Of a stretch of DNA of 64,000 bases, positions 1-64,000 are shown piece by piece. The number at the start of each line of letters is the position of its first letter. The stretch's first letter is position 1. The stretch lies in contig NZ_CP011479.1 in NCBI RefSeq assembly GCF_001011155.1, forward strand, positions 3,614,501 through 3,678,500, given 5' to 3'. This stretch comes from Hoeflea sp. IMCC20628 (lineage in GTDB: Bacteria; Pseudomonadota; Alphaproteobacteria; Rhizobiales; Rhizobiaceae). A program made the translations under genes and the position numbers. Under the pieces are notes generated by a model, which ran no database searches, had not been told where the DNA came from, and saw only the letters and a program-made list of their open reading frames with translations.

Positions 1-29
1 CGTTCCGGATGTTATGGCGTTTACTGCGC

Positions 30-479
30 TTACGTCCATGGGGCCAGCTCCTTGCGGATTTTGTCGATGGTGCCTGCAGGCATCGCCGATGAGTTGAGGA
101 TTTGCTCTTCCACCGGATAGAGCGCACGGATTGCCTTGAGCGCCTCGAAGGCGCGGCCCTGGGTTACCATGCCGTCGATGTGCTTGAGCTCGATCTGCAC
201 TTCATCATTGGTAAAGCAGGTCAGCAGCATGACCACGGATTTGCGGAACATCACCATGGACTGCTCGGCGCCTTCGGGATTGATCAGCATCATCTGAACG
301 ATGAAGTAGAGCTGCCTGAGCGGCGTTGTCGCCTGCTCCGGCTGCAGCACGTGGTTCTCGAGCAGAAACGTCACATCATTGAGAAACTCAAGCGCGACTT
401 TGCGATCGACCCGAAGCACCGCTCCATTGATGAAGATGCGTTCGCCGGCCTTGAGCGAAATGCGAAGTGAACTTTTCAT
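30..479 (-). CDS. flbT: Flagellin mRNA regulator FlbT
   Basis: 149 residues, the normal FlbT length, beginning [20 protein letters not shown], which is the family's N-terminal beta-rich signature. In Caulobacter FlbT binds the 5' leader of flagellin mRNA and controls its decay and translation; in rhizobia it sits next to flaF as here. Its start overlaps the flaF stop by 4 nt (ATGA), so the two are translationally coupled at the end of the flgE-flgK-flgL-flaF-flbT run. The four flagellin leaders in this window carry a shared hairpin that is a plausible target (inference). Only 29 nt lie between its stop and the window edge, and I see no gene there. Confidence 0.93.
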
Positions 480-823
480 TTCAGCCCGTCCCTGATGATG
501 ATCGAGATATCGATGATGCCCTGAAAGTTGTCCGACTGACGCTGCCTGATGCGTTCGGCTTCCTTGATGACCCAGATCCCGATCGAGATGAGATTGGCTC
601 GAAGCTCTTCGGCCAATTCATTGTCAGGTGATGCCAGATCTTCGACAAACCGCACCCAGAGGCGGCTGACGAAGTAAACCGCCTCGATGGCATCGCGCGA
701 TTCGAGGCCGTTGGCTTTCGCTGCAGTCAACAGGGATATGGAATGATTGATCGCCTCACGCTCGCGTTCACGCGCTTCGGCAACACCATCCTGCTGAACA
801 TCCGCATAGGAAAACTGGTACAT
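476..823 (-). CDS. flaF: Flagellin assembly/regulatory protein FlaF
   Basis: 115 residues beginning [13 protein letters not shown], the typical FlaF opening, followed by an all-helical protein. FlaF is an alphaproteobacterial partner of FlbT, needed for flagellin translation and secretion in Caulobacter; it acts in the cytoplasm. It lies 52 nt downstream of flgL and overlaps flbT by 4 nt. The order flgL-flaF-flbT is the standard rhizobial order. Confidence 0.92.
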
Positions 824-875
824 TCAGACGCCCTTCATGTTTGTCGGCTTTACCCGGTTACTCCGGGAGACACAG

Positions 876-1928
876 TTACAGGTAATTCATAAGATTCAAT
901 TGCTGGATCCGGGCCGTCAGCGCATATGACATCTCAACCTGGGTCAACAAGGCTTGCATGCGTGTGGAGGCCTCGTAGGCATCCACTCCTTCGATATCGA
1001 CCACATGCAGGGTCAATATCTCGATCTGCGAGCTCAGCGAGTCATTGGCTTTGGTCACGCGGTTTTCGGACAGTCCGAGACTTCCGCGCTGATTGTCGAT
1101 CCCGGTTATCGCCTGACCGGCATATTCCATGGCGCGGGTGTTGACGGCGACACGAACTTCGCTGGATATCGGCGAACCGAGCAATTCCAGACCGATCACC
1201 GCAGCCAGCGCGAATTTGCGCATGCCGTCCGCATTTGCATTGACCCCAGAATCGACCACTTCATTGGTCAGGATGCGACTTGAAATGTTGGTGTCGTTCG
1301 CACTCGACCAGTTGGTGTTCCAATCGGGACCGCTGAACGCCGGTTCAAGCACATTGGTGATGAAATCATCCATCTGGGTGACGGTGATGTTGACGGCCTG
1401 CGGGTCGTCCTGTGTATAGCCAAAATGAGCGAGGAAAGTCGTGTCGAATGCCGCCTTCGCGGCAGACCCCGCGCCGAAATAATCATCAAGCGGCTTTTCG
1501 CTGGAATTGATACCGGCAAACAGGTACTCGCCATTGGACGACGTATTGGCGGCCACCGTGAACGCACCCAGCGCGGCTTCGACGTCGCGAACGGCAACCC
1601 CCAACCGGTTGGCATCGTCTGCACCGCTGACGGAGATGAATGCCTCAAGCATCTGTTGCGCACTGTCGGCCATCAGGTTGAGGGACAACTGGGATGCCGA
1701 AAGCCTCTGGGTGACCAGCGAGTTGGAAGCCTGCATGCTCTTGAGACGGGTGACGTCGTTGTTCAAGGTAATGCTGTTGGAGGTTTGCGCGCCCAACGCA
1801 AGACCGATATCGGCGTACCGTCCGGTGACGATTTCCTTCTGCAGTGTCTGCACTTCAGTCTGGCCGCGACTGATCGTCAATCGCATGGCGTTCTGCATGG
1901 CCTGGTTGGAAATGAAGCTGGTTTTCAT
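876..1928 (-). CDS. flgL: Hook-filament junction protein FlgL
   Basis: 350 residues. The N-terminus (MKTSFISNQAMQNAMRLTIS) and the C-terminal helix (ALLTQVEMSYALTARIQQLN) are flagellin-like coiled-coil ends, as expected for HAP3, the ring joining hook to filament. The middle is the variable domain. It starts 4 nt after the flgK stop, so flgK and flgL are co-translated in the late part of the flgE operon. The shared flagellin ends could suggest another flagellin, but the position directly after flgK and the divergence from the four flagellins at 11696-16441 favour FlgL. Confidence 0.92.
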   Translation of the reverse strand: MKTSFISNQAMQNAMRLTISRGQTEVQTLQKEIVTGRYADIGLALGAQTSNSITLNNDVTRLKSMQASNSLVTQRLSASQLSLNLMADSAQQMLEAFISVSGADDANRLGVAVRDVEAALGAFTVAANTSSNGEYLFAGINSSEKPLDDYFGAGSAAKAAFDTTFLAHFGYTQDDPQAVNITVTQMDDFITNVLEPAFSGPDWNTNWSSANDTNISSRILTNEVVDSGVNANADGMRKFALAAVIGLELLGSPISSEVRVAVNTRAMEYAGQAITGIDNQRGSLGLSENRVTKANDSLSSQIEILTLHVVDIEGVDAYEASTRMQALLTQVEMSYALTARIQQLNLMNYL

Positions 1929-1932
1929 GATC

Positions 1933-3396
1933 CTATCCCACCGACGCCATTAGCGCTTGCAGCATTTCATCAACAACCGAAATGATCCGCGCAGAAGCCT
2001 TGTATGACTGTTCAAGCTCAAGCAGCATCGACATTTCCTCATCCAGCGAAACACCGGTTGCATTGGAATGTGACTCCACCGACCGGAAAAGGGTCGCCTC
2101 GCGGGCTACCGCGGCAGAACTGGCCTCGCTGCGGGTGAGTTCAAGCCAGCCCACAGAATCGGAGGAGAAGTTCAACAGGCTGGTAGATGACGAAAGCCCG
2201 GCGGCCGGGTCGAATGCCATCGGGGTTTCCAGCGCGATCACATAGGAATCCAGTTGTGAGGTAAAGCCAGTTGCTCCGGTGGTATTGGCGACATAAGCGG
2301 CGCCATTGATCCCGCCATCACGCAACAATTGCGGATTGCCGCCAAGCGACAGCACCAGCGCAGGATTGATGGTGATAGTTGCTGCGATGCCGGGCACGAG
2401 GGTTGCGCCTGCCGGAACGGTGCCAGCGGACCATGTGAACAGGCCGGGCTGATCGGCAAGTGTTGGAACCGCCGACTGGTCTTTCTCTGCAAAGGTGACG
2501 ACGAGGGCCCGGGCAATTTCGTCAAGATGGCCCTGCATCTCCGGCGCGTATTCGTCGCGGATTTGCAACAAGGCCTGCAGCGAACCGCGTGCCGTGGTGG
2601 TCGCACCCTCACCCGACGACAACTGAACGCCGTCGATATATATGGAATTGCCTTGAAGGGAGGCCGAGAACCCGGAAGAGGCTTCAAATGTAACCGGGCG
2701 CGCCACGGTTTCAAAAAGTGTCGTACCGTCTGCGGTGTACAGCGCCATGTCATTGCCGTTGCGGGTGACCGAAGTCACCCCGACAATTTCGGATATCTTT
2801 TTGAGAAGCGCATCCCGCTGATCCAGATCGGCACTGACATCCTTGCCGGTCTGGGTGCCGCGATAGACATTGTTATTGGATTCCTCGAACTGCGAGAGCA
2901 ATTCGTTGAGCGTGTGAACCTGGCGTGAAATTTCCTGATCGGCATCAAGCCTGACATTCTGGACAGCCGCAGAGGCATCACGCAACCCAAGAGCAACGGT
3001 GTTGGCATCCGCCAGAGCTGTTTGGGCAAGCGTGCTTTCACCGGGCTTTGCAGCATAGGTGGCCAAGGTGTCGCGCATCGCGGCAATAAGGGTGGCTGGG
3101 GCGCTTTCGTAGTCGTTGCCGCCGAGGATGTCTTTCAGATTGGTGATGCCGTCCAGGAGGGTGCTCTGGCCGCTGGCCACGGCCGTGCTGCTGACGCTTT
3201 TCTCAAAAAGCACCAGATCCTGAGCGCGCTGAATGCTGACAACCTGAGCGCCCGCCAGAGAGGTGGCCAGCGCGGCGTTGCGCTGAGAGTAATCGGGATT
3301 GGAGGCATTGGAAATATTGCGCGACAAGACATTTGTCTGCGTCGAATAATTCGACAGAGACGTTTGCGCAGTATTGATCGCCGATGACAATGACAT
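1933..3396 (-). CDS. flgK: Hook-associated protein 1 FlgK
   Basis: 487 residues. The start MSLSSAINTAQTSLSNYSTQ carries the rod/hook/HAP N-terminal signature with the asparagine-rich motif SRNISNASNPDYSQRN, and the C-terminus (LELEQSYKASARIISVVDEM) is the matching terminal helix. FlgK is HAP1, placed between hook and FlgL. The gene is 33 nt downstream of flgE and 4 nt upstream of flgL, consistent with one hook/junction operon. Confidence 0.94.
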   Translation of the reverse strand: MSLSSAINTAQTSLSNYSTQTNVLSRNISNASNPDYSQRNAALATSLAGAQVVSIQRAQDLVLFEKSVSSTAVASGQSTLLDGITNLKDILGGNDYESAPATLIAAMRDTLATYAAKPGESTLAQTALADANTVALGLRDASAAVQNVRLDADQEISRQVHTLNELLSQFEESNNNVYRGTQTGKDVSADLDQRDALLKKISEIVGVTSVTRNGNDMALYTADGTTLFETVARPVTFEASSGFSASLQGNSIYIDGVQLSSGEGATTTARGSLQALLQIRDEYAPEMQGHLDEIARALVVTFAEKDQSAVPTLADQPGLFTWSAGTVPAGATLVPGIAATITINPALVLSLGGNPQLLRDGGINGAAYVANTTGATGFTSQLDSYVIALETPMAFDPAAGLSSSTSLLNFSSDSVGWLELTRSEASSAAVAREATLFRSVESHSNATGVSLDEEMSMLLELEQSYKASARIISVVDEMLQALMASVG

Positions 3397-3429
3397 TGCG
3401 TGGGTCCTTTAACGTCCCTTACCGACGGT

Positions 3430-4692
3430 CTAACGCTTGAGATTGACAAGGACATCCATCAGGTCAGAACCTGTCTGGAAGACCTTGGAGTTGGCGGTGT
3501 AGCTGCGCTGCGACGAAATCATGTCCGTCAGCTCCTGGGCCAGATCGACGTTGGAGCTTTCCAAGGCACCTGAAACGATTGATCCAAAGCCACCGCTACC
3601 GGCAAAGCCTGTCGTGATGATTCCGGAATCGGCCCCTTGCGCATAGACGTTGCCGGCCAGTGGCCGGAGCATGTCCGGGCTGGCGACGTTTGCCAGCGCA
3701 ATCCGGTACAATGGCTGCAGATCACCGTTTTCGAACTGAGAGTAAATCGTGCCATCGGCGGAGATCTCGACATCAATCACAGCGCTGGGTGCATTGCCGT
3801 TGACGTCGGCGTTCTGGACCGTGAACTTGTAATTCAATTGGGACATTTTCGACATATCGACGGTCAGTGACGCACCGCCGGGTACGTTGAGCGTGATGTC
3901 TGTCGCACTAGCTGCAGCCAGTAATCCGTTGTTGGCCGGATCAAATTGCAGCGTGGTGGTGGCAAGCGCCGGAGATGTGTAGGGAAAGGCCGTGTTGGGA
4001 GCGCCAGTCGACCGGTCATACACAGCGACTTCAAAGGTATCGGCTGCAGTTTTCGTATAATAGAAATCGAGCAAGACTTCCTTGCCCAGATTATCGTAAA
4101 CCACCAGCGAACTCTTGTGAGAGTATTCCGCAGTCGCAGCATTCGCTGACGGAAGATCGGCAGCCGCAACGATCGTGGCGCTGGCATCGAGGTTGGCAGT
4201 AAACACACCCGTCGTCGATGCGGTCGCAGTCAGACTGCCGGAGGCAATATTGACCGGGACCAAACCATCGAAGCCATTGACCACCGGCGCGGGCGGACCG
4301 CTGGCGTAGTCATAGCCCATCAGAGTGTAACCGGCGGCATTGACCAAATTTCCACTGCCATCAGGAACAAACGATCCGGCACGGGTCAGGAAGGGGATTC
4401 CACCTGAATCCTGGACAATGAAAAAACCATCACCATCCAACGCCAGATCAGTGGCTGACGTGGTGAATTCCAGCGGCCCTGCCTCGGTAATGGCATAGCG
4501 GACGTTGGTGGTCACGGCACCGGAATTGTAGGTGCTGTTGGAACCCGGGAGGATCAATGAGGAAAATTCGGTCGACGCCCTCTTGTAGGCGGTCGTATTG
4601 GCATTGGCGATATTGTCGGCAACGGTGCTCAGGCGGCTAGCCTGCGCGTTCATACCGGACGCGCCGGTCTGCATCATTCCATAGAGGCTCAT
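3430..4692 (-). CDS. flgE: Flagellar hook protein FlgE
   Basis: 420 residues. Begins MSLYGMMQTGASGMNAQASR followed by VADNIANANTTAYKR, the axial-protein N-terminal motif; internal GPLEFTTSATDLALDGDGFF is the FlgE/F/G motif; the end has DLAQELTDMISSQRSYTANS, the C-terminal FlgE signature. The 420-residue length separates it from the shorter rod proteins FlgF and FlgG seen elsewhere in the window. It polymerises outside the cell as the hook, with length set by FliK. It lies 117 nt downstream of rem, a gap long enough for its own promoter, a proposed target of Rem. Confidence 0.95.
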   Translation of the reverse strand: MSLYGMMQTGASGMNAQASRLSTVADNIANANTTAYKRASTEFSSLILPGSNSTYNSGAVTTNVRYAITEAGPLEFTTSATDLALDGDGFFIVQDSGGIPFLTRAGSFVPDGSGNLVNAAGYTLMGYDYASGPPAPVVNGFDGLVPVNIASGSLTATASTTGVFTANLDASATIVAAADLPSANAATAEYSHKSSLVVYDNLGKEVLLDFYYTKTAADTFEVAVYDRSTGAPNTAFPYTSPALATTTLQFDPANNGLLAAASATDITLNVPGGASLTVDMSKMSQLNYKFTVQNADVNGNAPSAVIDVEISADGTIYSQFENGDLQPLYRIALANVASPDMLRPLAGNVYAQGADSGIITTGFAGSGGFGSIVSGALESSNVDLAQELTDMISSQRSYTANSKVFQTGSDLMDVLVNLKR

Positions 4693-4809
4693 CGCATCAT
4701 CCCTCGTTTCATACGGTATTCCAGCCTAGCTGGTGGGCCTTGCGTGAACCTGATTCCTTACATGTAAAAAAGGCAATCGGCCGAATTCATCCGGCCGGTC
4801 GCGATCAGC

Positions 4810-5481
4810 TCAAGCCCAATCAATCAGGTAACCAAGAAAGCGCTTGGAATCGATGGGATCGAAGTCAAGACGCTTGCGCAGTTTCTTGCGCAGTTTGGAG
4901 ATATGGCTCTCCACCACATTCTCTTCGACGTCTTCATCAAAGATCCCGTATATCGCATTGAAAATCTGTTGTTTGGTTACCCGGCGGCCTCGGTTGGCCA
5001 CGAGGTATTCCAGAATGCGCCGTTCGCGCCTGGGAAGGGCGAAGGGGCGGTTCTCAATCTCGGGATCGCGGCCATCGGAATAAACCCGGATCGGCCCGAT
5101 ATCGACATGGTTCGTCACCGCCTTGAGGCGCCGCCGAATTGCCGCTGCACGGGCCAGGATTTCGCGCGGATGAACCGGCTTGCGGACGACATCGTCAACA
5201 CCGCTATCGAAGAACGCCAGAGTCGATTCAAGCGACGGCGTATCGCTGACAGCGATGACCGGAGCTTGTGACCTGTCGCGAATTGCGCGTGGCAAATCCA
5301 GCGTCATCTGGCCTTGCCCGATGAGGAACGCCTCGACAGCATCCAGATCCGCATCCGCCGCTGTCTGGACCCATTCGCCGAATTCTATGGAATCAAAAGT
5401 TGCCGAAGGCACCCCTTCCCGTCCGAAAAGGGAAGTGTATCCGTCTTTAACCAATTGCCGATCATCAACCACTACGATCAT
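4810..5481 (-). CDS. rem: OmpR-type motility regulator Rem (orphan response regulator)
   Basis: 223 residues: a receiver-like N-terminal half (about 1-115) and a C-terminal winged helix (about 125-223, with [20 protein letters not shown] as the DNA-recognition region). In S. meliloti Rem is the class IB activator of flagellar and motility genes, under VisNR, and sits upstream of flgE as here. The receiver keeps the acidic pair D6-D7, but where the phosphorylated Asp would fall (around 50-53) the sequence reads VEAFLIG, with no Asp. It is therefore probably active without phosphorylation, controlled by its amount rather than by a kinase. Identification rests on domain layout and position. Confidence 0.9.
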
Positions 5482-5761
5482 TCGTTCGCCTCCGAATCAG
5501 TGTGGTACATCATGGAGCCAAGGAGTACGAAGCGCGGGATTCAGGGTAAACTATGAAAATCACATGGTATTTTTTAACAATTGATTAACCATGTTTTCCG
5601 CTGATTTGGCTAGATGTGGTACCAGTCCTGTTGATAAGCACAATCATCTCGGGAAAAGGTTAACAAGGAGTTAATTTTTGCTTGCACCATTAATCTTTGC
5701 CTAACGTTTGACAAAATCGTCCGAAAGCATCCTTTATTCTATATTTCTATCTTTGGTTGCA
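5482..5761. promoter_or_regulatory. AT-rich leader upstream of rem
   Basis: 280 nt between the transglycosylase stop and rem. The part from about 5530 to 5720 is visibly richer in A and T than its surroundings, with several TTAA steps and short A/T runs. This fits the promoter region of rem, where VisNR would act by analogy with S. meliloti. I cannot place -35/-10 boxes with confidence and see no gene here. Confidence 0.45.
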
Positions 5762-6340
5762 TTAATTGCAGAATGCCTTTGCCTGAGGCGTCCATGCGCC
5801 GTGGCCCGTGGCGACAAGGTTGGCAATTACACGGCAGACGTAATGTTTTTGCGCCGGATCATTGTCAGGGCCCGCGTGATACCGGGCGACCGCCATTGTC
5901 CAGGTTTCGTGGCGCGCATGCAATCGGGCGAGAAACCGTGCGGCGTAGTCAACATTGGCGTGCGGATCGAGCATGGCGGCCACGGAAGCAAATTTGGCGC
6001 CGTGATAACGATAATTGATCTGCATGCAGCCCAGATCAATCAGAGTTTTGCCGTCGGCGCGGGCACGATCGAATTCCCGGATCGCATCGGTGCGGCTTTT
6101 GGCAAAAACAGTTCGCCCCTCAATGTTGAGCGCATAAGGATAGAGCGACCCCTTGCGTCCGGTTTCAGTCAGTCCGACGGAATGCAATATTCCAGGCGGG
6201 ACACCATGGGCTCGCGCAGCACTCAATATTTCGGCTTCACAAATGCTGGTGACCGCCGCTGCTTGGCGAGGCGAGCTGCCCTCAGAGATAAACGCCGTCA
6301 GAGCGACCAGTGCCAGAACCAACATTCGAAGTGTGTTCAT
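5762..6340 (-). CDS. Small exported lytic transglycosylase of the flagellar cluster
   Basis: 192 residues from the ATG at 6340, chosen because GGGGAGACAAGGGC lies just upstream and a signal peptide follows at once (MNTLRMLVLALVALTAFISE, cleavage near AAA at 27-29). The mature part is SLT-like: ARAHGVPPGILHSVGLTETG with likely catalytic Glu59, then DLGCMQINYRYHGA and FLARLHARHETWTMAVARYH. It would cleave peptidoglycan in the periplasm. Lying between fliK and rem, it may open the wall for the rod; no flgJ is seen in this window. Its first 59 nt overlap the end of fliK in another frame. Confidence 0.85.
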   Translation of the reverse strand: MNTLRMLVLALVALTAFISEGSSPRQAAAVTSICEAEILSAARAHGVPPGILHSVGLTETGRKGSLYPYALNIEGRTVFAKSRTDAIREFDRARADGKTLIDLGCMQINYRYHGAKFASVAAMLDPHANVDYAARFLARLHARHETWTMAVARYHAGPDNDPAQKHYVCRVIANLVATGHGAWTPQAKAFCN

Positions 6341-7901
6341 GCCCTTGTCTCCCCTGCTGATTCTGCTGGTTTGTATTGTTTCCGTTGTTGTTTCCACCGG
6401 AAGATTTCGCATCACCGGGTTCATTGCCCTGAAAGCCACCAGAAAATCCCTGATTGGCGGACTTGTCGGGACTGGCCACATGCTGGATGGTGATCTGCTC
6501 AACGGCATACCCCTGGGCACGCAAGGATTTGACAATCGACTGACTGTCGTCGGACAGCTGACGGTAGGCTTCGGCAGATTCGACCTTGAGCTCGACGGAC
6601 AGCGCCTCACCGGAAAGTTTCATGACGGCGGTGACGCTGCCGAGCGACATCGGATTGAGTTGAAGCTTGAGTGTGTGCAGAGTCTGCCCGGTCTGAGGCG
6701 CGGCAGCGCCAGCGGCTGCTCCTGTTGGTGCCGAACGCTGCGCAGCGAGAGCGGCATCACCGGCCTCACCCAATGCGCTGGTCAGCAATTGCGCGTTGCC
6801 TGACACTTGTGTTGCTGGCATGAACCGGCGCGATTCTACGACTTCGACAGTGCGCGGCTTCGCCTCGATCTGCTCGTCGGGCTGTCTATCGACGCTGGCG
6901 CTCTTTCGCCCTGAAGCGCCAGATAGTCCATCATTGCCGGAGGCTTTGATTTCAGCCGTACTGGCGGGAGATGCCTCCCTCGAAAGACCAAGTGCTGCCA
7001 GTGCCTCCTTGGTTGCGGCGCCGCCGCCGTTTCGCTCTGAAGCGCCGGAAGGCCGATCATTGCCGGAGGCTTTGGTTTCGGCTGTCCGGGGCTCAGCGGT
7101 GCCTGAAGGTTTGGTTTCCGCTGTCCGGGGCTCAGCCATGCTGGTGGGAGATGCCTCCCTCGAAACACCCAGCGCGCCAAGCCCATCCCGGGGTGCGGCT
7201 GACTTCTTCTGTTTGTCCGCGGTGACCTCGGAAGACTGCGCTTTGGTGGGCGATTGCGCACCCTGACCGGCACCTATGCTTAGCGCAGGAGCAAGACCGG
7301 GAGCAGCAGAGGCCGCGTTCAGCGCGATAGCCGGCGAAGCATTGTTTGCCCTGGCGTCGGACTTCGACTGGGGGGTCTCGACACTATCGGACTTTGCCTG
7401 CCCCTGAAGGCCTGACTTGGCGTCCTGGTCTTCAGACGTCAGGTTTGTGACTTTCGAGGCAGATGTGGTTGGGTTCATCTGTTGAGTTGCTGTCAGAACA
7501 CCTGAAGCCACTTCGTCAATTCCACTCTCGGCTGCCATAACTTCGTCAGGCGGTGTTTCCGCCGACACAAGCTTTCCGGGTTCTTCACTGAAGGCGGCAC
7601 TGGACATCAAGCCCGACAGCAAGGTCAGCATTTCGTCGGAACCGGAGGAGGCTAACAGCGACTGGTTGTCTGTGGCATATTCTTCGGTGTCGACGGTCTC
7701 GGCATCTGCCTCGGCGTCGCTGCGATCATTGGTGTCGAGCCGACCCCGATTGCCTGCGGCACTACGTTGTTCTCCGAAAAGAATTGCTGAAAATGCAGCA
7801 TTCCCCGTCCCACCCTTCGACTCTGCGGCGACGCTCTCGCCCAGGCCGGTTGACGCCCGTGCCGGCACCTGCCGTTGCATTACCAAGTCCAAAGCGCTCA
7901 A
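6282..7901 (-). CDS. fliK: Hook-length control protein FliK (MotD)
   Basis: 539 residues. The C-terminal domain (LHTLKLQLNPMSLGSVTAVM followed by LSVELKVESAEAYRQLSDDS and LRAQGYAVEQITI) is the Flg_hook/FliK domain that switches export from hook to filament. The gene was first called motD in rhizobia. The long N-terminal and central part is low-complexity, rich in Ala, Ser, Glu and Lys, with a 13-residue tandem repeat (AEPRTAETKPSGT / AEPRTAETKASGN) and a wider duplication around ALGxSREASP. It overlaps motC by 4 nt at the start and the transglycosylase by 59 nt at the end. Confidence 0.9.
   Translation of the reverse strand: MSALDLVMQRQVPARASTGLGESVAAESKGGTGNAAFSAILFGEQRSAAGNRGRLDTNDRSDAEADAETVDTEEYATDNQSLLASSGSDEMLTLLSGLMSSAAFSEEPGKLVSAETPPDEVMAAESGIDEVASGVLTATQQMNPTTSASKVTNLTSEDQDAKSGLQGQAKSDSVETPQSKSDARANNASPAIALNAASAAPGLAPALSIGAGQGAQSPTKAQSSEVTADKQKKSAAPRDGLGALGVSREASPTSMAEPRTAETKPSGTAEPRTAETKASGNDRPSGASERNGGGAATKEALAALGLSREASPASTAEIKASGNDGLSGASGRKSASVDRQPDEQIEAKPRTVEVVESRRFMPATQVSGNAQLLTSALGEAGDAALAAQRSAPTGAAAGAAAPQTGQTLHTLKLQLNPMSLGSVTAVMKLSGEALSVELKVESAEAYRQLSDDSQSIVKSLRAQGYAVEQITIQHVASPDKSANQGFSGGFQGNEPGDAKSSGGNNNGNNTNQQNQQGRQGHEHTSNVGSGTGRSDGVYL
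7074..7136. repeat. 39-bp tandem repeat inside fliK
   Basis: A 24-bp stretch at 7074-7097 recurs at 7113-7136 with one mismatch, a period of 39 bp, i.e. 13 codons, keeping frame. It encodes AEPRTAETK twice. Related but more diverged copies of the flanking SREASP...KASGND...SGAS block occur nearby, at about 6905-6990 and 7040-7180. In-frame period implies expansion inside the coding sequence. Confidence 0.85.
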
Positions 7902-9499
7902 GACCCTTTATCCTCTTCAACTCCCTCGAGCATCTTGTCTATGCGCTCGAGCGTTTGTTTGCGGTCGGCGACATACTCGCGGAACACAGCGTCCTTCGCG
8001 ACCGTTTCTTCATCTTCTGGCGAAACTGTCGGTTTGGTCTCCAAAGTGCTTGCTAGTTCCTCAATGCCGCCGTCCGGCACCTGGCTATCATCGACCTTGT
8101 CCGATGCAGCTACATTGGGCGAAAATGCTTGCGTGAGGCTGTTCGGATCGGGTTTACGGATAACCTCCTCGGCGATTATCAAAGCGGCCTGGCGCAATGC
8201 CTGGTCACGTTGCGTCAATTGGCCTTGGGACACCGCGTTGATGTCTGCCAGAACAGCAGCAACACCATCCGTGGGAATTCTTGACATGCCTGAATAGAGT
8301 TCCGCCAAAGCCTGCGGCAGCTTGTCGGAGGGCGTGAACAAGGTCTCAGCCTTTTTGGACGCCAGCACAGCCAGTTCGCGGAGGCCTGAGATGGCCGCCT
8401 TCCGGGCAATGCGGAGATAGACCTCGCGTTTGCGCGGCCTGTCCATAAAAGACAGAATCTGGTTCAAACGCTCTTCGCCAACCTTGTCATAATGAAGCAC
8501 CACCAGATCAACGAGAAGATCTGCATACTGGCCGGCATAGGGTGAATCGATGAAACGCCGGGCGTAAATCTGGGCGTAGTTCAAGGCCCTTTCGACCAGG
8601 TTTTTTTGCACAGCGATAAACAGAGAACGGCGCAACGCCGCCTCCTCGACCAAGGTTCCTGGCGCGGTCAACCGTGCCCAATCGAACATGTCCAATGCAG
8701 CGGAATCATTGGCCGCTGCCATTACATTGGCCGAGACAAGGGTCAGGTAGGGACCGATTTCGGTATCCCGGTAAATCTCGACGACTTCGGCAAGGGTCGT
8801 CTTGATCGTCGCAGCCTTTCCGTTGAGATAGGCCCGGAGTACCGTGGTCACTTCGTTGTCGAAGTTTCCGTATTTGTCCCTGATCGCCAACATCTCGAGG
8901 GTCTCGGGATTGCCACCGCTCATGGCATAGATCAGTGCGGCATCCACATTGCGCGGATCGTCAAATACATCCTGCTCGGCCTCGCGCAATCGAGTGTCGA
9001 TGACGCCTATGAGGAAGCGCTGCATCTCCATCGCCGAGTGATCACCCTGAACGACACTGTCCTGGACGAATTGCAGCGACCGTATCAACTTGTAGGGTGC
9101 CAGACCGTCGAGGCCACCGGCTACCGGAACGCCGGGTTCTCCGTCATCTGCGCCGAAAGACGGAGCCTTGACACCAACGGGAGAATTTTCGGCTTCCGCA
9201 CCGCTTTCATCGACGGGTTGCTCGGACGTTTCGGCAGCAACCTCATGGGAGTTTGGATGCTCAGGCTCAGCCGCATCAGCGGTGTCTGGCTCAGGCTCAG
9301 CCGCGTGGGCTTTACTTGGGTCAAACACATCCGCACGGGGCGGCTCGGGCTCGGTGGCATAGGCCTCAACTGCCGCAGCGGGCGTCTGGCCGTCAGTAGC
9401 GCCATGACCAGCGGACTTGTCCTCTGCCGACACCCCAAACGTAAACATCGCCGCGAGAACGGCGAGGCTTACAGGAATTGCGCGAAACCTGGACCGCAC
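7898..9499 (-). CDS. motC: Periplasmic motor-speed protein MotC
   Basis: 533 residues with an N-terminal signal peptide (MRSRFRAIPVSLAVLAAMFTFGVSAE), an acidic Pro/Glu-rich linker to about residue 110 with repeated AAEPEP/AEPE units, and a helical body (LAPYKLIRSLQFVQDSVVQG onward). In S. meliloti MotC is a periplasmic protein thought to act on MotB and allow variable-speed rotation. It begins 2 nt after the motB stop and overlaps fliK by 4 nt, forming the motB-motC-fliK operon. Its chaperone MotE is encoded at 18621-19148. Confidence 0.9.
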   Translation of the reverse strand: MRSRFRAIPVSLAVLAAMFTFGVSAEDKSAGHGATDGQTPAAAVEAYATEPEPPRADVFDPSKAHAAEPEPDTADAAEPEHPNSHEVAAETSEQPVDESGAEAENSPVGVKAPSFGADDGEPGVPVAGGLDGLAPYKLIRSLQFVQDSVVQGDHSAMEMQRFLIGVIDTRLREAEQDVFDDPRNVDAALIYAMSGGNPETLEMLAIRDKYGNFDNEVTTVLRAYLNGKAATIKTTLAEVVEIYRDTEIGPYLTLVSANVMAAANDSAALDMFDWARLTAPGTLVEEAALRRSLFIAVQKNLVERALNYAQIYARRFIDSPYAGQYADLLVDLVVLHYDKVGEERLNQILSFMDRPRKREVYLRIARKAAISGLRELAVLASKKAETLFTPSDKLPQALAELYSGMSRIPTDGVAAVLADINAVSQGQLTQRDQALRQAALIIAEEVIRKPDPNSLTQAFSPNVAASDKVDDSQVPDGGIEELASTLETKPTVSPEDEETVAKDAVFREYVADRKQTLERIDKMLEGVEEDKGS

Positions 9500-9501
9500 G
9501 G

Positions 9502-10770
9502 TCAGCTCCCCTGGCCCTCAACGAGAATTTCGATGCGCCGATTGACCTCCGAGAATGGATTTTCGGGGTCCTTGAGGCGCCGATCGGCGAAACCTGACAC
9601 CTGAAAGATGCGATCCTCCAGAACACCGCCTCGAACCAGCATGAAAAGGGCTGAATGGGCACGCGCCATCGACAGACGCCAATTGTCGTCATTGCCCAAC
9701 GCGAACGGCCGTGCGTCGGTGTGACCGCGAATGGCGATCGCGCCGGGACGTTCGGCGAGTATCTGTCCGATCTTCTCCATGGCCACGACCAGATCGCGCG
9801 CCGGCACTGCCGATCCGACATTGAACATTCCGAAATCAAGCTGGTCGGTGATCGACACCAGCAAACCGCCTTCAGCCGGAGTCACTGTGAGCCCTTCGGC
9901 AAGCTTGCCGACTGCGCCACCGAGCGCCTTGGCGATTTGGTCCTTGAGAACATCAGCTTCGGCTTCGGCCTCTGCACGTTTGGCAGAAGCCTGTTCTGCA
10001 GACAGCCCGCCAGTGCCATTTTCACCAGGCGTCTGAGCGGACTGACTCCCCATGGGACCGGCTTCGGGGTTGCCATCCTGGCCGGGTGTCACCCGGTTAC
10101 CCAGTTCGTCAATGGCGTCAGTTGGCGTCAGGTTTTCCTGGACCCGCTCGGCCTTGACCATGGACTGGCTTTCTCGCAACGATACGCGCTGCTCTTCGAT
10201 TTGCTTGGACCAGAAATCGGGATCAAACGGGTCGCGATAGGCCTCGCCGCCGCTGGCCCCGGTCGCCGGGCCGGACTGCGCCGCGCCGCCATCCCCTTTT
10301 GAGGACGTATTGGTCTGGGTTCCTGTTTCCAGGGCAATTTCCGCCAGAACAGAATAGGGATTTTCAAAGTAATCGGCTTCCGAATAGGACTCTTTTTCAC
10401 CGATCGTGGTGTTGTCCTTTTCGCCGGTCTCCCCAGCCTGGCCGTTACTGGTGACATCCCCGTCGGCTTCGGATTTTGGCGCGCTGGATTCTCCTTCAGC
10501 GCTGTTTCCAACTTCCTTGATACCGCGATCGGTTGGCCGTTCGTCTACCAATGTGATTGGATTGAAGTAGCTTGCGACCGCCGCCTTGGTTTCTTCATTG
10601 GCCGCGTTGACCAGCCACATCACCAAAAAGAACGCCATCATGGCTGTCATGAAATCGGCGTAGGCAATTTTCCACGCTCCGCCATGGGCGCCATCATGAT
10701 CGCCGCCGTGGCGCCGCTTGACAATGATGATTTCGTTCTTGCCCTGGTGCGTGGATGAACCGTCACTCAT
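9502..10770 (-). CDS. motB: Flagellar stator protein MotB
   Basis: 422 residues from the ATG at 10770, which overlaps the preceding gene's stop as ATGA; an in-frame start 30 nt upstream is less likely. One membrane segment (WKIAYADFMTAMMAFFLVMW) carries the proton-path Asp39. The C-terminal third is an OmpA-like peptidoglycan-binding domain (GAIAIRGHTDARPF and VNRRIEILV). The linker between (about 75-290) is long, acidic and Gly/Ser-rich, as in rhizobia where MotC interacts. With MotA (26523-27401) it forms the stator. Confidence 0.94.
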   Translation of the reverse strand: MSDGSSTHQGKNEIIIVKRRHGGDHDGAHGGAWKIAYADFMTAMMAFFLVMWLVNAANEETKAAVASYFNPITLVDERPTDRGIKEVGNSAEGESSAPKSEADGDVTSNGQAGETGEKDNTTIGEKESYSEADYFENPYSVLAEIALETGTQTNTSSKGDGGAAQSGPATGASGGEAYRDPFDPDFWSKQIEEQRVSLRESQSMVKAERVQENLTPTDAIDELGNRVTPGQDGNPEAGPMGSQSAQTPGENGTGGLSAEQASAKRAEAEAEADVLKDQIAKALGGAVGKLAEGLTVTPAEGGLLVSITDQLDFGMFNVGSAVPARDLVVAMEKIGQILAERPGAIAIRGHTDARPFALGNDDNWRLSMARAHSALFMLVRGGVLEDRIFQVSGFADRRLKDPENPFSEVNRRIEILVEGQGS

Positions 10771-11387
10771 GCCGGGTTCTCCACCAGGACTTTTGTCCAT
10801 TCCGATATCCGGCTTACAAAGCGGGTCCGGTCAACTTCGATTTCAACATCGACGCCGTCCGCTTCACCAACGACCAGCCTGTCGGCATCCGGGCCGATGA
10901 TTTGGCGCAAGGCCTGGATGACGCCTTCCGGTCCGGATACCGAAATCCGTGTGGCGTTATCCAGCTCCAGGATTGTCCGGATCTCGTCTGCAAGACCTGC
11001 GATGATCCGCGTCCGAATGGCATCATCGATCAACGGCGCCAAAACGGCTTCGACATCACCGGCAATCAGCCCGGCGATGTCGGCGCTTCGAGCGGCAATT
11101 GCTTCAGGTATGGTCTGCGCGGCAAGCATTTCCAGCTCTGCCTTGACCGTGGCAAGCTCCTCGGCGTGGCGGTTCTGCGCGGCCTGCAGGTCGAGTTCAT
11201 GCTGTTGGCTCATCTCGGCTCTGGCTGCGGCTTCGCCTTCCGCCCGAGCTTGCGCGCGTATGGCCGCGATATCGATCTCCGGCTCCGGCTTGGCTTCGGG
11301 TGCCACATGGTGAGATCGAGACGCATGGAGAACCTTGATGCCGGGCACTTCGAAGTCCGGGAGAAACCGGGCGAGACTGGCCGTCAT
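10767..11387 (-). CDS. FliH-like flagellar export protein
   Basis: 206 residues from the ATG at 11387, chosen for the GGAGA ribosome site 7 nt upstream; the open frame extends 81 nt further but that extension has no good start. After a short N-terminus it has an Ala/Glu-rich helix (IRAQARAEGEAAARAEMSQQ, then HAEELATVKAELEML) and a globular C-terminus ending VDRTRFVSRISEWTKVLVEN. This layout resembles FliH, the regulator of the FliI ATPase, and no other fliH is seen in the window although fliI is present. The similarity is in architecture, not a clear motif. It overlaps motB by 4 nt. Confidence 0.6.
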   Translation of the reverse strand: MTASLARFLPDFEVPGIKVLHASRSHHVAPEAKPEPEIDIAAIRAQARAEGEAAARAEMSQQHELDLQAAQNRHAEELATVKAELEMLAAQTIPEAIAARSADIAGLIAGDVEAVLAPLIDDAIRTRIIAGLADEIRTILELDNATRISVSGPEGVIQALRQIIGPDADRLVVGEADGVDVEIEVDRTRFVSRISEWTKVLVENPA

Positions 11388-11579
11388 GATTGTCTCCGAT
11401 TGATCTCGGTAGCTGGCAATGAGCAGTTCAATTTCTTTCCCTTCGAAAGGCGAAAGCAGGGACGGCAAAGCTGCAGCGCGCCGTCGTGCTCCGGCGAAAC
11501 CTAGAGAGCAAAACTTGTGTGAGCATGAACGATGGCCAAATCAGCCCTATTGGCACCAATACCGTGTGACCAAATAGCC

Positions 11580-11617
11580 GCTGGACCGCACCAAGGGCAA
11601 TGTTGGTGCGGTCCAGC
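11580..11617 (-). terminator. Perfect 14-bp hairpin downstream of flagellin 1
   Basis: A perfect inverted repeat, arms 11580-11593 (GCTGGACCGCACCA) and 11604-11617, with a 10-nt loop. It lies 79 nt after the stop of the first flagellin in the direction of transcription, where the other flagellins also have hairpins. It lacks a following U run, so it could stabilise the mRNA 3' end or be an operator instead. The rest of 11388-11695 shows no convincing gene. Confidence 0.55.
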
Positions 11618-11695
11618 TGATCCACCATGACCGATGACCGGCGGCACAGCAGAATTCGATATGTCTGTCCGCTCACCAAGGGAGCGAGCCCCGGC

Positions 11696-12673
11696 TTACT
11701 GCTGGAAGAGCGACAGGATGTTTTGTGAATTCGAGTTCGCGATCGAGAGGGACTGAATGCCCAGCTGTTGCTGCGTTTGCAACGCTTTCAGCCTGGTCGA
11801 TTCTTCATTCATGTCGGCATCAACCAGTCTGCCCACACCCTTGTCGATCGAATCCATCAGATTGGCGACAAAATCTTCCTGCATCGAGACGCGCTTGTTG
11901 ATCGCACCCAGGTTGGAAGCCGCATCTGTCATCTGGCTGAGAATGGAATCAACCACCCGAACCATGTCATCGACCTCAGCATCGGTTGTTACTGCCGTCA
12001 GCGTGATTGCCGCGCCGGAAGCTGTAGTGCCCGTCGTGGACCCTGTGTCGATCAGAAAGTAGTTACGCGCAGTGGTCGTGGCCGCGTCCGGGTCGAGCGC
12101 ATTGGCGTCGATATCCTTGGTCAGAATACCAAGGCTCTCATTTTTTTCACCGATCATTGTGATGCTGGTGACACTGACATCCAGCGTGGTGATCGTCACC
12201 AGGCCATTGACGTCGCGGTTGAAGCCGCCGACGATTGATTTGGTGCCTGCTGCCGCAGTGGACGAGTTGTTGAGCCAGTTTTCGCCGGAGAACGAAGCCG
12301 ATTCGGAAATTGACTGAAGCTGGTTCTTGAGCTCGGTAAGTTCCTTGTCGATCTTGGTCTTGTCAACGCCAGGTTCGCGGGCCGCCACGAGCTTGGCCTT
12401 GATTTCAGAGATCACGTCAATGGAACTGTTCATCGCGGTATAGGCGATGTCCACCTTTGCAGCTCCAAGTCCGAGAGCGTCTTTCACGGTGGAAAGCGCC
12501 TTGTTGTCGGATCGCATGGTCGTTGCGATCGACCAGTAAGCCGCGTTGTCGCCGGCGCTGCCGACACGAAGGCCCGAAGACACCCGCGCCTGCGTCGTTT
12601 CCATGTCGGTGTTGATCGTCCGAAGTGTTTGCAGAGCAGCCATTGCGGCTGCGTTGGTCATAATGCTGGTCAT
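11696..12673 (-). CDS. fla: Flagellin 1
   Basis: 325 residues. N-terminal D0/D1 (MTSIMTNAAAMAALQTLRTI; SSGLRVGSAGDNAAYWSIA) and C-terminal D1/D0 (STRLKALQTQQQLGIQSLSI, then NSQNILSLFQQ) are typical of rhizobial flagellins; only a small domain lies between, so subunits are compact. It is the most diverged of the four copies (SSIDVISEIKAKL, VTSITMIGEKNESL) and ends in two Gln instead of Arg. It has its own leader and a downstream hairpin, so it is probably transcribed alone. It is exported through the flagellar apparatus and forms the filament. Confidence 0.95.
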   Translation of the reverse strand: MTSIMTNAAAMAALQTLRTINTDMETTQARVSSGLRVGSAGDNAAYWSIATTMRSDNKALSTVKDALGLGAAKVDIAYTAMNSSIDVISEIKAKLVAAREPGVDKTKIDKELTELKNQLQSISESASFSGENWLNNSSTAAAGTKSIVGGFNRDVNGLVTITTLDVSVTSITMIGEKNESLGILTKDIDANALDPDAATTTARNYFLIDTGSTTGTTASGAAITLTAVTTDAEVDDMVRVVDSILSQMTDAASNLGAINKRVSMQEDFVANLMDSIDKGVGRLVDADMNEESTRLKALQTQQQLGIQSLSIANSNSQNILSLFQQ

Positions 12674-12850
12674 AATAAATGCCCCATAAATTGCCCAGGG
12701 ACATACCGGCCTGTTTTTTCCGGTTACGGTGATCTTGCATCATGCAACCCGGAGCAGACATTGCCCATGCGTTCCGGTTCACCGTTGGTAACTAAGAGGT
12801 AAACGTTTATGGTTAACCAACAGTTAACTCAACCCCTTGTTAACCGAATG
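12674..12850 (-). promoter_or_regulatory. Promoter and structured leader of flagellin 1
   Basis: The mRNA-sense leader contains a hairpin with arms ACCGG and CCGGT (plus strand 12705-12709 and 12720-12724), followed by ATGTCCC, a block shared by all four flagellin leaders. Just upstream is a TTGCATGATGCAA palindrome (about 12736-12749). Further out, about 12790-12845, are several TTAAC/GTTAAC repeats and A/T-rich sequence likely to contain the promoter. A GGGG ribosome site precedes the start. Confidence 0.5.
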
Positions 12851-12904
12851 GGGCCAGAACCGGCAGATAGAGTCAGTGTACGACGCATTGAACAGGACGC
12901 ATTT

Positions 12905-12949
12905 GAACGCAAACAGGCCGCATCGTTTCCGATGCGGCCTGTTTGCGTC
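12905..12949. terminator. Bidirectional hairpin terminator after flagellin 2
   Basis: Long inverted repeat around GCAAACAGGCCGCATCG with a GAAA loop on the minus strand (TTTC on the plus strand), about 18 paired bases, ending in a TTTGCGTT-type tract. It lies 47 nt after the flagellin 2 stop and upstream of the flagellin 1 promoter, so it separates the two units. Confidence 0.8.
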
Positions 12950-12995
12950 TGACTGGGCCGGAACCACCCGAAGGCGGCTCCGAATCAGTCCCATC

Positions 12996-13967
12996 TTAAC
13001 GGAAGAGCGACAGGATGTTTTCCGAGTTCGAATTGGCGATCGACAGTGACTGAATGCCGAGCTGCTGCTGGGTCTGCAGGGCTTTGAGCCGGGTCGATTC
13101 CTCGTTCATATCCGCATCCACCAGACGCCCGACACCTTTGTCGATGGAGTCCATCAGATTGGCGACGAAATCCTCCTGCATGGAAACCCGGCTGTTGACC
13201 GCACCAAGGTTGGAAGCGGCGTCGGTCATCTGGGTGAACATCGAGTCCACCACACGGATCATGTCCTCGACCTCAGCGTCGGTCGTGGCGGCAGTCAGAG
13301 CGATTGCCGTGCCCGCTGCCGAAGTGCCTGTGGTCGAACCTGTGTCGATCAGGAAGTAGTCCCGAGCGGTACCGGTAGCATTCGCATCCAGCGCATCAGC
13401 ATCGATATCCTTGGTCAGAATACCAAGGCTCTCGTTGGCAGCACCGATCAGCGTCGTTGACGTAGTGTTGACATCAAGCGTCGTGATGCTCACCAAACCG
13501 GCGGAATCCCGGTTGAAACCGCCAACGATGTTCTTGGTGCCGGCGGCAGCCGTGGTGGTGTTGTTGAGCCAGTTTTCACCGGAGAACGAAGCCGATTCAG
13601 CAATGGAAACCAGCTGGTTCTTGAGCTCGGTGAGCTCCTTGTCGATCTTGGTCTTGTCGACGCCAGGCTCGCGGGCAGCTACCAGCTTTGCCTTTATTTC
13701 GGAAACCACGTCGATGGCGGATTCCATACCGGTATAGGCAACGTCGACCTTCGCAGCGCCGAGGCCAAGGGCATCCTTGACTGTCGACAACGCCTTGTTG
13801 TCGGAGCGCATGGTGGTTGCAATAGACCAATAGGCGGAGTTGTCGGCCGCACTCTCAACACGATAACCTGACGAAACACGATCCTGCGTCATTTCCATGT
13901 CGGAATTGATCGAACGAAGCGTCTGCAGTGCGGACATCGCGGCGGAGTTAGTCATAATACTTGTCAT
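12996..13967 (-). CDS. fla: Flagellin 2
   Basis: 323 residues with the same short flagellin architecture as its neighbours. It shares most of its sequence, and its leader and spacer, with flagellin 3, showing a recent tandem duplication of a unit of about 1.24 kb. Distinctive residues lie in the central region (TTSTTLIGAANESLGI, DALDANATGTARDYFL). The terminal motif SRVSMQEDFVANLMDSIDKG resembles flagellins 1 and 4 more than flagellin 3. It is flanked by its own leader and terminator. Confidence 0.95.
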   Translation of the reverse strand: MTSIMTNSAAMSALQTLRSINSDMEMTQDRVSSGYRVESAADNSAYWSIATTMRSDNKALSTVKDALGLGAAKVDVAYTGMESAIDVVSEIKAKLVAAREPGVDKTKIDKELTELKNQLVSIAESASFSGENWLNNTTTAAAGTKNIVGGFNRDSAGLVSITTLDVNTTSTTLIGAANESLGILTKDIDADALDANATGTARDYFLIDTGSTTGTSAAGTAIALTAATTDAEVEDMIRVVDSMFTQMTDAASNLGAVNSRVSMQEDFVANLMDSIDKGVGRLVDADMNEESTRLKALQTQQQLGIQSLSIANSNSENILSLFR

Positions 13968-14150
13968 GGTGGTGTCCCTTTAGACAGCGATACATGGGAC
14001 ATACCGGACTTGGACACCGGCAATGACAGCAAGGCTTCATACCCGTCGCCACCGGTTTCCTCCGATCAACGACCCGTCATTCATTGACGCCAACATGAAC
14101 GGTTAGGGTTACGGAAGGTTTAACTGGCGGGTGATCGCTTTAACAAATTC
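13968..14150 (-). promoter_or_regulatory. Leader and promoter region of flagellin 2
   Basis: In mRNA sense it has CCGG...CCGG arms (plus strand 14002-14007 and 14017-14022) followed by ATGTCCC, and blocks AACCCTAAC and AATGACGGGTCGTTGATCGG shared nearly base for base with the flagellin 3 leader. A GGAC-type ribosome site is just before the start. Confidence 0.45.
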
Positions 14151-14165
14151 TCTCTCCGTAACAAA

Positions 14166-14199
14166 AACACGCCGGGGAGCAATCCCCGGCGTGTGATGT
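14166..14199 (-). terminator. Rho-independent terminator of flagellin 3
   Basis: Hairpin ACACGCCGGGG / CCCCGGCGTGT with a short loop, followed on the minus strand by TTTTTGTTA. It lies about 35 nt beyond the flagellin 3 stop. The same stem, with inverted loop, recurs after flagellin 4. Confidence 0.88.
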
Positions 14200-14232
14200 A
14201 GACCTGCTCTGAATTCAAGCCCGGCGCGTTCC

Positions 14233-15204
14233 TTAACGGAAGAGCGACAGGATGTTTTCCGAGTTCGAATTGGCGATTGACAGTGACTGGATGCCAAGCT
14301 GCTGCTGGGTCTGCAGAGCTTTCAAGCGGGTTGATTCCTCGTTCATATCCGCATCCACGAGACGCCCGATACCCTTGTCGAAGGAGTCCATCAAATTGGA
14401 GACGAAGTCTTCCTGCATCGAGATACGGCTGTTGACCGCACCAAGGTTGGCGGCTGCGTCCGTCATCTGGGTGAACATCGAGTCCACTGCACGGATCATG
14501 TCCTCGACTTGAGCGTCAGTCGTTGTTGCAGTCAGAGCAATAGCCGAACCAGAGGCGGTGGTACCGGTGGTCGATCCGGTGTCGATCAGGAAGTAGTTCC
14601 GAGCGGTACCGGTGCCATTTGCATCCAGCGCATCAGCATCGATATCCTTGGTCAAAATACCAAGGCTTTCGTTGCCAGCGCCGATCAATGTAGTTGTCGT
14701 AGTATTGACATCGAGCGTCGTGATGCTCACCAATCCACCTGAATCTCGGGTAAACCCGCCGACAATGTTCTTGGTGCCGGATGCAGCCGTGGTGGTGTTG
14801 TTGAGCCAGTTCTCACCGGAGAATGAAGCCGATTCAGCGATGGACACCAGCTGGTTCTTGAGCTCGGTGAGTTCCTTGTCGATCTTGGTCTTGTCGACAC
14901 CAGGCTCACGAGCAGCAACCAGCTTTGCCTTTATTTCGGAAACCACATCGAGGGCAGATTCCATACCGGTATAGGCAACGTCGACCTTTGCTGCGCCAAG
15001 GCCGAGAGCATCCTTGACTGTCGACAGGGCCTCGTTGTCGGAACGCATGGTGGTGGCAATCGACCAATAGGCGGCGTTGTCGGACGCATCCTCAACGCGG
15101 TAACCTGACGAAACACGGTTCTGCGTCGTTTCCATATCGGAATTGATCGAACGAAGAGTCTGCAATGCTGACATCGCGGCGGAGTTAGTCATAATACTTG
15201 TCAT
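14233..15204 (-). CDS. fla: Flagellin 3
   Basis: 323 residues, standard rhizobial flagellin. Its N-terminal half resembles flagellin 2 (SSGYRVEDASDNAAYWS), while the part from about 14395 to 14653 is almost identical in DNA to flagellin 4, with two mismatches seen in about 259 bp. The gene is therefore a mosaic of its two neighbours. Unique features are MDSFDKGIGRL near the C-terminus and TTTTTLIGAGNESL in the centre. Confidence 0.95.
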   Translation of the reverse strand: MTSIMTNSAAMSALQTLRSINSDMETTQNRVSSGYRVEDASDNAAYWSIATTMRSDNEALSTVKDALGLGAAKVDVAYTGMESALDVVSEIKAKLVAAREPGVDKTKIDKELTELKNQLVSIAESASFSGENWLNNTTTAASGTKNIVGGFTRDSGGLVSITTLDVNTTTTTLIGAGNESLGILTKDIDADALDANGTGTARNYFLIDTGSTTGTTASGSAIALTATTTDAQVEDMIRAVDSMFTQMTDAAANLGAVNSRISMQEDFVSNLMDSFDKGIGRLVDADMNEESTRLKALQTQQQLGIQSLSIANSNSENILSLFR

Positions 15205-15380
15205 GGTGGCGTCCCTTAAAACAGCGATACTTGGGACATGCCGGGCTTGTTTACCGGCAATGACGGCGAGACTTCATGCCCGTCGCTGCCGGTTTCCTCC
15301 GATCAACGACCCGTCATTCAATGACATCAGCATGAACTGTTAGGGTTACTGAAAGTTTAAGCGGTAAATCATCGCTTCAA
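15205..15380 (-). promoter_or_regulatory. Leader and promoter region of flagellin 3
   Basis: In mRNA sense the conserved hairpin has arms TGCCGG and CCGGCA (plus strand 15239-15244 and 15254-15259), then ATGTCCC. A larger stem is also possible between GACGG and CCGTC just upstream. Spacer blocks match those of flagellin 2. Confidence 0.5.
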
Positions 15381-15402
15381 CAATTTCTCTCTCCGAAACA
15401 AG

Positions 15403-15436
15403 AACACGCCGGGGATTGCTCCCCGGCGTGTGTTAT
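15403..15436 (-). terminator. Rho-independent terminator of flagellin 4
   Basis: Hairpin ACACGCCGGGG / CCCCGGCGTGT followed on the minus strand by TTCTTGTTT, about 35 nt after the flagellin 4 stop. It is a copy of the flagellin 3 terminator. Confidence 0.87.
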
Positions 15437-15469
15437 TGACCTGCTCTGAATTCGAGCCTGGCGCGTTCC

Positions 15470-16441
15470 TTAACGGAAGAGCGACAGGATGTTCTCAGAG
15501 CTGGAGTTGGCGATCGACAGTGACTGAATGCCGAGCTGCTGCTGGGTCTGCAGGGCTTTCAACCGGGTCGATTCCTCGTTCATGTCCGCATCCACCAGAC
15601 GACCGACACCCTTGTCGATGGAGTCGCGCAGATTGGAGACGAAGTCTTCCTGCATCGAGATACGGCTGTTGACCGCACCAAGGTTGGCGGCTGCGTCCGT
15701 CATCTGGGTGAACATCGAGTCCACTGCACGGATCATGTCCTCGACTTGAGCGTCAGTCGTTGTTGCAGTCAGAGCAATAGCCGAACCAGACGCGGTGGTG
15801 CCGGTGGTCGATCCGGTGTCGATCAGGAAGTAGTTCCGAGCGGTACCGGTGCCATTTGCATCCAGCGCATCAGCATCGATATCCTTGGTCAGGATACCCA
15901 GGCTTTCGTTGGCAGAACCGATCAGCGTCGTCGACGTGGTGTTGACATCAAGCGTCGTCAACTTCACCAGACCGCCGGAATCCCGGTTGAAGCCGCCGAC
16001 GATGTTCTTGGTGCCGGAAGCCGCTGTGGTGGTGTTGTTGAGCCAGTTTTCACCGGAGAACGAAGCTGATTCAGCAACCGACTGAAGCTGGTTCTTAAGC
16101 TCTGTCAGTTCCTTGTCGATCTTTGTCTTGTCAACGCCAGGCTCGCGGGCCGCAACCAGCTTTGCCTTGATTTCGGAAACCACATCAATGGCAGATTCCA
16201 TACCGGTATAGGCAACGTCGACCTTTGCTGCGCCGAGGCCGAGAGCGTCCTGCACAGTTGACAGCGCCTTGTTGTCCGAACGCATGGTGGTGGCGATGGA
16301 CCAGTAGGCGGAGTTATCGGCCGCAGAGCTGACCTTGTAGCCCGACGAAATGGCGGACTGAGTGGATTCCATGTCGGAATTGATTGAACGAAGAGTCTGC
16401 AGGGCAGACATCGCCGAAGCGTTTGTCATGATACTTGTCAT
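15470..16441 (-). CDS. fla: Flagellin 4
   Basis: 323 residues, first of the tandem array in transcription order. N-terminus MTSIMTNASAMSALQTLRSI with the variant STQSAISSGYKVSSAADNSA. From 15632 to 15890 its DNA is nearly identical to flagellin 3, while the flanking coding DNA differs at many sites. MRDSIDKG is replaced by LRDSIDKG. It has its own leader with the shared hairpin and a downstream terminator. Confidence 0.95.
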   Translation of the reverse strand: MTSIMTNASAMSALQTLRSINSDMESTQSAISSGYKVSSAADNSAYWSIATTMRSDNKALSTVQDALGLGAAKVDVAYTGMESAIDVVSEIKAKLVAAREPGVDKTKIDKELTELKNQLQSVAESASFSGENWLNNTTTAASGTKNIVGGFNRDSGGLVKLTTLDVNTTSTTLIGSANESLGILTKDIDADALDANGTGTARNYFLIDTGSTTGTTASGSAIALTATTTDAQVEDMIRAVDSMFTQMTDAAANLGAVNSRISMQEDFVSNLRDSIDKGVGRLVDADMNEESTRLKALQTQQQLGIQSLSIANSSSENILSLFR

Positions 16442-16630
16442 AGGTTAGTCCCTTGTGATTACGCAATACTAGAGAGGGACATACCGGGCTTACTGTTTTA
16501 CCGGTCACGGCGTTTCGGCATCATGCCTGTTGGAACCCGCCCGCACAACGAAGGGGTTCCGTCCCGTCGTGTTGGCAACATATTCCCAGTTCCGGCTTTC
16601 GAATATGTTAATCGACAGCGGAAATTTGAT
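16442..16630 (-). promoter_or_regulatory. Leader and promoter region of flagellin 4
   Basis: In mRNA sense, hairpin arms ACCGG and CCGGT (plus strand 16483-16487 and 16501-16505) followed by ATGTCCC; just upstream GGCATGATGCC. An A/T-rich stretch at about 16600-16650 likely holds the promoter. The hairpin is about 41 nt from the start, the longest of the four spacings. Confidence 0.48.
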
Positions 16631-16665
16631 TCAAATTAAGCATGGTTAACAGTGACTTAAGTCGT

Positions 16666-17403
16666 TCAGACGAAGGACCGAACGAGACTGCCCACGAGCA
16701 GATTCCAGCCATCGATCAAGACAAAAAACAATATCTTGAAGGGCAGCGATATGGCTGTGGGCGGGAGCATCATCATGCCCATGGACATGGTGATGGTGGC
16801 GACGACCAGGTCAATCACCAGAAATGGCAGAACCACCAGAAAGCCGATTTCAAAGCCGCGCCGGATTTCCGAGATCATGAAGGCAGGCACGAGCACCCGC
16901 AAATCGATCTTGCCTGCGGACTCGGTGGTTTGGCCCCGCTCGGTGGCGATATCGATAAACAGAGCGACATCCTTGGGCCGGGCGTTGGCCAGCATGAACT
17001 CCCGAAACGGATCGGCGATCAGCGGGATCGCTTCCTTTTCTGTGATCTGGTTTTCGAGAAGCGGGTTGATGCCCTTGTCCCATGCCTGGTCGAAGGTCGG
17101 GGCCATGACATAAAAGGTCATGAACAGAGCAAGACTGACCAGGATCATATTGGCGGGCGTCGTCGCCAAGCCCATGCCAGAGCGCAGGATCGCAAAAGCA
17201 ATGATGAAGCGCGGAAAACTGGTCACCATGATCAGGATTCCAGGCGCCACCGAGAGCACGGTCAGCAGACCGAAAGTCCGGATGATCCAGCTGGCGACAG
17301 ACCCGTCCACCGGCACTTGCAGCAGGCTCGGGTCGATTGCCTGACTGTGTGCCGCGGTTGCGAATGCCATCACGGCTGCAAAGACTGTGATAAATCGAAT
17401 CAT
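16666..17403 (-). CDS. fliP: Flagellar export gate protein FliP
   Basis: 245 residues: N-terminal signal-like segment (MIRFITVFAAVMAFATAAHS) and four membrane helices including FRFIIAFAILRSG-type segment SFPRFIIAFAILRSGMGLAT and the C-terminal pair SMGMMMLPPTAISLPFKILF. FliP forms the export gate with FliQ and FliR, which are not in this window. It is the last gene of the run flgB-flgC-fliE-flgG-flgA-flgI-motE-flgH-fliL-fliP and overlaps fliL by 4 nt. Confidence 0.95.
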   Translation of the reverse strand: MIRFITVFAAVMAFATAAHSQAIDPSLLQVPVDGSVASWIIRTFGLLTVLSVAPGILIMVTSFPRFIIAFAILRSGMGLATTPANMILVSLALFMTFYVMAPTFDQAWDKGINPLLENQITEKEAIPLIADPFREFMLANARPKDVALFIDIATERGQTTESAGKIDLRVLVPAFMISEIRRGFEIGFLVVLPFLVIDLVVATITMSMGMMMLPPTAISLPFKILFFVLIDGWNLLVGSLVRSFV

Positions 17404-17909
17404 TCGATTACAAAGGTCCTCAAGAGGATGTCGTTGACGCGGCCTTTCGAGCGTAGTCTCACACGTTCACCCAGGTCTTCACGCAAATACTGGAACCCGC
17501 GCGGCCCCTCAATCTGCTGAAGCGATACCGTCCGCAGATAGGCGAGAATATCCTGCTGGATCGCGTCGCCAATTTCATTGTCCGGTTCACCCTCGAAAAC
17601 AAGCGACACTTCGATTCGAATCCAGTTCTCGGACGGGTATGACAGGTTTGTGGTTATCGGCTCAAGCGGAAGAAGGTTTTCCCGCAGTTTGTTTTCGTCG
17701 TTCTCACCCTTCTTTTCCTCATCACCGGCGTGAGGAGCAGCAGCGGCTGTCTCCTCCGGCTCGGCCACCTGCGGTGCAAGGATATCGCCCAGCATCCAGC
17801 CGCCGCCTGCGGCGGCGAGGCTGAGAACGGCCACAATCGCAATGGTGACGATCAGGCCTTTCTTGGATTTGCCCTTTTCCCCATCGTCGTCGTCGTCGGT
17901 GTCAGCCAT
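17400..17909 (-). CDS. fliL: Flagellar basal body-associated protein FliL
   Basis: 169 residues: an acidic cytoplasmic start (MADTDDDDDGEKGKSKKG), one membrane helix (LIVTIAIVAVLSLAAAGGGW), and a periplasmic domain containing LEPITTNLSY and ending in LRTFVIE. FliL surrounds the stator and supports torque. It follows flgH by 10 nt and overlaps fliP by 4 nt. Confidence 0.93.
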   Translation of the reverse strand: MADTDDDDDGEKGKSKKGLIVTIAIVAVLSLAAAGGGWMLGDILAPQVAEPEETAAAAPHAGDEEKKGENDENKLRENLLPLEPITTNLSYPSENWIRIEVSLVFEGEPDNEIGDAIQQDILAYLRTVSLQQIEGPRGFQYLREDLGERVRLRSKGRVNDILLRTFVIE

Positions 17910-17919
17910 GATCAGCTCA

Positions 17920-18624
17920 TCAGATCGGGGAATAGATGTCGACGAGCTGCTGGCCGACCGGAGGCTGCTGCACTTCCGTCAATCGCCCGCGACCGCCATA
18001 GGACACCCGCGCTTCAGCGATCTTGTCATAGGCAACGGTATTGTTGTGATCGACGTCCAGTGGCCGCACGATACCGGCAACATTGAGGATCCGGAGTTCG
18101 TGGTTCACACGCACTTCCTGGCTGCCACTGATGACCAGATTGCCGTTCTGCAGGATACCGGTGACAACTGCGGCGATGCGCAACTTGAGCTGTTCGGACC
18201 GCGCAGTAGTGCCCTGCCCGTTGGTTGAGGTGTTGGAACCGAAGTTGAGATCACCCTCGCCAACCGCACCAATGGTCGGAATGTTGATTCCTGCATTTAT
18301 GCCGCTCGAATTGGTGCGGCTGCGGTCGGTCTCATTGTCGAAACTCGCCTTGTCGTTGATCGCCAGATCAACGGTCAGAATGTCACCGACACTGACCGCG
18401 CGGGCATCCTGGAACAGTTTCGAGCTGCGATCGTCCCACAGCGAAAAGCTGCTGGAGCGCTGCGGCGGCTGCTTTGGATAGGCCGCCATCTGTGGCGTCT
18501 CGCCATAGGCCAGACCCGAGCCCACAGGGCTCATCTCCGGCGCCTTGCCGATTTCGTTGAATGTCTGTGAGCCGCATCCGGCCAGGGAAAGGGCGAGAGC
18601 GGTTAAGGCGATGGCCCTTATCAT
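17920..18624 (-). CDS. flgH: L-ring lipoprotein FlgH
   Basis: 234 residues with a lipoprotein signal peptide (MIRAIALTALALSLAGCGSQ; lipobox LAGC, lipidated Cys17). Motifs LWDDRSSKLFQDARAVSVGD and LTVDLAINDKASF, then ISGSQEVRVNHELRILNVAG, are typical. It forms the outer-membrane L ring. Overlaps motE by 4 nt. Confidence 0.95.
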   Translation of the reverse strand: MIRAIALTALALSLAGCGSQTFNEIGKAPEMSPVGSGLAYGETPQMAAYPKQPPQRSSSFSLWDDRSSKLFQDARAVSVGDILTVDLAINDKASFDNETDRSRTNSSGINAGINIPTIGAVGEGDLNFGSNTSTNGQGTTARSEQLKLRIAAVVTGILQNGNLVISGSQEVRVNHELRILNVAGIVRPLDVDHNNTVAYDKIAEARVSYGGRGRLTEVQQPPVGQQLVDIYSPI

Positions 18625-19148
18625 GACGGATCCTTTGGTTGGTCAGTTGCCGCAGCACTGGCGATTATGCCGGTCAAACCGGCGGCCTTCTTGGAATCCA
18701 TCTCAGCGAGGATCGAACTGGCAAGTCGTGGGCTCAGTTTCATGATGATGGCTGCAGCGATCCCGGGCGGGACAATTTCAAGCTGTTCGGCGGCGGCGTC
18801 GGGCTTCATGTTCTTGTAGATGCTGACGAGCTGGGTTTCGGCGACGCGCATGAATTCCTCGCGCTTCTGAAGCCAATCCCGGTACTGAACCGAGCGCTCG
18901 TCGAGCCGCAAAATGCGCTCGTCAACGCCTGCTTGCAGCTCTTCAAGCTCTTTCTTCTGAATCAGATAGCGCTGATCACGCGCGGCGTCGGCAATATTGC
19001 CGCAGAACGCGCGGATCTCGTCTTCCATGGTCGGAAGCGGCGCCTGCTGCGCCAGCGCGCCGGGCGACAGCATCGCCAAAGCTAATGCAGCGACGGCGCC
19101 GAGGCCCGGAAACGCCCGTTTTGGACGGCTGGGATAATCAGAGCTCAT
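18621..19148 (-). CDS. motE: MotC chaperone MotE
   Basis: 175 residues with an N-terminal signal/anchor (about 10-33), a coiled-coil (LIQKKELEELQAGVDERILR onward), and the MgtE-N/FliG-like motif AAIIMKLSPRLASSILAEMD. In S. meliloti MotE is a periplasmic chaperone specific for MotC. Position between flgI and flgH with 4-nt overlaps on both sides is the rhizobial arrangement. Confidence 0.9.
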   Translation of the reverse strand: MSSDYPSRPKRAFPGLGAVAALALAMLSPGALAQQAPLPTMEDEIRAFCGNIADAARDQRYLIQKKELEELQAGVDERILRLDERSVQYRDWLQKREEFMRVAETQLVSIYKNMKPDAAAEQLEIVPPGIAAAIIMKLSPRLASSILAEMDSKKAAGLTGIIASAAATDQPKDPS

Positions 19149-20308
19149 TGCAGCACCAGTTCAGCATGCAGCGCACCGGCCGACTTGATGCCCTGGAGGA
19201 TAGCGATGATGCCATCAGGCTTGACGCCAATCGAATTGAGACCGGCAACGAGTGTCCTGAGATCAGGACCATCGATAATGGCGACCTTGCCGCCATCGAC
19301 ACCTGCGGTGATGTCGGTCAGCGGCTCAATTGCGGTCACCCCATTGGAGAACGGGGCTGGTTGCACGACCGTCGGCGTTTCATTGATCTGAACGGTCAGG
19401 GTGCCGTGGGTGACTGCTACTCTTGAAACGCGAACATCATTGCCAATCACGATTGTGCCGGTGCGCTCGTTGATGACAACACGTGCCGGCGTATCGGTTT
19501 CGACGATCAGGCCTTCGAGCTCGGCCGTCAGGCGCGCAAGGTCGGCGGTTTTGGGTTTGCGAACCGCGACGGTCGTGGAATCCAGGGCTTCGGCGATCGA
19601 GCCGCCATAGCGCGCCTCGGCATAGGCGTTGATCACGTCAGCCATGCCAACTGCAGTGGAAAAATCAGGATTGCGAAGCTGAAAGACGAGGCCGCCGACC
19701 TCCTTGAATTTCGCAGGAATTTCGCGTTCGATAATGCCTCCGCCCGGCAACCGGCCGGCGGTGGTGATACCCTGCTGAAGGCTCGCGGCATCGCCCGCGG
19801 CAGATATCCCAGACACCACTATAGAGCCCTGTGCTACGGCATAAATCTGGCCATCGGCCCCGGACATCGAGGTCATCACCAGCGTTCCGCCGCGCAACGA
19901 GGTGGCGTCGCCCAACGACGAAGCGCTGACATCAATGCGGGATCCAAGGCTGGCGAACGGCGGCAAATTGGCAGTGACGATGACGGCCGCGACGTTGTTG
20001 GCGCGCGAGGAGCCGCCTTCGGTCGAGATGCCGAGATTTTGCAGCATGGCGCGAAGGGACTGTTCAGTGAAGGGCGAATTGCGCAAGCTGTCTCCGGTGC
20101 CCTGCAGACCGACAACCAGGCCATAACCAATCAACTGGTTGTCGCGCCCGGCCTGCAGCGACGCAATGTCCTTGATCCGCGAAGCCGCGTCAGCGCGCTG
20201 CACCAGACCTAGCCCATAGCCGGAAGCAGGACCGAAATCAGGTTGAGCCCCAGTCAGGCAGAACAAGGCGATCCAGATACCAAATATCTTTGCGATCCTG
20301 CGGATCAT
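19145..20308 (-). CDS. flgI: P-ring protein FlgI
   Basis: 387 residues, exported (MIRRIAKIFGIWIALFCLTG). Strong FlgI motifs: ASRIKDIASLQAGRDNQLIG, YGLVVGLQGTGDSLRN, PFTEQSLRAMLQNLGI, and VVINERTGTIVIGNDVRVS. It forms the periplasmic P ring and needs FlgA, encoded directly upstream with a 4-nt overlap. Confidence 0.96.
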   Translation of the reverse strand: MIRRIAKIFGIWIALFCLTGAQPDFGPASGYGLGLVQRADAASRIKDIASLQAGRDNQLIGYGLVVGLQGTGDSLRNSPFTEQSLRAMLQNLGISTEGGSSRANNVAAVIVTANLPPFASLGSRIDVSASSLGDATSLRGGTLVMTSMSGADGQIYAVAQGSIVVSGISAAGDAASLQQGITTAGRLPGGGIIEREIPAKFKEVGGLVFQLRNPDFSTAVGMADVINAYAEARYGGSIAEALDSTTVAVRKPKTADLARLTAELEGLIVETDTPARVVINERTGTIVIGNDVRVSRVAVTHGTLTVQINETPTVVQPAPFSNGVTAIEPLTDITAGVDGGKVAIIDGPDLRTLVAGLNSIGVKPDGIIAILQGIKSAGALHAELVLQ

Positions 20309-20796
20309 TTCGCTGCCACCCGCACGGTGCCGTCGCCCATAACCGTGCCCGATATCACCACTCCGGTCTCGACATTGCGGACGCGAATGAAATCACCGAC
20401 GGCGGCATTTTCAAGCGGGGTTCCAACAGCGGTTATGGTCAGGCCACCGCCAGCGAAGATCAACGACACGGTGGCGCCGCGCTCAACCGCCCAGGCATCG
20501 CGCAAGGCGCCAACGGGAATGGTACGTCCCGGCAGCAGCGTGCGCGTGGTGATCTTTCCCAGAACTTCGTCGGTGACAGCGGCGTAACCGGCGCGCAGGT
20601 TCGGATTGGTGACAACCACTTCGCGCACCAGTTCGGCAAGCAGTTCCTCGCCTGGATAAATGGTTCGTTGCGGCACCACTGCGGTGCCCGGTCCGGCCTG
20701 TGCCTGGACCATGCCGCAGAGCATGCACGCGATGAAGCCCGCTGTGCGGAGAAGCCCGGGCAAAGGCGATGTGTGGCCAAACGTCATGTTCGCCAA
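20305..20796 (-). CDS. flgA: P-ring assembly chaperone FlgA
   Basis: 163 residues with an N-terminal hydrophobic segment (LLRTAGFIACMLCGMVQAQA) and the SAF domain typical of FlgA (GKITTRTLLPGRTIPVGALR; GATVSLIFAGGGLTITAVGT; VRVRNVETGVVISGTV). It assists FlgI polymerisation in the periplasm. It lies 8 nt after flgG and overlaps flgI by 4 nt. Confidence 0.94.
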   Translation of the reverse strand: MANMTFGHTSPLPGLLRTAGFIACMLCGMVQAQAGPGTAVVPQRTIYPGEELLAELVREVVVTNPNLRAGYAAVTDEVLGKITTRTLLPGRTIPVGALRDAWAVERGATVSLIFAGGGLTITAVGTPLENAAVGDFIRVRNVETGVVISGTVMGDGTVRVAAK

Positions 20797-20804
20797 TTCC
20801 TTTG

Positions 20805-21593
20805 CTACCTGAGGTTTTTGGAGACGACGGAAGCCATTTCATCGGCCGCCTGGATGATTTTCGAGTTCATCTCGTAAGCACGCTGCGCCGAGATCAGGTC
20901 GGTGATTTCCTTGACCGGATCCACATTGGAGGCTTCAAGGTAGCCCTGCTGAATATGCGCGAACCCCGGATCTTCCGGAACGCCCACACTTGCGGGGCCT
21001 GAAGCCGGAGTTGCACGGAACAGATTGTCACCCAGCGGCTCAAGGCCCGCCTCGTTGACAAAATTGGCAAGCGTCAGCTGCCCCAGGTCCTGCAATTCGA
21101 CTTCATTGCCTATCCGGGCAAAAACCTGACCGGTGCGGGAGATGACAACTTCGCTGGCGTCATCGGGAAAGGTCACGCCGGGAACGACGGTGTAGCCATC
21201 AATGGTGACGAGCTGGCCATCCGCATTGGTGTTGAAAGCGCCTGCCCTGGTGTACTGGGTTTCGCCATCCGGGGTTTCGATCTGGAACCAGCCGCGACCG
21301 ACAAGTGCGAGGTCGAGCTTGTTGGACGTCCCCACCAATGTTCCCTGGATATGCAGATTTCGAACCGCTGATGTCTGCACACCAAGTCCGATATGCGCAC
21401 CCTCAGGCACGATGGCCTGGTTGGAAGCGTTGGCAACGCCTGCGTTGCGCTCGACCTGATACAGCAAGTCGGAGAATTCGGCACGGGCCCGCTTGAAGCC
21501 GGTGGTGTTGATGTTCGCCACGTTGTTGGCGATCACTTCGAGATTGAGCTGCTGGGCGTTCATGCCGGTAGCTGCGATGGCCAATGCCTTCAT
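20805..21593 (-). CDS. flgG: Distal rod protein FlgG
   Basis: 262 residues, the canonical FlgG length. Start [20 protein letters not shown] and [20 protein letters not shown]; end [20 protein letters not shown] and [16 protein letters not shown]. It builds the distal rod. Placed 10 nt after fliE and 8 nt before flgA. Confidence 0.96.
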
Positions 21594-21603
21594 GGCGAGT
21601 TCC

Positions 21604-21939
21604 TTAGATTTGCATACGGGCGATTTCGAGATAGGAGGTGACCAGCTTGTCTCGGATCGAGATTGCGGTCTGCAAAGACTGCTCAGCGGTCATGATGGCG
21701 TCGACGACGTCACGGGTCGGCACCTCACCGCGCACAGCCGCCAACGAGTTGGCTTCTGCGGACCGGAGATTTGACACCACACCTTCGCCAAGCGAAGCCA
21801 TGACATCGGCAAAGGAATTCGAAGTGGCAGGGCCGTTTGCCGCTGGCATCTGCGGCATCGCGACGGCCGTGGCCATATCGGTTTCGCCCGCACCTGAAAG
21901 TCGCGACAGCGCCCCGGCTGCACCAATCATATCAATCAT
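21604..21939 (-). CDS. fliE: Basal-body MS-ring/rod adaptor FliE
   Basis: 111 residues. The C-terminal helix ([34 protein letters not shown]) is the FliE signature. It joins the MS ring to the proximal rod. Overlaps flgC by 4 nt. Confidence 0.93.
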
Positions 21940-22361
21940 TGTGCCCTCAGCAGGTCGATCGTCATGGAGACCAGTTCGCGTGTCTGCTTGACTGTTTGTA
22001 GATTGGCTTCGTAGGTCCGGTTGGCTTCGCGCATGTCGGCCAGTTCGATCAGCACATTGACATTCGGCAGTTTGACCATGCCCTTGCTGTCGGCTGCGGG
22101 ATTCCCCGGATCGTACTCAATGGCGAACTCGCTCGAGTCATAGTCGATCTTGCTGACCTTGGCGCTCGACGCGCCGATGGCGCGATCGAGTTCCCAGGAG
22201 AAGCTGATGGTTTTGCGACGATAGGCATCGGAGCCGGGCGTATCGCCCGTCGACTGGGAGTTGGCCAGGTTTTCAGACAGGATACGCATGCGTGTTTCCT
22301 GAACATCCAGTCCTGAAGAGGCAATGCGTGATGCCAATGAGAGTGGATCAACTACCATCAA
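21936..22361 (-). CDS. flgC: Proximal rod protein FlgC
   Basis: 141 residues. [20 protein letters not shown] plus [17 protein letters not shown] and the end [20 protein letters not shown] identify FlgC. It overlaps flgB and fliE by 4 nt each, so rod genes are tightly coupled. Confidence 0.95.
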
Positions 22362-22735
22362 CGCCTCACAGTCAGAAGCATCATCTTGTGAAAGGCTTTC
22401 ACCATTCCCGTGTTGAGCTCGTACATGCGCTTGATTTCTCCTGTCTTGGTCATCTCATCAGGCAGATTTACGGAATTTCCTGACGGCAGGACTTCGACAT
22501 CATCACCGCTTCCGTCGCGAACCGAGCTGCGCAGTGCATCTTCCTGAATGTGACCAGGATGGGTTACGGCCATCCGTGTCGCGGTCTGATCGAGAACCGC
22601 CTGGAAGGCTGCCACTTCACGCGAGGCGTAACCAGGCGTGTTGGCATTTGCAATGTTTCCGGCGACAACGCTTTGGCGCACCGAAAGCCAGTGCGCTTGC
22701 TTGGATGTCAGTTCGAAAAGCTGAATCGGTTGCAT
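22358..22735 (-). CDS. flgB: Proximal rod protein FlgB
   Basis: 125 residues. Contains [20 protein letters not shown] and [15 protein letters not shown], with a C-terminal helix ([20 protein letters not shown]). Together with FlgC and FliE it forms the proximal rod. A 93-nt gap separates it from the upstream membrane protein. Confidence 0.94.
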
Positions 22736-22828
22736 GGCATGTCCTCGTCCTGTGCAAGATTTGAGGCTATGCGATCAATCTTGTGCGTGCCTTGCGGACG
22801 CGGACCACCGCCTGAAGCGGAGCAGGCT

Positions 22829-23380
22829 TCAGCGCTGGATCACTTCACCATTCGAGGTGATGATCACCCAGTTTCCGTCGCGTTCTTCCAGTGTGGCCAG
22901 GCGCGAATTGTCTGGCAGCACCGAACCGATACGGACAAGATACATGCCCGACTTGTCCTCTATGAGAGCCCGGCCGTTGGCAACGTGCAACAACCGGTAG
23001 CGTGGCTTGCCCGGGAAGGACTGACTGGCGGCTTGGAGCGCTGGGGATGTATCGCCATTTGCCGCATCACCGGACTCGGGCACGGTCGCGGTCGTGATCG
23101 GGTCAAAGGCCGAAGGCTTCGCCAATCCATCTTTTTCAGCAGGAATGGCCAGCGGTGATACATTGACCACTGCCCGGCCGTCGATTTTCGGCAGATCTCT
23201 GGTATCCGAATATCCCATTGGGGCGATACCGAAGCTCTCCTGATTGAAGAAAACATACCAAGGAAAAAATGCCGCCCCGGCGACAAGCAAGAAGCCGGTG
23301 ACAGCGAACACCCGGTCCCCCAGCTTGTAACCCCGAACGGATTCCGGCGCTTCATCTTCAGTATCAGGTATGTCGATCAC
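22829..23380 (-). CDS. Unnamed membrane protein of the flagellar cluster
   Basis: 183 residues, function unknown. A short cytoplasmic start (MIDIPDTEDEAPESVRGYKL) is followed by one membrane helix (VFAVTGFLLVAGAAFFPWYV), a Pro/Ala/Ser-rich linker, and a small C-terminal beta domain (RYRLLHVANGRALIEDKSGM, YLVRIGSVLPDNSRLATLEE). It overlaps the fliI stop by 4 nt, in the position where rhizobia carry a conserved hypothetical gene between fliI and flgB, so it is probably a genuine flagellar component facing the periplasm. I do not assign a role. Confidence 0.8.
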   Translation of the reverse strand: MIDIPDTEDEAPESVRGYKLGDRVFAVTGFLLVAGAAFFPWYVFFNQESFGIAPMGYSDTRDLPKIDGRAVVNVSPLAIPAEKDGLAKPSAFDPITTATVPESGDAANGDTSPALQAASQSFPGKPRYRLLHVANGRALIEDKSGMYLVRIGSVLPDNSRLATLEERDGNWVIITSNGEVIQR

Positions 23381-24756
23381 GGTCGGGGCCTTTCCTTGGC
23401 GGCCGGTGTGGCAGGGATACCGGCCGCTGCCTTCATTGCATCGGCAAGTTCGGCAAATGCATCAATACTGGGCGGTTGTTCAGGGGTCTGACGCAAGGTC
23501 TCGTAGATGACCGGCGCCTGTTTGATGGCCATGTCGAGCTCGGCATCCGAGCCCGCCCGGTAGCCGCCGATCAAACGCAGATCGCGGGTTTCCTCATAGC
23601 GATGGATCAGAGCCTTGAGGCGCATCACCAGTTTTTCCTCGTCGCCGCGCCAGGCCTTCCGGGCAAGGCGCGAGATTGAGGTCAGCGGATTGACAGGGGG
23701 GTAGCGTCCCTCGTCGGCCAAAGCGCGATCAAGCACCAGGTGGCCATCAAGGATGCCTCTGGCGGAATCGGCCACCGGGTCATTGTGGTTGTCGCCATCG
23801 ACCAGGATCGAGACGATGGCGGTGATCGCGCCAGCCCCTTCGGGGCCTGGGCCCGCGCGTTCAAGCAGGCCGGGCAAGGCGGTGAAAACCGAAGCCGGAT
23901 AACCACGGGCGACCGGAGGCTCACCGGCTGCCATGCCAATCTCACGCAGGGCGTGGGCAAAGCGGGTCAGGCTGTCGACAATCAAAAGCACGTTTTCGCC
24001 ATTGTCGCGGAAATGCTCGGCGATCGACATTGCCGTCAGTGGCGCCAATTTGCGCAGCATCGGGCTTTCATCGCTGGTGGCGACAACCGCAACGGTTTTG
24101 GCCATGTTCGGGCCAAGCGTGTCCTCGATGAATTCGCGGACTTCGCGGCCGCGTTCGCCGACCAGCGCGACAACCGCCCGGTCAAAGTCGGCGGCCTTGG
24201 CGAACATCGACAGCAGGGTGGATTTTCCGACACCGGACCCGGCAAACACACCGAGCCGCTGCCCCTGACAGATAGGGGTGAACACGTCGATGACGCGGAC
24301 GCCGGTTCGCAATGGTGTGCTCACTCTTTGACGCGTCATGGAAGCGGGCGGCGATCCGGTCACCGCGCGCGGGGTGGAGCCTTGTGACAAGGGTCCGAGC
24401 CCGTCGACCGGTTCGCCAAGGGAGTTGATGGTGCGGCCGCACCAGGACTTGTCGGGCGCCAACCGGAATGCGCCCTTGCGCCAGACCCGCTCACCGATAG
24501 TGGCCTGGGATGATCCATCCACAGGGCAGGCAATCAGTTCCTCCGGGCCGAGACTGATCACTTCAGCCAGTTTCTCCTCGCCGTCACGGCGAAAGGCGAG
24601 AAAGTCTCCGATCCTGACATGGCGGGACAGCCCGACAATGACGCAGCGGCCGGTGGACACTGACGTGACGGTGCCCGAAACATCGTAACCACCTTCGCGC
24701 GTGGAAAAATCGCGCACCCCTTGAGCCAGCCTGGCCAGACTTTCCCGGCCACTCAC
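23377..24756 (-). CDS. fliI: Flagellum-specific export ATPase FliI
   Basis: 459 residues. Walker A GSGVGKST at about 173-180, the FliI block VALVGERGREVREFIEDTLG, Walker B region NVLLIVDSLTRFAHALREIG, and PARGYPASVFTALPGLLERA-like PVARGYPASVFTALPGLLER. It powers release and export of flagellar substrates. It lies 54 nt after flgF and overlaps the following gene by 4 nt. Confidence 0.95.
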   Translation of the reverse strand: MSGRESLARLAQGVRDFSTREGGYDVSGTVTSVSTGRCVIVGLSRHVRIGDFLAFRRDGEEKLAEVISLGPEELIACPVDGSSQATIGERVWRKGAFRLAPDKSWCGRTINSLGEPVDGLGPLSQGSTPRAVTGSPPASMTRQRVSTPLRTGVRVIDVFTPICQGQRLGVFAGSGVGKSTLLSMFAKAADFDRAVVALVGERGREVREFIEDTLGPNMAKTVAVVATSDESPMLRKLAPLTAMSIAEHFRDNGENVLLIVDSLTRFAHALREIGMAAGEPPVARGYPASVFTALPGLLERAGPGPEGAGAITAIVSILVDGDNHNDPVADSARGILDGHLVLDRALADEGRYPPVNPLTSISRLARKAWRGDEEKLVMRLKALIHRYEETRDLRLIGGYRAGSDAELDMAIKQAPVIYETLRQTPEQPPSIDAFAELADAMKAAAGIPATPAAKERPRP

Positions 24757-24810
24757 AGGGCATCCTCCGAAAGCGCAAAGTGGGTGATGTTCATAAGATC
24801 ACGCGCGCCT

Positions 24811-25536
24811 TCAGCTACCGCTGCCCAGGGTCCGGATGGCTTCCTTGAATGTGTCTTCGGTGGCCTTCATCATCGCTGACGCATTCTCAAAGGCGCGCGA
24901 CACCATGATGAGGTGGCTCATCTCCATTACAGGATTGACGTTGGAGTCCTCAATATAGCCCTGCAGCACACCGGCGCCTGCGGCATCAACCAGCGGCTCT
25001 GGCGGGATCACCGGCACAACGCCAAGGGCTGCCTGCCGCTGAAAGCCCTGGCTCAGATCGGCCTGAAACAATCCGATTGCGCCCAGCCTGACGCCGTCCT
25101 GGGTCAAGCCGCCGTCCCGTCCTGCCTTTGGCGTTCCGCCTTCCGGGTTGAGCTGGATCGGCGCGCTGCCCGGATCAAGAACCGGATAGCCGTTGATATT
25201 GACGAGTTCACCGGTCTGGGTGATCGTGAAACGGCCGTCGCGGGTCAGCATCTGTCCGGTCGGCGTTTCAATCATGAACCAGGCGTCGCCGCGAACAGCG
25301 AAATCGAGCTGGTTGCCGGTCGCGCGGAGGCCACCATTGGATGTGTTGAGGAATTCCTGGCCTTCATTGACGAAGGACACATCGGTCGTCCCGGTGTTGG
25401 CGAGGACTTCATTGAATTTGATTTCCGTCGCCCGGAAGCCTGTTGTATTGGAATTGGCGACGTTGTCGGCCAGAGTGGTCAGGCGACGCTCGAGCGCAAT
25501 CTGCGATGACAATGCGACATAGAGCGAGCCCTGCAT
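24811..25536 (-). CDS. flgF: Proximal rod protein FlgF
   Basis: 241 residues. N-terminus LYVALSSQIALERRLTTLAD and VANSNTTGFRATEIKF; central QLDFAVRGDAWFMIETPTGQ; C-terminus GYIEDSNVNPVMEMSHLIMV. Length and motifs fit FlgF rather than FlgG. Its start overlaps the upstream gene's stop in a TGATG arrangement. Confidence 0.92.
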   Translation of the reverse strand: MQGSLYVALSSQIALERRLTTLADNVANSNTTGFRATEIKFNEVLANTGTTDVSFVNEGQEFLNTSNGGLRATGNQLDFAVRGDAWFMIETPTGQMLTRDGRFTITQTGELVNINGYPVLDPGSAPIQLNPEGGTPKAGRDGGLTQDGVRLGAIGLFQADLSQGFQRQAALGVVPVIPPEPLVDAAGAGVLQGYIEDSNVNPVMEMSHLIMVSRAFENASAMMKATEDTFKEAIRTLGSGS

Positions 25537-26318
25537 CAGCGACCTCCGAGTTTGAGTGTGTTTATCGAGATCAACAGATCCGTGGATATTCCGAAACCCG
25601 AGGACGAGCTCAGCAACAGACTGGAATCGGACGAACCAAACGATGGATTATCAAGCTCCCACAGAGCCGTAAATCGCTGCATGAACTCATTGAGCTTCAC
25701 CGGATCCTTGAAGTCATCAAGGTCGAGGCGGGATTTGAGCATATCCGCCTGCTTGTCGATGTCGGATGCAGCGATCTCGGCAGGAATACCGAGCGCGGTT
25801 CGCACCACGTCGTAAAGCGCAGTGTCGGCAAGAATAGAATAGACAGAAGTGACTTCCGGCGCGGTTCGCTGGAAATACAGCGCCAGGCGCACCCCGGTGT
25901 TGTCTTCGCCGACTTCCTCTTCCAGCGAAAGCCGGAGATATTTGTCGACCGTCCCCTGTTGCGCCTTGGTGAAGATTGTCGCGGTTTCGCCGTTGCGGGC
26001 GAAATTGTAGGTCTCGGCGAATTCCTTGTACTTGGAATCTGCAAGCTGGTTGGCGAATGCACTATCGGTTTCGACGCCTTCGGTGAGCACCTTGCGCATG
26101 AACGCCTTGGCGTAATTCATGTCCTCAAGGCCATGGGCCTTCATGGCGTAATCGAACACCCGCGTGTCAGCCATGAACTCATCGATGGACTTTATCTCGG
26201 ATATCCGACTGAGGTAATATTCGCTTTCCCGGGCGATTTGCGGCTGGCTGGCGATCCGCTCAATGGACTTGGGAAGATCCCGTGCGATCAGGTTGTAGCT
26301 GGTGTAAGTCGTTGTCAC
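25536..26318 (-). CDS. DUF1217-type flagellar cluster protein
   Basis: 260 residues from the GTG at 26318, chosen because GAAGGG lies upstream and the conserved TTTYTSYNLIARDLPKSIER follows; the open frame runs upstream without a better start. Repeated motifs of the form YxFxARNGETATIFTKAQQG and VDKYLRLSLEEEVGEDNTGV, VRLALYFQRTAPEVTSVYSI match what I remember of DUF1217, found in rhizobial flagellar clusters next to flgF. It is probably needed for motility; mechanism unknown. Divergent from motA, with about 205 nt between. Confidence 0.8.
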   Translation of the reverse strand: MTTTYTSYNLIARDLPKSIERIASQPQIARESEYYLSRISEIKSIDEFMADTRVFDYAMKAHGLEDMNYAKAFMRKVLTEGVETDSAFANQLADSKYKEFAETYNFARNGETATIFTKAQQGTVDKYLRLSLEEEVGEDNTGVRLALYFQRTAPEVTSVYSILADTALYDVVRTALGIPAEIAASDIDKQADMLKSRLDLDDFKDPVKLNEFMQRFTALWELDNPSFGSSDSSLLLSSSSGFGISTDLLISINTLKLGGR

Positions 26319-26522
26319 CGGATTTACCCTTCTCGGTCTGTCAGGGCGACTTGCCAAACCGCAATCCGGCGCAATTCTCCTGCATATGTCTCCAAATAGG
26401 CCAGCTTGCTTGCGCGAAGCTGGTTGCAGCGGGAAACCATTAATAAGGCAGACAGATTCAGCTTCACACAAGGCTCAAGCCGTAGAACTTGTATAGCGAG
26501 CAAATTTCCGCGGCGGGGCATC
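26319..26522. promoter_or_regulatory. Divergent promoter region, flgF operon / motA operon
   Basis: 204 nt separating two divergent flagellar operons. It should hold promoters for both, but I could not place motifs with confidence. GGCGGGGC just before 26523 is the motA ribosome site. Confidence 0.4.
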
Positions 26523-27401
26523 ATGAATATCATTGTTGGTATGGTTATCACACTGGGTTGCGTGCTCGGCGGCTTCATGGCCATGGGCGGGCATATCGAA
26601 GTGCTCAACCAGCCATTCGAATTGCTGATCATCGGCGGTGCCGCGATCGGCGGTTTTGTGATGTCGAACCCGGTCAAGACCATCAAGGATACGCTGAAGG
26701 CGACCGGCGAGGCGTTCAAGGGCACAGTGCCGAAGGAACGCGAATATCTCGACACCCTGAGCATCCTTTACGCGCTGATGCGCGATTTGCGCACCAAGAG
26801 CCGCAACGAGATTGAAAGCCATATCGACAACCCCGAAGAATCCGATCTGTTTCAGTCCGCGCCGACAATCCTGAAGAACAAGGATCTGACCTCCTTCATC
26901 TGCGATTACGTGCGTCTGATCATTATCGGCAACGCCCGCCCGCATGAGATCGAGGCGTTGATGGATGAGGAAATCCAGACCATTTCCCACGACCGCCTCA
27001 AGTGCTACCACGCCATGAACACCATGTCCGACGCCTGCCCGGCGATCGGGATTATTGCCGCGGTTCTGGGCGTCATCAAAGCAATGGCCGCGATCAATGA
27101 ATCACCCGCCATCCTGGGCGGGCTGATCGGCGCAGCGCTGGTTGGAACCATGCTGGGAATTTTCCTGTCCTACTGCGTCTTTGGTCCGATCGCGATCAAC
27201 ATCAAGATGGTCCGGACAAAGCAGAACCGGCTTTACACCATCGTCAAGCAGACGCTGCTGGCTTACATGAACGGCTCGGTTCCGCAAGTTGCGCTTGAGC
27301 ACGGCCGCAAGACCATCTCTTCCTATGAGCGCCCGACCATTGATGCTGTTGAGCAGGAAATGATGAACCCGGGCGGCGGCGGCGAAGCGAAGGCGGCCTG
27401 A
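26523..27401 (+). CDS. motA: Flagellar stator protein MotA
   Basis: 292 residues from the ATG at 26523 ([20 protein letters not shown]); the frame is open further upstream but the membrane helix starts here. Four membrane helices, with [20 protein letters not shown] and [20 protein letters not shown] as the pore-forming pair, and a cytoplasmic loop with the charged residues that touch FliG. It forms the proton channel with MotB. First gene of motA-fliM-fliN-fliG-flhB. Confidence 0.95.
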
Positions 27402-27405
27402 TGCT

Positions 27406-28359
27406 ATGAGCACCGCGACCGAAACCGAACCCACATCCGCCCTAGCGGCATTCGATCCGGGCTTGCTCGATCGCATGACCGGCACCAAGGGCGATCCGTC
27501 CGATATCGAAGTCAAGTGCAACACCCTTTTGTCCGTGCTCTGCCCCCTGCTGTCGGCCGCGCTTGAAAAGGTGACCGGCGTCGAGATCGATGTCCGTCCG
27601 GGTGCCATCCGGCAGGGACGCCGGCGCGAATTGCTTTCCCAGGTTGGCACCGAAGCGGTGTATTGCGAGGCCTCCATCGCCGGCTGGTCTGCCGACATTC
27701 CGGTTCTGTGCGGGTCCAAACTGATTATCGGCCTGGTAGAGTGCTTGCTTGGCGGCTCTGATCCGGCCGATCTGGATATTATTGCGCGGCCGTTGTCGAA
27801 TATCGAACTCGACATGTCGCTGGTGGTGTTCGAGCAACTCAATGAAAACCTGCGCAAGCTGGTATCCGCGGACCCGAAGGCCAAGACCAGCCTGACCAAG
27901 CCGCGATCGGAACTGCCAGTCGAAGATGGCGACCCGGTGCCGGATTACCATGCAGCCGCCATGACGCTGGATATTGGTTTTGGCGCAGTGATGACATCGT
28001 TGACCCTGCTGTTGCCGCAGTCGCTGCTGCTCAAATCGACCATCCGGCATGCCCGGGTTGGTGAAAAGGCCGATGCAAACAACAACAGCTGGAGCGAACG
28101 GCTAAGCCACCGGGTCTCCCGGTCGGAAATCAACCTGCAGGCCACTGTTGCGCTCGAGCCGCTTCAGCTTGGCGACATCAGCCGGTTGCAAACGGGCGAT
28201 CTGATTGCCTTTGCTGACAAGGGCGACATCGAGGTTACCCTGAGTGCCAATGGCCGGCCGCTTTACACCTGCGCACTGGGCAAAGCTGGCGCGCGCTACA
28301 TGGTCAAGGTTGAAGGTCAGGCCGGACCAGACGAAAACTGGAAAACAGACTTTGTATGA
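27406..28359 (+). CDS. fliM: Flagellar switch protein FliM
   Basis: 317 residues, 4 nt after motA. The middle is CheC-like and the C-terminus is a SpoA domain (QATVALEPLQLGDISRLQTG, DLIAFADKGDIEVTLSANGR). The N-terminal CheY-binding peptide usual in enteric FliM is not obvious, as is common in rhizobia. C-ring component. Confidence 0.88.
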   Translation: MSTATETEPTSALAAFDPGLLDRMTGTKGDPSDIEVKCNTLLSVLCPLLSAALEKVTGVEIDVRPGAIRQGRRRELLSQVGTEAVYCEASIAGWSADIPVLCGSKLIIGLVECLLGGSDPADLDIIARPLSNIELDMSLVVFEQLNENLRKLVSADPKAKTSLTKPRSELPVEDGDPVPDYHAAAMTLDIGFGAVMTSLTLLLPQSLLLKSTIRHARVGEKADANNNSWSERLSHRVSRSEINLQATVALEPLQLGDISRLQTGDLIAFADKGDIEVTLSANGRPLYTCALGKAGARYMVKVEGQAGPDENWKTDFV

Positions 28360-28417
28360 AGACGCGCCTGGAGCTGCAAGACAGGCTCCGGGCAAGCTTG
28401 GAGCGGGATAAAGGGTC

Positions 28418-29038
28418 ATGGCTAGCGAAGAAGCACTTGATGGCGAAGCTGATCCAATGGCACAAGATGGCGACGCGATCGATGGAGCCGTCGACGGGCT
28501 TCGCGGAATGTTGAAAAAAGATGCCGGCGAAGAGCTGGCGACTAATGAAAGCGTGGATTCCATGAGTGGCGCATCAGCCCTAGGCCTTGATACTGGCGCG
28601 GACCTCGACGATCTGGGCGGCGCACATGAAGGTGACGACCCACTCAACATGGACGGCTTCTCCGGTCTTGATGGACCAGATTTCCGCGCGGCACCTGCTG
28701 ACGAGGGATCAGACGGCATGTTTGGCGCCACGGCGGATGCATCTGCCGGGCCCAAGCTTGGTGCGAGCGGAAAGTCCGGACGCATGGACCTTGTGATGAG
28801 CATCCCGGTTGACGTTCAGGTCATCCTGGGCACAAGCCGCATGGCAGTTTCCTCGCTGATGAAACTTTCCGAAGGCGCCACAATCGCACTGGATCGCAAA
28901 ATCGGCGAACCGGTCGAGATCATGGTCAGCGGCAAGCTGATCGGACGCGGCGAAATCACGGTGCTGGAATCAGACGAGACCAAATTTGCCGTTCGCATAA
29001 TCGAAGTGATTGGCGAACAGCAAAAGAAGGCTGGTTGA
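28418..29038 (+). CDS. fliN: Flagellar switch protein FliN
   Basis: 206 residues. The C-terminal 80 residues are a FliN SpoA domain (MDLVMSIPVDVQVILGTSRM, GEPVEIMVSGKLIGRGEITV). Ahead of it is an acidic, Gly/Asp-rich extension of about 120 residues, longer than in enteric FliN, probably disordered. The 58-nt gap after fliM and the 1-nt gap before fliG keep it in the operon. Confidence 0.92.
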   Translation: MASEEALDGEADPMAQDGDAIDGAVDGLRGMLKKDAGEELATNESVDSMSGASALGLDTGADLDDLGGAHEGDDPLNMDGFSGLDGPDFRAAPADEGSDGMFGATADASAGPKLGASGKSGRMDLVMSIPVDVQVILGTSRMAVSSLMKLSEGATIALDRKIGEPVEIMVSGKLIGRGEITVLESDETKFAVRIIEVIGEQQKKAG

Positions 29039-29039
29039 T

Positions 29040-30089
29040 ATGGCAGCCTATGATCAGACTGGTACTGAAAACTCAGGATACACCAGCAATCTTTCGCCGT
29101 CGGAAAAAGCTGCCGCCGTGCTTCTGGCGATGGGTAAACCTGTGGCAGGCAAGCTTCTGAGGTTTTTCGAGTATGAAGAACTGCAGGAAATCATCAAAAA
29201 GGCCCAGAACCTTCGGTCGATCAAACCGCAAGAACTGATTGAACTGGTCAACGAATTCGAAGACCTGTTCAGCGAAGGCGCCGGTCTGATGGACAACGCC
29301 AAGGCAATGGAAGGGATTCTTGAAGAAGGCCTCACGCCTGACGAAGTCGATGGATTGCTCGGGCGTCGCACGCAGTATCAAGCCTATGAAATGTCGGTTT
29401 GGGACCGCCTGCAGGATTCAGATCCCGTTCGGGTCAGCAAGTTCCTTCAAAACGAACACCCGCAGACTGCGGCCTATATCCTGTCGATGCTGCCTTCCGA
29501 ATTCGGCAGCAAGACATTGATGCTGATGTCGGAGAAAACCCGGGTCGATATCATCCGCCGGGCGGTCGACCTCAAGAGCGTCAATCCGCAAGCGGCCAAA
29601 ATCATCGAAAACCGGGTCAGGGAACTGATCACCGGCATCGAGGCCGACAAGGCCAATACCGGCTCGATCAAGGTGGCCGAAATCATGAACGAACTGTCCA
29701 AGCCGGAAGTCGAATCGCTGCTTGGAGCGCTTGGGACACTTTCCACGTCGGCAATGGAAAAAATTCGACCGCGGATCTTCCTGTTTGATGATGTTGTCCT
29801 GATGACCCTGCGCAGTCGCGTTACGCTGTTTAATGACATCTCCGGAGATATCATGACCATGGCTTTGCGTGGCGCGAACGAGGAATTGCGCGAGGCTGTG
29901 CTCTCGGCTATCGGCGCTCGCCAGCGCCGCATGATCGAGTCCGATCTCGCCTCCGGTGACGCCGGTATCAGCACACGCGATATTGCAGTCGCCCGCCGCA
30001 CCATTGCCCAGGAAGCCATCAGACTGGCTGGGCTTGATCAATTGACGCTGCGCGAAACCAGTGCGCCAGCCGATGCCGAAGCGGCATGA
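29040..30089 (+). CDS. fliG: Flagellar motor switch protein FliG
   Basis: 349 residues from the ATG at 29040, one base after the fliN stop; a start 30 nt upstream inside fliN is less likely. Three armadillo-like domains: LSPSEKAAAVLLAMGKPVAG, FLQNEHPQTAAYILSMLPSE, and the C-terminal torque region FDDVVLMTLRSRVTLFNDIS with conserved charged residues. It joins the MS ring to the C ring. Confidence 0.94.
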   Translation: MAAYDQTGTENSGYTSNLSPSEKAAAVLLAMGKPVAGKLLRFFEYEELQEIIKKAQNLRSIKPQELIELVNEFEDLFSEGAGLMDNAKAMEGILEEGLTPDEVDGLLGRRTQYQAYEMSVWDRLQDSDPVRVSKFLQNEHPQTAAYILSMLPSEFGSKTLMLMSEKTRVDIIRRAVDLKSVNPQAAKIIENRVRELITGIEADKANTGSIKVAEIMNELSKPEVESLLGALGTLSTSAMEKIRPRIFLFDDVVLMTLRSRVTLFNDISGDIMTMALRGANEELREAVLSAIGARQRRMIESDLASGDAGISTRDIAVARRTIAQEAIRLAGLDQLTLRETSAPADAEAA

Positions 30090-30101
30090 GCCTGAGCTGA
30101 C

Positions 30102-31193
30102 ATGGCCGAAGGCGAAGACAAAGACAGCAAAACCGAAGAGCCTACCGAGAAAAAAATCCGGGATGCCGTGGACAAGGGCAACGTTCCTTTCAGCCGCGAG
30201 GTTCCTATTTTTGCCTCCACCCTGGGAATGCTGGTTTTTTTGGTGTTCTTCCTGCCTGACAGCGCTGGACGATTCACCGAATCGCTTCGTGATCTGTTCG
30301 AACAATCAGACGGCTGGCGCATCGAAAACGGCGGTGACGCCGTCGCCCTTTTTCGGCTGCTGTTTTACGAGGCAGGTGCTGTCTTGCTGCCGGCCTTTGC
30401 ACTGTTGATGGGTTTCGGCATTGCAGCCTCGGTTTTGCAGAACATGCCAAGCCCTGTTCTGGACAGGATCCAGCCGAAGCTGGAGCGTATTTCCATAGCC
30501 AAGGGTTTTACCCGGATCTACGGCGCCAAGGGCATGGTGGAATTCGCCAAGAACCTGTTCAAGATCGTGGTTGTGTCGACGGTCGTGGCCACGGTGATGA
30601 AGACGGAATATTTTCGATCACTCGACTTCATGTTCATGGACCCTTCCCTGATCGCGCCTGACATGGCGCGCCTGGCGGGCAAGGTCGTGGTGGTGGTGCT
30701 GATATGCACCGCCATTCTAGCTGTCATTGATGTGCTCTGGACCAGGTACGCCTGGGGTGCTGACCTGCGGATGAGCAAGCAGGACATCAAGGAAGAAATG
30801 AAGCAATCGGATGGCGATCCGATCATGAAGGCGCGGCAGAGATCGCTGGCACGGGACCGTGCGCGCCGCCGCATGATCGCCGAGGTGCCCCGCGCCACGC
30901 TGATTATCGCCAATCCGACCCATTTTGCGGTGGCGTTGCGCTATGTCCCGGAAGAAGGCGGCGCACCGCTGGTGATCGCCAAAGGTCAGGATCTGATCGC
31001 GTTGAAAATTCGTGAAGTGGCAGAAGCCAACGGAATTCCCGTTTTCGAAGATCCGCCGCTCGCCCGCTCCATGTTTGCGCAAGTCTCAGTCGATAATTTC
31101 ATTCCAGCGGTGTTCTACAAGGCCGTCGCCGAACTGGTGCACAAAATTTACTCCGAGAGATCGAAATCCAAAACTGCGGGCATGCGACAATGA
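30102..31193 (+). CDS. flhB: Export specificity switch protein FlhB
   Basis: 363 residues. Start [20 protein letters not shown] (the usual EKTEEPT-like N-terminus), four membrane helices, and the autocleavage motif NPTH at 271-274 in [16 protein letters not shown]. It forms the export gate and, with FliK, switches from hook to filament substrates. 12 nt after fliG and overlapping the next gene by 4 nt. Confidence 0.95.
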
Positions 31194-31642
31194 AACCAAA
31201 CCCACTCTCCGCCGAACGGGAAATAATCGTTGCAGACGCGATCTGTACCGTAGCCAGTGAATTGAGGCTCGTTGACGTCGCCGACCTGATCGCGATGCTC
31301 CGCTTTGAGCGTCATGGCGATCTGTCGGATCTGGTTGCCTCTGCAGCCGAGATGTTCTTCCTGCCCGGTGTCGTCAAGCTTGGTATCGGTGGGGATTATT
31401 ACCTCGACTGGGGCGGGCAGCCACGTGTGGTGCTTGATCTGGAAATCAAACCCCAGGGCGTGACAATCTATGCGCGCTTGATCCTGGAACAGGACTTTGG
31501 CGGCGTCGAGATCAACCACATTGCCTTCGATGAACCGCTGGACGATCCGGATCAGAATACCATCCGCCTGAAGGACAGCCTGCGTGCTGCCGCATTTCGG
31601 CCATTCGTGCCGGCGATCCAGATTCCTCGCCCGGCAGCCTGA
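31190..31642 (+). CDS. Unnamed protein downstream of flhB
   Basis: 150 residues, overlapping the flhB stop by 4 nt (ATGA). No signal peptide or membrane helix. It has an N-terminal helical part ([40 protein letters not shown]), then a beta-rich part ([40 protein letters not shown]). I recall a conserved hypothetical at this place in S. meliloti, so it is likely a cytoplasmic motility protein. No function assigned. Confidence 0.75.
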
Positions 31643-31651
31643 TGCATGTCG

Positions 31652-31675
31652 CGTTCAAATGGGTTCATTTGAACG
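31652..31675. repeat. Palindromic element, copy 1
   Basis: CGTTCAAATG, GGTT, CATTTGAACG: 10-bp arms and a 4-nt loop, 10 nt after the stop of the gene downstream of flhB. A second copy, in the other orientation, is at 44323-44344, and the similarity continues for tens of bases beyond the palindrome (ATTCGAT and GCGGCG blocks). It may be a mobile or dispersed noncoding repeat. Confidence 0.6.
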
Positions 31676-31854
31676 ATGACGCACTGGCAATAGGGCATGG
31701 TGTTACAGCGCTGCGCGTCCAATTCGATGCGCGGCGTTTTTACGATGGCGATTTATGAAAGCAATGCGCGAGGGCGCATTTGTCATGCGTGTTGCCGTTG
31801 AGATCGATTGATACGGCAGTATGTGCGCAGGAGCACACCGCGCAACGGCAATGA

Positions 31855-32595
31855 TCAGGCGACGAGGCCGAGACGGATTGCCTTGGCGATCGCCTGGATG
31901 CGATTGACGGCATTCAATTTTGTGGTCGCTGAACCCAGATAGGCATTTACCGTGTGAACCGAAAGATTGAGCCGCTCGCCGATGGCTTCACTTTTCATTC
32001 CATTGCCAACCAGTTGCAGGCATTCGATTTCACGCTCATTCATTTTTTCGGTTTCAGACGTCGATCCGAAAACCACCCGCAACTTTTCCCGCATAATGGT
32101 CAGGGATTTGCGGTGAAGATCGATCAGCAATTCATTGTTGATGGCAGTGTGAACCGCAAAGAAGACCACATATCCATTCCCCATGGCGCCGAGTTGGACC
32201 GGAAATGCCAGATCGAGTCCGACTTTGTCCACCACGTGAACCGGCTTTGCCGGCGACATTTCAGTTGTACGGTAGCCTTCGGGTGCGAAAATCAACGGAC
32301 GCGGAGAAGAGTAAAGATGCGACAACAGGAACGCGGACTGCTCTTCAATCAGCTTTGCCACCATCGCATCGCTGCCAGGGCTGTGCATCTTGCATTCGAT
32401 CCGGCCAGGCGTCAGCAGTGTATGGGCCTGAACCACGAGCATCGCGAACGCTTCACTGCCGCATGTTCTCTGCATGGAAACAAGCTTCGGGAACAGGTCT
32501 GCGCTGGACCCGGCATGCCCGCCTGAATCATCCTGTGCGAGCTTTTGATTCCGGTCCTGGGTGGATTGGCCACTTGGAGGTGCTCCGTATTCCAT
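31855..32595 (-). CDS. visR: LuxR-type motility master regulator VisR
   Basis: 246 residues from the ATG at 32595, chosen because AAGGAG lies 8 nt upstream; another ATG 18 nt earlier (32613) overlaps the visN stop but has no such site. C-terminal LuxR helix-turn-helix: LVGNGMKSEAIGERLNLSVH and TVNAYLGSATTKLNAVNRIQ. The N-terminal half is an autoinducer-binding-like sensor fold with no clear ligand motif. In S. meliloti VisN and VisR act as a heterodimer at the top of the flagellar cascade, activating rem. Confidence 0.88.
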   Translation of the reverse strand: MEYGAPPSGQSTQDRNQKLAQDDSGGHAGSSADLFPKLVSMQRTCGSEAFAMLVVQAHTLLTPGRIECKMHSPGSDAMVAKLIEEQSAFLLSHLYSSPRPLIFAPEGYRTTEMSPAKPVHVVDKVGLDLAFPVQLGAMGNGYVVFFAVHTAINNELLIDLHRKSLTIMREKLRVVFGSTSETEKMNEREIECLQLVGNGMKSEAIGERLNLSVHTVNAYLGSATTKLNAVNRIQAIAKAIRLGLVA

Positions 32596-32612
32596 CAATA
32601 TGGCTCCTTCCA

Positions 32613-33284
32613 TTAGATGATGCGCTGCCTGACGGCAAAAGCAACCGCTTCAGAGCGTGTTTTCGCCCCGGTTTTGTTCATGATGCTGGTGATGTAATTG
32701 TTTACAGTGTTGCGCGAGATGCCAATGATCAGTGCGATCTCATCACTGGTTTTGCCTTCGCCTATCCACGACAGACACTCAACTTCACGATCGGTCAAAT
32801 CCGAGAGCGTATCATTGCTGGAGATTACATCCGGAAAATGGGAGCTGTGATACGCGGCGGCCAGAGCAACGTCCCGCAGCCGGTCATGTGACAGGGATGC
32901 GTCCTTGTCAAAAAGCAAAGCGAGAACCATTCGGGCCTGGCCGGCATTGTATGGAATCAGACACACGCGCTGAGAGAAGGATTCAGACAAATTCACCGAG
33001 TGTTCGATATCCTGAAATGATGGCTCGAAAGCTTGAAGGCACCGGCGAATCTGGCTTATTCGCGCTTGCGCATCGACCAGCGCCGCGCCGAATGAACGCA
33101 CCAGATCAAAAGGCCAGTTCGAAGTCACGATGAAATCATGGTGTCTGTCAGAGTAGAGATCAGTGCGGGCCAAAAGATAGCATCGGGCGCCGGCATAGGC
33201 GCAGACAAGTTCCATCCCGCTGCTTATGTGGTCGGAACTTCCTTTGGACTCCAGATCATGGATAAAGGCCTCGCGCGCGATCAT
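32613..33284 (-). CDS. visN: LuxR-type motility master regulator VisN
   Basis: 223 residues from the ATG at 33284, with GAGAGGA upstream; the frame is open 48 nt further. C-terminal helix-turn-helix: LTDREVECLSWIGEGKTSDE, IALIIGISRNTVNNYITSIM. The N-terminal half is sensor-like. Its TAA stop overlaps an ATG of the next gene (TAATG), so visN and visR are co-translated, as expected for partners. Confidence 0.88.
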   Translation of the reverse strand: MIAREAFIHDLESKGSSDHISSGMELVCAYAGARCYLLARTDLYSDRHHDFIVTSNWPFDLVRSFGAALVDAQARISQIRRCLQAFEPSFQDIEHSVNLSESFSQRVCLIPYNAGQARMVLALLFDKDASLSHDRLRDVALAAAYHSSHFPDVISSNDTLSDLTDREVECLSWIGEGKTSDEIALIIGISRNTVNNYITSIMNKTGAKTRSEAVAFAVRQRII

Positions 33285-33755
33285 CCCACGTCCTCTCTCG
33301 TGTGACGCACGCCACAGGCTACATGCCTGCAAACAACAGCCCGGCTTCCATGAACCATCAGCACACTTTCAACGCCATACAGTACGCCTCGTCCCGAAGC
33401 CACGCCGTCGTGGTCTCTTCCACGCTACGGAAATCGTCGAATCGGTTTCCCTCAATTTTCAGTTTGCCGGAACAGACCCCAAATAAATAGCCCCTCATTT
33501 TGGGGATTTACTTTTGGCAGTTCTTGTGAAGCAGTATTTTCACAGAATATCATCTGGCAGGCGCACTCCATGGAGGAAGCCCGCAACAGAAGCCCTTTAA
33601 CCTTAAAATATCATCCGGCGAGATGGGGAAAATGTCTGGCACCGGCAGCAGCAGTGGAAAATACGCCGCGCACACGATTGAATCCGAACAGAACGTTCAA
33701 CCTGCCTGCCGATGCAGGTAGCCACACCCGAGCAGCATATTCGTCCCACGGACGT
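33285..33755. other. Intergenic region between visN and fliF
   Basis: 471 nt. It must hold the visN promoter (about 33290-33560, with A/T-rich sequence at 33480-33560) and the 3' end of the fliF transcript. A weak stem, CCTGC with GCAGG around 33705-33717, lies about 40 nt after the fliF stop. Short open frames here are not supported by a ribosome site or recognisable sequence. Confidence 0.4.
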
Positions 33756-35441
33756 CTATGCCGCTTCGCTTGATGCCCAGCTGCGAAGGATTTTTGCGGC
33801 ACGCTCTTCGTTGATCTCGACCATTCTGGCAAGACGACGCTCAGGACCTTCCTTGACGCGGCGATTGAACGATCCCGATTCTTCCATTTCAAGTTCGGAC
33901 TCGCCTTCTTCGCCAAATCCGAAGTCTGCGCCAAACCCTTCCATGGGCATGGAGGCGATATCACCCAAGGCTTCCGCAGAGAAGTCAGGCAGTTCAAGGC
34001 CATCTTCCATTGCGTTGTCATTTCGGGCAGCACCACCCACTCCTGCGCTGCGCAGTAACGGACGGAAGCCGAACATGACAATCAAGACTGCCACAGTGAT
34101 AAAGGCGAGAGCGTTGATGATTGTGCCAAGTTGCGTTCTCACGGCGTCAGCGAAACCGGGCTCAGCTGCATCAGCCGTCAGCAGCTCGCTGGCGAGGAAA
34201 TCCATCATGGTAACCTTGATCCGGTCACCGCGGTCGACGCTCAAACCTGAAGCCATGGAGACAACCTGCTGCAGTTCGACGAGGTAGGCGTCCACCTCTT
34301 CAGGCGTTGGCTCGCCGCCAAGCATGGCATCGATGCGCGCCTTGTTGATCACCACGGCGATCGACAATTCCTCTACATCATAGCTGTTGCGTACAGTCGA
34401 GACAGTTTTCGAGTTGATCTCGAAATTGGTCTGCTCTTCTTTTCGCTCAGACAATTCGCTGGACTGCGGGCCATCCGCGCCTGTGCCGTTGGGACCCTGA
34501 TCGGGAATGTTCTGTTCCACCGTCGCGGGCGCATCGGTTGACGACTGGCTGGAGGTCTGGTTTTCCCGCGTCACCCGGACCGACCGTTCAACCCGTGATT
34601 CCGGGTCGTAAACGGTTTCCTGAATCTGCTGACTGTCGGTGTTGACCTTTGCGTTAACGCTGGCCCTGAAATTTTCAACACCCAGGAACGGGGCCAACGC
34701 CTTGTTGATGTTGGATTCGACTTCGCCCTGGACCAACTGGACGATCGACAGCGACCGGTTGAGGTTTGAATTGGAGAAATCATCGCCGGCTGCAAGCAAT
34801 TGGCCGGTTGCGTCAAGAACCGTGACTTCATCAATGTTCAACCCGGGCACGGAGGATGCCACCAGATGCCGGATCGAATTGGCGGTGCGACCAGCCAGAT
34901 TGTTGCCGGCACGAACCATCACGGAAGCTGATGGATTCTGGTCTCCGCGTCGGAAATTTCCGCGGTCGGGCATGACGATATGAACACGCGCCGCCGAGAT
35001 TCCGTTGATCGACTGAATGGTACGGGCAATTTCGCCCTCGAGCGCCCGAACACGGGTAACTTCCTGCATGAAACTGGTCAGGCCAAGAGAACCAACCTGA
35101 TCGAACAATTCGTATCCGGCAGAATTTGACGATGGCAAACCACGTTCAGCCAGAACCATTCGGGCGCGGCTGGTATTGCCTGCCTGGACACTCACCGACG
35201 CTCCATCCGCACCGATGGCGAAATTGATGTTGGATTCAGCGAGCACGAGACTGATCTGATTGACGTCATCGCCCGAAAGGCCAATGTACAGCGTTTCGTG
35301 TGTCGGCTTGTTGAGGAAAACGGCGGCGGCAATAATGAGAATCACCGACATGACGCCAACGCCGGCAAGCGCCATCAACCTTGCCTGTCCCAGTCCGGAC
35401 AGGTTTTTCGTCAATTGTGACAGCTGGTTCAACAGACTCAT
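33756..35441 (-). CDS. fliF: MS-ring protein FliF
   Basis: 561 residues. Two membrane helices (LMALAGVGVMSVILIIAAAV near the start; IINALAFITVAVLIVMFGFR near 450), the ring-building region (MVLAERGLPSSNSAGYELFD, ARVHIVMPDRGNF), and a C-terminal FliG-binding tail (ERRLARMVEINEERAAKILR). The MS ring is the first structure of the basal body. It follows cheT by 102 nt on the same strand. Confidence 0.95.
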   Translation of the reverse strand: MSLLNQLSQLTKNLSGLGQARLMALAGVGVMSVILIIAAAVFLNKPTHETLYIGLSGDDVNQISLVLAESNINFAIGADGASVSVQAGNTSRARMVLAERGLPSSNSAGYELFDQVGSLGLTSFMQEVTRVRALEGEIARTIQSINGISAARVHIVMPDRGNFRRGDQNPSASVMVRAGNNLAGRTANSIRHLVASSVPGLNIDEVTVLDATGQLLAAGDDFSNSNLNRSLSIVQLVQGEVESNINKALAPFLGVENFRASVNAKVNTDSQQIQETVYDPESRVERSVRVTRENQTSSQSSTDAPATVEQNIPDQGPNGTGADGPQSSELSERKEEQTNFEINSKTVSTVRNSYDVEELSIAVVINKARIDAMLGGEPTPEEVDAYLVELQQVVSMASGLSVDRGDRIKVTMMDFLASELLTADAAEPGFADAVRTQLGTIINALAFITVAVLIVMFGFRPLLRSAGVGGAARNDNAMEDGLELPDFSAEALGDIASMPMEGFGADFGFGEEGESELEMEESGSFNRRVKEGPERRLARMVEINEERAAKILRSWASSEAA

Positions 35442-35543
35442 TCTGTATCCGCGCTCAACAGGGCAAGCCGGTCAGGATAACCGGTTAGGTCACCCTAGGC
35501 GGCGAAACTTGCGCGAAAGTGGTCTGTGACGACAGGTCCCGTT

Positions 35544-35936
35544 TCAGAAGAACTCGAGATCCCCGGAGGCTTTCTGATAAATCTCGGTAGATGGAGCGGT
35601 GCGGGTTGACGCTTTGAGTTGCCGCTTCATGTCTTCCAGGTTCAACAGATTCAGGGCGGAGGTGATGTTGACCATGAGTTCGGCTTCGAGGCCTTCGCCG
35701 ACGCTGTCGATGAAGGCTGCCAAACCACGGCTCTTCTGAACCGCAAGATCAATGCCCTGCAAGACCCGCATGTGATCGGGAGATGCGAGAAGTTCGGTGG
35801 AACCTCCATTGGACAACAGCGGCTCGAGACGCTCAATCAAATCCGCAACATCGACAAGTTCCGAACTGATCCGCGCCATCACCTCGTGTAGGGGTTCATC
35901 AGGGCCTTTGCCGGCCACATAAGGCGGTTGCTTCAT
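35544..35936 (-). CDS. cheT: Chemotaxis protein CheT-like
   Basis: 130 residues from the ATG at 35936, which has GAGGAG 8 nt upstream; the open frame begins 15 nt earlier with TTG. All-helical, with the C-terminal ending ASTRTAPSTEIYQKASGDLE. Its place after cheD as last che gene is that of S. meliloti cheT (orf10). Sequence alone does not prove function; CheZ-like phosphatase behaviour is only a possibility. Confidence 0.7.
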   Translation of the reverse strand: MKQPPYVAGKGPDEPLHEVMARISSELVDVADLIERLEPLLSNGGSTELLASPDHMRVLQGIDLAVQKSRGLAAFIDSVGEGLEAELMVNITSALNLLNLEDMKRQLKASTRTAPSTEIYQKASGDLEFF

Positions 35937-35947
35937 GGGACGGCTCC

Positions 35948-36502
35948 TCAAAAAAACTCTATCGAAGATTCGGCTGGCATCGGTACGATGGTCTTTTCCG
36001 GCGCGGTCTCGAGCGCCACAGTTTTCTGCGTCTCCGCTCCGGATAGTGTCGTATGCCGGGCACGGCCGCTGACAGGGTGATACTGCAGCTTGCGCCCGAC
36101 ATCTCCACCTGTGTTGCTGCCAACAATCCTGATGCCCTCATGGCTCAGGAATGTATGAGCGAATTCGGCGTTCATTTCTCCAACATTGGACAAGCCGACA
36201 ATTGTCTTGGCTCCACCTATGATCTTGGCCTCTAGGCGGTCGCGCCGGGCACCCATCTTCAACAGTCCGTTAATCAGCAATTCCATCAGATGCACACCAT
36301 AGCGGGTTGCTTCGCCACCGGTTCCAGTGCCATGGCCAGGCAAAAGAAAGTGGTTCATGCCGCCGACCCCGGCAACCGGATCACGCATGCACGCGGCAAC
36401 ACAGGAGCCCAGAATGGTGGAAAGCACCACGTCGGGATCGTCAGTGACCTTGTACTCGCCCTGAATGACGTGGATCTTTCGAAAATTCCAGGCTGTTGTC
36501 AC
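35948..36502 (-). CDS. cheD: Chemoreceptor glutamine deamidase CheD
   Basis: 184 residues. CheD signature [15 protein letters not shown] (catalytic Cys) and [10 protein letters not shown] (catalytic His), followed by [19 protein letters not shown]. It deamidates glutamines of chemoreceptors. It overlaps the cheY2 stop by 4 nt. Confidence 0.94.
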
Positions 36503-36888
36503 AACAACTCCCCGAATACCATTTCGATTGCCGCTTTCAGTTTTTCAATGCTGAAAGGCTTTGCCAGGACGTTGTTTGCGCCAAGTGCGGCGGCCTTTTG
36601 CACCAACGCCCTGTTACCCTGACCGGTTACCATGATGAATGCAGCCTTCTTGGTCGCAGGGTTTGTGCGAATCGAATGCAACAGGACCAAGCCATCCATT
36701 TTCGGCATGGCGTAGTCCGAAATGACCAGATGGTGGGGTTGTTGCCGCATGATCTTGGCCGCCTGCTCGCCATCGGAAGCAATCGTGATGTTTGTAAAGC
36801 CGAGTTGCAGAAGCATGTCATTGATGAGGAGACGGCTGGTCACCTGATCATCAACAACAAGAACCTTGATTTTATGTGCAATGGTCAT
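36499..36888 (-). CDS. cheY2: Response regulator CheY2
   Basis: 129 residues, single receiver domain: acidic pair D13-D14, phosphoacceptor D58 ([14 protein letters not shown]), Thr at ITVTGQ-type IMVTGQ, Lys at LAKPF. In S. meliloti CheY2 is the main motor-binding regulator and CheY1 a phosphate sink. Its position after cheB matches. Overlaps cheB by one base and cheD by 4. Confidence 0.93.
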
Positions 36889-37955
36889 CAGGCGACTCTA
36901 TCTTTCCCGGAAGTTTCATTTGTTGCTTTGAGGATTTCCGCCCCAATCAGGCTGAGCGGTAGCTGTCTCTCGACGGCGCCCATTTCCTGGGCCACACGCG
37001 GCATCCCGTAAACCACGCAGGACCTCTCGTTCTGGCCGATTGTCACAGCGCCCGCCCGGCGCATCTTCAGAAGACCCGCTGCACCGTCAGCGCCCATTCC
37101 GGTCAGAATGACCCCGACGGCCTTGGAACCGGCAAGACTTGCAACGGACTCGAACAAGACATCCACAGACGGACGATGGCCATTGACCGGACCGTCGTCT
37201 GCCAGAACACATTGCGGTGCCCGGGCATTGGCGACTTTCATGTGGCGCTCCCCGCCCGGCGCAAGATAAATCCGCCCTATCTCAAGACGATCGCCATTCT
37301 CGGCTTCCTTGACTTGCGGCGCGCACAGGCGATGCAGCCGCTGCGCAAAACTCCGTGTAAACGCAGCAGGCATGTGTTGCGTGATCACCGTCGGCGGACA
37401 GTTGACCGGGAATCTTGTTAGAATCGAGATCAGGGCTTCGACCCCGCCGGTGGATGCACCAATGGCGATTATCCTGCGCGCCGGCTGATAATCACGCACC
37501 AAGGATGCTTCTGGCACGCCGGGCTTTGCTTGCTCAGCCGTTCCCGGATCAGGACGGTGACGCTGTGACCGCACCGCGGCCTTCACCGTCTCGGCAAGCC
37601 GGGCAAACGGGGCGGGATCGCCTGGCACCGGTTTGCCGACGCAATCAAAAGCACCGATTTCCAGCGCCGCCAGGGTTGCTTCCGCTCCTCTGTGGGTCAG
37701 AGTGGAAACCATGATGACCGGCATCGGCCGGAGCTTCATGATCTTGTCGAGAAACGCGATGCCGTTCATATTCGGCATCTCGACATCAAGGGTGATAACG
37801 TCCGGGTTGAGCTCCTTGATTGCGCTGCGGGCCTGGATGGCATCACAGGCTTCACCGACAACACAAATGTCCGGATCACTGCGAAGCACGGCCTTGATCA
37901 GGCCACGCATTGTGGGTGAATCGTCGACAACGAGTACGCGCACCGGTTGGGTCAT
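36888..37955 (-). CDS. cheB: Chemoreceptor methylesterase/glutaminase CheB
   Basis: 355 residues from the ATG at 37955, 5 nt after the cheR stop, rather than a TTG 24 nt upstream. Receiver with D57 ([14 protein letters not shown]), then the methylesterase domain with catalytic Ser in [14 protein letters not shown], His in [18 protein letters not shown], and Asp in [17 protein letters not shown]. It removes methyl groups from receptors. Confidence 0.95.
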
Positions 37956-37960
37956 GATCG

Positions 37961-38842
37961 TCAGATCCTCCCCTTGCAACGGTAGATCGTCACGGCGGTG
38001 CTCTCGAAGCGGTCCCGGGCTTCGCCGGACAAACGTTCGGAGTGACCGATGTAGAGGTGCCCGCCTGGCGGCAACAGATCCGCGTACCGGGCCCAGACCC
38101 TGTTCTGGGTGGCTTCATCGAAATAGATCACCACATTACGGCAAAAAATCACGTCAAACGGGCCTCGAAAGGGCCACAGCGCCATAAGGTTGAGTTCTCG
38201 GAAAGTGACCTGTTTCCTGACTTGATCACTGATCTGCCACCGCTTTTCGGCGGTTTGCGTGAACCATTGCTTCCGCATCCGTGGATCGACGGTTTCGATC
38301 GCCTGGGCGTCATAGATCCCGACCTGCGCCTGGGCAATAATTTTCGGATCGATATCGGTGGCGAGGATCCGGACATCCAGGCTTGCCGCATTGGGAGCCA
38401 TGTCGAGAAGCGTCAAGGCTATCGAATAGGGTTCTTGCCCATCGGAACACCCGGCTGACCAAATGCGGACACGACCACCGGCATTCGCACGGGTCAACAG
38501 GCCCGGCAGGACTTCATCGCGGAGATGCTGGAAGTGGTGATTTTCGCGAAAGAAGCGCGTGAAATTTGTGGTCAGGAAGCTGAGCATTTCCCGGCGCTCA
38601 TCAAAGCCTTCGGGAGAACTGACCAGTGCGCAGTACTGCTTGAAGCTGCCCAGCCCGATTTGACGCAAACGCTTGGAAAGGCGTGAATAGACCAGAGATG
38701 CCTTGGTCTCGTTGAGAGCGATTCCGGCATCGGAATAAATCATCCCCGCAATATCGGAAAGATCCTTGCGGGTGAGCGGAAATTCCGCGTTTACAAGACA
38801 TTCATCCGGGCGACCGGATTGGAGAATGGCAACGGCGCTCAC
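37961..38842 (-). CDS. cheR: Chemoreceptor methyltransferase CheR
   Basis: 293 residues, GTG start overlapping the previous stop (GTGA). SAM-binding motif [20 protein letters not shown], then [15 protein letters not shown], and [20 protein letters not shown], all CheR hallmarks. The N-terminal helical domain ([16 protein letters not shown]) binds receptors. Confidence 0.95.
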
Positions 38843-39066
38843 GCTGCCTCACTTTCAGGGGTGTCCCAAGAGGCATCGGGGTGACGCAGGCGCACCCTTG
38901 TTCCTCCTGTTGAGACAATGGCGATTGCAGGACCGGACGAACCCGGCACGGACATTACAGGCATCGGTTCGCGGTCCTCTCGCAGGAACGTGAGAACGAC
39001 ACAGGAGGCCTGCTCGCCGAGCGTGAACGCAGTCCGTTCGCACATGTCATGTCCCGAATTCCGCAT
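38839..39066 (-). CDS. Small ORF between cheA and cheR, unknown
   Basis: 75 residues. It fits exactly between cheA (16-nt gap) and cheR (4-nt GTGA overlap), so it is likely translated. It has no similarity I recognise; the sequence has VSTGGTRVRLRHP near its C-terminal half. In S. meliloti a cheW lies at this position, while the Agrobacterium operon lacks cheW as I remember it. No CheW fold is visible here. Confidence 0.5.
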   Translation of the reverse strand: MRNSGHDMCERTAFTLGEQASCVVLTFLREDREPMPVMSVPGSSGPAIAIVSTGGTRVRLRHPDASWDTPESEAA

Positions 39067-39082
39067 GAGTGTTCCCGCTCCC

Positions 39083-41380
39083 CTACCCTGTCGCCGCGAG
39101 GGTCAATTCGGAGCCGAGCGCGTGGCCGCGCGAAGCCATGACGACGGCGTCGACATCAAGGATGAGAGCCACTCGGCCGTCGCCAAGAATTGTCGCAGCA
39201 GCGATGCCGGGCACATGGCGATAATTGGCCTCCAGGCTTTTGATGACCACTTGCCGCTGGCCCTGGATCGCATCGACCATCAGGGCGCGTTGCCCGCCAC
39301 CTTCTGCTTCCACGAGGAGCACAACGCCATCGACAGGATCGGCGAGGTCAGAACGGAAATCGAGAATGTGACCGACATCGACCAGCGGGCAGAATACCTC
39401 GCGAATGGCAATCAAGCGATGGCTGGAGCCGAAGGCATGAATGTCCTTCTTCTCCGGCTGCAAGGTTTCGATGATGGCGGTGAGCGGCACCACCAGGGTC
39501 TGGCCCGCGACGGTGACAACCATGCCATCAAGCACCGCAAGAGTCAGCGGCAGACTCATGGTGAAAACCGTGCCGACGCCGGGCTTGGAATTGATCGACA
39601 GGCGCCCGCCGAGCGACTGGATGGAGCGTTTGACCACATCCATTCCGACGCCCCGCCCGGATATGCCGGTCAATTGATCAGCAGTGGAGAAGCCGGGATG
39701 GAAAATCAGGTTGTAGATCTCCTCGTCGCTCAGATTTGCATCTGCTGCGATGAGACCTTTTTCCGCGGCCTTGCTGCGGACACGCTCCCGGTTGATGCCG
39801 GCGCCATCATCTGCAATTTCGATGACAATACGGCCGGACCGGTGTTTGGCGGTCAGACGCAAATTGCCTTCCGGATCCTTGCCAAGCGCTGTCCGTTCCT
39901 CAGACGTCTCCAGACCGTGATCGATGGCGTTGCGGATCAAATGGGTCAGTGGCTCGGCGAGTTTGTCGATGAGGGTCTTGTCGACTTCGGTGTTTTCACC
40001 TTCAGTGACAAGACGCACATTCTTGCCGGTCATGTCGGCGGTTTCCCGGACGATCCTGCCCATCCGCTGGAAAACCGGTTTGACCGGCTGAGCGCGAATG
40101 GCCATCACGCTGTCCTGGATCTCCCGGGTCAACTGTTGCAGTTCATCAAGCCCGAGATTGATTGCCGAGGAGCCACCGGTGTTTGTTTCCACCACGCTTT
40201 GCGCCAGCATGGACTGGTTGATCACGAGTTCGCCGACCAGATTGATAAGCCGGTCGACACGCTCAAGATCGACCCTTATTGTCTGTGGCGCGGCAGGAAC
40301 AGCGGCAACTGTCTTTTCCGTTTTCGCCACCTCGGCGGCAACCGCCTTTGCAACAGACGACAGCTCTACTGGCACCGGGTCAGGTTCCGGTGTGTCTTGG
40401 GCGAGAGCCACTGGCTCATCACCTGCCGCTGCGGGTGTTTGGGCTGCGGGAGTTGGCTGAACCGTCTCGGCGACAGCGGCGGATTGCTCTTGCAGCCCGG
40501 AAATATCAAAAGGCATCGGCGCCTTCACCTGATCTTCGGCCACTGCGACCGGGGCCTCAGACGGTTCCTGCTCTTCGCCAGCAATGACCTCCAACGCACA
40601 ATCCCATTCAGCAAACTCGAACACCTGGCGAATAGCGTCCTCATTCTCGTCGGTCTCGACCCGGATCCGCCATGAAAAATAGGCGCCCTCCGGATCCAGC
40701 TGGTCGATCCGGGGCAGCGTTTCGGTTTCGCAGAACACCTGCAGATCGCCGATTTTGGCCAGATCCCGCAACAACAGAACCGCTTCATTTCCCTTTGCGT
40801 AAAGATCGGAGCGCGGCTTGAAGTGAACTGTAAACAATTTTCGCCCGGCCTGATCCCGCCTGGATGCAGTTGCCTCTGCATCATCGAACTCATCGAAATC
40901 AAACGGAACCGGCTGGAAAACGGGCTCTTCGACGGACGCAGTTTCTACCGGGGGATGAGTTTGAACAGGTTCACTGGGATTCATCACCAACCGGGGCTGG
41001 TTATCGGCGAACGCCTCAAGCGCGGCGGCCAGATTCGACGCCCTGGATTTGTCGACACTGCCGCCATCGCGCGAACATGCCGTGAGGTCCGCCAGCACAT
41101 CAGCGGATTTGAGCATCACGCCGAACATCTCTGCGGATGCGACAATCGTGTTGGACCGAATGCAATCAAGCGCCGTTTCGAAGACGTGGGCGAAGGCGAC
41201 CAGGTCATCAAGTCCGAAGGCGCCGGCGCCGCCCTTGATCGAATGCACGGCGCGAAAGACCGCATTGACCGTTTCGGGGTCGGTATCGCCATCCTTGAGC
41301 CGGAGCAGGCCAAATTCCAGTTCAGCGAGTTGTTCTTCGCACTCCTGGAAAAAGATTTCCCTGATTTCATTCATATCCAT
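39083..41380 (-). CDS. cheA: Chemotaxis histidine kinase CheA
   Basis: 765 residues. HPt domain with phosphorylated H46 (AVHSIKGGAGAFG), a Pro/Ala-rich linker, dimerisation helix (VDLERVDRLINLVGELVINQ), kinase motifs (HLIRNAIDHGLE, IADDGAGINRERVR, ISGRGVGMDVVKRS), and the CheW-like P5 domain (LDGMVVTVAGQTLVVPLTAI). It autophosphorylates and passes phosphate to CheY1, CheY2 and CheB. Confidence 0.96.
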   Translation of the reverse strand: MDMNEIREIFFQECEEQLAELEFGLLRLKDGDTDPETVNAVFRAVHSIKGGAGAFGLDDLVAFAHVFETALDCIRSNTIVASAEMFGVMLKSADVLADLTACSRDGGSVDKSRASNLAAALEAFADNQPRLVMNPSEPVQTHPPVETASVEEPVFQPVPFDFDEFDDAEATASRRDQAGRKLFTVHFKPRSDLYAKGNEAVLLLRDLAKIGDLQVFCETETLPRIDQLDPEGAYFSWRIRVETDENEDAIRQVFEFAEWDCALEVIAGEEQEPSEAPVAVAEDQVKAPMPFDISGLQEQSAAVAETVQPTPAAQTPAAAGDEPVALAQDTPEPDPVPVELSSVAKAVAAEVAKTEKTVAAVPAAPQTIRVDLERVDRLINLVGELVINQSMLAQSVVETNTGGSSAINLGLDELQQLTREIQDSVMAIRAQPVKPVFQRMGRIVRETADMTGKNVRLVTEGENTEVDKTLIDKLAEPLTHLIRNAIDHGLETSEERTALGKDPEGNLRLTAKHRSGRIVIEIADDGAGINRERVRSKAAEKGLIAADANLSDEEIYNLIFHPGFSTADQLTGISGRGVGMDVVKRSIQSLGGRLSINSKPGVGTVFTMSLPLTLAVLDGMVVTVAGQTLVVPLTAIIETLQPEKKDIHAFGSSHRLIAIREVFCPLVDVGHILDFRSDLADPVDGVVLLVEAEGGGQRALMVDAIQGQRQVVIKSLEANYRHVPGIAAATILGDGRVALILDVDAVVMASRGHALGSELTLAATG

Positions 41381-41393
41381 AGGACAGGTCCTG

Positions 41394-41759
41394 TCAGGCG
41401 GTTACACGTTCGATTGCCGCGATAAGCTTGGAGGGATCGAACGGCTTGACAATCCAGCCAGTCGCACCGGCTTCACGGGCCTGGTTCTTTTTCTCCGGAT
41501 CGCTTTCGGTTGTCAGAACCAGAATCGGGATTGCCCGGTAGCGTTCATTTTTGCGCACGCCCGCGATAAAACCGAGACCGTCAAGCCGGGGCATGTTGAT
41601 GTCGGTGACAATGACGTCCGGATCGGACTCTTCGAGCATTTCCAGCCCCTCAATGCCGTCTTCTGCCTGGACCGTGTCAAAACCCGCATTGTTCAAGGTC
41701 ACCAGCAACATGTTGCGGATGGTCCGCGAGTCGTCGACCGTGAGGACTTTCTTCTTCAT
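41394..41759 (-). CDS. cheY1: Response regulator CheY1
   Basis: 121 residues: D9-D10, phosphoacceptor D53 (DVIVTDINMPRLDG), LTTES, and Lys in WIVKPFDP. Upstream of cheA and 4-nt overlapping cheS. The position equals that of CheY1, the phosphate sink in S. meliloti. Confidence 0.94.
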   Translation of the reverse strand: MKKKVLTVDDSRTIRNMLLVTLNNAGFDTVQAEDGIEGLEMLEESDPDVIVTDINMPRLDGLGFIAGVRKNERYRAIPILVLTTESDPEKKNQAREAGATGWIVKPFDPSKLIAAIERVTA

Positions 41760-42055
41760 TTCAGCATCTCCTTTGGAAGCAGGTCTTCGTCCGAAATTCC
41801 TAATATTTCCAATGTCTTCACGAAGGCGTCCGACGACTTACCGACCCTGAAACACAAATCTTCGGCACGCCAGCTCTTGGCGGCCGACAACAGCACCTGA
41901 ATGCACTGTGCGCCGACACGACAGACGTCCGATGCATCAATATCGATGTTGGCGCCCCGGTGGGCGAGGACCTGTTCATGCAGCCGACCGGCCGCATTGA
42001 GGTCCAGTACTTTCGGCAGCTTCAAAATTGTCCGTGGTGTGTCGTCAGACGGCAT
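41756..42055 (-). CDS. cheS: STAS-domain chemotaxis protein CheS-like
   Basis: 99 residues, a STAS fold: LKLPKVLDLNAAGRLHEQVL, then IDIDASDVCRVGAQCIQVLL. In S. meliloti CheS (about 97 residues, same position) binds CheA and speeds dephosphorylation of CheY1. The Ser usual at the phosphorylatable STAS position is replaced in RVGAQCIQ, so it is probably not phosphoregulated. Confidence 0.8.
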   Translation of the reverse strand: MPSDDTPRTILKLPKVLDLNAAGRLHEQVLAHRGANIDIDASDVCRVGAQCIQVLLSAAKSWRAEDLCFRVGKSSDAFVKTLEILGISDEDLLPKEMLK

Positions 42056-42118
42056 TCTGAGTTCCCCCGTTTTCAGCCCGGCCCAGCCAGATTGTCCTGG
42101 TCCGGACCAGGATCCGGC

Positions 42119-43696
42119 TCATCGTGCAAGCCTTTGCTGTGGCGGCTGACCAGCCGCGTGCCGGGCATTTCTTGTCCTGTCGGAAACTTCGACGCTCTCA
42201 AACCCGGCGTGACGATGCTCGCGGTGCAGCCTGATCTGTTCGCCAAGTTCAGTGATGACAAGTTGCAGGTCAGACCCGGTCTCGGCAATGTCGGCGATGC
42301 GCGCGCCACCGGACGCGATCAAACCGGCTGCCTGTTTGAGCGATGTCGCCGAACCGCAAAGATGGTCAGCATCGTCCTGCGCATGAGCGCCGACGCCGGC
42401 GACAGATTGAGAAGCCTTGCCAACCTGGGAAACGAAGCCTGAAATGGCTGTTCGGGTCTGATCGACCAGGTCGACGCCGCGACCGATATGATTCTTCGCG
42501 TCAGAAACCAGTTCCTTGATTTCGGCGGCGGCGCCGGCGGATCTTTGAGCCAGCGCGCGAACCTCGGTAGCAACGACGGCAAAGCCGCGGCCAGCATCGC
42601 CCGCGCGCGCAGCCTCTATACCGGCATTGAGCGCCAGCAAATTGGTCTGAAAGGCGATTTCATCGATTACCGAAATGATCTTGCCGATCTGTTCAGCCGA
42701 TTGCTTGACACTGGCCATTGCACCGATGGCGTTTTCAACAACCCGGTCACCGTCTTCCGCACTTTTGCGGACATCGGCAATCAGCGTCTCGGCCGTCCGG
42801 GCGGTTTGCGCGGTCATGCGCATTCGGTCAGCCACGGTGGCCAGATTTTCATGTTCGCCGCCGAGGGTCACGCCATGGCTTTCGATCTGTGCGCGAACCG
42901 TCTCGATGTCATCGCTGAGGCGCAGAGCAAGCTGTTGGGCGTCCGAAAGCCGCGCGGCAGAACTTGAGACCAACTCATCAAGACGGCTGACTGCACCATT
43001 GAAATGGTCCGCCATGTCACGATGCTGCTCGATGCTGCCGGGGTCGACGCGCACCGACAGATCGCCCTCTGCCAATCGAGCCAGGGCCGCGCCGAAGCTG
43101 GATTGAACCTGCTCGCGTTCCTGCGCAATCATGTCCTGGTGTTGCTTGTCCAGCGTTCTGGCCTGGCTCCTGAGCCGATGGGACACCTGCATGTCGATGT
43201 CTATGAGCGCCGCCTTGACGATGTCGGCCAGGCGATCTGCAAGCAAGTCACGCTTGGCCTTGCCGGAAAATTTCTTGAAAAAGCCTGTGCTGCTCTCGTC
43301 GACGAGCCGGCGAATGATCCGGTCGAGCACCAATGCATGACCGCCGATCGACCAACCGGCATCCAAGCCGATGCGCTGACGCACATCGCCGAGAATGACC
43401 GAGCGATCCACATAGAGACTGTCAAAGCGACCATCGGACAGGATCGACCAATGGGCGACTTCGAGTTCTTCAAGCCGGTCGATCTGACGGGCCGAACTAA
43501 ACAGGGAGGCAATTTCGGGAGTGTTTTGCAGACGTTCGAAGAATCCGGACAGAGCAGTTCTGGCTTCTGCCTCGACCATGGGTCGCATCGTGCGCAGGCG
43601 TTCACGGCTATCGGTGTCCAGGGCGGTGAGGTCAAGCCGCGCGTGCAGGCCGTCAGTTGCCGCTGCATCCCTCACCCTTGCTTGAACTTGACCCAC
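42119..43696 (-). CDS. icpA: Soluble globin-coupled-type chemoreceptor IcpA
   Basis: 525 residues, GTG start with GGGGTGA upstream. No membrane helix. The N-terminal 170 residues follow the protoglobin pattern ([20 protein letters not shown], then [14 protein letters not shown]), but the residue aligned with the proximal heme His is Arg106. Then a HAMP-like stretch (about 205-245) and the MCP signalling tip ([40 protein letters not shown]). First gene of the che operon, as in rhizobia. Confidence 0.9.
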
Positions 43697-44101
43697 GCGA
43701 TCACCCCGACTGACGGCCCAGAGCCGTGTGTTGCAGTTAAGCCTGACTTTGGCCGCGACTTGCCGGTATGGCGCTTGGCATGCCGTTCATGTCTTTGGTG
43801 AAGGGCACGGTCAGCCTCTTGATACCGTGGTGCCATCTGGCCAATGAGAATTGGTTATCCGGCTCGAGCCCGGGACGACGGAACAGCTTCATGCCTTTGT
43901 GGGAGCCGATTACTGCATGCACGCACAACCCGACGAGTAGAACGATTTTTACGGGCTAATCCTTGATTGAAGGTTAATTTTTCGTATCACCTGTTAAGGA
44001 ATTCTGCTTTCTGTTCAGCACTTTCCGCCGCAAGCTTCACGCAAGTTGCGTATGCCACTTCTCGCTTCGTCGATGACAATGATGTCACCAGGAAACGAGC
44101 A
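43697..44101. other. Upstream region of the che operon
   Basis: About 400 nt in which I recognise no gene. The part directly upstream of icpA is likely to hold the promoter of the chemotaxis operon on the minus strand. A/T-rich sequence lies at about 43950-44010. Confidence 0.35.
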
Positions 44102-44212
44102 ATGATTGTTCTAGGACTAGGCGCGGTCGCGATCGCAACCGCCACTCTCGCAAGCTTCTCTCTGCTGTTGCGCTCAGGCGAAACCCGGCTTCGTCAGAAT
44201 CCGGTGTTTTAA
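44102..44212 (+). CDS. Possible 36-residue single-pass membrane peptide
   Basis: ATG at 44102 is preceded by AGGAAACGAGCA, a good ribosome site. The peptide is MIVLGLGAVAIATATLASFS followed by LLLRSGETRLRQNPVF: one membrane helix with a short basic tail. The frame is also open upstream to 43967. No family recognised; it could be chance. Confidence 0.3.
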   Translation: MIVLGLGAVAIATATLASFSLLLRSGETRLRQNPVF

Positions 44213-44254
44213 ACCCACCAAATATCGGTTGTCGGAAGTGGATCCGAGGCGCTA

Positions 44255-44350
44255 CAGCGCCGCACTCCCAATCGAATACGCAATGGTCGCGTAATACCTT
44301 GATCTGATTGATGTGATTTGTCGTTCAAATGAATCCATTTGAACCCGATA
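44255..44350. repeat. Palindromic element, copy 2
   Basis: Palindrome GTTCAAATG, AATC, CATTTGAAC at 44323-44344, the reverse-oriented partner of 31652-31675. Reverse-complemented, the flank also has GGTATTAC, ATTCGAT and GCGGCG blocks in the same order as copy 1, so the shared unit is about 90-100 bp. A further GGCGCT-AC-AGCGCC palindrome is at about 44248-44262. Confidence 0.55.
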
Positions 44351-44384
44351 CGTATCCGCATGATCATAACCTTCAGACGTGGTC

Positions 44385-45023
44385 TCACGCGGGCACAAAC
44401 AATCCAAACCTGTAGTTCGGGATATTTGCGCTCGTCTCCAACTCGGAAAACAGCGGGCTTTCGCGGAACTCGGCCACAATATTGTTGAGCGCGATGACTG
44501 CGCACTCCTTTTTAATCTCGCGCGCCAGCCGGTAGACATAGTCCTTGGCGTAACTGCCGAGAAAAGGATTGTTGAGGAACACATGGCTGGCTGTGGCGAG
44601 GTCTGTCACCTCTGCGCCCTGATGCCTGACATGCAAATTGCGCATTCCGAGCTGGCCCGACACACGCTCAATATGATCTGCCCGTTTGCGAACGGCCTCG
44701 ACAGCGATGAATGCAGCCGGGAAAATCGCAGCGCCATAAAGCACAATGGCCCCGTAACCAGCGCCGATATCCAGGAAAATATCATCCTCGGCGAGGGAGA
44801 TCGCATGGAATATTTCCCGCGCCTCCAAAAGACTTGTTCCTTCATATGTATAATTTGAAACTCCAAAATTTTTATGCAGCAAATAAAGCTCCGAAATATC
44901 TATTTCATCCGCATCCGGAATCTCAAATATTCTTGAAATCTCCGAAGCAATGCCATGCTTGTCACTACCATTGTGAAACTCACACAATATGGAAACATCT
45001 CTTTTTTCTTGCAAATCAAGCAT
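44385..45023 (-). CDS. Class I SAM-dependent methyltransferase (accessory, likely RiPP-associated)
   Basis: 212 residues. Motif I DIFLDIGAGYGAIVLYGAAI binds S-adenosylmethionine; motif II AFIAVEAVRKRADHIERVSG; then HVFLNNPFLGSYAKDYVYRL in the place of motif IV, with NPF. The N-terminal 65 residues are extra and rich in Asp, Glu and Ile. The 5' half is clearly more AT-rich than the surrounding genes, suggesting transfer. It has no clear ribosome site. It is divergent from the DUF1843-like peptide gene, 77 nt away, so a shared promoter region links it with the radical SAM locus. Substrate unknown: peptide, protein or small molecule. Confidence 0.75.
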   Translation of the reverse strand: MLDLQEKRDVSILCEFHNGSDKHGIASEISRIFEIPDADEIDISELYLLHKNFGVSNYTYEGTSLLEAREIFHAISLAEDDIFLDIGAGYGAIVLYGAAIFPAAFIAVEAVRKRADHIERVSGQLGMRNLHVRHQGAEVTDLATASHVFLNNPFLGSYAKDYVYRLAREIKKECAVIALNNIVAEFRESPLFSELETSANIPNYRFGLFVPA

Positions 45024-45100
45024 ATTTGAATTACTGTTTCTATAGTCCTAAATAGACTAACTGCGCCAACATGAAGCTAACATTTATTTGGGATACTGTC
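45024..45100. promoter_or_regulatory. AT-rich divergent promoter region of the peptide/radical SAM locus
   Basis: 77 nt between the methyltransferase and the peptide gene, with ATTTGAATTACTG and AACATTTATTTGG stretches. It probably contains promoters in both directions; boxes cannot be assigned. AT content is high relative to both neighbouring operons. Confidence 0.4.
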
Positions 45101-45280
45101 ATGATTATAGTCGCATACGGAACAGCCATTGGGCAAGCTCTTGAAAATCCGAAAACATCACTTGATGAACTCAAGGTGTTGCGCGATCATGCCGTTGCCA
45201 TCCTTGAGGCACAGGGTGATTTGCAGGGTGCTTTGAAAAAGCTGGAAAGTGAAATTTCCAACCGAGAACGCCGGAAATAA
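45101..45280 (+). CDS. DUF1843-like small peptide, candidate RiPP precursor
   Basis: 59 residues from the ATG at 45101 (MIIVAYGTAIGQALENPKTS); an ATG 30 nt earlier lacks a ribosome site. The pattern xxxYGxAIxxAL, then LDELKVLRDHAVAILEAQGD, then LQGALKKLESEI matches my memory of the DUF1843 family (YGVAI near the start, GDLxxALxxLxxEI near the end). It has no signal peptide and no Cys. It lies 49 nt before a radical SAM/SPASM gene on the same strand, the usual geometry of precursor and maturase. Modified residues cannot be predicted; it could instead be a small regulatory partner. Confidence 0.7.
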   Translation: MIIVAYGTAIGQALENPKTSLDELKVLRDHAVAILEAQGDLQGALKKLESEISNRERRK

Positions 45281-45329
45281 CGATCCTCCATACCGCCTTC
45301 ACCCGTCGGAATGAAAGGCCGGACCCTTG

Positions 45330-46751
45330 ATGGACGCGCCCCTCAGGTATCGCACGCAGGATGACACGGGCTCGACAACCCCAGTTCACGTCGTTTGGGA
45401 AATCACCTTGGCCTGCAATCTGTCTTGCGGCCACTGTGGTTCCCGGGCCGGATCCCGACGGCCCAACGAACTGACGACGCTCGAGTGCTTTGATATCATC
45501 CATCAATTGCGCGACGCGGGAACACGGGAGATCACCCTGATCGGCGGCGAAGCCTATTTGCGGAAGGATTGGCTTGAAATCGCTGCCGAAATCACCAGAT
45601 CCGGAATCCTCTGCGGCATGCAAACCGGTGCTCGCGGTTTGACCAGACCTCGAGTACAGGCCGCCTATGACGCCGGCATCAGGGCCATTGGTGTATCCAT
45701 CGATGGCCCGAAAGACATGCATGACCGTTTGCGAGGCTTTGACGGAAGCTATGACCAGGCGATGCAAGCCATCGGATACATCGCCGAAACCGGAATACGG
45801 CCCGGCGTCAACACCCAGATCAACGTGCTGTCGGCACCCTATTTATGGGAGATTTACGGCGAAATCCTCAAAGCAGGCGCCAAATCCTGGCAAACCCAGT
45901 TAACGGTGGCGATGGGCAATGCCGTCGACAGCGCCCATATTCTGCTGCAACCATACCAAATCATCGACGTGATCGACGACCTCTACAGCATCTACGAGGA
46001 CGGGTTGCTCAACGATTTCCGCCTGCTGCCGGGAAACAGCATCGGCTATTTCGGAAAATACGAGGCCCATTGGCGATCCATCACTCGGACTGCGGAAGCA
46101 TGGCAGGGATGCACGGCAGGAACGACCACCCTCGGGCTCGAGGCCGATGGAACCATCAAAGGATGCCCGTCGCTCTCCAAAGACAGCTACTCTGGAGGCG
46201 TCTCGCGCGAAGTCAGCCTTGCGGAGGCGATTTCCAACCTGTCTGGCCGCACCGTCAAGCGCGATGGAAACCCAGGCCGGGGGTTCTGCAAGACCTGCTA
46301 TTATTACGAATTCTGCCAGGGTGGCTGCACCTGGGTCACGCATTCGCTGACCGGCGAGCGGGGCGACAACCCCTACTGCTACTACCGGGCCAGCAAATTG
46401 CGGAAAGCGGGGCTGCGCGAGAGTATCGTCAAAACCGCCGAAGCGGCGCAAACTCCCTTCGCTATCGGCAAATTCGCGATCTTGATCGAAACCCTGGAAG
46501 GCAAGCCCGATTCGGTAACAATCGAAGACGATGCCCCGAAGCCGGATCATTCCACGCATCTTGTCATCTGCGAAAATTGCGAAGAATTCATCGGCAACAA
46601 TGAGCCTGTCTGCGTTCACTGCAACACCGAAGTCAGATCCGCCGCTCAAACGCGGTTGGCTCACACCCAGGAAATCAACAATCTGGTGGCCGAAATTGAA
46701 ATGCATTCACGGCAGATCCAAAGCGTCATCGATACCATCGGTGACCGGTAG
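45330..46751 (+). CDS. Radical SAM/SPASM enzyme, candidate peptide maturase
   Basis: 473 residues from the ATG at 45330. The radical SAM cluster motif is C29-x3-C33-x2-C36 (LACNLSCGHCGSR), followed by EITLIGGEAYLR (GGE motif) and SIDGPKDMHDRLRG. A SPASM-type domain follows: GCTAGTTTLGLEADGTIKGC, then GFCKTCYYYEFCQGGCTW and NPYCYY, able to hold two auxiliary Fe-S clusters. After it a tail of about 100 residues has a zinc-ribbon pattern CENC-x10-CVHC and a short helix. Such enzymes install C-C or C-S links or epimerise residues in peptides. The preceding 59-residue peptide is the natural substrate candidate. Confidence 0.88.
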   Translation: MDAPLRYRTQDDTGSTTPVHVVWEITLACNLSCGHCGSRAGSRRPNELTTLECFDIIHQLRDAGTREITLIGGEAYLRKDWLEIAAEITRSGILCGMQTGARGLTRPRVQAAYDAGIRAIGVSIDGPKDMHDRLRGFDGSYDQAMQAIGYIAETGIRPGVNTQINVLSAPYLWEIYGEILKAGAKSWQTQLTVAMGNAVDSAHILLQPYQIIDVIDDLYSIYEDGLLNDFRLLPGNSIGYFGKYEAHWRSITRTAEAWQGCTAGTTTLGLEADGTIKGCPSLSKDSYSGGVSREVSLAEAISNLSGRTVKRDGNPGRGFCKTCYYYEFCQGGCTWVTHSLTGERGDNPYCYYRASKLRKAGLRESIVKTAEAAQTPFAIGKFAILIETLEGKPDSVTIEDDAPKPDHSTHLVICENCEEFIGNNEPVCVHCNTEVRSAAQTRLAHTQEINNLVAEIEMHSRQIQSVIDTIGDR

Positions 46752-46780
46752 GCTCTCGTGCAACCGGAAACCGGGCAGGC

Positions 46781-47857
46781 TCAGGCGCCTGATACCAATG
46801 TGATGTGGTTGTCCCAGGCGCGGTCATAGGTGCGGTCTGCAAAGCGGCCGGTCTCGCTGGAACTGACAAACCCGTCCGCCCGGGCCTGTATGCCGCACAC
46901 GCCGCGACCCGGTTCGACATCAATCGGATTGCCCGATTGGGTATCCAGCGTGATCGTCACACCGCTCTTGGGCGAGGTGAAGGCCAGGGTTCGGCCATCC
47001 GTGCCGATGGCGACGGAGCCGACATATTTGCCAAGCCTGACGCCGACATCATCGGGCAGTTCCACCGCGTCGATGCCGGTATCCGTCCGCAGTCTTGCAA
47101 GGACCGGAACGTCCTCGGTAATGTCGCCTTCATACTGCCCGCCAATCCAGACCTGTTGGCGCGCGTCTACCGCCATATGGCGCAGGGACAGGCGGTGCAG
47201 GGCGGGCGGCAATTCGTGCTTTGACAGCAATGCCCCGTCTTCGGAAGACACGAACGCAATCGACGGCTTCATGGTCGCAAGATTGAGCTTTTCGCGACCA
47301 AAATCCGGATGGGTCTTGATGCCGCCATTGGCGACACACAGGGTTTTTGCATCGGGCATCATCAGGACCTCGTGCGGACCGACGCCAAAAGAGGCAAATT
47401 CGCCAAGTCGGGCAAAACCGTTGGTGGCGTCATAGACGCCGATGATGCCATCGCCTGTGTCAAAGGCGTTTTCGGCGGCATAGAGCAAGCGACCATCGCC
47501 GGAAAACGCGCCATGGCCGTAAAAATGCCGGTCTGCGGGGGTGTGAAACAGCACAGGCTCGGACCGACCATCCTTGCTGAATCCGATGGCAAAGTTTCCG
47601 GGACGGCGGGCAAAGGCGACGAGCCAGTTCGAATTGCCGGCATTGGCGAAGCCGTGGCCCCTGCCCGGAAGTGGATTTTCCGAGACCAGTCCGCCATCCT
47701 TGTCGAGAATGGCAACACCATAGCCGCCCGCATCCTTGTATGCTGCCGCATAGAACAGATCGGAACTGGCGAGCCGCGCCGCCGAAGCCGGCGTCAGGGC
47801 GGCAGCCCAGGCAAGACCGGCACCGATCAAAAATGACCGCCGTTCGATGAGCAACAT
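46781..47857 (-). CDS. Periplasmic DUF1513 beta-propeller-type protein
   Basis: 358 residues with a twin-arginine-like signal (RRSFLIGAGLAWAAALTPAS). Repeating strands such as GYGVAILDKDG, GHGFANAGNSNWLVAFARRP and VGPHEVLMMPDAKTLCVANG suggest a seven-bladed propeller; these fit DUF1513, commonly last in imelysin operons. It starts 2 nt after the imelysin stop. Role in iron use is inferred from context only. Confidence 0.8.
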   Translation of the reverse strand: MLLIERRSFLIGAGLAWAAALTPASAARLASSDLFYAAAYKDAGGYGVAILDKDGGLVSENPLPGRGHGFANAGNSNWLVAFARRPGNFAIGFSKDGRSEPVLFHTPADRHFYGHGAFSGDGRLLYAAENAFDTGDGIIGVYDATNGFARLGEFASFGVGPHEVLMMPDAKTLCVANGGIKTHPDFGREKLNLATMKPSIAFVSSEDGALLSKHELPPALHRLSLRHMAVDARQQVWIGGQYEGDITEDVPVLARLRTDTGIDAVELPDDVGVRLGKYVGSVAIGTDGRTLAFTSPKSGVTITLDTQSGNPIDVEPGRGVCGIQARADGFVSSSETGRFADRTYDRAWDNHITLVSGA

Positions 47858-47859
47858 GG

Positions 47860-48972
47860 TCAGTCCCCGTCGCCAAAGGAGAAGCCGGCGCTCAATCCTG
47901 CTGCGGCGGAGACTTCACCGTCGAGCCGCTGAATAACACTTCGAATGGCAACCTGCAGATATTCGAGGCGCTTACGGGTGACATCATCGGCCAGTAGGGC
48001 TTCGACGCCAGCATCAAAACTGTTGGCAGTCTTGATTGTCTGCTCGATCTCGAACCGAACTTCGCTGGCAAGCTTGGTGGCGTCATAGGTCAGTGCGCGT
48101 TCAATGCCGCTTTCGTTGAACAGACGCTCGATTGACGCCAGATTTGCGGCGATAGAAGCCATGGTGAGCCCGGCGCGCCGGTAGATCGCGGTCTTTGGCA
48201 ATCCGTTCTTTTTCGCTGTTCCGAGAAAGTTTCCGATGCGCACATCGCGAACGTGTTCAAGACCATGGATCATGGTGCCGAGCAATTGCGACAGAGCCTC
48301 GTGAGAATCGCGCAGAACCGGGTTGTCCGGCCCGGGGTTCATCCAGATCGATGCGATGCCCTTGTCATCAGCCCAAGCGGCGTCGAGTTCGGCGCCGATG
48401 TTCTGAAGGTTTTGCGCAGCCAGGTCGATGTAGCGGCAGCGCGATTGCCCCTTTTGTGCGTCGGTGAGCACAGCAGAGCCATCGCCATTCAAAGCGAATT
48501 CGAGTCCGCCCAGACCCTGGATGGCGACGCTCTTGCCCTGCAAGTCCTCAAGCGTCCACCCAAGCGCCTCATCGCCGGCCAGAACCGCTTGCACCTGGCG
48601 CAATCCCGTGCCCTTGCGGTCGGGATAAAACAGCACCCGCTCAAAGCGGTTGTCAGCACTGACCGGTCCAAACCGGACAATCTCGATTGCCGACCAGGAC
48701 AGGACCGTGTCGGCAAAGGCGTTGCGTGCCGCGTCGAGCGATTCGGAGCCGGGAGACTTGCAAAGCTGTTGCGCCACCTCAACCAGCCTGTCGCTCGAGG
48801 CATGGAACGCGGCATAACCGGGACGGACGAAGGAGTTGACGGTACCAGCCATGATCTCCCGCGTCTGTGACAACGGTAGATCACTCTGCGCGGCGGCTGA
48901 CCCCACCATCAGCGGCGCCACGCAGATAGCTGTAGCCATCGCACATCTGCTCAGAAAGAATTTCGGTGTCAT
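47860..48972 (-). CDS. Imelysin-family periplasmic protein (second copy)
   Basis: 370 residues from the ATG at 48972, where a signal peptide begins (MTPKFFLSRCAMATAICVAP, cleavage near AAAQ). An imelysin-type helical protein: RFGPVSADNRFERVLFYPDR, LGGLEFALNGDGSA, SHEALSQLLGTMIHGLEHVR. The GxHxxE motif seen in the first imelysin is replaced around LGGLEFAL, where the His is absent. Likely an iron-handling periplasmic protein; downstream of the di-heme gene. Confidence 0.82.
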   Translation of the reverse strand: MTPKFFLSRCAMATAICVAPLMVGSAAAQSDLPLSQTREIMAGTVNSFVRPGYAAFHASSDRLVEVAQQLCKSPGSESLDAARNAFADTVLSWSAIEIVRFGPVSADNRFERVLFYPDRKGTGLRQVQAVLAGDEALGWTLEDLQGKSVAIQGLGGLEFALNGDGSAVLTDAQKGQSRCRYIDLAAQNLQNIGAELDAAWADDKGIASIWMNPGPDNPVLRDSHEALSQLLGTMIHGLEHVRDVRIGNFLGTAKKNGLPKTAIYRRAGLTMASIAANLASIERLFNESGIERALTYDATKLASEVRFEIEQTIKTANSFDAGVEALLADDVTRKRLEYLQVAIRSVIQRLDGEVSAAAGLSAGFSFGDGD

Positions 48973-49018
48973 CGGGTATCCATTCTCACCGGCGTCAGCG
49001 GCTGGAGTTTCGGGTTGG

Positions 49019-50623
49019 TCACAACGAGTTGAGAAATGCGACGAGCGCATCCCGGTCCGCCTGCTCAAGTCCGGCAAAACCATCCCGCGCATTCTGCGCC
49101 TCGCCACCGTGCCAGAGGATGGCTTCGGTCAGATTGCGGGCGCGTCCGTCATGCAGGAAAAAGGTATGGTCGTTGACGATCTCGGTCAAACCGGTGCCCC
49201 AGAGCGGCGGGGTGCGCCATTCAGTGCCATCAGCGATGCCCACCTGCTGACCATCCGCCAGTCCTTCACCCATATCGTGCAGCAGGAAATCGGAATAGGG
49301 CCAGATCAACTGGAACCTATGCGCCGGATTGGCCGCCTTGCGCGATGTTACGTATTTCGGCACATGGCAGCTGGTGCAGCCGAGCGAATAGAACACCTGC
49401 TTGCCGGCCAGCACCTGAGCATCATCGACGCCACGACGCGCCGGCACAGCCAGATTCTGCGAATAGAAGGTCACCAGCTCCAGCACCGGGTCCGGCGCCT
49501 CACTGTCACCGAGATCGAGCTGGATGCCCACCGGCAACTCCATGCATTCGGTCTGCGACGGCATGCAATCGCCATGGCCTGCGGGCACATCGGGGGTGGA
49601 AATGCCGATGTCTCCGGCAAACGCGGTGGAAGACTGCTGGCGCACGGTGGCATTCTGCGCCTTCCAGCCGAAGCGCCCGATGGCGATATCGCCGGTGGCA
49701 GGATCCCTTGCCAGGGCAACGCGGCCTGAGACGCCATCGCCGTCGCGATCATCCGGATCAGCATGGACCAGAATATCGGCGGGATGAATGGCCTCGATCA
49801 GTCCCATGCCGGTCATCGGCGGGGTCATCCGCGCCGACAGGGTGGTTTCCGGATCGAGCGGGCCATAGCCCAGATCGGCAACGCTGTAGGACGGCTTGCG
49901 CAGCGAAACGACCGTACCGTCGTCCAGGCTGACCAGCTGTTCTTCATAGTCAATGACCATGCGGCCTTCGGACTTCAGTCCGGGAACCGCCAGGTCCTGC
50001 ATCTGCCCGCCATAGACAGGGTCGGGCAGCGACGCGGCCAGATAGCTCTCCAGCGCATGGCGCTCTTCATCGGTTCTGGCTGGCCGGGCAAGCCTCAGGA
50101 ACATCGAGGTGGCGTCTGCCGCCCCTTCGGGAGGATGGCCACGGCCGTCCTTGATGTGGCAGCTTTGGCAGGCGCGCGCATTGAACAATGGCCCCAAACC
50201 GTCAGACGCCAGCGTCGAGGAAGGCGAGGATACCCAGAGCTTGCGAAACAGCGCATTGCCGAGCTTGAAGGTCTCTTCTTCCTTGAAGGTCAGATTGGCG
50301 TTGAAATGCGACAGCGAATCCCGGTTGACCATTTTGGTCGAGGTACCGGCACCGCCCTGTTTGGCCTCGAATTTTTCTGCAGCTTCAAACGTGGTCGTCG
50401 GCTCGACAACCCGCTCCACCCTCTTGCGGTCCTTGCCGGAGAGATCATCACGGGTGTGCGGCAGCCCGGCAAGATCATCGGCCATCGTCGAGCCCACCAG
50501 GCTCATGACCAGACCAAGGGCCAGAATGCCACAGACCGCAGGCGGCAGCTTTTGCGCCGCAGGCGCGCCAATTTGCTGTGCCGGAATCACGCTCAATTCC
50601 GGCACCTGTCTGTCAACGGTCAT
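49019..50623 (-). CDS. Di-heme oxidoreductase-like periplasmic cytochrome
   Basis: 534 residues from the ATG at 50623 (MTVDRQVPELSVIPAQQIGA), with GAAGAGA upstream; a hydrophobic export segment follows (VCGILALGLVMSLVGSTMA). Two c-type heme sites: CQSCH (ARACQSCHIKDGRGHPP) and CTSCH (SLGCTSCHVPKYV). Matches the putative thiol/di-heme oxidoreductase family adjacent to imelysins, which resembles MauG/cytochrome c peroxidases. The start of the next imelysin lies 46 nt after it. It may oxidise iron or pass electrons in uptake (inference). Confidence 0.85.
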   Translation of the reverse strand: MTVDRQVPELSVIPAQQIGAPAAQKLPPAVCGILALGLVMSLVGSTMADDLAGLPHTRDDLSGKDRKRVERVVEPTTTFEAAEKFEAKQGGAGTSTKMVNRDSLSHFNANLTFKEEETFKLGNALFRKLWVSSPSSTLASDGLGPLFNARACQSCHIKDGRGHPPEGAADATSMFLRLARPARTDEERHALESYLAASLPDPVYGGQMQDLAVPGLKSEGRMVIDYEEQLVSLDDGTVVSLRKPSYSVADLGYGPLDPETTLSARMTPPMTGMGLIEAIHPADILVHADPDDRDGDGVSGRVALARDPATGDIAIGRFGWKAQNATVRQQSSTAFAGDIGISTPDVPAGHGDCMPSQTECMELPVGIQLDLGDSEAPDPVLELVTFYSQNLAVPARRGVDDAQVLAGKQVFYSLGCTSCHVPKYVTSRKAANPAHRFQLIWPYSDFLLHDMGEGLADGQQVGIADGTEWRTPPLWGTGLTEIVNDHTFFLHDGRARNLTEAILWHGGEAQNARDGFAGLEQADRDALVAFLNSL

Positions 50624-50639
50624 TTCAGTCTCTTCGGGT

Positions 50640-51122
50640 TCAGGTCGCGTCGGCCGATGCGGCGTTGAGCTGACCATATTTCTGCTCCCCGAGATCGCCG
50701 AGAAGCTTGAGTTGTGTTTCGAGGAAGTCGATGTGACCTTCCTCCTCGGCAATTAGGGCCTCAAACAGGTTCTTGCTGACATAGTCGCCTTCCTTCTCGC
50801 AGACATCGCGCGATTTGGTGTAGGCGGTCCAGGCATCCTGCTCGCCAGCCAGATCACTCTCGAGCACTTCCTTGATATTCTGGCCAATTCTAAGCGGCGC
50901 GACGTTCTGCAGATTGGGAAAGCCATCGAGGAATATGATCCGCTCGATAATCTTGTCGGCATGCTGCATCTCCTCGATGCTCTCGGCGCGCTCCTTGGCA
51001 GCAAGCTTGGTATAGCCCCAATCGTCAAGAAGCCGGTAGTGAAGCCAGTACTGGTTGACGGCACCCAACTCCATGAATAGCGCTTCGTTGAGGCAATCGA
51101 TGACTTTCTGACTTCGTTTCAT
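50640..51122 (-). CDS. bfr: Bacterioferritin
   Basis: 160 residues from the ATG at 51122, the normal length. Ferroxidase residues are in [20 protein letters not shown] and [20 protein letters not shown], with the heme ligand Met52, then [20 protein letters not shown] and [12 protein letters not shown]. It stores iron as a 24-mer with heme at subunit pairs. Paired with bfd directly upstream. Confidence 0.95.
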
Positions 51123-51169
51123 GATCGTGCAGCTTCCTGATGGTGAAAATGACAGTCCATTTTGCACGA

Positions 51170-51484
51170 CTAGGCCGCAACTTGCGACCTCCTTTTTCCA
51201 GCATTCTTTCTTGCCGTCTCAACACGCCGGCGTTGGTCGGCGATACGCTTGAGCAAATCGACCACGCGCGGCGCCGGGCTTTCCATCACAGCGTGATAGC
51301 GCTCGGTGGTTTCGACGATGATGTCGATGACGCCCGGAAAGCAGCCGCAACACTTGCCGCGGGCGCTGACCGCCTGAAACACCTTTCCCGGTGTAATCAA
51401 TTGCCATTCATCGACATTGAGGAAATCAGTGACGACTTCCTCAATGTCTTTCCGGGAAACGATGTTGCAACTGCAAACGATCAT
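51170..51484 (-). CDS. bfd: Bacterioferritin-associated ferredoxin Bfd
   Basis: 104 residues. 2Fe-2S ligands C4 and C6 ([10 protein letters not shown]) and C45/C48 in [17 protein letters not shown]. It delivers electrons to bacterioferritin to release stored iron. At 104 residues it is longer than the enteric form (64), with a basic C-terminal tail ([20 protein letters not shown]) that is unusual. It precedes bfr by 47 nt. Confidence 0.9.
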
Positions 51485-51512
51485 GGCCTTTGTCTTTCCA
51501 AAACGCCGGGGA

Positions 51513-52787
51513 CTACTGGAAGACTGCGTCCGGGCTGTCGAGGCTGTCGGACCCTTCCAGCTCGATGGTTCCCAGATCCAGTGCGGTGATGGCGCGCTCG
51601 ATCGAGCGGGTCTGCTTGATCAGGCCGTCAATCGCCGCCTGAACCGTGGCGTTACCTTCGTCATTGCCGGTGGCAATCATCTGATCATAGGCCTCGACAT
51701 TTTCTGCACGGTCGACCATGGCTTCCATCGCCGCGACGGTGGTGTCGAGATCAGCCGACAATTCGCCGGCAATGGCCGGATCCTTTGCCTCGACCAGATC
51801 GGCAAGCGACGGGCCGGCCAGTTCCGAACCATCGGGCCGGGTGTAAGTACCGGTGTAGGCGGTCTGGATGCCGACGGCATCATAGCGGTGTGAATTGTGG
51901 GTGTTGTCGGAAAAACAGTCATGTTCTTCTTCCGGATCACCCAGCAGCAGGCCGAGCTTCATGCGTTCACCGGCCAGTTCGCCATAAGACAGCGATCCCA
52001 TGCCGGTAAGAATGGTCGAAAGCCCGCCGGCAGCGCCTTTTTCTTCAAGCGCTGTCCGTGCTGCCCCGCCGGCTTTCCAGTTGGCGGCCATCTCCTCGAG
52101 ATCAGCAACCAGCAGGTCACTGGCTGAGCCGAGGTAATCACGACGGCGATCGCAATGGCCGTTGGTGCAGTACTCAAGGCTGTAGTCGGTCGCAGGACGG
52201 TTGCCCGCGCCCGGACCGTTGCCGTTGAGGTCCTGACCCCAGAGCAGGAATTCGATGGCGTGGTAGCCGGACGCGACATTGGCTTCGATGCCGCCCGCTT
52301 CCTGCAAGGTTTCCGAAATCAATTCCGGGGTGATCTTGCTGGCGTCAACCGTCTTGCCGTTGATCTTGATGGAAGGATTGGCGATGACATTGGCTGAATA
52401 GAGCGAGTTCTGATCGCTTTCCGCGCCGTAGCTTTCGTCGACATAATCGATCAGGCCCTCGTCAAGCGGCCAGGCGTTGACCCGTCCTTCCCAGTCATCG
52501 ACGATGGCGTTGCCGAAACGGTAAACCTCTGTCTGCTGATAGGGAACCCGCGATGCCAGCCAGGCTTCCTTGGCTGCTTCAAGCGTTATATCATCGGGAT
52601 TGGCCAGAAAAGCTTCGATGGCCGCATCCAGATCCTTTGCGGTCATCAGCGCATCATCGAATTTCGCCTCGGCGATATCGGCATAATGCGCGACCACAGC
52701 CTCAGGCGTCACATCGGCCACCGCAGCCGTCGTCAAGGCCGTGGAAGCCAAAAGGCCAATTCCGAGCAGATGTGCGAAATTCTTCAT
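51513..52787 (-). CDS. Imelysin-family iron-regulated protein
   Basis: 424 residues from the ATG at 52787, with AGGAG upstream (a TTG start 9 nt earlier is possible). Signal peptide MKNFAHLLGIGLLASTALTT with cleavage near AVAD. Imelysin motifs: SGYHAIEFLLWGQDLNG (GxHxxE), VYRFGNAIVDDWEGRVNAWP and TGMGSLSYGELAGERMKLGL. Related to cyanobacterial IrpA and EfeO, and expected in the periplasm with a role in iron uptake. Confidence 0.9.
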   Translation of the reverse strand: MKNFAHLLGIGLLASTALTTAAVADVTPEAVVAHYADIAEAKFDDALMTAKDLDAAIEAFLANPDDITLEAAKEAWLASRVPYQQTEVYRFGNAIVDDWEGRVNAWPLDEGLIDYVDESYGAESDQNSLYSANVIANPSIKINGKTVDASKITPELISETLQEAGGIEANVASGYHAIEFLLWGQDLNGNGPGAGNRPATDYSLEYCTNGHCDRRRDYLGSASDLLVADLEEMAANWKAGGAARTALEEKGAAGGLSTILTGMGSLSYGELAGERMKLGLLLGDPEEEHDCFSDNTHNSHRYDAVGIQTAYTGTYTRPDGSELAGPSLADLVEAKDPAIAGELSADLDTTVAAMEAMVDRAENVEAYDQMIATGNDEGNATVQAAIDGLIKQTRSIERAITALDLGTIELEGSDSLDSPDAVFQ

Positions 52788-52819
52788 GGGTAACAATACT
52801 CCTGAGATTACAATTTCAT

Positions 52820-53350
52820 TCAGTGAAGCGACGCACTCATGTGAGCTGCGGTCAAGGTTGAGCGGACATTGATATCGACAATGGCGCTCAGCGGAATCGG
52901 TGTGAGTTTGTGACTGTGACCAAGCAGGATCGCTGCATAGGCGCTGGCGCGGTCAACCACGTCGGCGCAGGCGTCGGTGCAGGTCAGCATTCGAGCTGAT
53001 TGCACCATTGCCTGCTCGTCGCCATTCTGCGCGCCGGCGACCATGCCAAGCACAAGACATTCATCGCGGCACAGATGACCGGCGCCCGGCTTGTAGAATC
53101 GCAACGGGCAGGTGGCGCAGGCGCCAAGCTGGCGGACCAATGCCGCCATCACATCAAGCGCATGACCGCCATCAATGGCGCCAAGCGCGCTGGCATGGGC
53201 ACTCCAGGCTGCGTCCCAGTAACGTGAATCGGAATGAGCCAGACCGGCCACCCAGTTGCGGTATCCGTTGACGACCAGATTTTCCGGCTTCCGGCGCAAA
53301 TACGCCGCTGCCGGACAGTCACCACACGTGTCTTGTTGCATCCGCGCCAT
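52820..53350 (-). CDS. Cys-rich protein of unknown function, first gene of the iron operon
   Basis: 176 residues from the ATG at 53350 (MARMQQDTCGDCPAAAYLRR), with GGAG 8 nt upstream. No signal peptide. Nine Cys in pairs: TCGDC, ACATC, LCRDEC and TCTDAC, with a His near each end (AHSDSRY, GHSHKL). This may bind a metal or an iron-sulphur cluster. It lies directly downstream of an iron control element and ahead of the imelysin gene, so iron-related function is likely. I recognise no family. Confidence 0.65.
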   Translation of the reverse strand: MARMQQDTCGDCPAAAYLRRKPENLVVNGYRNWVAGLAHSDSRYWDAAWSAHASALGAIDGGHALDVMAALVRQLGACATCPLRFYKPGAGHLCRDECLVLGMVAGAQNGDEQAMVQSARMLTCTDACADVVDRASAYAAILLGHSHKLTPIPLSAIVDINVRSTLTAAHMSASLH

Positions 53351-53417
53351 TTCAACTCCACATTCCAAACATGAGGTTTTCGGTAATGTATTTTTAAAGT
53401 GGAGTCAAACAGTATAG

Positions 53418-53434
53418 TTTAGAATGAATCCAAA
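53418..53434. promoter_or_regulatory. Iron control element (Irr box)-like site
   Basis: TTTAGAATGAATCCAAA matches 16 of 17 positions of the Irr-type ICE consensus TTTRGAAYNRTTCYAAA as I remember it; the single mismatch is A for T at position 11. It lies 68 nt upstream of the Cys-rich gene start on one side and 217 nt before cydD on the other. Irr binding would repress or activate the iron operon according to heme/iron status. Confidence 0.6.
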
Positions 53435-53650
53435 CAACGACCGTCCATTTCATCATCCTCCCAGATCCATTTCAGGCACTGAAATGACGGGACGCTTCAG
53501 GACAAAAGGGAAGAATTCCAGCCGTACTTGTCCCGGACGGGATGATCCAGCGTCACCATGTCGCGTTCGGGGTGGCCAACTTGTGCCGCGCAGATGCTAC
53601 ATCGACACGAGCGGCCATTCCGCATCCTGGAGACACCCTTGACTGCAGAC

Positions 53651-55318
53651 ATGACCGATCAACCGGATGCGCACCCTCATACTGACCAGCACACGCTGGA
53701 TCAGTTGATCGGCGTTTCAGCGACCCAAGTGCGCATCGCCTCGGCGCTTTCGGTCGCGTCGTCGCTGATCTGGCCGGTACAGGCCTGGATTGTTGCGATG
53801 GCGATTGCCGGCCTGCTGGCGCCCGGAACTGGCCCCGGACCCGTTGGGGCCGCCGCGACTTTCATCGGACTCGGATTGCTGCGGGCACTGCTGAATTATC
53901 ATGCAGAAGGGCTGCTGTTTGCCGCCGGAACGAAAATCGTGACCAATGCGCGGACCGAGATCGTGCGGCGCGAGATGCGGACAACAGGAAATGGCAACGC
54001 CGCCTCCATCGCTGCACTGGCCAGCGAAAAGCTTGATGTGCTTGCGCCCTATATCGCCCGCTACGCGCCGGCGCGTGCCCGGGTAATGAGTGTGCCGCTG
54101 GTCATTCTGGCCTTGAGTTTCTGGTTTTCCTGGGCTGTCGGAATTGTGCTGATGATCACCGGGCCGCTGATCCCGGTGTTCATGGCGCTGGTCGGAATGG
54201 CAGCCAAAGAAGCAAGTCAGCGGCAGATGGCCGACATTGGCTCACTCAATGATCTGTTGATTGAACGGCTGTCGGCGCTGGTCGACATAAGGTTGCTCGA
54301 CGCCGGCGCAACAGTGATCGCGGATTTTTCCACTGCAGCTGACGGGCTCAGGGCCCGGACCATGAACGTGTTGCGGATCGCCTTCCTGTCTTCGACCGTG
54401 CTGGAACTTTTCGCCGCGATTGGCGTGGCGATGGTCGCCGTCTTTGTCGGCTTTACCTTGCTCGGGTCGCTCTCGTTCGGTTCCTATTCGGCACCGCTGA
54501 CCCCTGCAGCCGGGATCTTCCTGTTGCTGCTGGCGCCCGATTTCTATCAGCCCTTGCGGGATGTGTCGGCGGCCTGGCACGACAAGGCGGCGGCCCTGGC
54601 CGTGGCCGGTGAACTGGGCGCATGGCGATCGCAGGCGCCTGCGACACTTGTCGGCCAGGGAGCAAAGGTTGGGCCACTTGCCGGACCGGTGGAGATCATT
54701 CTGCGCGGCGTTGCCGTGCGAGCCGGCAATCATCTGATCCGCTATCCGGACATGACCATCCGGACAGGCGAAACCGTCGCCCTGATGGGGGCTTCGGGTG
54801 CGGGCAAGACGACGCTGCTCAAGCTCTTGGCCGGCCTGTCGACACCGGATGAAGGCCAGATCCTCGTCTGCGGCCAAAACCTTGATGCCGGAACTGCCGA
54901 TGCCTGGCGGGCCCGGTTGGGCTGGATGCCGCAGGCGCCGCATTTTCTCAACACCAGCCTGGCGCAAAATGTCAGCCTGGGCCAGGCGGGTGATCTGGAC
55001 GAAGCCCTGCGTGCGGCGTCAGTCGATGATGTGGTCGCCGCGCTGCCGGGCGGGCGATCGGCTCGGCTGGGAGAAACCGGCGGCGGGTTGTCGGGCGGCG
55101 AGGCGCGGCGCCTCACCCTGGCACGGGCCATCTTTTCCCGGCCCGATGTGTTGCTGGCCGACGAACCGACGGCCGATCTCGACGCCGCCACAGCTCAGAC
55201 GGTGATGGCCGGGCTGGACACGCTGACGAAGCGCGGAAGCAGCCTGATTGTCGCCACACATGACCCCGTCCTTGCTGCCCGGATGGACCGGACAATCATG
55301 ATCGGCGACGCAGCATGA
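53651..55318 (+). CDS. cydD: Cysteine/glutathione exporter subunit CydD
   Basis: 555 residues from the ATG at 53651; a TTG at 53639 with GGAGA 5 nt upstream is an alternative and adds 4 residues. Six membrane helices then the ABC domain: Walker A GASGAGKTTLLKLLAG, signature GGGLSGGEARRLTLARAIFS and Walker B VLLADEPTADLD. With CydC it exports reduced thiols, needed for heme loading of cytochrome bd. Overlaps cydC by 4 nt. Confidence 0.92.
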   Translation: MTDQPDAHPHTDQHTLDQLIGVSATQVRIASALSVASSLIWPVQAWIVAMAIAGLLAPGTGPGPVGAAATFIGLGLLRALLNYHAEGLLFAAGTKIVTNARTEIVRREMRTTGNGNAASIAALASEKLDVLAPYIARYAPARARVMSVPLVILALSFWFSWAVGIVLMITGPLIPVFMALVGMAAKEASQRQMADIGSLNDLLIERLSALVDIRLLDAGATVIADFSTAADGLRARTMNVLRIAFLSSTVLELFAAIGVAMVAVFVGFTLLGSLSFGSYSAPLTPAAGIFLLLLAPDFYQPLRDVSAAWHDKAAALAVAGELGAWRSQAPATLVGQGAKVGPLAGPVEIILRGVAVRAGNHLIRYPDMTIRTGETVALMGASGAGKTTLLKLLAGLSTPDEGQILVCGQNLDAGTADAWRARLGWMPQAPHFLNTSLAQNVSLGQAGDLDEALRAASVDDVVAALPGGRSARLGETGGGLSGGEARRLTLARAIFSRPDVLLADEPTADLDAATAQTVMAGLDTLTKRGSSLIVATHDPVLAARMDRTIMIGDAA

Positions 55319-56988
55319 AGGCGTTGTGGGGCATTTTCCGCATCATCCTGCGAGACCAGAAAACCGCACTGATACGCGGCGCAGCACTCAGCCTTGTTGT
55401 TCTCGTCGCCGGCATTGCGCTTCTGGGCCTGTCGGGATGGTTCATCACCGCCGCGGCGGCCGCAGGGCTCGCCGGCATGGGGGCAACCTTCGATGTCTTC
55501 CGCCCCTCCGCCATGGTGCGCTTTCTGGCGCTCGGGCGGACTGTTGCACGCTACGGCGAAAGATTGCTGACCCATGACGCCACATTGAGGGCGCTGACTT
55601 CCATCCGGGTCCGCTTGCTGGCCGCCACCTCGTCGGCTCCGCATGACACATTGACGCGGCTGCGCGGCCCGCAGGCGCTGAACCGGCTGATGGCAGATGT
55701 CGATGCGCTGGATGGCATTTCCTTGCGACTGGTCCTGCCGATTGCTGCCGGAATTCTGGCGCAATTGCTGACATTCGCAATGCTCTGGTGGCTGGTGGAT
55801 CTCAACGTCGCCCTCTGGATCGTCATCGGCTTTCTGGCCGCCTCCGGCGTGACACTTTATCGGACGTCTCGGTCCGCAGCTAGCGCATCCCGCAGGGAAG
55901 AAGCTGCGGCGCAGACCTTTCGTTCCAAGTTCATTGACCTGATCCGCGCCCGCGAAGACCTTGCGGTCTATGGGCAATTGTCGCAGCAGGGGGACACTGT
56001 GCTGGCAACGGACGCCGCGCGGCAAATTGATCGTTCCACCGTGGACCGAATTGAACGGCGTGCAGGGTTTGCGCTCTCGCTCACCGGAACCGGGGTCGCT
56101 GCCGGGGCGCTGGTGCTGGGCATGGCATTGGCCGAAACCGGATCCATCACACCGGCGCTCGCGGCGATCGGTTTTTTCGTTTCGCTGGCGCTGATGGAAA
56201 CCGTCATCCCATTGCGCCGCGCGATTGCGGATCTGGGCCGCATGACGGTTGCCGCCCGGCGGGTTGGCGATAGCCTGTCGTGCACACCCGCACAAAATGT
56301 CGGTACAGCATACAGCGAGACTGCGGAATTGCGGATCAAAGCATTGACGTTTCGCCGGCCTCAAGCCGCGCATCCGGTTCTCAGCGGAGTCGGGCTGACG
56401 GTCGCCGCCGGGGAAAGCGTGGCACTGACTGGTCCGAGCGGCTCAGGAAAGAGCACGCTGCTGCTGCTGGCTGCCCGGTTGCTGCAACCGGACGGTGGGC
56501 AGATCTCTGTGGGCTCGCTGCCACTAAAAAGCTGGGATGAAAGTTGCTTGCGCGCCAAGGTGACGCTGGTTCCGCAACGCAGCACCCTGATGGCCGGCAG
56601 CATCGCCGACGCCTTGCGGCTTGGAGCACCCGAGGCCTCCGATCAAGAACTGTGGGAGGTGCTGGAAGCGATGAGACTGGCTTCGGTCATCCGCGCCAAG
56701 GGCGGACTGGATTTCTGTCTTGGGCCGATGGGGTCGGGGCTGTCAGGCGGGGAAGCGCGGCGGCTGGTGTTGGCACGCGGAGTGCTGCGGCAGCCGCGTT
56801 TGCTGCTGCTGGACGAACCCACCGAAGGGCTGGATGATGCAACCGCATTGGCGGTCCTCACGGGTATTCGCGCATATCTGCCGGAGGCCGCGATCCTCAC
56901 CGCTTCCCACCGCGAGGTGGAAACATCCTGGGCGGACTGGGTGGTGGCGCTGGACCTGTCTCATTCTGCAGTGATAGGTTGCCGGTGA
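55315..56988 (+). CDS. cydC: Cysteine/glutathione exporter subunit CydC
   Basis: 557 residues. Six membrane helices (ALSLVVLVAGIALLGLSGWF first) and an ABC domain with Walker A GPSGSGKSTLLLLAAR, signature GSGLSGGEARRLVLARGVLR, Walker B RLLLLDEPTEGLD. ATGA overlap with cydD supports a heterodimer. Followed after 149 nt by cydA. Confidence 0.92.
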   Translation: MKALWGIFRIILRDQKTALIRGAALSLVVLVAGIALLGLSGWFITAAAAAGLAGMGATFDVFRPSAMVRFLALGRTVARYGERLLTHDATLRALTSIRVRLLAATSSAPHDTLTRLRGPQALNRLMADVDALDGISLRLVLPIAAGILAQLLTFAMLWWLVDLNVALWIVIGFLAASGVTLYRTSRSAASASRREEAAAQTFRSKFIDLIRAREDLAVYGQLSQQGDTVLATDAARQIDRSTVDRIERRAGFALSLTGTGVAAGALVLGMALAETGSITPALAAIGFFVSLALMETVIPLRRAIADLGRMTVAARRVGDSLSCTPAQNVGTAYSETAELRIKALTFRRPQAAHPVLSGVGLTVAAGESVALTGPSGSGKSTLLLLAARLLQPDGGQISVGSLPLKSWDESCLRAKVTLVPQRSTLMAGSIADALRLGAPEASDQELWEVLEAMRLASVIRAKGGLDFCLGPMGSGLSGGEARRLVLARGVLRQPRLLLLDEPTEGLDDATALAVLTGIRAYLPEAAILTASHREVETSWADWVVALDLSHSAVIGCR

Positions 56989-57137
56989 GCTTATCTGCCG
57001 CAGTGCAACAAAGCCGCATTCGGGATACTGACATTATGATGCAGGTCAAGGATGTCGGCTTAGCAATATCCTAGACAAGCAACCACAGGCGTATTTTCGG
57101 GGCGGCCTATGTGCCCCTGTTCCAAGGAGCACACCAC

Positions 57138-58748
57138 ATGGAATTCGGGATCGTCGAGTTGTCACGGCTGCAGTTTGCCGTGACAGTGATGTATCACTTC
57201 CTCTTCGTGCCGTTGACGTTGGGTCTTTCCGTCCTCGTTGCGATCATGGAGACCGTCTATGTCATGACCAACCGCCCGATCTGGCGGCAGATGACAAAGT
57301 TCTGGGGCCTGTTGTTCGGTATCAATTTCGCCCTCGGGGTTGCTACCGGCATCACCATGGAATTTCAGTTCGGCATGAACTGGAGCTATTTCAGCCACTA
57401 TGTCGGAGACATTTTCGGTGCGCCACTGGCGCTTGAAGGCTTGATGGCGTTCTTTCTCGAGGCAACCTTTGTCGGGTTGTTCTTTTTCGGCTGGGACAAG
57501 CTGAGCAAGGTCGCGCATCTGACCGTCGCATGGCTGGTGGCGATCGGATCAAATTTCTCGGCTTTGTGGATCCTGATCGCCAATGGCTGGATGCAGAACC
57601 CTGTTGGTGCCGAGTTCAACCCGATGACCATGCGCATGGAAATGACCGATTTCTTCGCGGTGCTGTTTAATGATGTGGCGCAGGCGAAATTCGTGCACAC
57701 GGTATCGGCGGGTTATGTCACGGCTGCGGTCTTCGTGCTCGGCGTTTCGGCCTGGTATCTGCTGCGCGGGCGCCATATCGAGCTGGCCCGGCGGTCAATC
57801 ACTGTGGCGGCAGCGTTCGGCCTTGCATCGGCGTTTTCGGTGGTACTGCTTGGCGACGAATCCGGCTACAGCGCCACGCACAGCCAGAAAATGAAGCTGG
57901 CGGCCATCGAAGGCATGTGGGAAACCGAGCCGGCCCCGGCAGCCTTCACCGCCTTCGGATTTCCCGATCAGGAAGCCCGCGAAACCCACTATGCCATCCA
58001 TATTCCCTACGTGATGGGGCTGATCGGCACGCGCTCGCTGACCACATCAATTCCGGGCATCGAAGAGCTCGAAAATCAGGCGGAAACCCGCATCCGCTCA
58101 GGCATCATCGCCTATGACGCGCTGATGCATATCCGCGAAATGCGCGACAACGCCGACCCCGCTGAACTGGCGAGGTTCGAGGCGCATTCGGCGGATCTTG
58201 GTTTCGCATTCTTGTTGCGCAAATATATCGATGATCCGCGGGAAGCCACGCCCGAGCAGATCGTGCAGGCCGCCTATGACACCATCCCGACCGTCTGGCC
58301 GTTGTTCTGGGCCTTCCGGATCATGGTAGCGTTGGGCTTCGGCTTCATCGCAACGATGGCCTATTTCTTCTGGCGCGCCTCGTTCAAGGGCATGAACTTT
58401 CCACGCCCCGCGCTGCATCTGGCCGTCTGGATGATCCCGGCGCCCTGGATCGCCGCCGAACTGGGCTGGTTTGTCGCCGAATATGGCAGGCAGCCCTGGA
58501 CTGTGGACGGTGTCTTGCCGACAGCCATGTCGGTCTCGGCGCTGTCAATGACCGAGGTGGCGATGACACTTGCCGGGTTTGTCATTTTCTACACTGTTCT
58601 TTTCGTGATCGAGATGGGTCTGATGCTGAAATACATCCGCAAGGGCCCCCACCAGGATGTCGAGGAAACCGACGCCTGGGTGATCAGGCACAATGAACGG
58701 CTGACCGGACGGCGTAATGCCGACGCCATCGCCATGCCAGCGGAGTAA
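57138..58748 (+). CDS. cydA: Cytochrome bd ubiquinol oxidase subunit I
   Basis: 536 residues from the ATG at 57138 with AAGGAG upstream. Canonical start MEFGIVELSRLQFAVTVMYH containing the heme b595 His; VGDIFGAPLALEGLMAFFLE; ESGYSATHSQKMKLAAIEGM with the quinol-binding Q-loop; LLRKYIDDPREA region shows a long Q-loop; EYGRQPWTVDGVLPTAMSVS. The long Q-loop groups it with E. coli bd-I rather than the short-loop cyanide-insensitive type. It reduces oxygen at high affinity. Confidence 0.96.
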   Translation: MEFGIVELSRLQFAVTVMYHFLFVPLTLGLSVLVAIMETVYVMTNRPIWRQMTKFWGLLFGINFALGVATGITMEFQFGMNWSYFSHYVGDIFGAPLALEGLMAFFLEATFVGLFFFGWDKLSKVAHLTVAWLVAIGSNFSALWILIANGWMQNPVGAEFNPMTMRMEMTDFFAVLFNDVAQAKFVHTVSAGYVTAAVFVLGVSAWYLLRGRHIELARRSITVAAAFGLASAFSVVLLGDESGYSATHSQKMKLAAIEGMWETEPAPAAFTAFGFPDQEARETHYAIHIPYVMGLIGTRSLTTSIPGIEELENQAETRIRSGIIAYDALMHIREMRDNADPAELARFEAHSADLGFAFLLRKYIDDPREATPEQIVQAAYDTIPTVWPLFWAFRIMVALGFGFIATMAYFFWRASFKGMNFPRPALHLAVWMIPAPWIAAELGWFVAEYGRQPWTVDGVLPTAMSVSALSMTEVAMTLAGFVIFYTVLFVIEMGLMLKYIRKGPHQDVEETDAWVIRHNERLTGRRNADAIAMPAE

Positions 58749-58753
58749 GAGCC

Positions 58754-59917
58754 ATGATCCTGCACACGCTTATCGACTACGACATCCTGCGCTTGATCTG
58801 GTGGGGGCTGCTCGGCATCCTGCTGATCGGCTTCGCCCTGACTGACGGCTTTGACATGGGCGTCGGCGCGTTGCTGCCCTTCGTAGCCAAAACCGATGTC
58901 GAGCGCCGCGTGGCGATCAACACCGTGGGCCCGGTCTGGGAAGGCAACCAGGTCTGGTTCATTCTCGGCGGCGGCGCGATTTTCGCAGCCTGGCCACCAC
59001 TCTACGCGGTCTCGTTTTCCGGCTTCTATCTGGCGATGTTCGTGATCCTTGCTGCGTTTATCGTACGCCCCGTGGCCTTTAAATACCGCTCCAAGCGTGA
59101 TGACGTGCGCTGGCGGGCATCATGGGACTGGGCATTGTTTGCCAGTGGCGCAATCCCGGCCCTGCTGTTCGGCGTTGCTGTCGGCAATGTGATCCAGGGC
59201 GTGCCGTTCCATTTCACCGATGACCTGCACACCATCTACGAAGGTGCCTGGTACACGAAGTTTTTCGGCCTGCTGGATCCGTTCTCGCTGCTGGCCGGCG
59301 TGGTGTCGCTTTCCATGCTGGTGATGCATGGCGGCGCCTGGTTGACGTTGAAGGCCGAAGGCAAGGTTCGTGACCGGGCCCGCCGTTTTGGCTCCATCGC
59401 AGCTTTGGTCGCCGTTGCTGTTTACGCACTGGCTGGCGTCTGGATGGCTGTCGGGATCGAAGGCTATCGAATCGTTGGCGAGCATCTGACCGGCGGCCCG
59501 TCCAATCCGCTGCATTTTGAGGTTGAGAAAACCGCGAGCTGGCTGACTGCCTATTCGCTGCGTCCGTGGATCGCCATTGCTCCGGTGATGGGCATTGTTG
59601 GCGGTCTTCTGACCTTCCTGGGTCTGCGGGCCGGACGTGAAGTCTCGACGCTGCTGTTTTCCAAGATGGCAATCCTCGGGGTGATTTCATCTGTCGGGCT
59701 GACGATGTTTCCTTTCATCATGCCATCGTCCTCCGATCCGCGATCATCGCTCACCGTATGGAACAGTTCCTCGTCACACATGACCCTGTTCATCATGCTG
59801 GTGTCGACCGCGATCTTCATGCCGCTGATCCTGCTCTACACGGCATGGGTCTACAAGGTGCTGTGGGGCAAGGTCACCGAGGCCGATGTCACCGACAATT
59901 CTCACTCCGTCTACTGA
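58754..59917 (+). CDS. cydB: Cytochrome bd ubiquinol oxidase subunit II
   Basis: 387 residues, 5 nt after cydA. FALTDGFDMGVGALLPFVAK and GPVWEGNQVWFILGGGAIFA, then FPFIMPSSSDPRSSLTVWNS, are CydB signatures. Several membrane helices. Partner of CydA. Confidence 0.96.
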   Translation: MILHTLIDYDILRLIWWGLLGILLIGFALTDGFDMGVGALLPFVAKTDVERRVAINTVGPVWEGNQVWFILGGGAIFAAWPPLYAVSFSGFYLAMFVILAAFIVRPVAFKYRSKRDDVRWRASWDWALFASGAIPALLFGVAVGNVIQGVPFHFTDDLHTIYEGAWYTKFFGLLDPFSLLAGVVSLSMLVMHGGAWLTLKAEGKVRDRARRFGSIAALVAVAVYALAGVWMAVGIEGYRIVGEHLTGGPSNPLHFEVEKTASWLTAYSLRPWIAIAPVMGIVGGLLTFLGLRAGREVSTLLFSKMAILGVISSVGLTMFPFIMPSSSDPRSSLTVWNSSSSHMTLFIMLVSTAIFMPLILLYTAWVYKVLWGKVTEADVTDNSHSVY

Positions 59918-59933
59918 TCAGGAGGATCAAGAT

Positions 59934-60077
59934 ATGTGGTATTTCGCCTGGTTACTTGGCCTTCCTCTCGCTGCAATGTTCGCTGTCGTCAACGCAATGT
60001 GGCTCGAGTTGCAGGAAGATCGCCGCACGATAAATGATCGAGGCGAAAACAATCGGGACGCCGCTGCGCGCCACTGA
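59934..60077 (+). CDS. cydX: Cytochrome bd accessory subunit CydX
   Basis: 47 residues with AGGAGGATC just upstream. MWYFAWLLGLPLAAMFAVVN followed by AMWLELQEDR matches the CydX pattern (MWYFAWxLG ... Glu). One membrane helix; stabilises the oxidase. 16 nt after cydB. Confidence 0.9.
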   Translation: MWYFAWLLGLPLAAMFAVVNAMWLELQEDRRTINDRGENNRDAAARH

Positions 60078-60146
60078 CCAGGTGGGTTTGCAGTGACACG
60101 AAGCTCGTCCGCCCCCTGCCGACAGTCTTGACAGCATCAACGCTGT

Positions 60147-60178
60147 CGACCGGAGTGAAGGTTTCTTCACTCCGGTCG
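60147..60178 (+). terminator. Hairpin after cydX
   Basis: Perfect 14-bp inverted repeat, arms CGACCGGAGTGAAG and CTTCACTCCGGTCG, loop GTTT, about 70 nt after the cydX stop. No U run follows, so termination is probable but not certain. Confidence 0.65.
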
Positions 60179-60346
60179 CACCCGTTTGGCAGATGTGCCA
60201 TCAGATTCAACGCCGAATAATGACCTGAATATACAATAGTCGAATGGTAACCAGAGGACGGCCATGTTTGTCTTAAGGCTGCTACTTGCGTAGCTATGAG
60301 GGAAGAGGCTGGGAGGCTTCGCCCGTTCCACTTCAGGGAGGACTTT

Positions 60347-61735
60347 ATGTCAAAGTTTCAAATCAATCGTCGTGGGTTGATCAAATCAGGCGCCGCCATC
60401 GGCGCTGGCTTGGCCATGCCCACGATCTTTACCAGTTCGGCTCATGCCTATCTCAATGAACCCAAGGGCGGCACCGTCACCCTCGGCTTCAACGTACCGC
60501 AGACCGGTCCGTATGCTGACGAAGGCGCCGACGAACTTCGCGCCTACCAGCTTGCTGTCGAGCACCTCAACGGTGAAGGCGACGGCGGTATGCTCGGCTC
60601 CTTCACGTCGAAGGCGCTTAAGGGCAACGGCATCCTCGGCAAAAAGGTCGCCTATGTCACTGGCGACACGCAGACCAAGTCTGACGCCGCGCGCGCATCC
60701 GCCAAATCGATGATCGAAAAAGACGGCGCCATCATGATCACAGGCGGATCATCATCCGGTGTGGCCGTGGCCGTTCAGGGTCTTTGTCAGGAAGCCGGCA
60801 TCATCTTCATGGCTGGTCTGACCCACTCCAATGACACCACCGGCAAGGACAAGAAGGCCAATGGCTTCCGCCATTTCTTCAATGCCTACATGTCCGGCGC
60901 AGCGCTTGCGCCCGTGCTGTCAAAGGCCTACGGCCAAGATCGTCGCGCATACCACCTGACCGCCGACTACACCTGGGGCTGGACCCAGCAGGAGTCGATT
61001 CAGGCAGCAACCGAAGGCGTGGGCTGGGAAACGGTCAACAACGTGCTGACTCCGCTGGCGACCACCGACTTCTCGTCCTACATCGCACCCGTGCTCAATT
61101 CCGGCGCAGACGTGCTGATTTTGAACCATTACGGCGGCAACATGGTCAACTCGCTGACCAACGCGGTGCAGTTCGGCCTGCGCGACAAGATGGTCAACGG
61201 CAAGCAGTTCGAAATCGTCGTTCCGCTCTACTCCGAGCTGATGGCAAAGGGTGCAGGCGAGAACATCAAGGGCGTGTTCGGCTCGACCAACTGGTCCTGG
61301 ACGCTGGAAGATGCAGGCACCAAGGCCTTCGTCAAATCCTTCGGTGAAAAATACGGCTTCCCGCCATCCAACGCAGCGCAGACCTGCTACGCGCAGACCC
61401 TGCTTTATGCGGATGCGTGCGAGCGTGCCGGAACGTTTGATCCCTGCGGTATCGCTGCGGCGCTTGAGGGCGACGGCGGCGCGCTGGACGGCATCGATTC
61501 AGCTGCCAACAGCGGCTTCGTGTTCGACGGCCTTGGCAATGGCAAGACCTTGTATCGCAAGGCTGACCACCAGTGCTTCAAGGACGTGCTGGTCATGAAG
61601 GGCAAGGAAAACCCGGCCAACGAATACGACGCCCTCGAAGTCGTCGAGGTGACCCCGGTCGAGCAGGTCTGGTACGAGCCGGATCATCCGATGTTTGCCG
61701 GTGGCGATCTTGGAAAGTGCAATTCGGGTGCCTAA
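60347..61735 (+). CDS. Substrate-binding protein of a branched-chain amino acid/amide-type ABC transporter
   Basis: 462 residues from the ATG at 60347 with GGGAGGA upstream. Signal peptide with a twin-arginine-like motif (INRRGLIKSGAAIGAGLAMP, cleavage near AHA). Periplasmic-binding fold: LGFNVPQTGPYADEGADELR, TGGSSSGVAVAVQGLCQEAG, TADYTWGWTQQESIQAATEG and LNHYGGNMVNSLTNAVQFGL. First gene of an importer; substrate not predictable. Confidence 0.85.
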   Translation: MSKFQINRRGLIKSGAAIGAGLAMPTIFTSSAHAYLNEPKGGTVTLGFNVPQTGPYADEGADELRAYQLAVEHLNGEGDGGMLGSFTSKALKGNGILGKKVAYVTGDTQTKSDAARASAKSMIEKDGAIMITGGSSSGVAVAVQGLCQEAGIIFMAGLTHSNDTTGKDKKANGFRHFFNAYMSGAALAPVLSKAYGQDRRAYHLTADYTWGWTQQESIQAATEGVGWETVNNVLTPLATTDFSSYIAPVLNSGADVLILNHYGGNMVNSLTNAVQFGLRDKMVNGKQFEIVVPLYSELMAKGAGENIKGVFGSTNWSWTLEDAGTKAFVKSFGEKYGFPPSNAAQTCYAQTLLYADACERAGTFDPCGIAAALEGDGGALDGIDSAANSGFVFDGLGNGKTLYRKADHQCFKDVLVMKGKENPANEYDALEVVEVTPVEQVWYEPDHPMFAGGDLGKCNSGA

Positions 61736-61758
61736 CACCTGACGTTGCCTATGAGCTT

Positions 61759-61788
61759 TGTCGCGCTGGCTATCGTGCCGGCGCGACA
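61759..61788 (+). terminator. Hairpin between the binding-protein and permease genes
   Basis: Arms TGTCGCGCTGGC and GCCGGCGCGACA (one U.G pair) with loop TATCGT, 24 nt after the binding-protein stop and 57 nt before the permease start. Such intergenic hairpins are typical of transporters with an abundant binding protein: it may act as partial terminator and 3' stabiliser. Confidence 0.7.
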
Positions 61789-61844
61789 ATCATCTCTGCA
61801 GGTACAGATTTTCGCATCTGAAGCCTGAACGATTGGCTGGGACC

Positions 61845-62876
61845 ATGGACGCAATTATCCTTCAATTTCTCAACGGGCTCGACAAGGGCAGCGCCTATGC
61901 GCTGATCGCGCTCGGGTTGACGCTTATTTTCGGCACGCTCGGCGTGGTCAACTTCGCGCATGGCGCGATGTTCATGGTCGGTGCCTTTTGCGCGGTGACG
62001 ATGCAAAAGATACTGAACATCTCCACCATTACACTGGACCCGGAGAAGCTGGATTTTCTCGGCAATCCGGCGAAGATCAAGACACCACTGGTTGAATCGG
62101 TGTTTGGTCCGGGTATCGGCGAATCGATCATCAACTGGTCGGTGCCGTTGTCGATCCTGCTTGCCATCCCGGTGATGCTCGCGCTGGGCTTCATCATGGA
62201 ACGCGGCCTGATCAAGCATTTCTACAAGCGTCCGCATGCCGACCAGATTCTCGTTACCTTCGGCCTGGCGATCGTGCTTCAGGAAATCATCAAATATTTC
62301 TACGGCGCCAATCCGATCCCGACCCCTGCACCGGACATGTTCAGGGGATCGATCGATTTCGGCGTGCTGATCGGATATGCCGAGAACGCCATCATCTACC
62401 CCGCCTGGCGGCTGGTGTATTTCATGTTCTCCGCGTTGATCATCGGCGCTGTCTTTGCCTTCCTGCAATTCACCACATTCGGACTGGTTGTCCGCGCAGG
62501 CATGGCCGATCGCGAGACTGTCGGCCTGCTCGGCATCAACATCGACAAGCGCTTTACCATCATGTTCGGCATTGCTGCGGCCGTCGCCGGTCTTGCGGGC
62601 GCCATGTATGCGCCGATCAACTCGCCCAATTATCACATGGGCATGGACTTCTTGGTGTTGTCCTTCGTGGTGGTTGTCGTCGGCGGCATGGGCTCTCTAC
62701 CGGGCGCGGTGCTGGCCGGCTTCCTGCTTGGCGTTCTCGAGAGCTTTGCCTCGATGAACGAGGTCAAGTCAGTGATCCCCGGCATCGACCAAATCATCAT
62801 TTATCTTGTTGCAATCATCATCCTTTTGACCCGCCCACGCGGTCTTATGGGTCGTAGAGGCGTGATGGAGGAATAA
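61845..62876 (+). CDS. ABC transporter permease, LivH type
   Basis: 343 residues from the ATG at 61845. LNGLDKGSAYALIALGLTLI and FGTLGVVNFAHGAMFMVGAF are the LivH-type N-terminus; AGMADRETVGLLGINIDKRF and GGMGSLPGAVLAGFLLGVLE are the conserved inner loop. About eight membrane helices. Partner of the LivM-type gene 3 nt downstream. Confidence 0.9.
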   Translation: MDAIILQFLNGLDKGSAYALIALGLTLIFGTLGVVNFAHGAMFMVGAFCAVTMQKILNISTITLDPEKLDFLGNPAKIKTPLVESVFGPGIGESIINWSVPLSILLAIPVMLALGFIMERGLIKHFYKRPHADQILVTFGLAIVLQEIIKYFYGANPIPTPAPDMFRGSIDFGVLIGYAENAIIYPAWRLVYFMFSALIIGAVFAFLQFTTFGLVVRAGMADRETVGLLGINIDKRFTIMFGIAAAVAGLAGAMYAPINSPNYHMGMDFLVLSFVVVVVGGMGSLPGAVLAGFLLGVLESFASMNEVKSVIPGIDQIIIYLVAIIILLTRPRGLMGRRGVMEE

Positions 62877-62879
62877 TCC

Positions 62880-64000
62880 ATGCTGGGACTGAGTAAGAAA
62901 GATACAAGCTTTCTCGTCATCGTTATCTTCCTGACGCTGGCGACACCGATCCTGCTTCAACCGTTCCCCGAAGGATCGGCTCTGGCGCAGTTCAATGCCG
63001 GCTATCCGGACCTGATGCAGCGGTTTGCAATCTTTGGAATATTTGCGATCGGCTTCAACATCCTGTTCGGTCTGACCGGCTACCTCTCCTTCGGCCATGC
63101 GGCGTTTCTGGGTGTCGGGTCCTACTCGGTCGTCTGGATGTACAAGCTTCTGAGCTACAATGTGCTGCCGGGCCTGATCCTTGCGGTGATCACGTCGGCG
63201 TTGTTCGCGCTGTTGATCGGGTATGTTTCGCTGCGCCGGTCGGGCATCTATTTCTCGATCCTGACGCTGGCTTTCGCGCAAATGTCGTTCAACCTGGCCT
63301 ATTCGGTGCTGACGCCGCTGACCAATGGTGAAACCGGCCTGCAGGTCTACACCGATGATCCGCAGATCCTGATGGATGCAGCCAGCCCCAACAGCCCGCA
63401 CTTCTTCGGCATCCTGATGATAGAAAGCACAAAGCTCGAAATCGGCGGCTGGCAGTTCACCTTCAACAATGGCTACTATTTCTGCGCCATCATCGCGATC
63501 ATCGTGTTCTACCTGTCGATGCGGATCTTCCGGTCGCCCTTTGGCACCATGCTGCGGGCGATCAAGACCAACCAGACCCGGATGAACTACACCGGTCTCA
63601 ATCCACGGCCCTACACGCTGGCAGCATTCGTGATTTCCGGCATGTATGCCGGCCTGGCCGGCGGTCTGCTGGCCTCAATGGATCCGCTGGCGGGTGCCGA
63701 ACGCATGCAATGGACGGCATCGGGCGAAGTCGTGCTGATGACCATTCTCGGCGGCGCCGGTACGCTGATGGGGCCGGTTCTGGGCGCAGGCTTCATCAAG
63801 TATTTCGAGAACATCTTCTCGAAGATCAATGACAACATCCTGCACAGCTGGTTCTCGGCACTGCCCGACGGGCTCGAAGATTTTGTGGTTTTCGTTTTCC
63901 ATCCGTTTATCGGCAAGGGCTGGTCGCTGACACTGGGCCTGCTGTTCATGATGGTTGTCATCTTCCTGCCTGGCGGACTGATCGAGGGCGGAACCCGGAT
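62880..64000 (+). CDS. ABC transporter permease, LivM type (cut by window end)
   Basis: At least 373 residues, reading open to the right edge. Start [40 protein letters not shown] and [14 protein letters not shown] are the LivM pattern; [20 protein letters not shown] and [15 protein letters not shown] are the conserved loop. The stop and the ATPase genes livG/livF lie outside. Confidence 0.88.

Follow-up and report, generated by a model that had tools for sequence, protein, structure and literature searches.

In the marine bacterium Hoeflea sp. IMCC20628, three neighbouring genes encode a 59-residue DUF1843 protein, a radical SAM/SPASM enzyme and a DOT1-like methyltransferase. At one site of the genus they are either all found or all missing, and they probably form a self-contained protein-modification cassette. 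They lie in the window, that is, the whole stretch of 64,000 nucleotides that was analysed. Judging from sequence comparisons, the cassette as a whole probably serves the excision of tyramine from Tyr6 of the DUF1843 protein and the methylation of this protein, which would give an intracellular ketoamide product. What we infer in the following sections is the splicing reaction, the role of a zinc ribbon in the enzyme, the target that is methylated and the biological function.

The DUF1843 protein and its radical SAM/SPASM enzyme

The gene of the probable substrate (45101..45280, forward strand) encodes 59 residues and matches PF08898 (DUF1843) in a Pfam scan with 27.5 bits, over the gathering cut-off of 23.3. 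The original prediction had described a DUF1843-like peptide free of Cys, with YGTAI close to the start and GDLQGALKKLESEI close to the end, and all these features were found in the translation. The Met at 45101 is a likelier start than 45071, since three relatives (L019, L123 and L020) keep M-[IV]-[IV]-V-A-Y-G; the start at 45071 was dropped, given that the relatives begin at M-[IV]-[IV]-V. Just 5' of this Met the relatives carry GGAGGA, compared with only GGGA in the window. The comparison with two congeners shows that the peptide is under purifying selection: over 59 codons, 33 synonymous and 10 non-synonymous differences separate it from L019, and 30 and 8 from L123, with dN values of 0.14 and 0.09, respectively, and a dS that was not computable. 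As this selection is accompanied by the conservation of both genes in relatives, the pair of peptide and enzyme is not due to chance. The AlphaFold model is a three-helix bundle (helices 6-15, 21-38 and 41-58) in which residues 1-5 are coil and Tyr6 opens helix 1. The best model has a mean pLDDT of 87.1 and a pTM of 0.57, and the mean pLDDT of the remaining four ranges from 75.8 to 80.3.

The gene encoding the enzyme (45330..46751, forward strand, 473 residues) starts with its ATG 49 nt after the stop codon of the peptide gene, as had been claimed. The predicted CxxxCxxC motif was also recovered, as C29xxxC33xxC36 (45414..45437). These radical SAM [4Fe-4S] cysteines are invariant in 40 sequences, and so are the SPASM cysteines C261, C279, C320, C323, C329, C333 and C350 (46110..46379), present in 40/40 rows of alignment A5.

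The distribution of both genes was examined in several samples of genomes. In one genus (centre G130), PF08898 exceeded its cut-off in 13 of 159 genomes and TIGR03913, an NCBIfam family of such enzymes, was found in the identical 13, at neighbouring positions; two more PF08898 matches in this genus were below the cut-off and inside 742-codon frames. Among 398 genomes of the phylum, TIGR03913 was detected in three at E 1e-90 and PF08898 in six at E 0.001 (four over the cut-off), three of which are the genomes with the enzyme. The other three matches, one of them over the cut-off, sit inside frames of 750-774 codons and align to profile positions 13/14-50 only, a part that lacks the Tyr. The weak PF08898 matches within frames of 742-774 codons (G120, G129, G152, G1197 and G1252), which lack the Tyr part, probably represent another protein family. 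In the class, PF08898 was present in 4/385 genomes, the window's included, and the short loci of the other three also contain part of a related radical SAM enzyme. The enzyme was matched in 3/297 genomes within the family and 4/18 within the genus, one of the latter being a diverged relative with 49% identity.

Furthermore, 87 radical SAM loci were gathered, 80 from genome contigs plus the window and six others. A DUF1843 ORF lies no more than 690 nt from the enzyme in 86 of them, the exception being L095, a contig of 4,095 bases; this set carries less weight than the samples of genomes because it was mostly fetched by an alignment that already contained DUF1843-associated enzymes. DUF1843 and radical SAM genes are therefore associated, side by side, and the lack of association that would have refuted the original prediction was not observed. 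Both the shared 13 genomes and the adjacency in the loci give good support to the proposal of the peptide as substrate. With high confidence, the DUF1843 protein pairs with the enzyme as its substrate.

The two best NCBIfam families of the enzyme are TIGR03913 (451.8 bits) and TIGR04103 (410.7 bits), followed by a family at 144.6 bits. Both scores are under the curated cut-offs (591.75 and 725 bits, respectively), which counts against a splicing function. At E 1e-30, each of the 40 sequences in alignment A5 is matched by the two families. The identity with a Nostoc TIGR04103 enzyme (L017) is 46%, equal to that with a TIGR03913 member (L002). In a tree of 50 enzymes, the Nif11-type rows cluster together as ten, and the remainder consists of the DUF1843-associated enzymes and a few others; the window enzyme belongs to an alphaproteobacterial group of seven (support 99/97). 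The deep split of this tree is weakly supported (92/83, 94/59) and several end branches are long. On a Tropicibacter plasmid, a long-branched relative with 47% identity lies within a stretch (L016, 3779-13240) that also encodes a phosphotransferase and two peptidases and has three radical SAM genes.

The methyltransferase and the cassette site

The third member of the cassette, which the original prediction did not include, is a divergent gene on the reverse strand (44385..45023) encoding a class I methyltransferase of 212 residues. PF08123 (DOT1) matches it with 32.2 bits, above the gathering cut-off of 23, and matches 13/14 members of alignment A7 at E 0.01. Among solved structures, the methyltransferase profile has best matches that include DOT1 and a protein-lysine methyltransferase (9ne1 and 5jwj), alongside many other methyltransferases. 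Between this gene and the peptide gene lies an intergenic region (45024..45100), and a promoter and terminator scan that included it gave nothing better than shuffles.

The cassette interval (43697..46780) extends from a chemotaxis gene (42119-43696) to a DUF1513 gene (46781-47857). DUF1513 was found in 16 other genomes of the genus and the site could be read in 12: two contain all three genes, eight contain none and have an interval of about 0.6-0.8 kb, one is cut by the end of the contig, and in one the stretch gave no chemotaxis gene match. The methyltransferase was found in 2/2 filled and 0/8 empty congeners. Regarding the flanks themselves, the chemotaxis gene encodes a protoglobin-coupled receptor and stands beside apparent CheA, CheY and STAS genes, identified by eye. 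The other flank (46781-52796) encodes DUF1513, imelysin, a di-haem oxidoreductase and a second imelysin, a cluster resembling those of iron uptake.

It is rather unlikely that the methyltransferase gene has nothing to do with the other two and travels with them by chance. In favour of chance, a homologue was found near DUF1843 and the enzyme in only 14/87 loci (from Alphaproteobacteria, Bacteroidota and Cyanobacteriota; the flanks scanned were shortened in 17 of the 87), with variable orientation. None of these is among the 41 loci with a DUF1843 ORF longer than 165 codons (DUF1842-size), the 14 being found in the 46 loci without such an ORF. Against chance, the gene is missing from the eight genomes with an empty site, and the three genes also adjoin pyrG in Bradyrhizobium, a different site from that in the window's genus. 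Moreover, among 72,556 plasmid records searched at E 1e-4, the only match of the methyltransferase belongs to the Aureibacter DUF1843/radical SAM operon, where it is directly downstream of the enzyme; a two-sequence comparison gave 29% identity (E 7e-18) with this homologue. The distances between enzymes and between methyltransferases are also congruent over the 14 loci (Spearman 0.78), and 0/5000 permutations reached a value as high. Hence, the methyltransferase is very likely part of the cassette unit, and its presence in only 14/87 loci indicates that it is dispensable to the chemistry of the enzyme.

Regarding its function, the presence of DOT1 and a protein-lysine methyltransferase among its solved relatives makes N-methylation of the DUF1843 protein the leading guess. 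A specific action on Lys has about one chance in three. The 14 methyltransferase-bearing loci encode 25 peptides, and no Lys column is shared by all of these, the best one reaching 17/25. The distance from the Tyr to the nearest upstream Met is 1-7 residues in these loci and 1-93 in loci without the methyltransferase and without DUF1842-size proteins; the N-terminal target that this could hint at was not relied on, as the comparison is confounded by kinship.

Two other loci present additional genes. On the Aureibacter plasmid (L014, 4649-6025), a RimK-type ATP-grasp ligase is encoded just 5' of three DUF1843 genes, the enzyme and the methyltransferase. In L099 (2-7733; viral contig IMGVR_UViG_2882289281_000009), an operon with DUF1842/DUF1843 and a splicease-like enzyme looks like prophage cargo, since a phage integrase flanks it on one side and a phage tail-collar protein together with a D12 DNA methylase on the other.

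Predicted chemistry at the invariant tyrosine

The original prediction had proposed an alignment of DUF1843 peptides in search of conserved core residues. Among 213 unique DUF1843 domains, the sole invariant column is a Tyr (212/212 aligned, one gap), although Tyr-less domains may be under-counted because all seven seed sequences of the domain HMM contain it. In the window this residue is Tyr6, and Ala5-Tyr6-Gly7 (45113..45121, forward strand) is the predicted splice site, of the type X-Tyr-Gly that occurs in the Nif11 precursors of TIGR04103 loci. The several paralogous DUF1843 copies of an operon have the Tyr motif in common. The GDL present in the window peptide is conserved to a lower degree (G 99/191, D 94/197, L 115/197), and so is the family's other GDL (G 176/212, D 159/212, L 158/212). 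Neither is invariant among the unique domains, and GDL was dropped as the modified motif.

TIGR04103, presumably the same family as IPR026482, provides the link to splicing. PlpX works together with PlpY, and the pair was more active in TB medium according to PMC9484694. All nine TIGR04103 loci over the cut-off (L017 and L108-L115) encode a Nif11-like precursor with xYG in its C-terminal part and a small PlpY-like ORF (10 records, one duplicate), two traits of the PlpX/PlpY spliceases. PlpX belongs to IPR026482 according to PMC11002830, and this source, PMC10533398 and PMC10373908 (section 10) describe that it removes tyramine from Xaa-Tyr-Gly and leaves an alpha-ketoamide. By analogy, we take the TIGR04103 maturases to be PlpX-type spliceases. 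Considering this kinship of the enzyme with TIGR03913 and TIGR04103, the X-Tyr-Gly precursors of TIGR04103 loci and the invariant Tyr of DUF1843, a loss of C8H9NO (135 Da; calculated 135.068 Da) would be expected from a peptide whose calculated monoisotopic mass is 6498.54 when untagged and unmodified, and the enzyme quite likely performs tyramine excision on the DUF1843 protein. An assay for a mass loss of 2 Da, as originally suggested, would not fit this expectation.

A further resemblance was found in the words surrounding the Tyr. When 198 DUF1843 stretches were compared with 12 Nif11 cores, the ten-letter word TIRPLYGVVI was common to a DUF1843 sequence from Acidobacteriota (L037) and a cyanobacterial Nif11 core (L113), and the longest shared word in shuffles was seven letters (500 full shuffles and 500 with the Tyr and the next residue fixed). 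The shorter IRPLYG is part of PlpA2-derived tags listed in Table 1 of PMC10533398; according to the same table, however, these PIRPLYGLPI-type (LYG) tags were unmodified at the tested FtsZ sites, which speaks against splicing. A second splicease-like enzyme is encoded in the same Bradyrhizobium genome as L020 (L104, 871-2634), with an upstream ORF that contains PIRPLYGVII.

The residues around the Tyr also weigh against splicing in part. The residue that follows is Gly in 113 of the 212 unique domains, Ala in 96, Met in 2 and Asp in 1, so that 99/212 sites deviate from the published XYG motif. The preceding residue is Leu in 127, Pro in 72, Met in 9, Ala in 3 and Val in 1; the Pro of 72/212 sites is unfavourable, and Ala at X, the case of the window, is found in 3/212 only. 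The Tyr could be invariant for folding or for another Tyr-centred reaction. In this last sense, the enzyme might act on the invariant Tyr by mycofactocin-like decarboxylation and C-C bonding, by an aryl crosslink or by cleavage without rejoining, as could be suggested by the non-Gly residues and by a mycofactocin maturase model that matches 37/40 relatives at E <1e-30 (1.7e-28 for the window enzyme). We consider this improbable, since such families score at most 145 bits for the window enzyme against 452 and 411, DUF1843 has splice-site words in common with Nif11 cores, and there is no second invariant DUF1843 residue that could be a crosslink partner.

A C-C or C-O crosslink or an epimerisation elsewhere in the peptide, for instance in the GDL region, had been proposed as the likeliest chemistry. 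SPASM enzymes include crosslinkers and epimerases, and the GDL-like positions are moderately conserved, but neither GDL is invariant and the kinship of the enzyme is with TIGR04103; this proposal was abandoned as the lead reading in favour of splicing and is now very unlikely. Least likely of all is that DUF1843 assists the enzyme in a structural or regulatory role, with the true substrate encoded elsewhere: it is modelled as a folded helical mini-protein and is often fused to DUF1842, and repeats led the authors of PMC10994174 to suggest self-assembly, but the invariant Tyr lies at the fold edge, several paralogous copies per operon keep the Tyr motif, and the same authors report that no self-assembly of their own DUF1842-DUF1843 protein was seen.

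The enzyme has another feature that had gone unnoticed, a zinc-ribbon-like CxxC...CxxC (C414, C417, C428 and C431; 46569..46622), nearly invariant in alignment A5. In the enzyme model (mean pLDDT 85.5, pTM 0.85), the C-terminal end consists of a zinc-ribbon domain and a 38-residue helix (residues 435-472; 46632..46745). The motif is present in 84/112 radical SAM rows. Nine of the 28 rows without it are Nif11-type loci, seven are cut at the locus end (L005-L008, L011, L012 and L125), five have it as a separate small ORF (L003, L100, L104, L118 and L124) and seven have it neither fused nor separate (L016, L018, L098, L116, L117, L119 and L120). L098, one of these seven, contains the peptide, the enzyme and the methyltransferase, which weighs against the reading presented here. 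In L124 (1051-3086; G1189, of the window's genus), a diverged relative is accompanied by two DUF1843-like peptides (with LLYGVI and PPYGVI), both under the Pfam cut-off; here the zinc ribbon is a separate ORF, and the window's cassette site is empty in G1189.

A PlpY-like HMM was built from the small ORFs downstream of Nif11-type enzymes, named by their position and size. It matched 10 records (9 distinct), all of them Nif11-type loci of its build or their kin, and gave no match at E 0.01 in the window or in the DUF1843 loci, a result that concerns this HMM and not the PlpY sequence itself. The splicing reading is weakened by this, since PlpX acts with PlpY and the window has no PlpY-like partner. 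The fused zinc ribbon may stand in for PlpY in substrate binding.

Under the splicing reading, the enzyme would bind the folded DUF1843 protein directly, without a leader peptide, probably helped by the fused zinc ribbon and the long C-terminal helix. It would then excise the tyramine part of Tyr6 and rejoin the backbone, so that Ala5-Tyr6-Gly7 would become an Ala-derived alpha-keto-beta-amino acid followed by Gly, directly before helix 1. The methyltransferase would put a further mark, most likely N-methylation, on the same protein. The scan detected no Nif11 or NHLP leader on the DUF1843 protein, and no exporter or protease of the RiPP kind among the nine neighbouring proteins scanned with Pfam; an intracellular ketoamide protein is for this reason likelier than a secreted peptide. 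This small product would probably not leave the cell and would carry its reactive ketoamide close to the N-terminus. It could reversibly inhibit a Ser or Cys protease, given that, according to PMC10373908 (section 10), beta-residues confer protease inhibition. More tentatively, and with somewhat less than even confidence, the cassette could represent a leaderless two-step editing in which a folded mini-protein is read via a zinc ribbon instead of an RRE, receives the ketoamide and is then modified by a dedicated methyltransferase, the product being intracellular and not exported.

Comparison with known systems

TIGR03913, DUF1843 and the splicease chemistry are already known. Scott et al. 2022, as cited in PMC10533398, counts 27 other characterised and 939 predicted splicease systems, and may already include DUF1843 members, since its title, as given in reference lists, speaks of peptides and proteins. 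PMC12114271 mentions such an operon with a different guess. Apart from Scott et al. (2022) and the work of Haft and Basu (2011), the literature searched contained no statement assigning splicing to DUF1843, and the same searches returned no leaderless variant that combines a methyltransferase with a zinc ribbon fused to the enzyme. This form, as read from the genes, appears to be what is new here, and the cassette would represent an uncommon version, free of a leader, of a protein-splicing chemistry that was discovered only recently. If this is true, DUF1843 gains a function as a backbone-splicing substrate and the invariance of its Tyr is explained, tyramine excision is extended to a leaderless folded mini-protein, and a two-enzyme cassette of splicing and methylation can be named. 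For labelling, a splicease that works without PlpY could offer a simpler tool than PlpXY does.

Among the closest known systems is that of the TIGR03913 GDL peptide-associated maturase, the best NCBIfam match of the window enzyme, with which it shares the adjacent DUF1843 peptide, the SPASM domain and the C-terminal zinc ribbon. Unlike this system, the window enzyme is 140 bits under the equivalog cut-off, and the window has a single stand-alone peptide, no DUF1842 protein and a divergent methyltransferase. Its peptide also carries a two-residue insertion found in 11/213 unique domains, all from one alphaproteobacterial group.

The PlpX/PlpY spliceotides (TIGR04103, nif11-class peptide radical SAM maturase 3) are similar in the sequence of their enzymes, with the radical SAM CxxxCxxC and the full set of SPASM cysteines, as well as in the X-Tyr-Gly site and the splice-site words. 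They differ in having a Nif11/NHLP leader and a PlpY partner, both absent from the window, where the substrate is modelled as a folded mini-protein with its site near the N-terminus and the zinc ribbon is fused to the enzyme.

In Q63NT7, a DUF1842-DUF1843 protein, a flexible linker leads into DUF1843, which is likewise predicted to be a small bundle of helices, according to PMC10994174; there it is the C-terminal part of a protein of 212 residues, whereas that of the window stands alone with five residues before the Tyr. Finally, the DOT1-like and archaeal protein-lysine methyltransferases are among the best solved relatives of the window methyltransferase, which differs from them in being tied to an operon with DUF1843 and a putative splicease.
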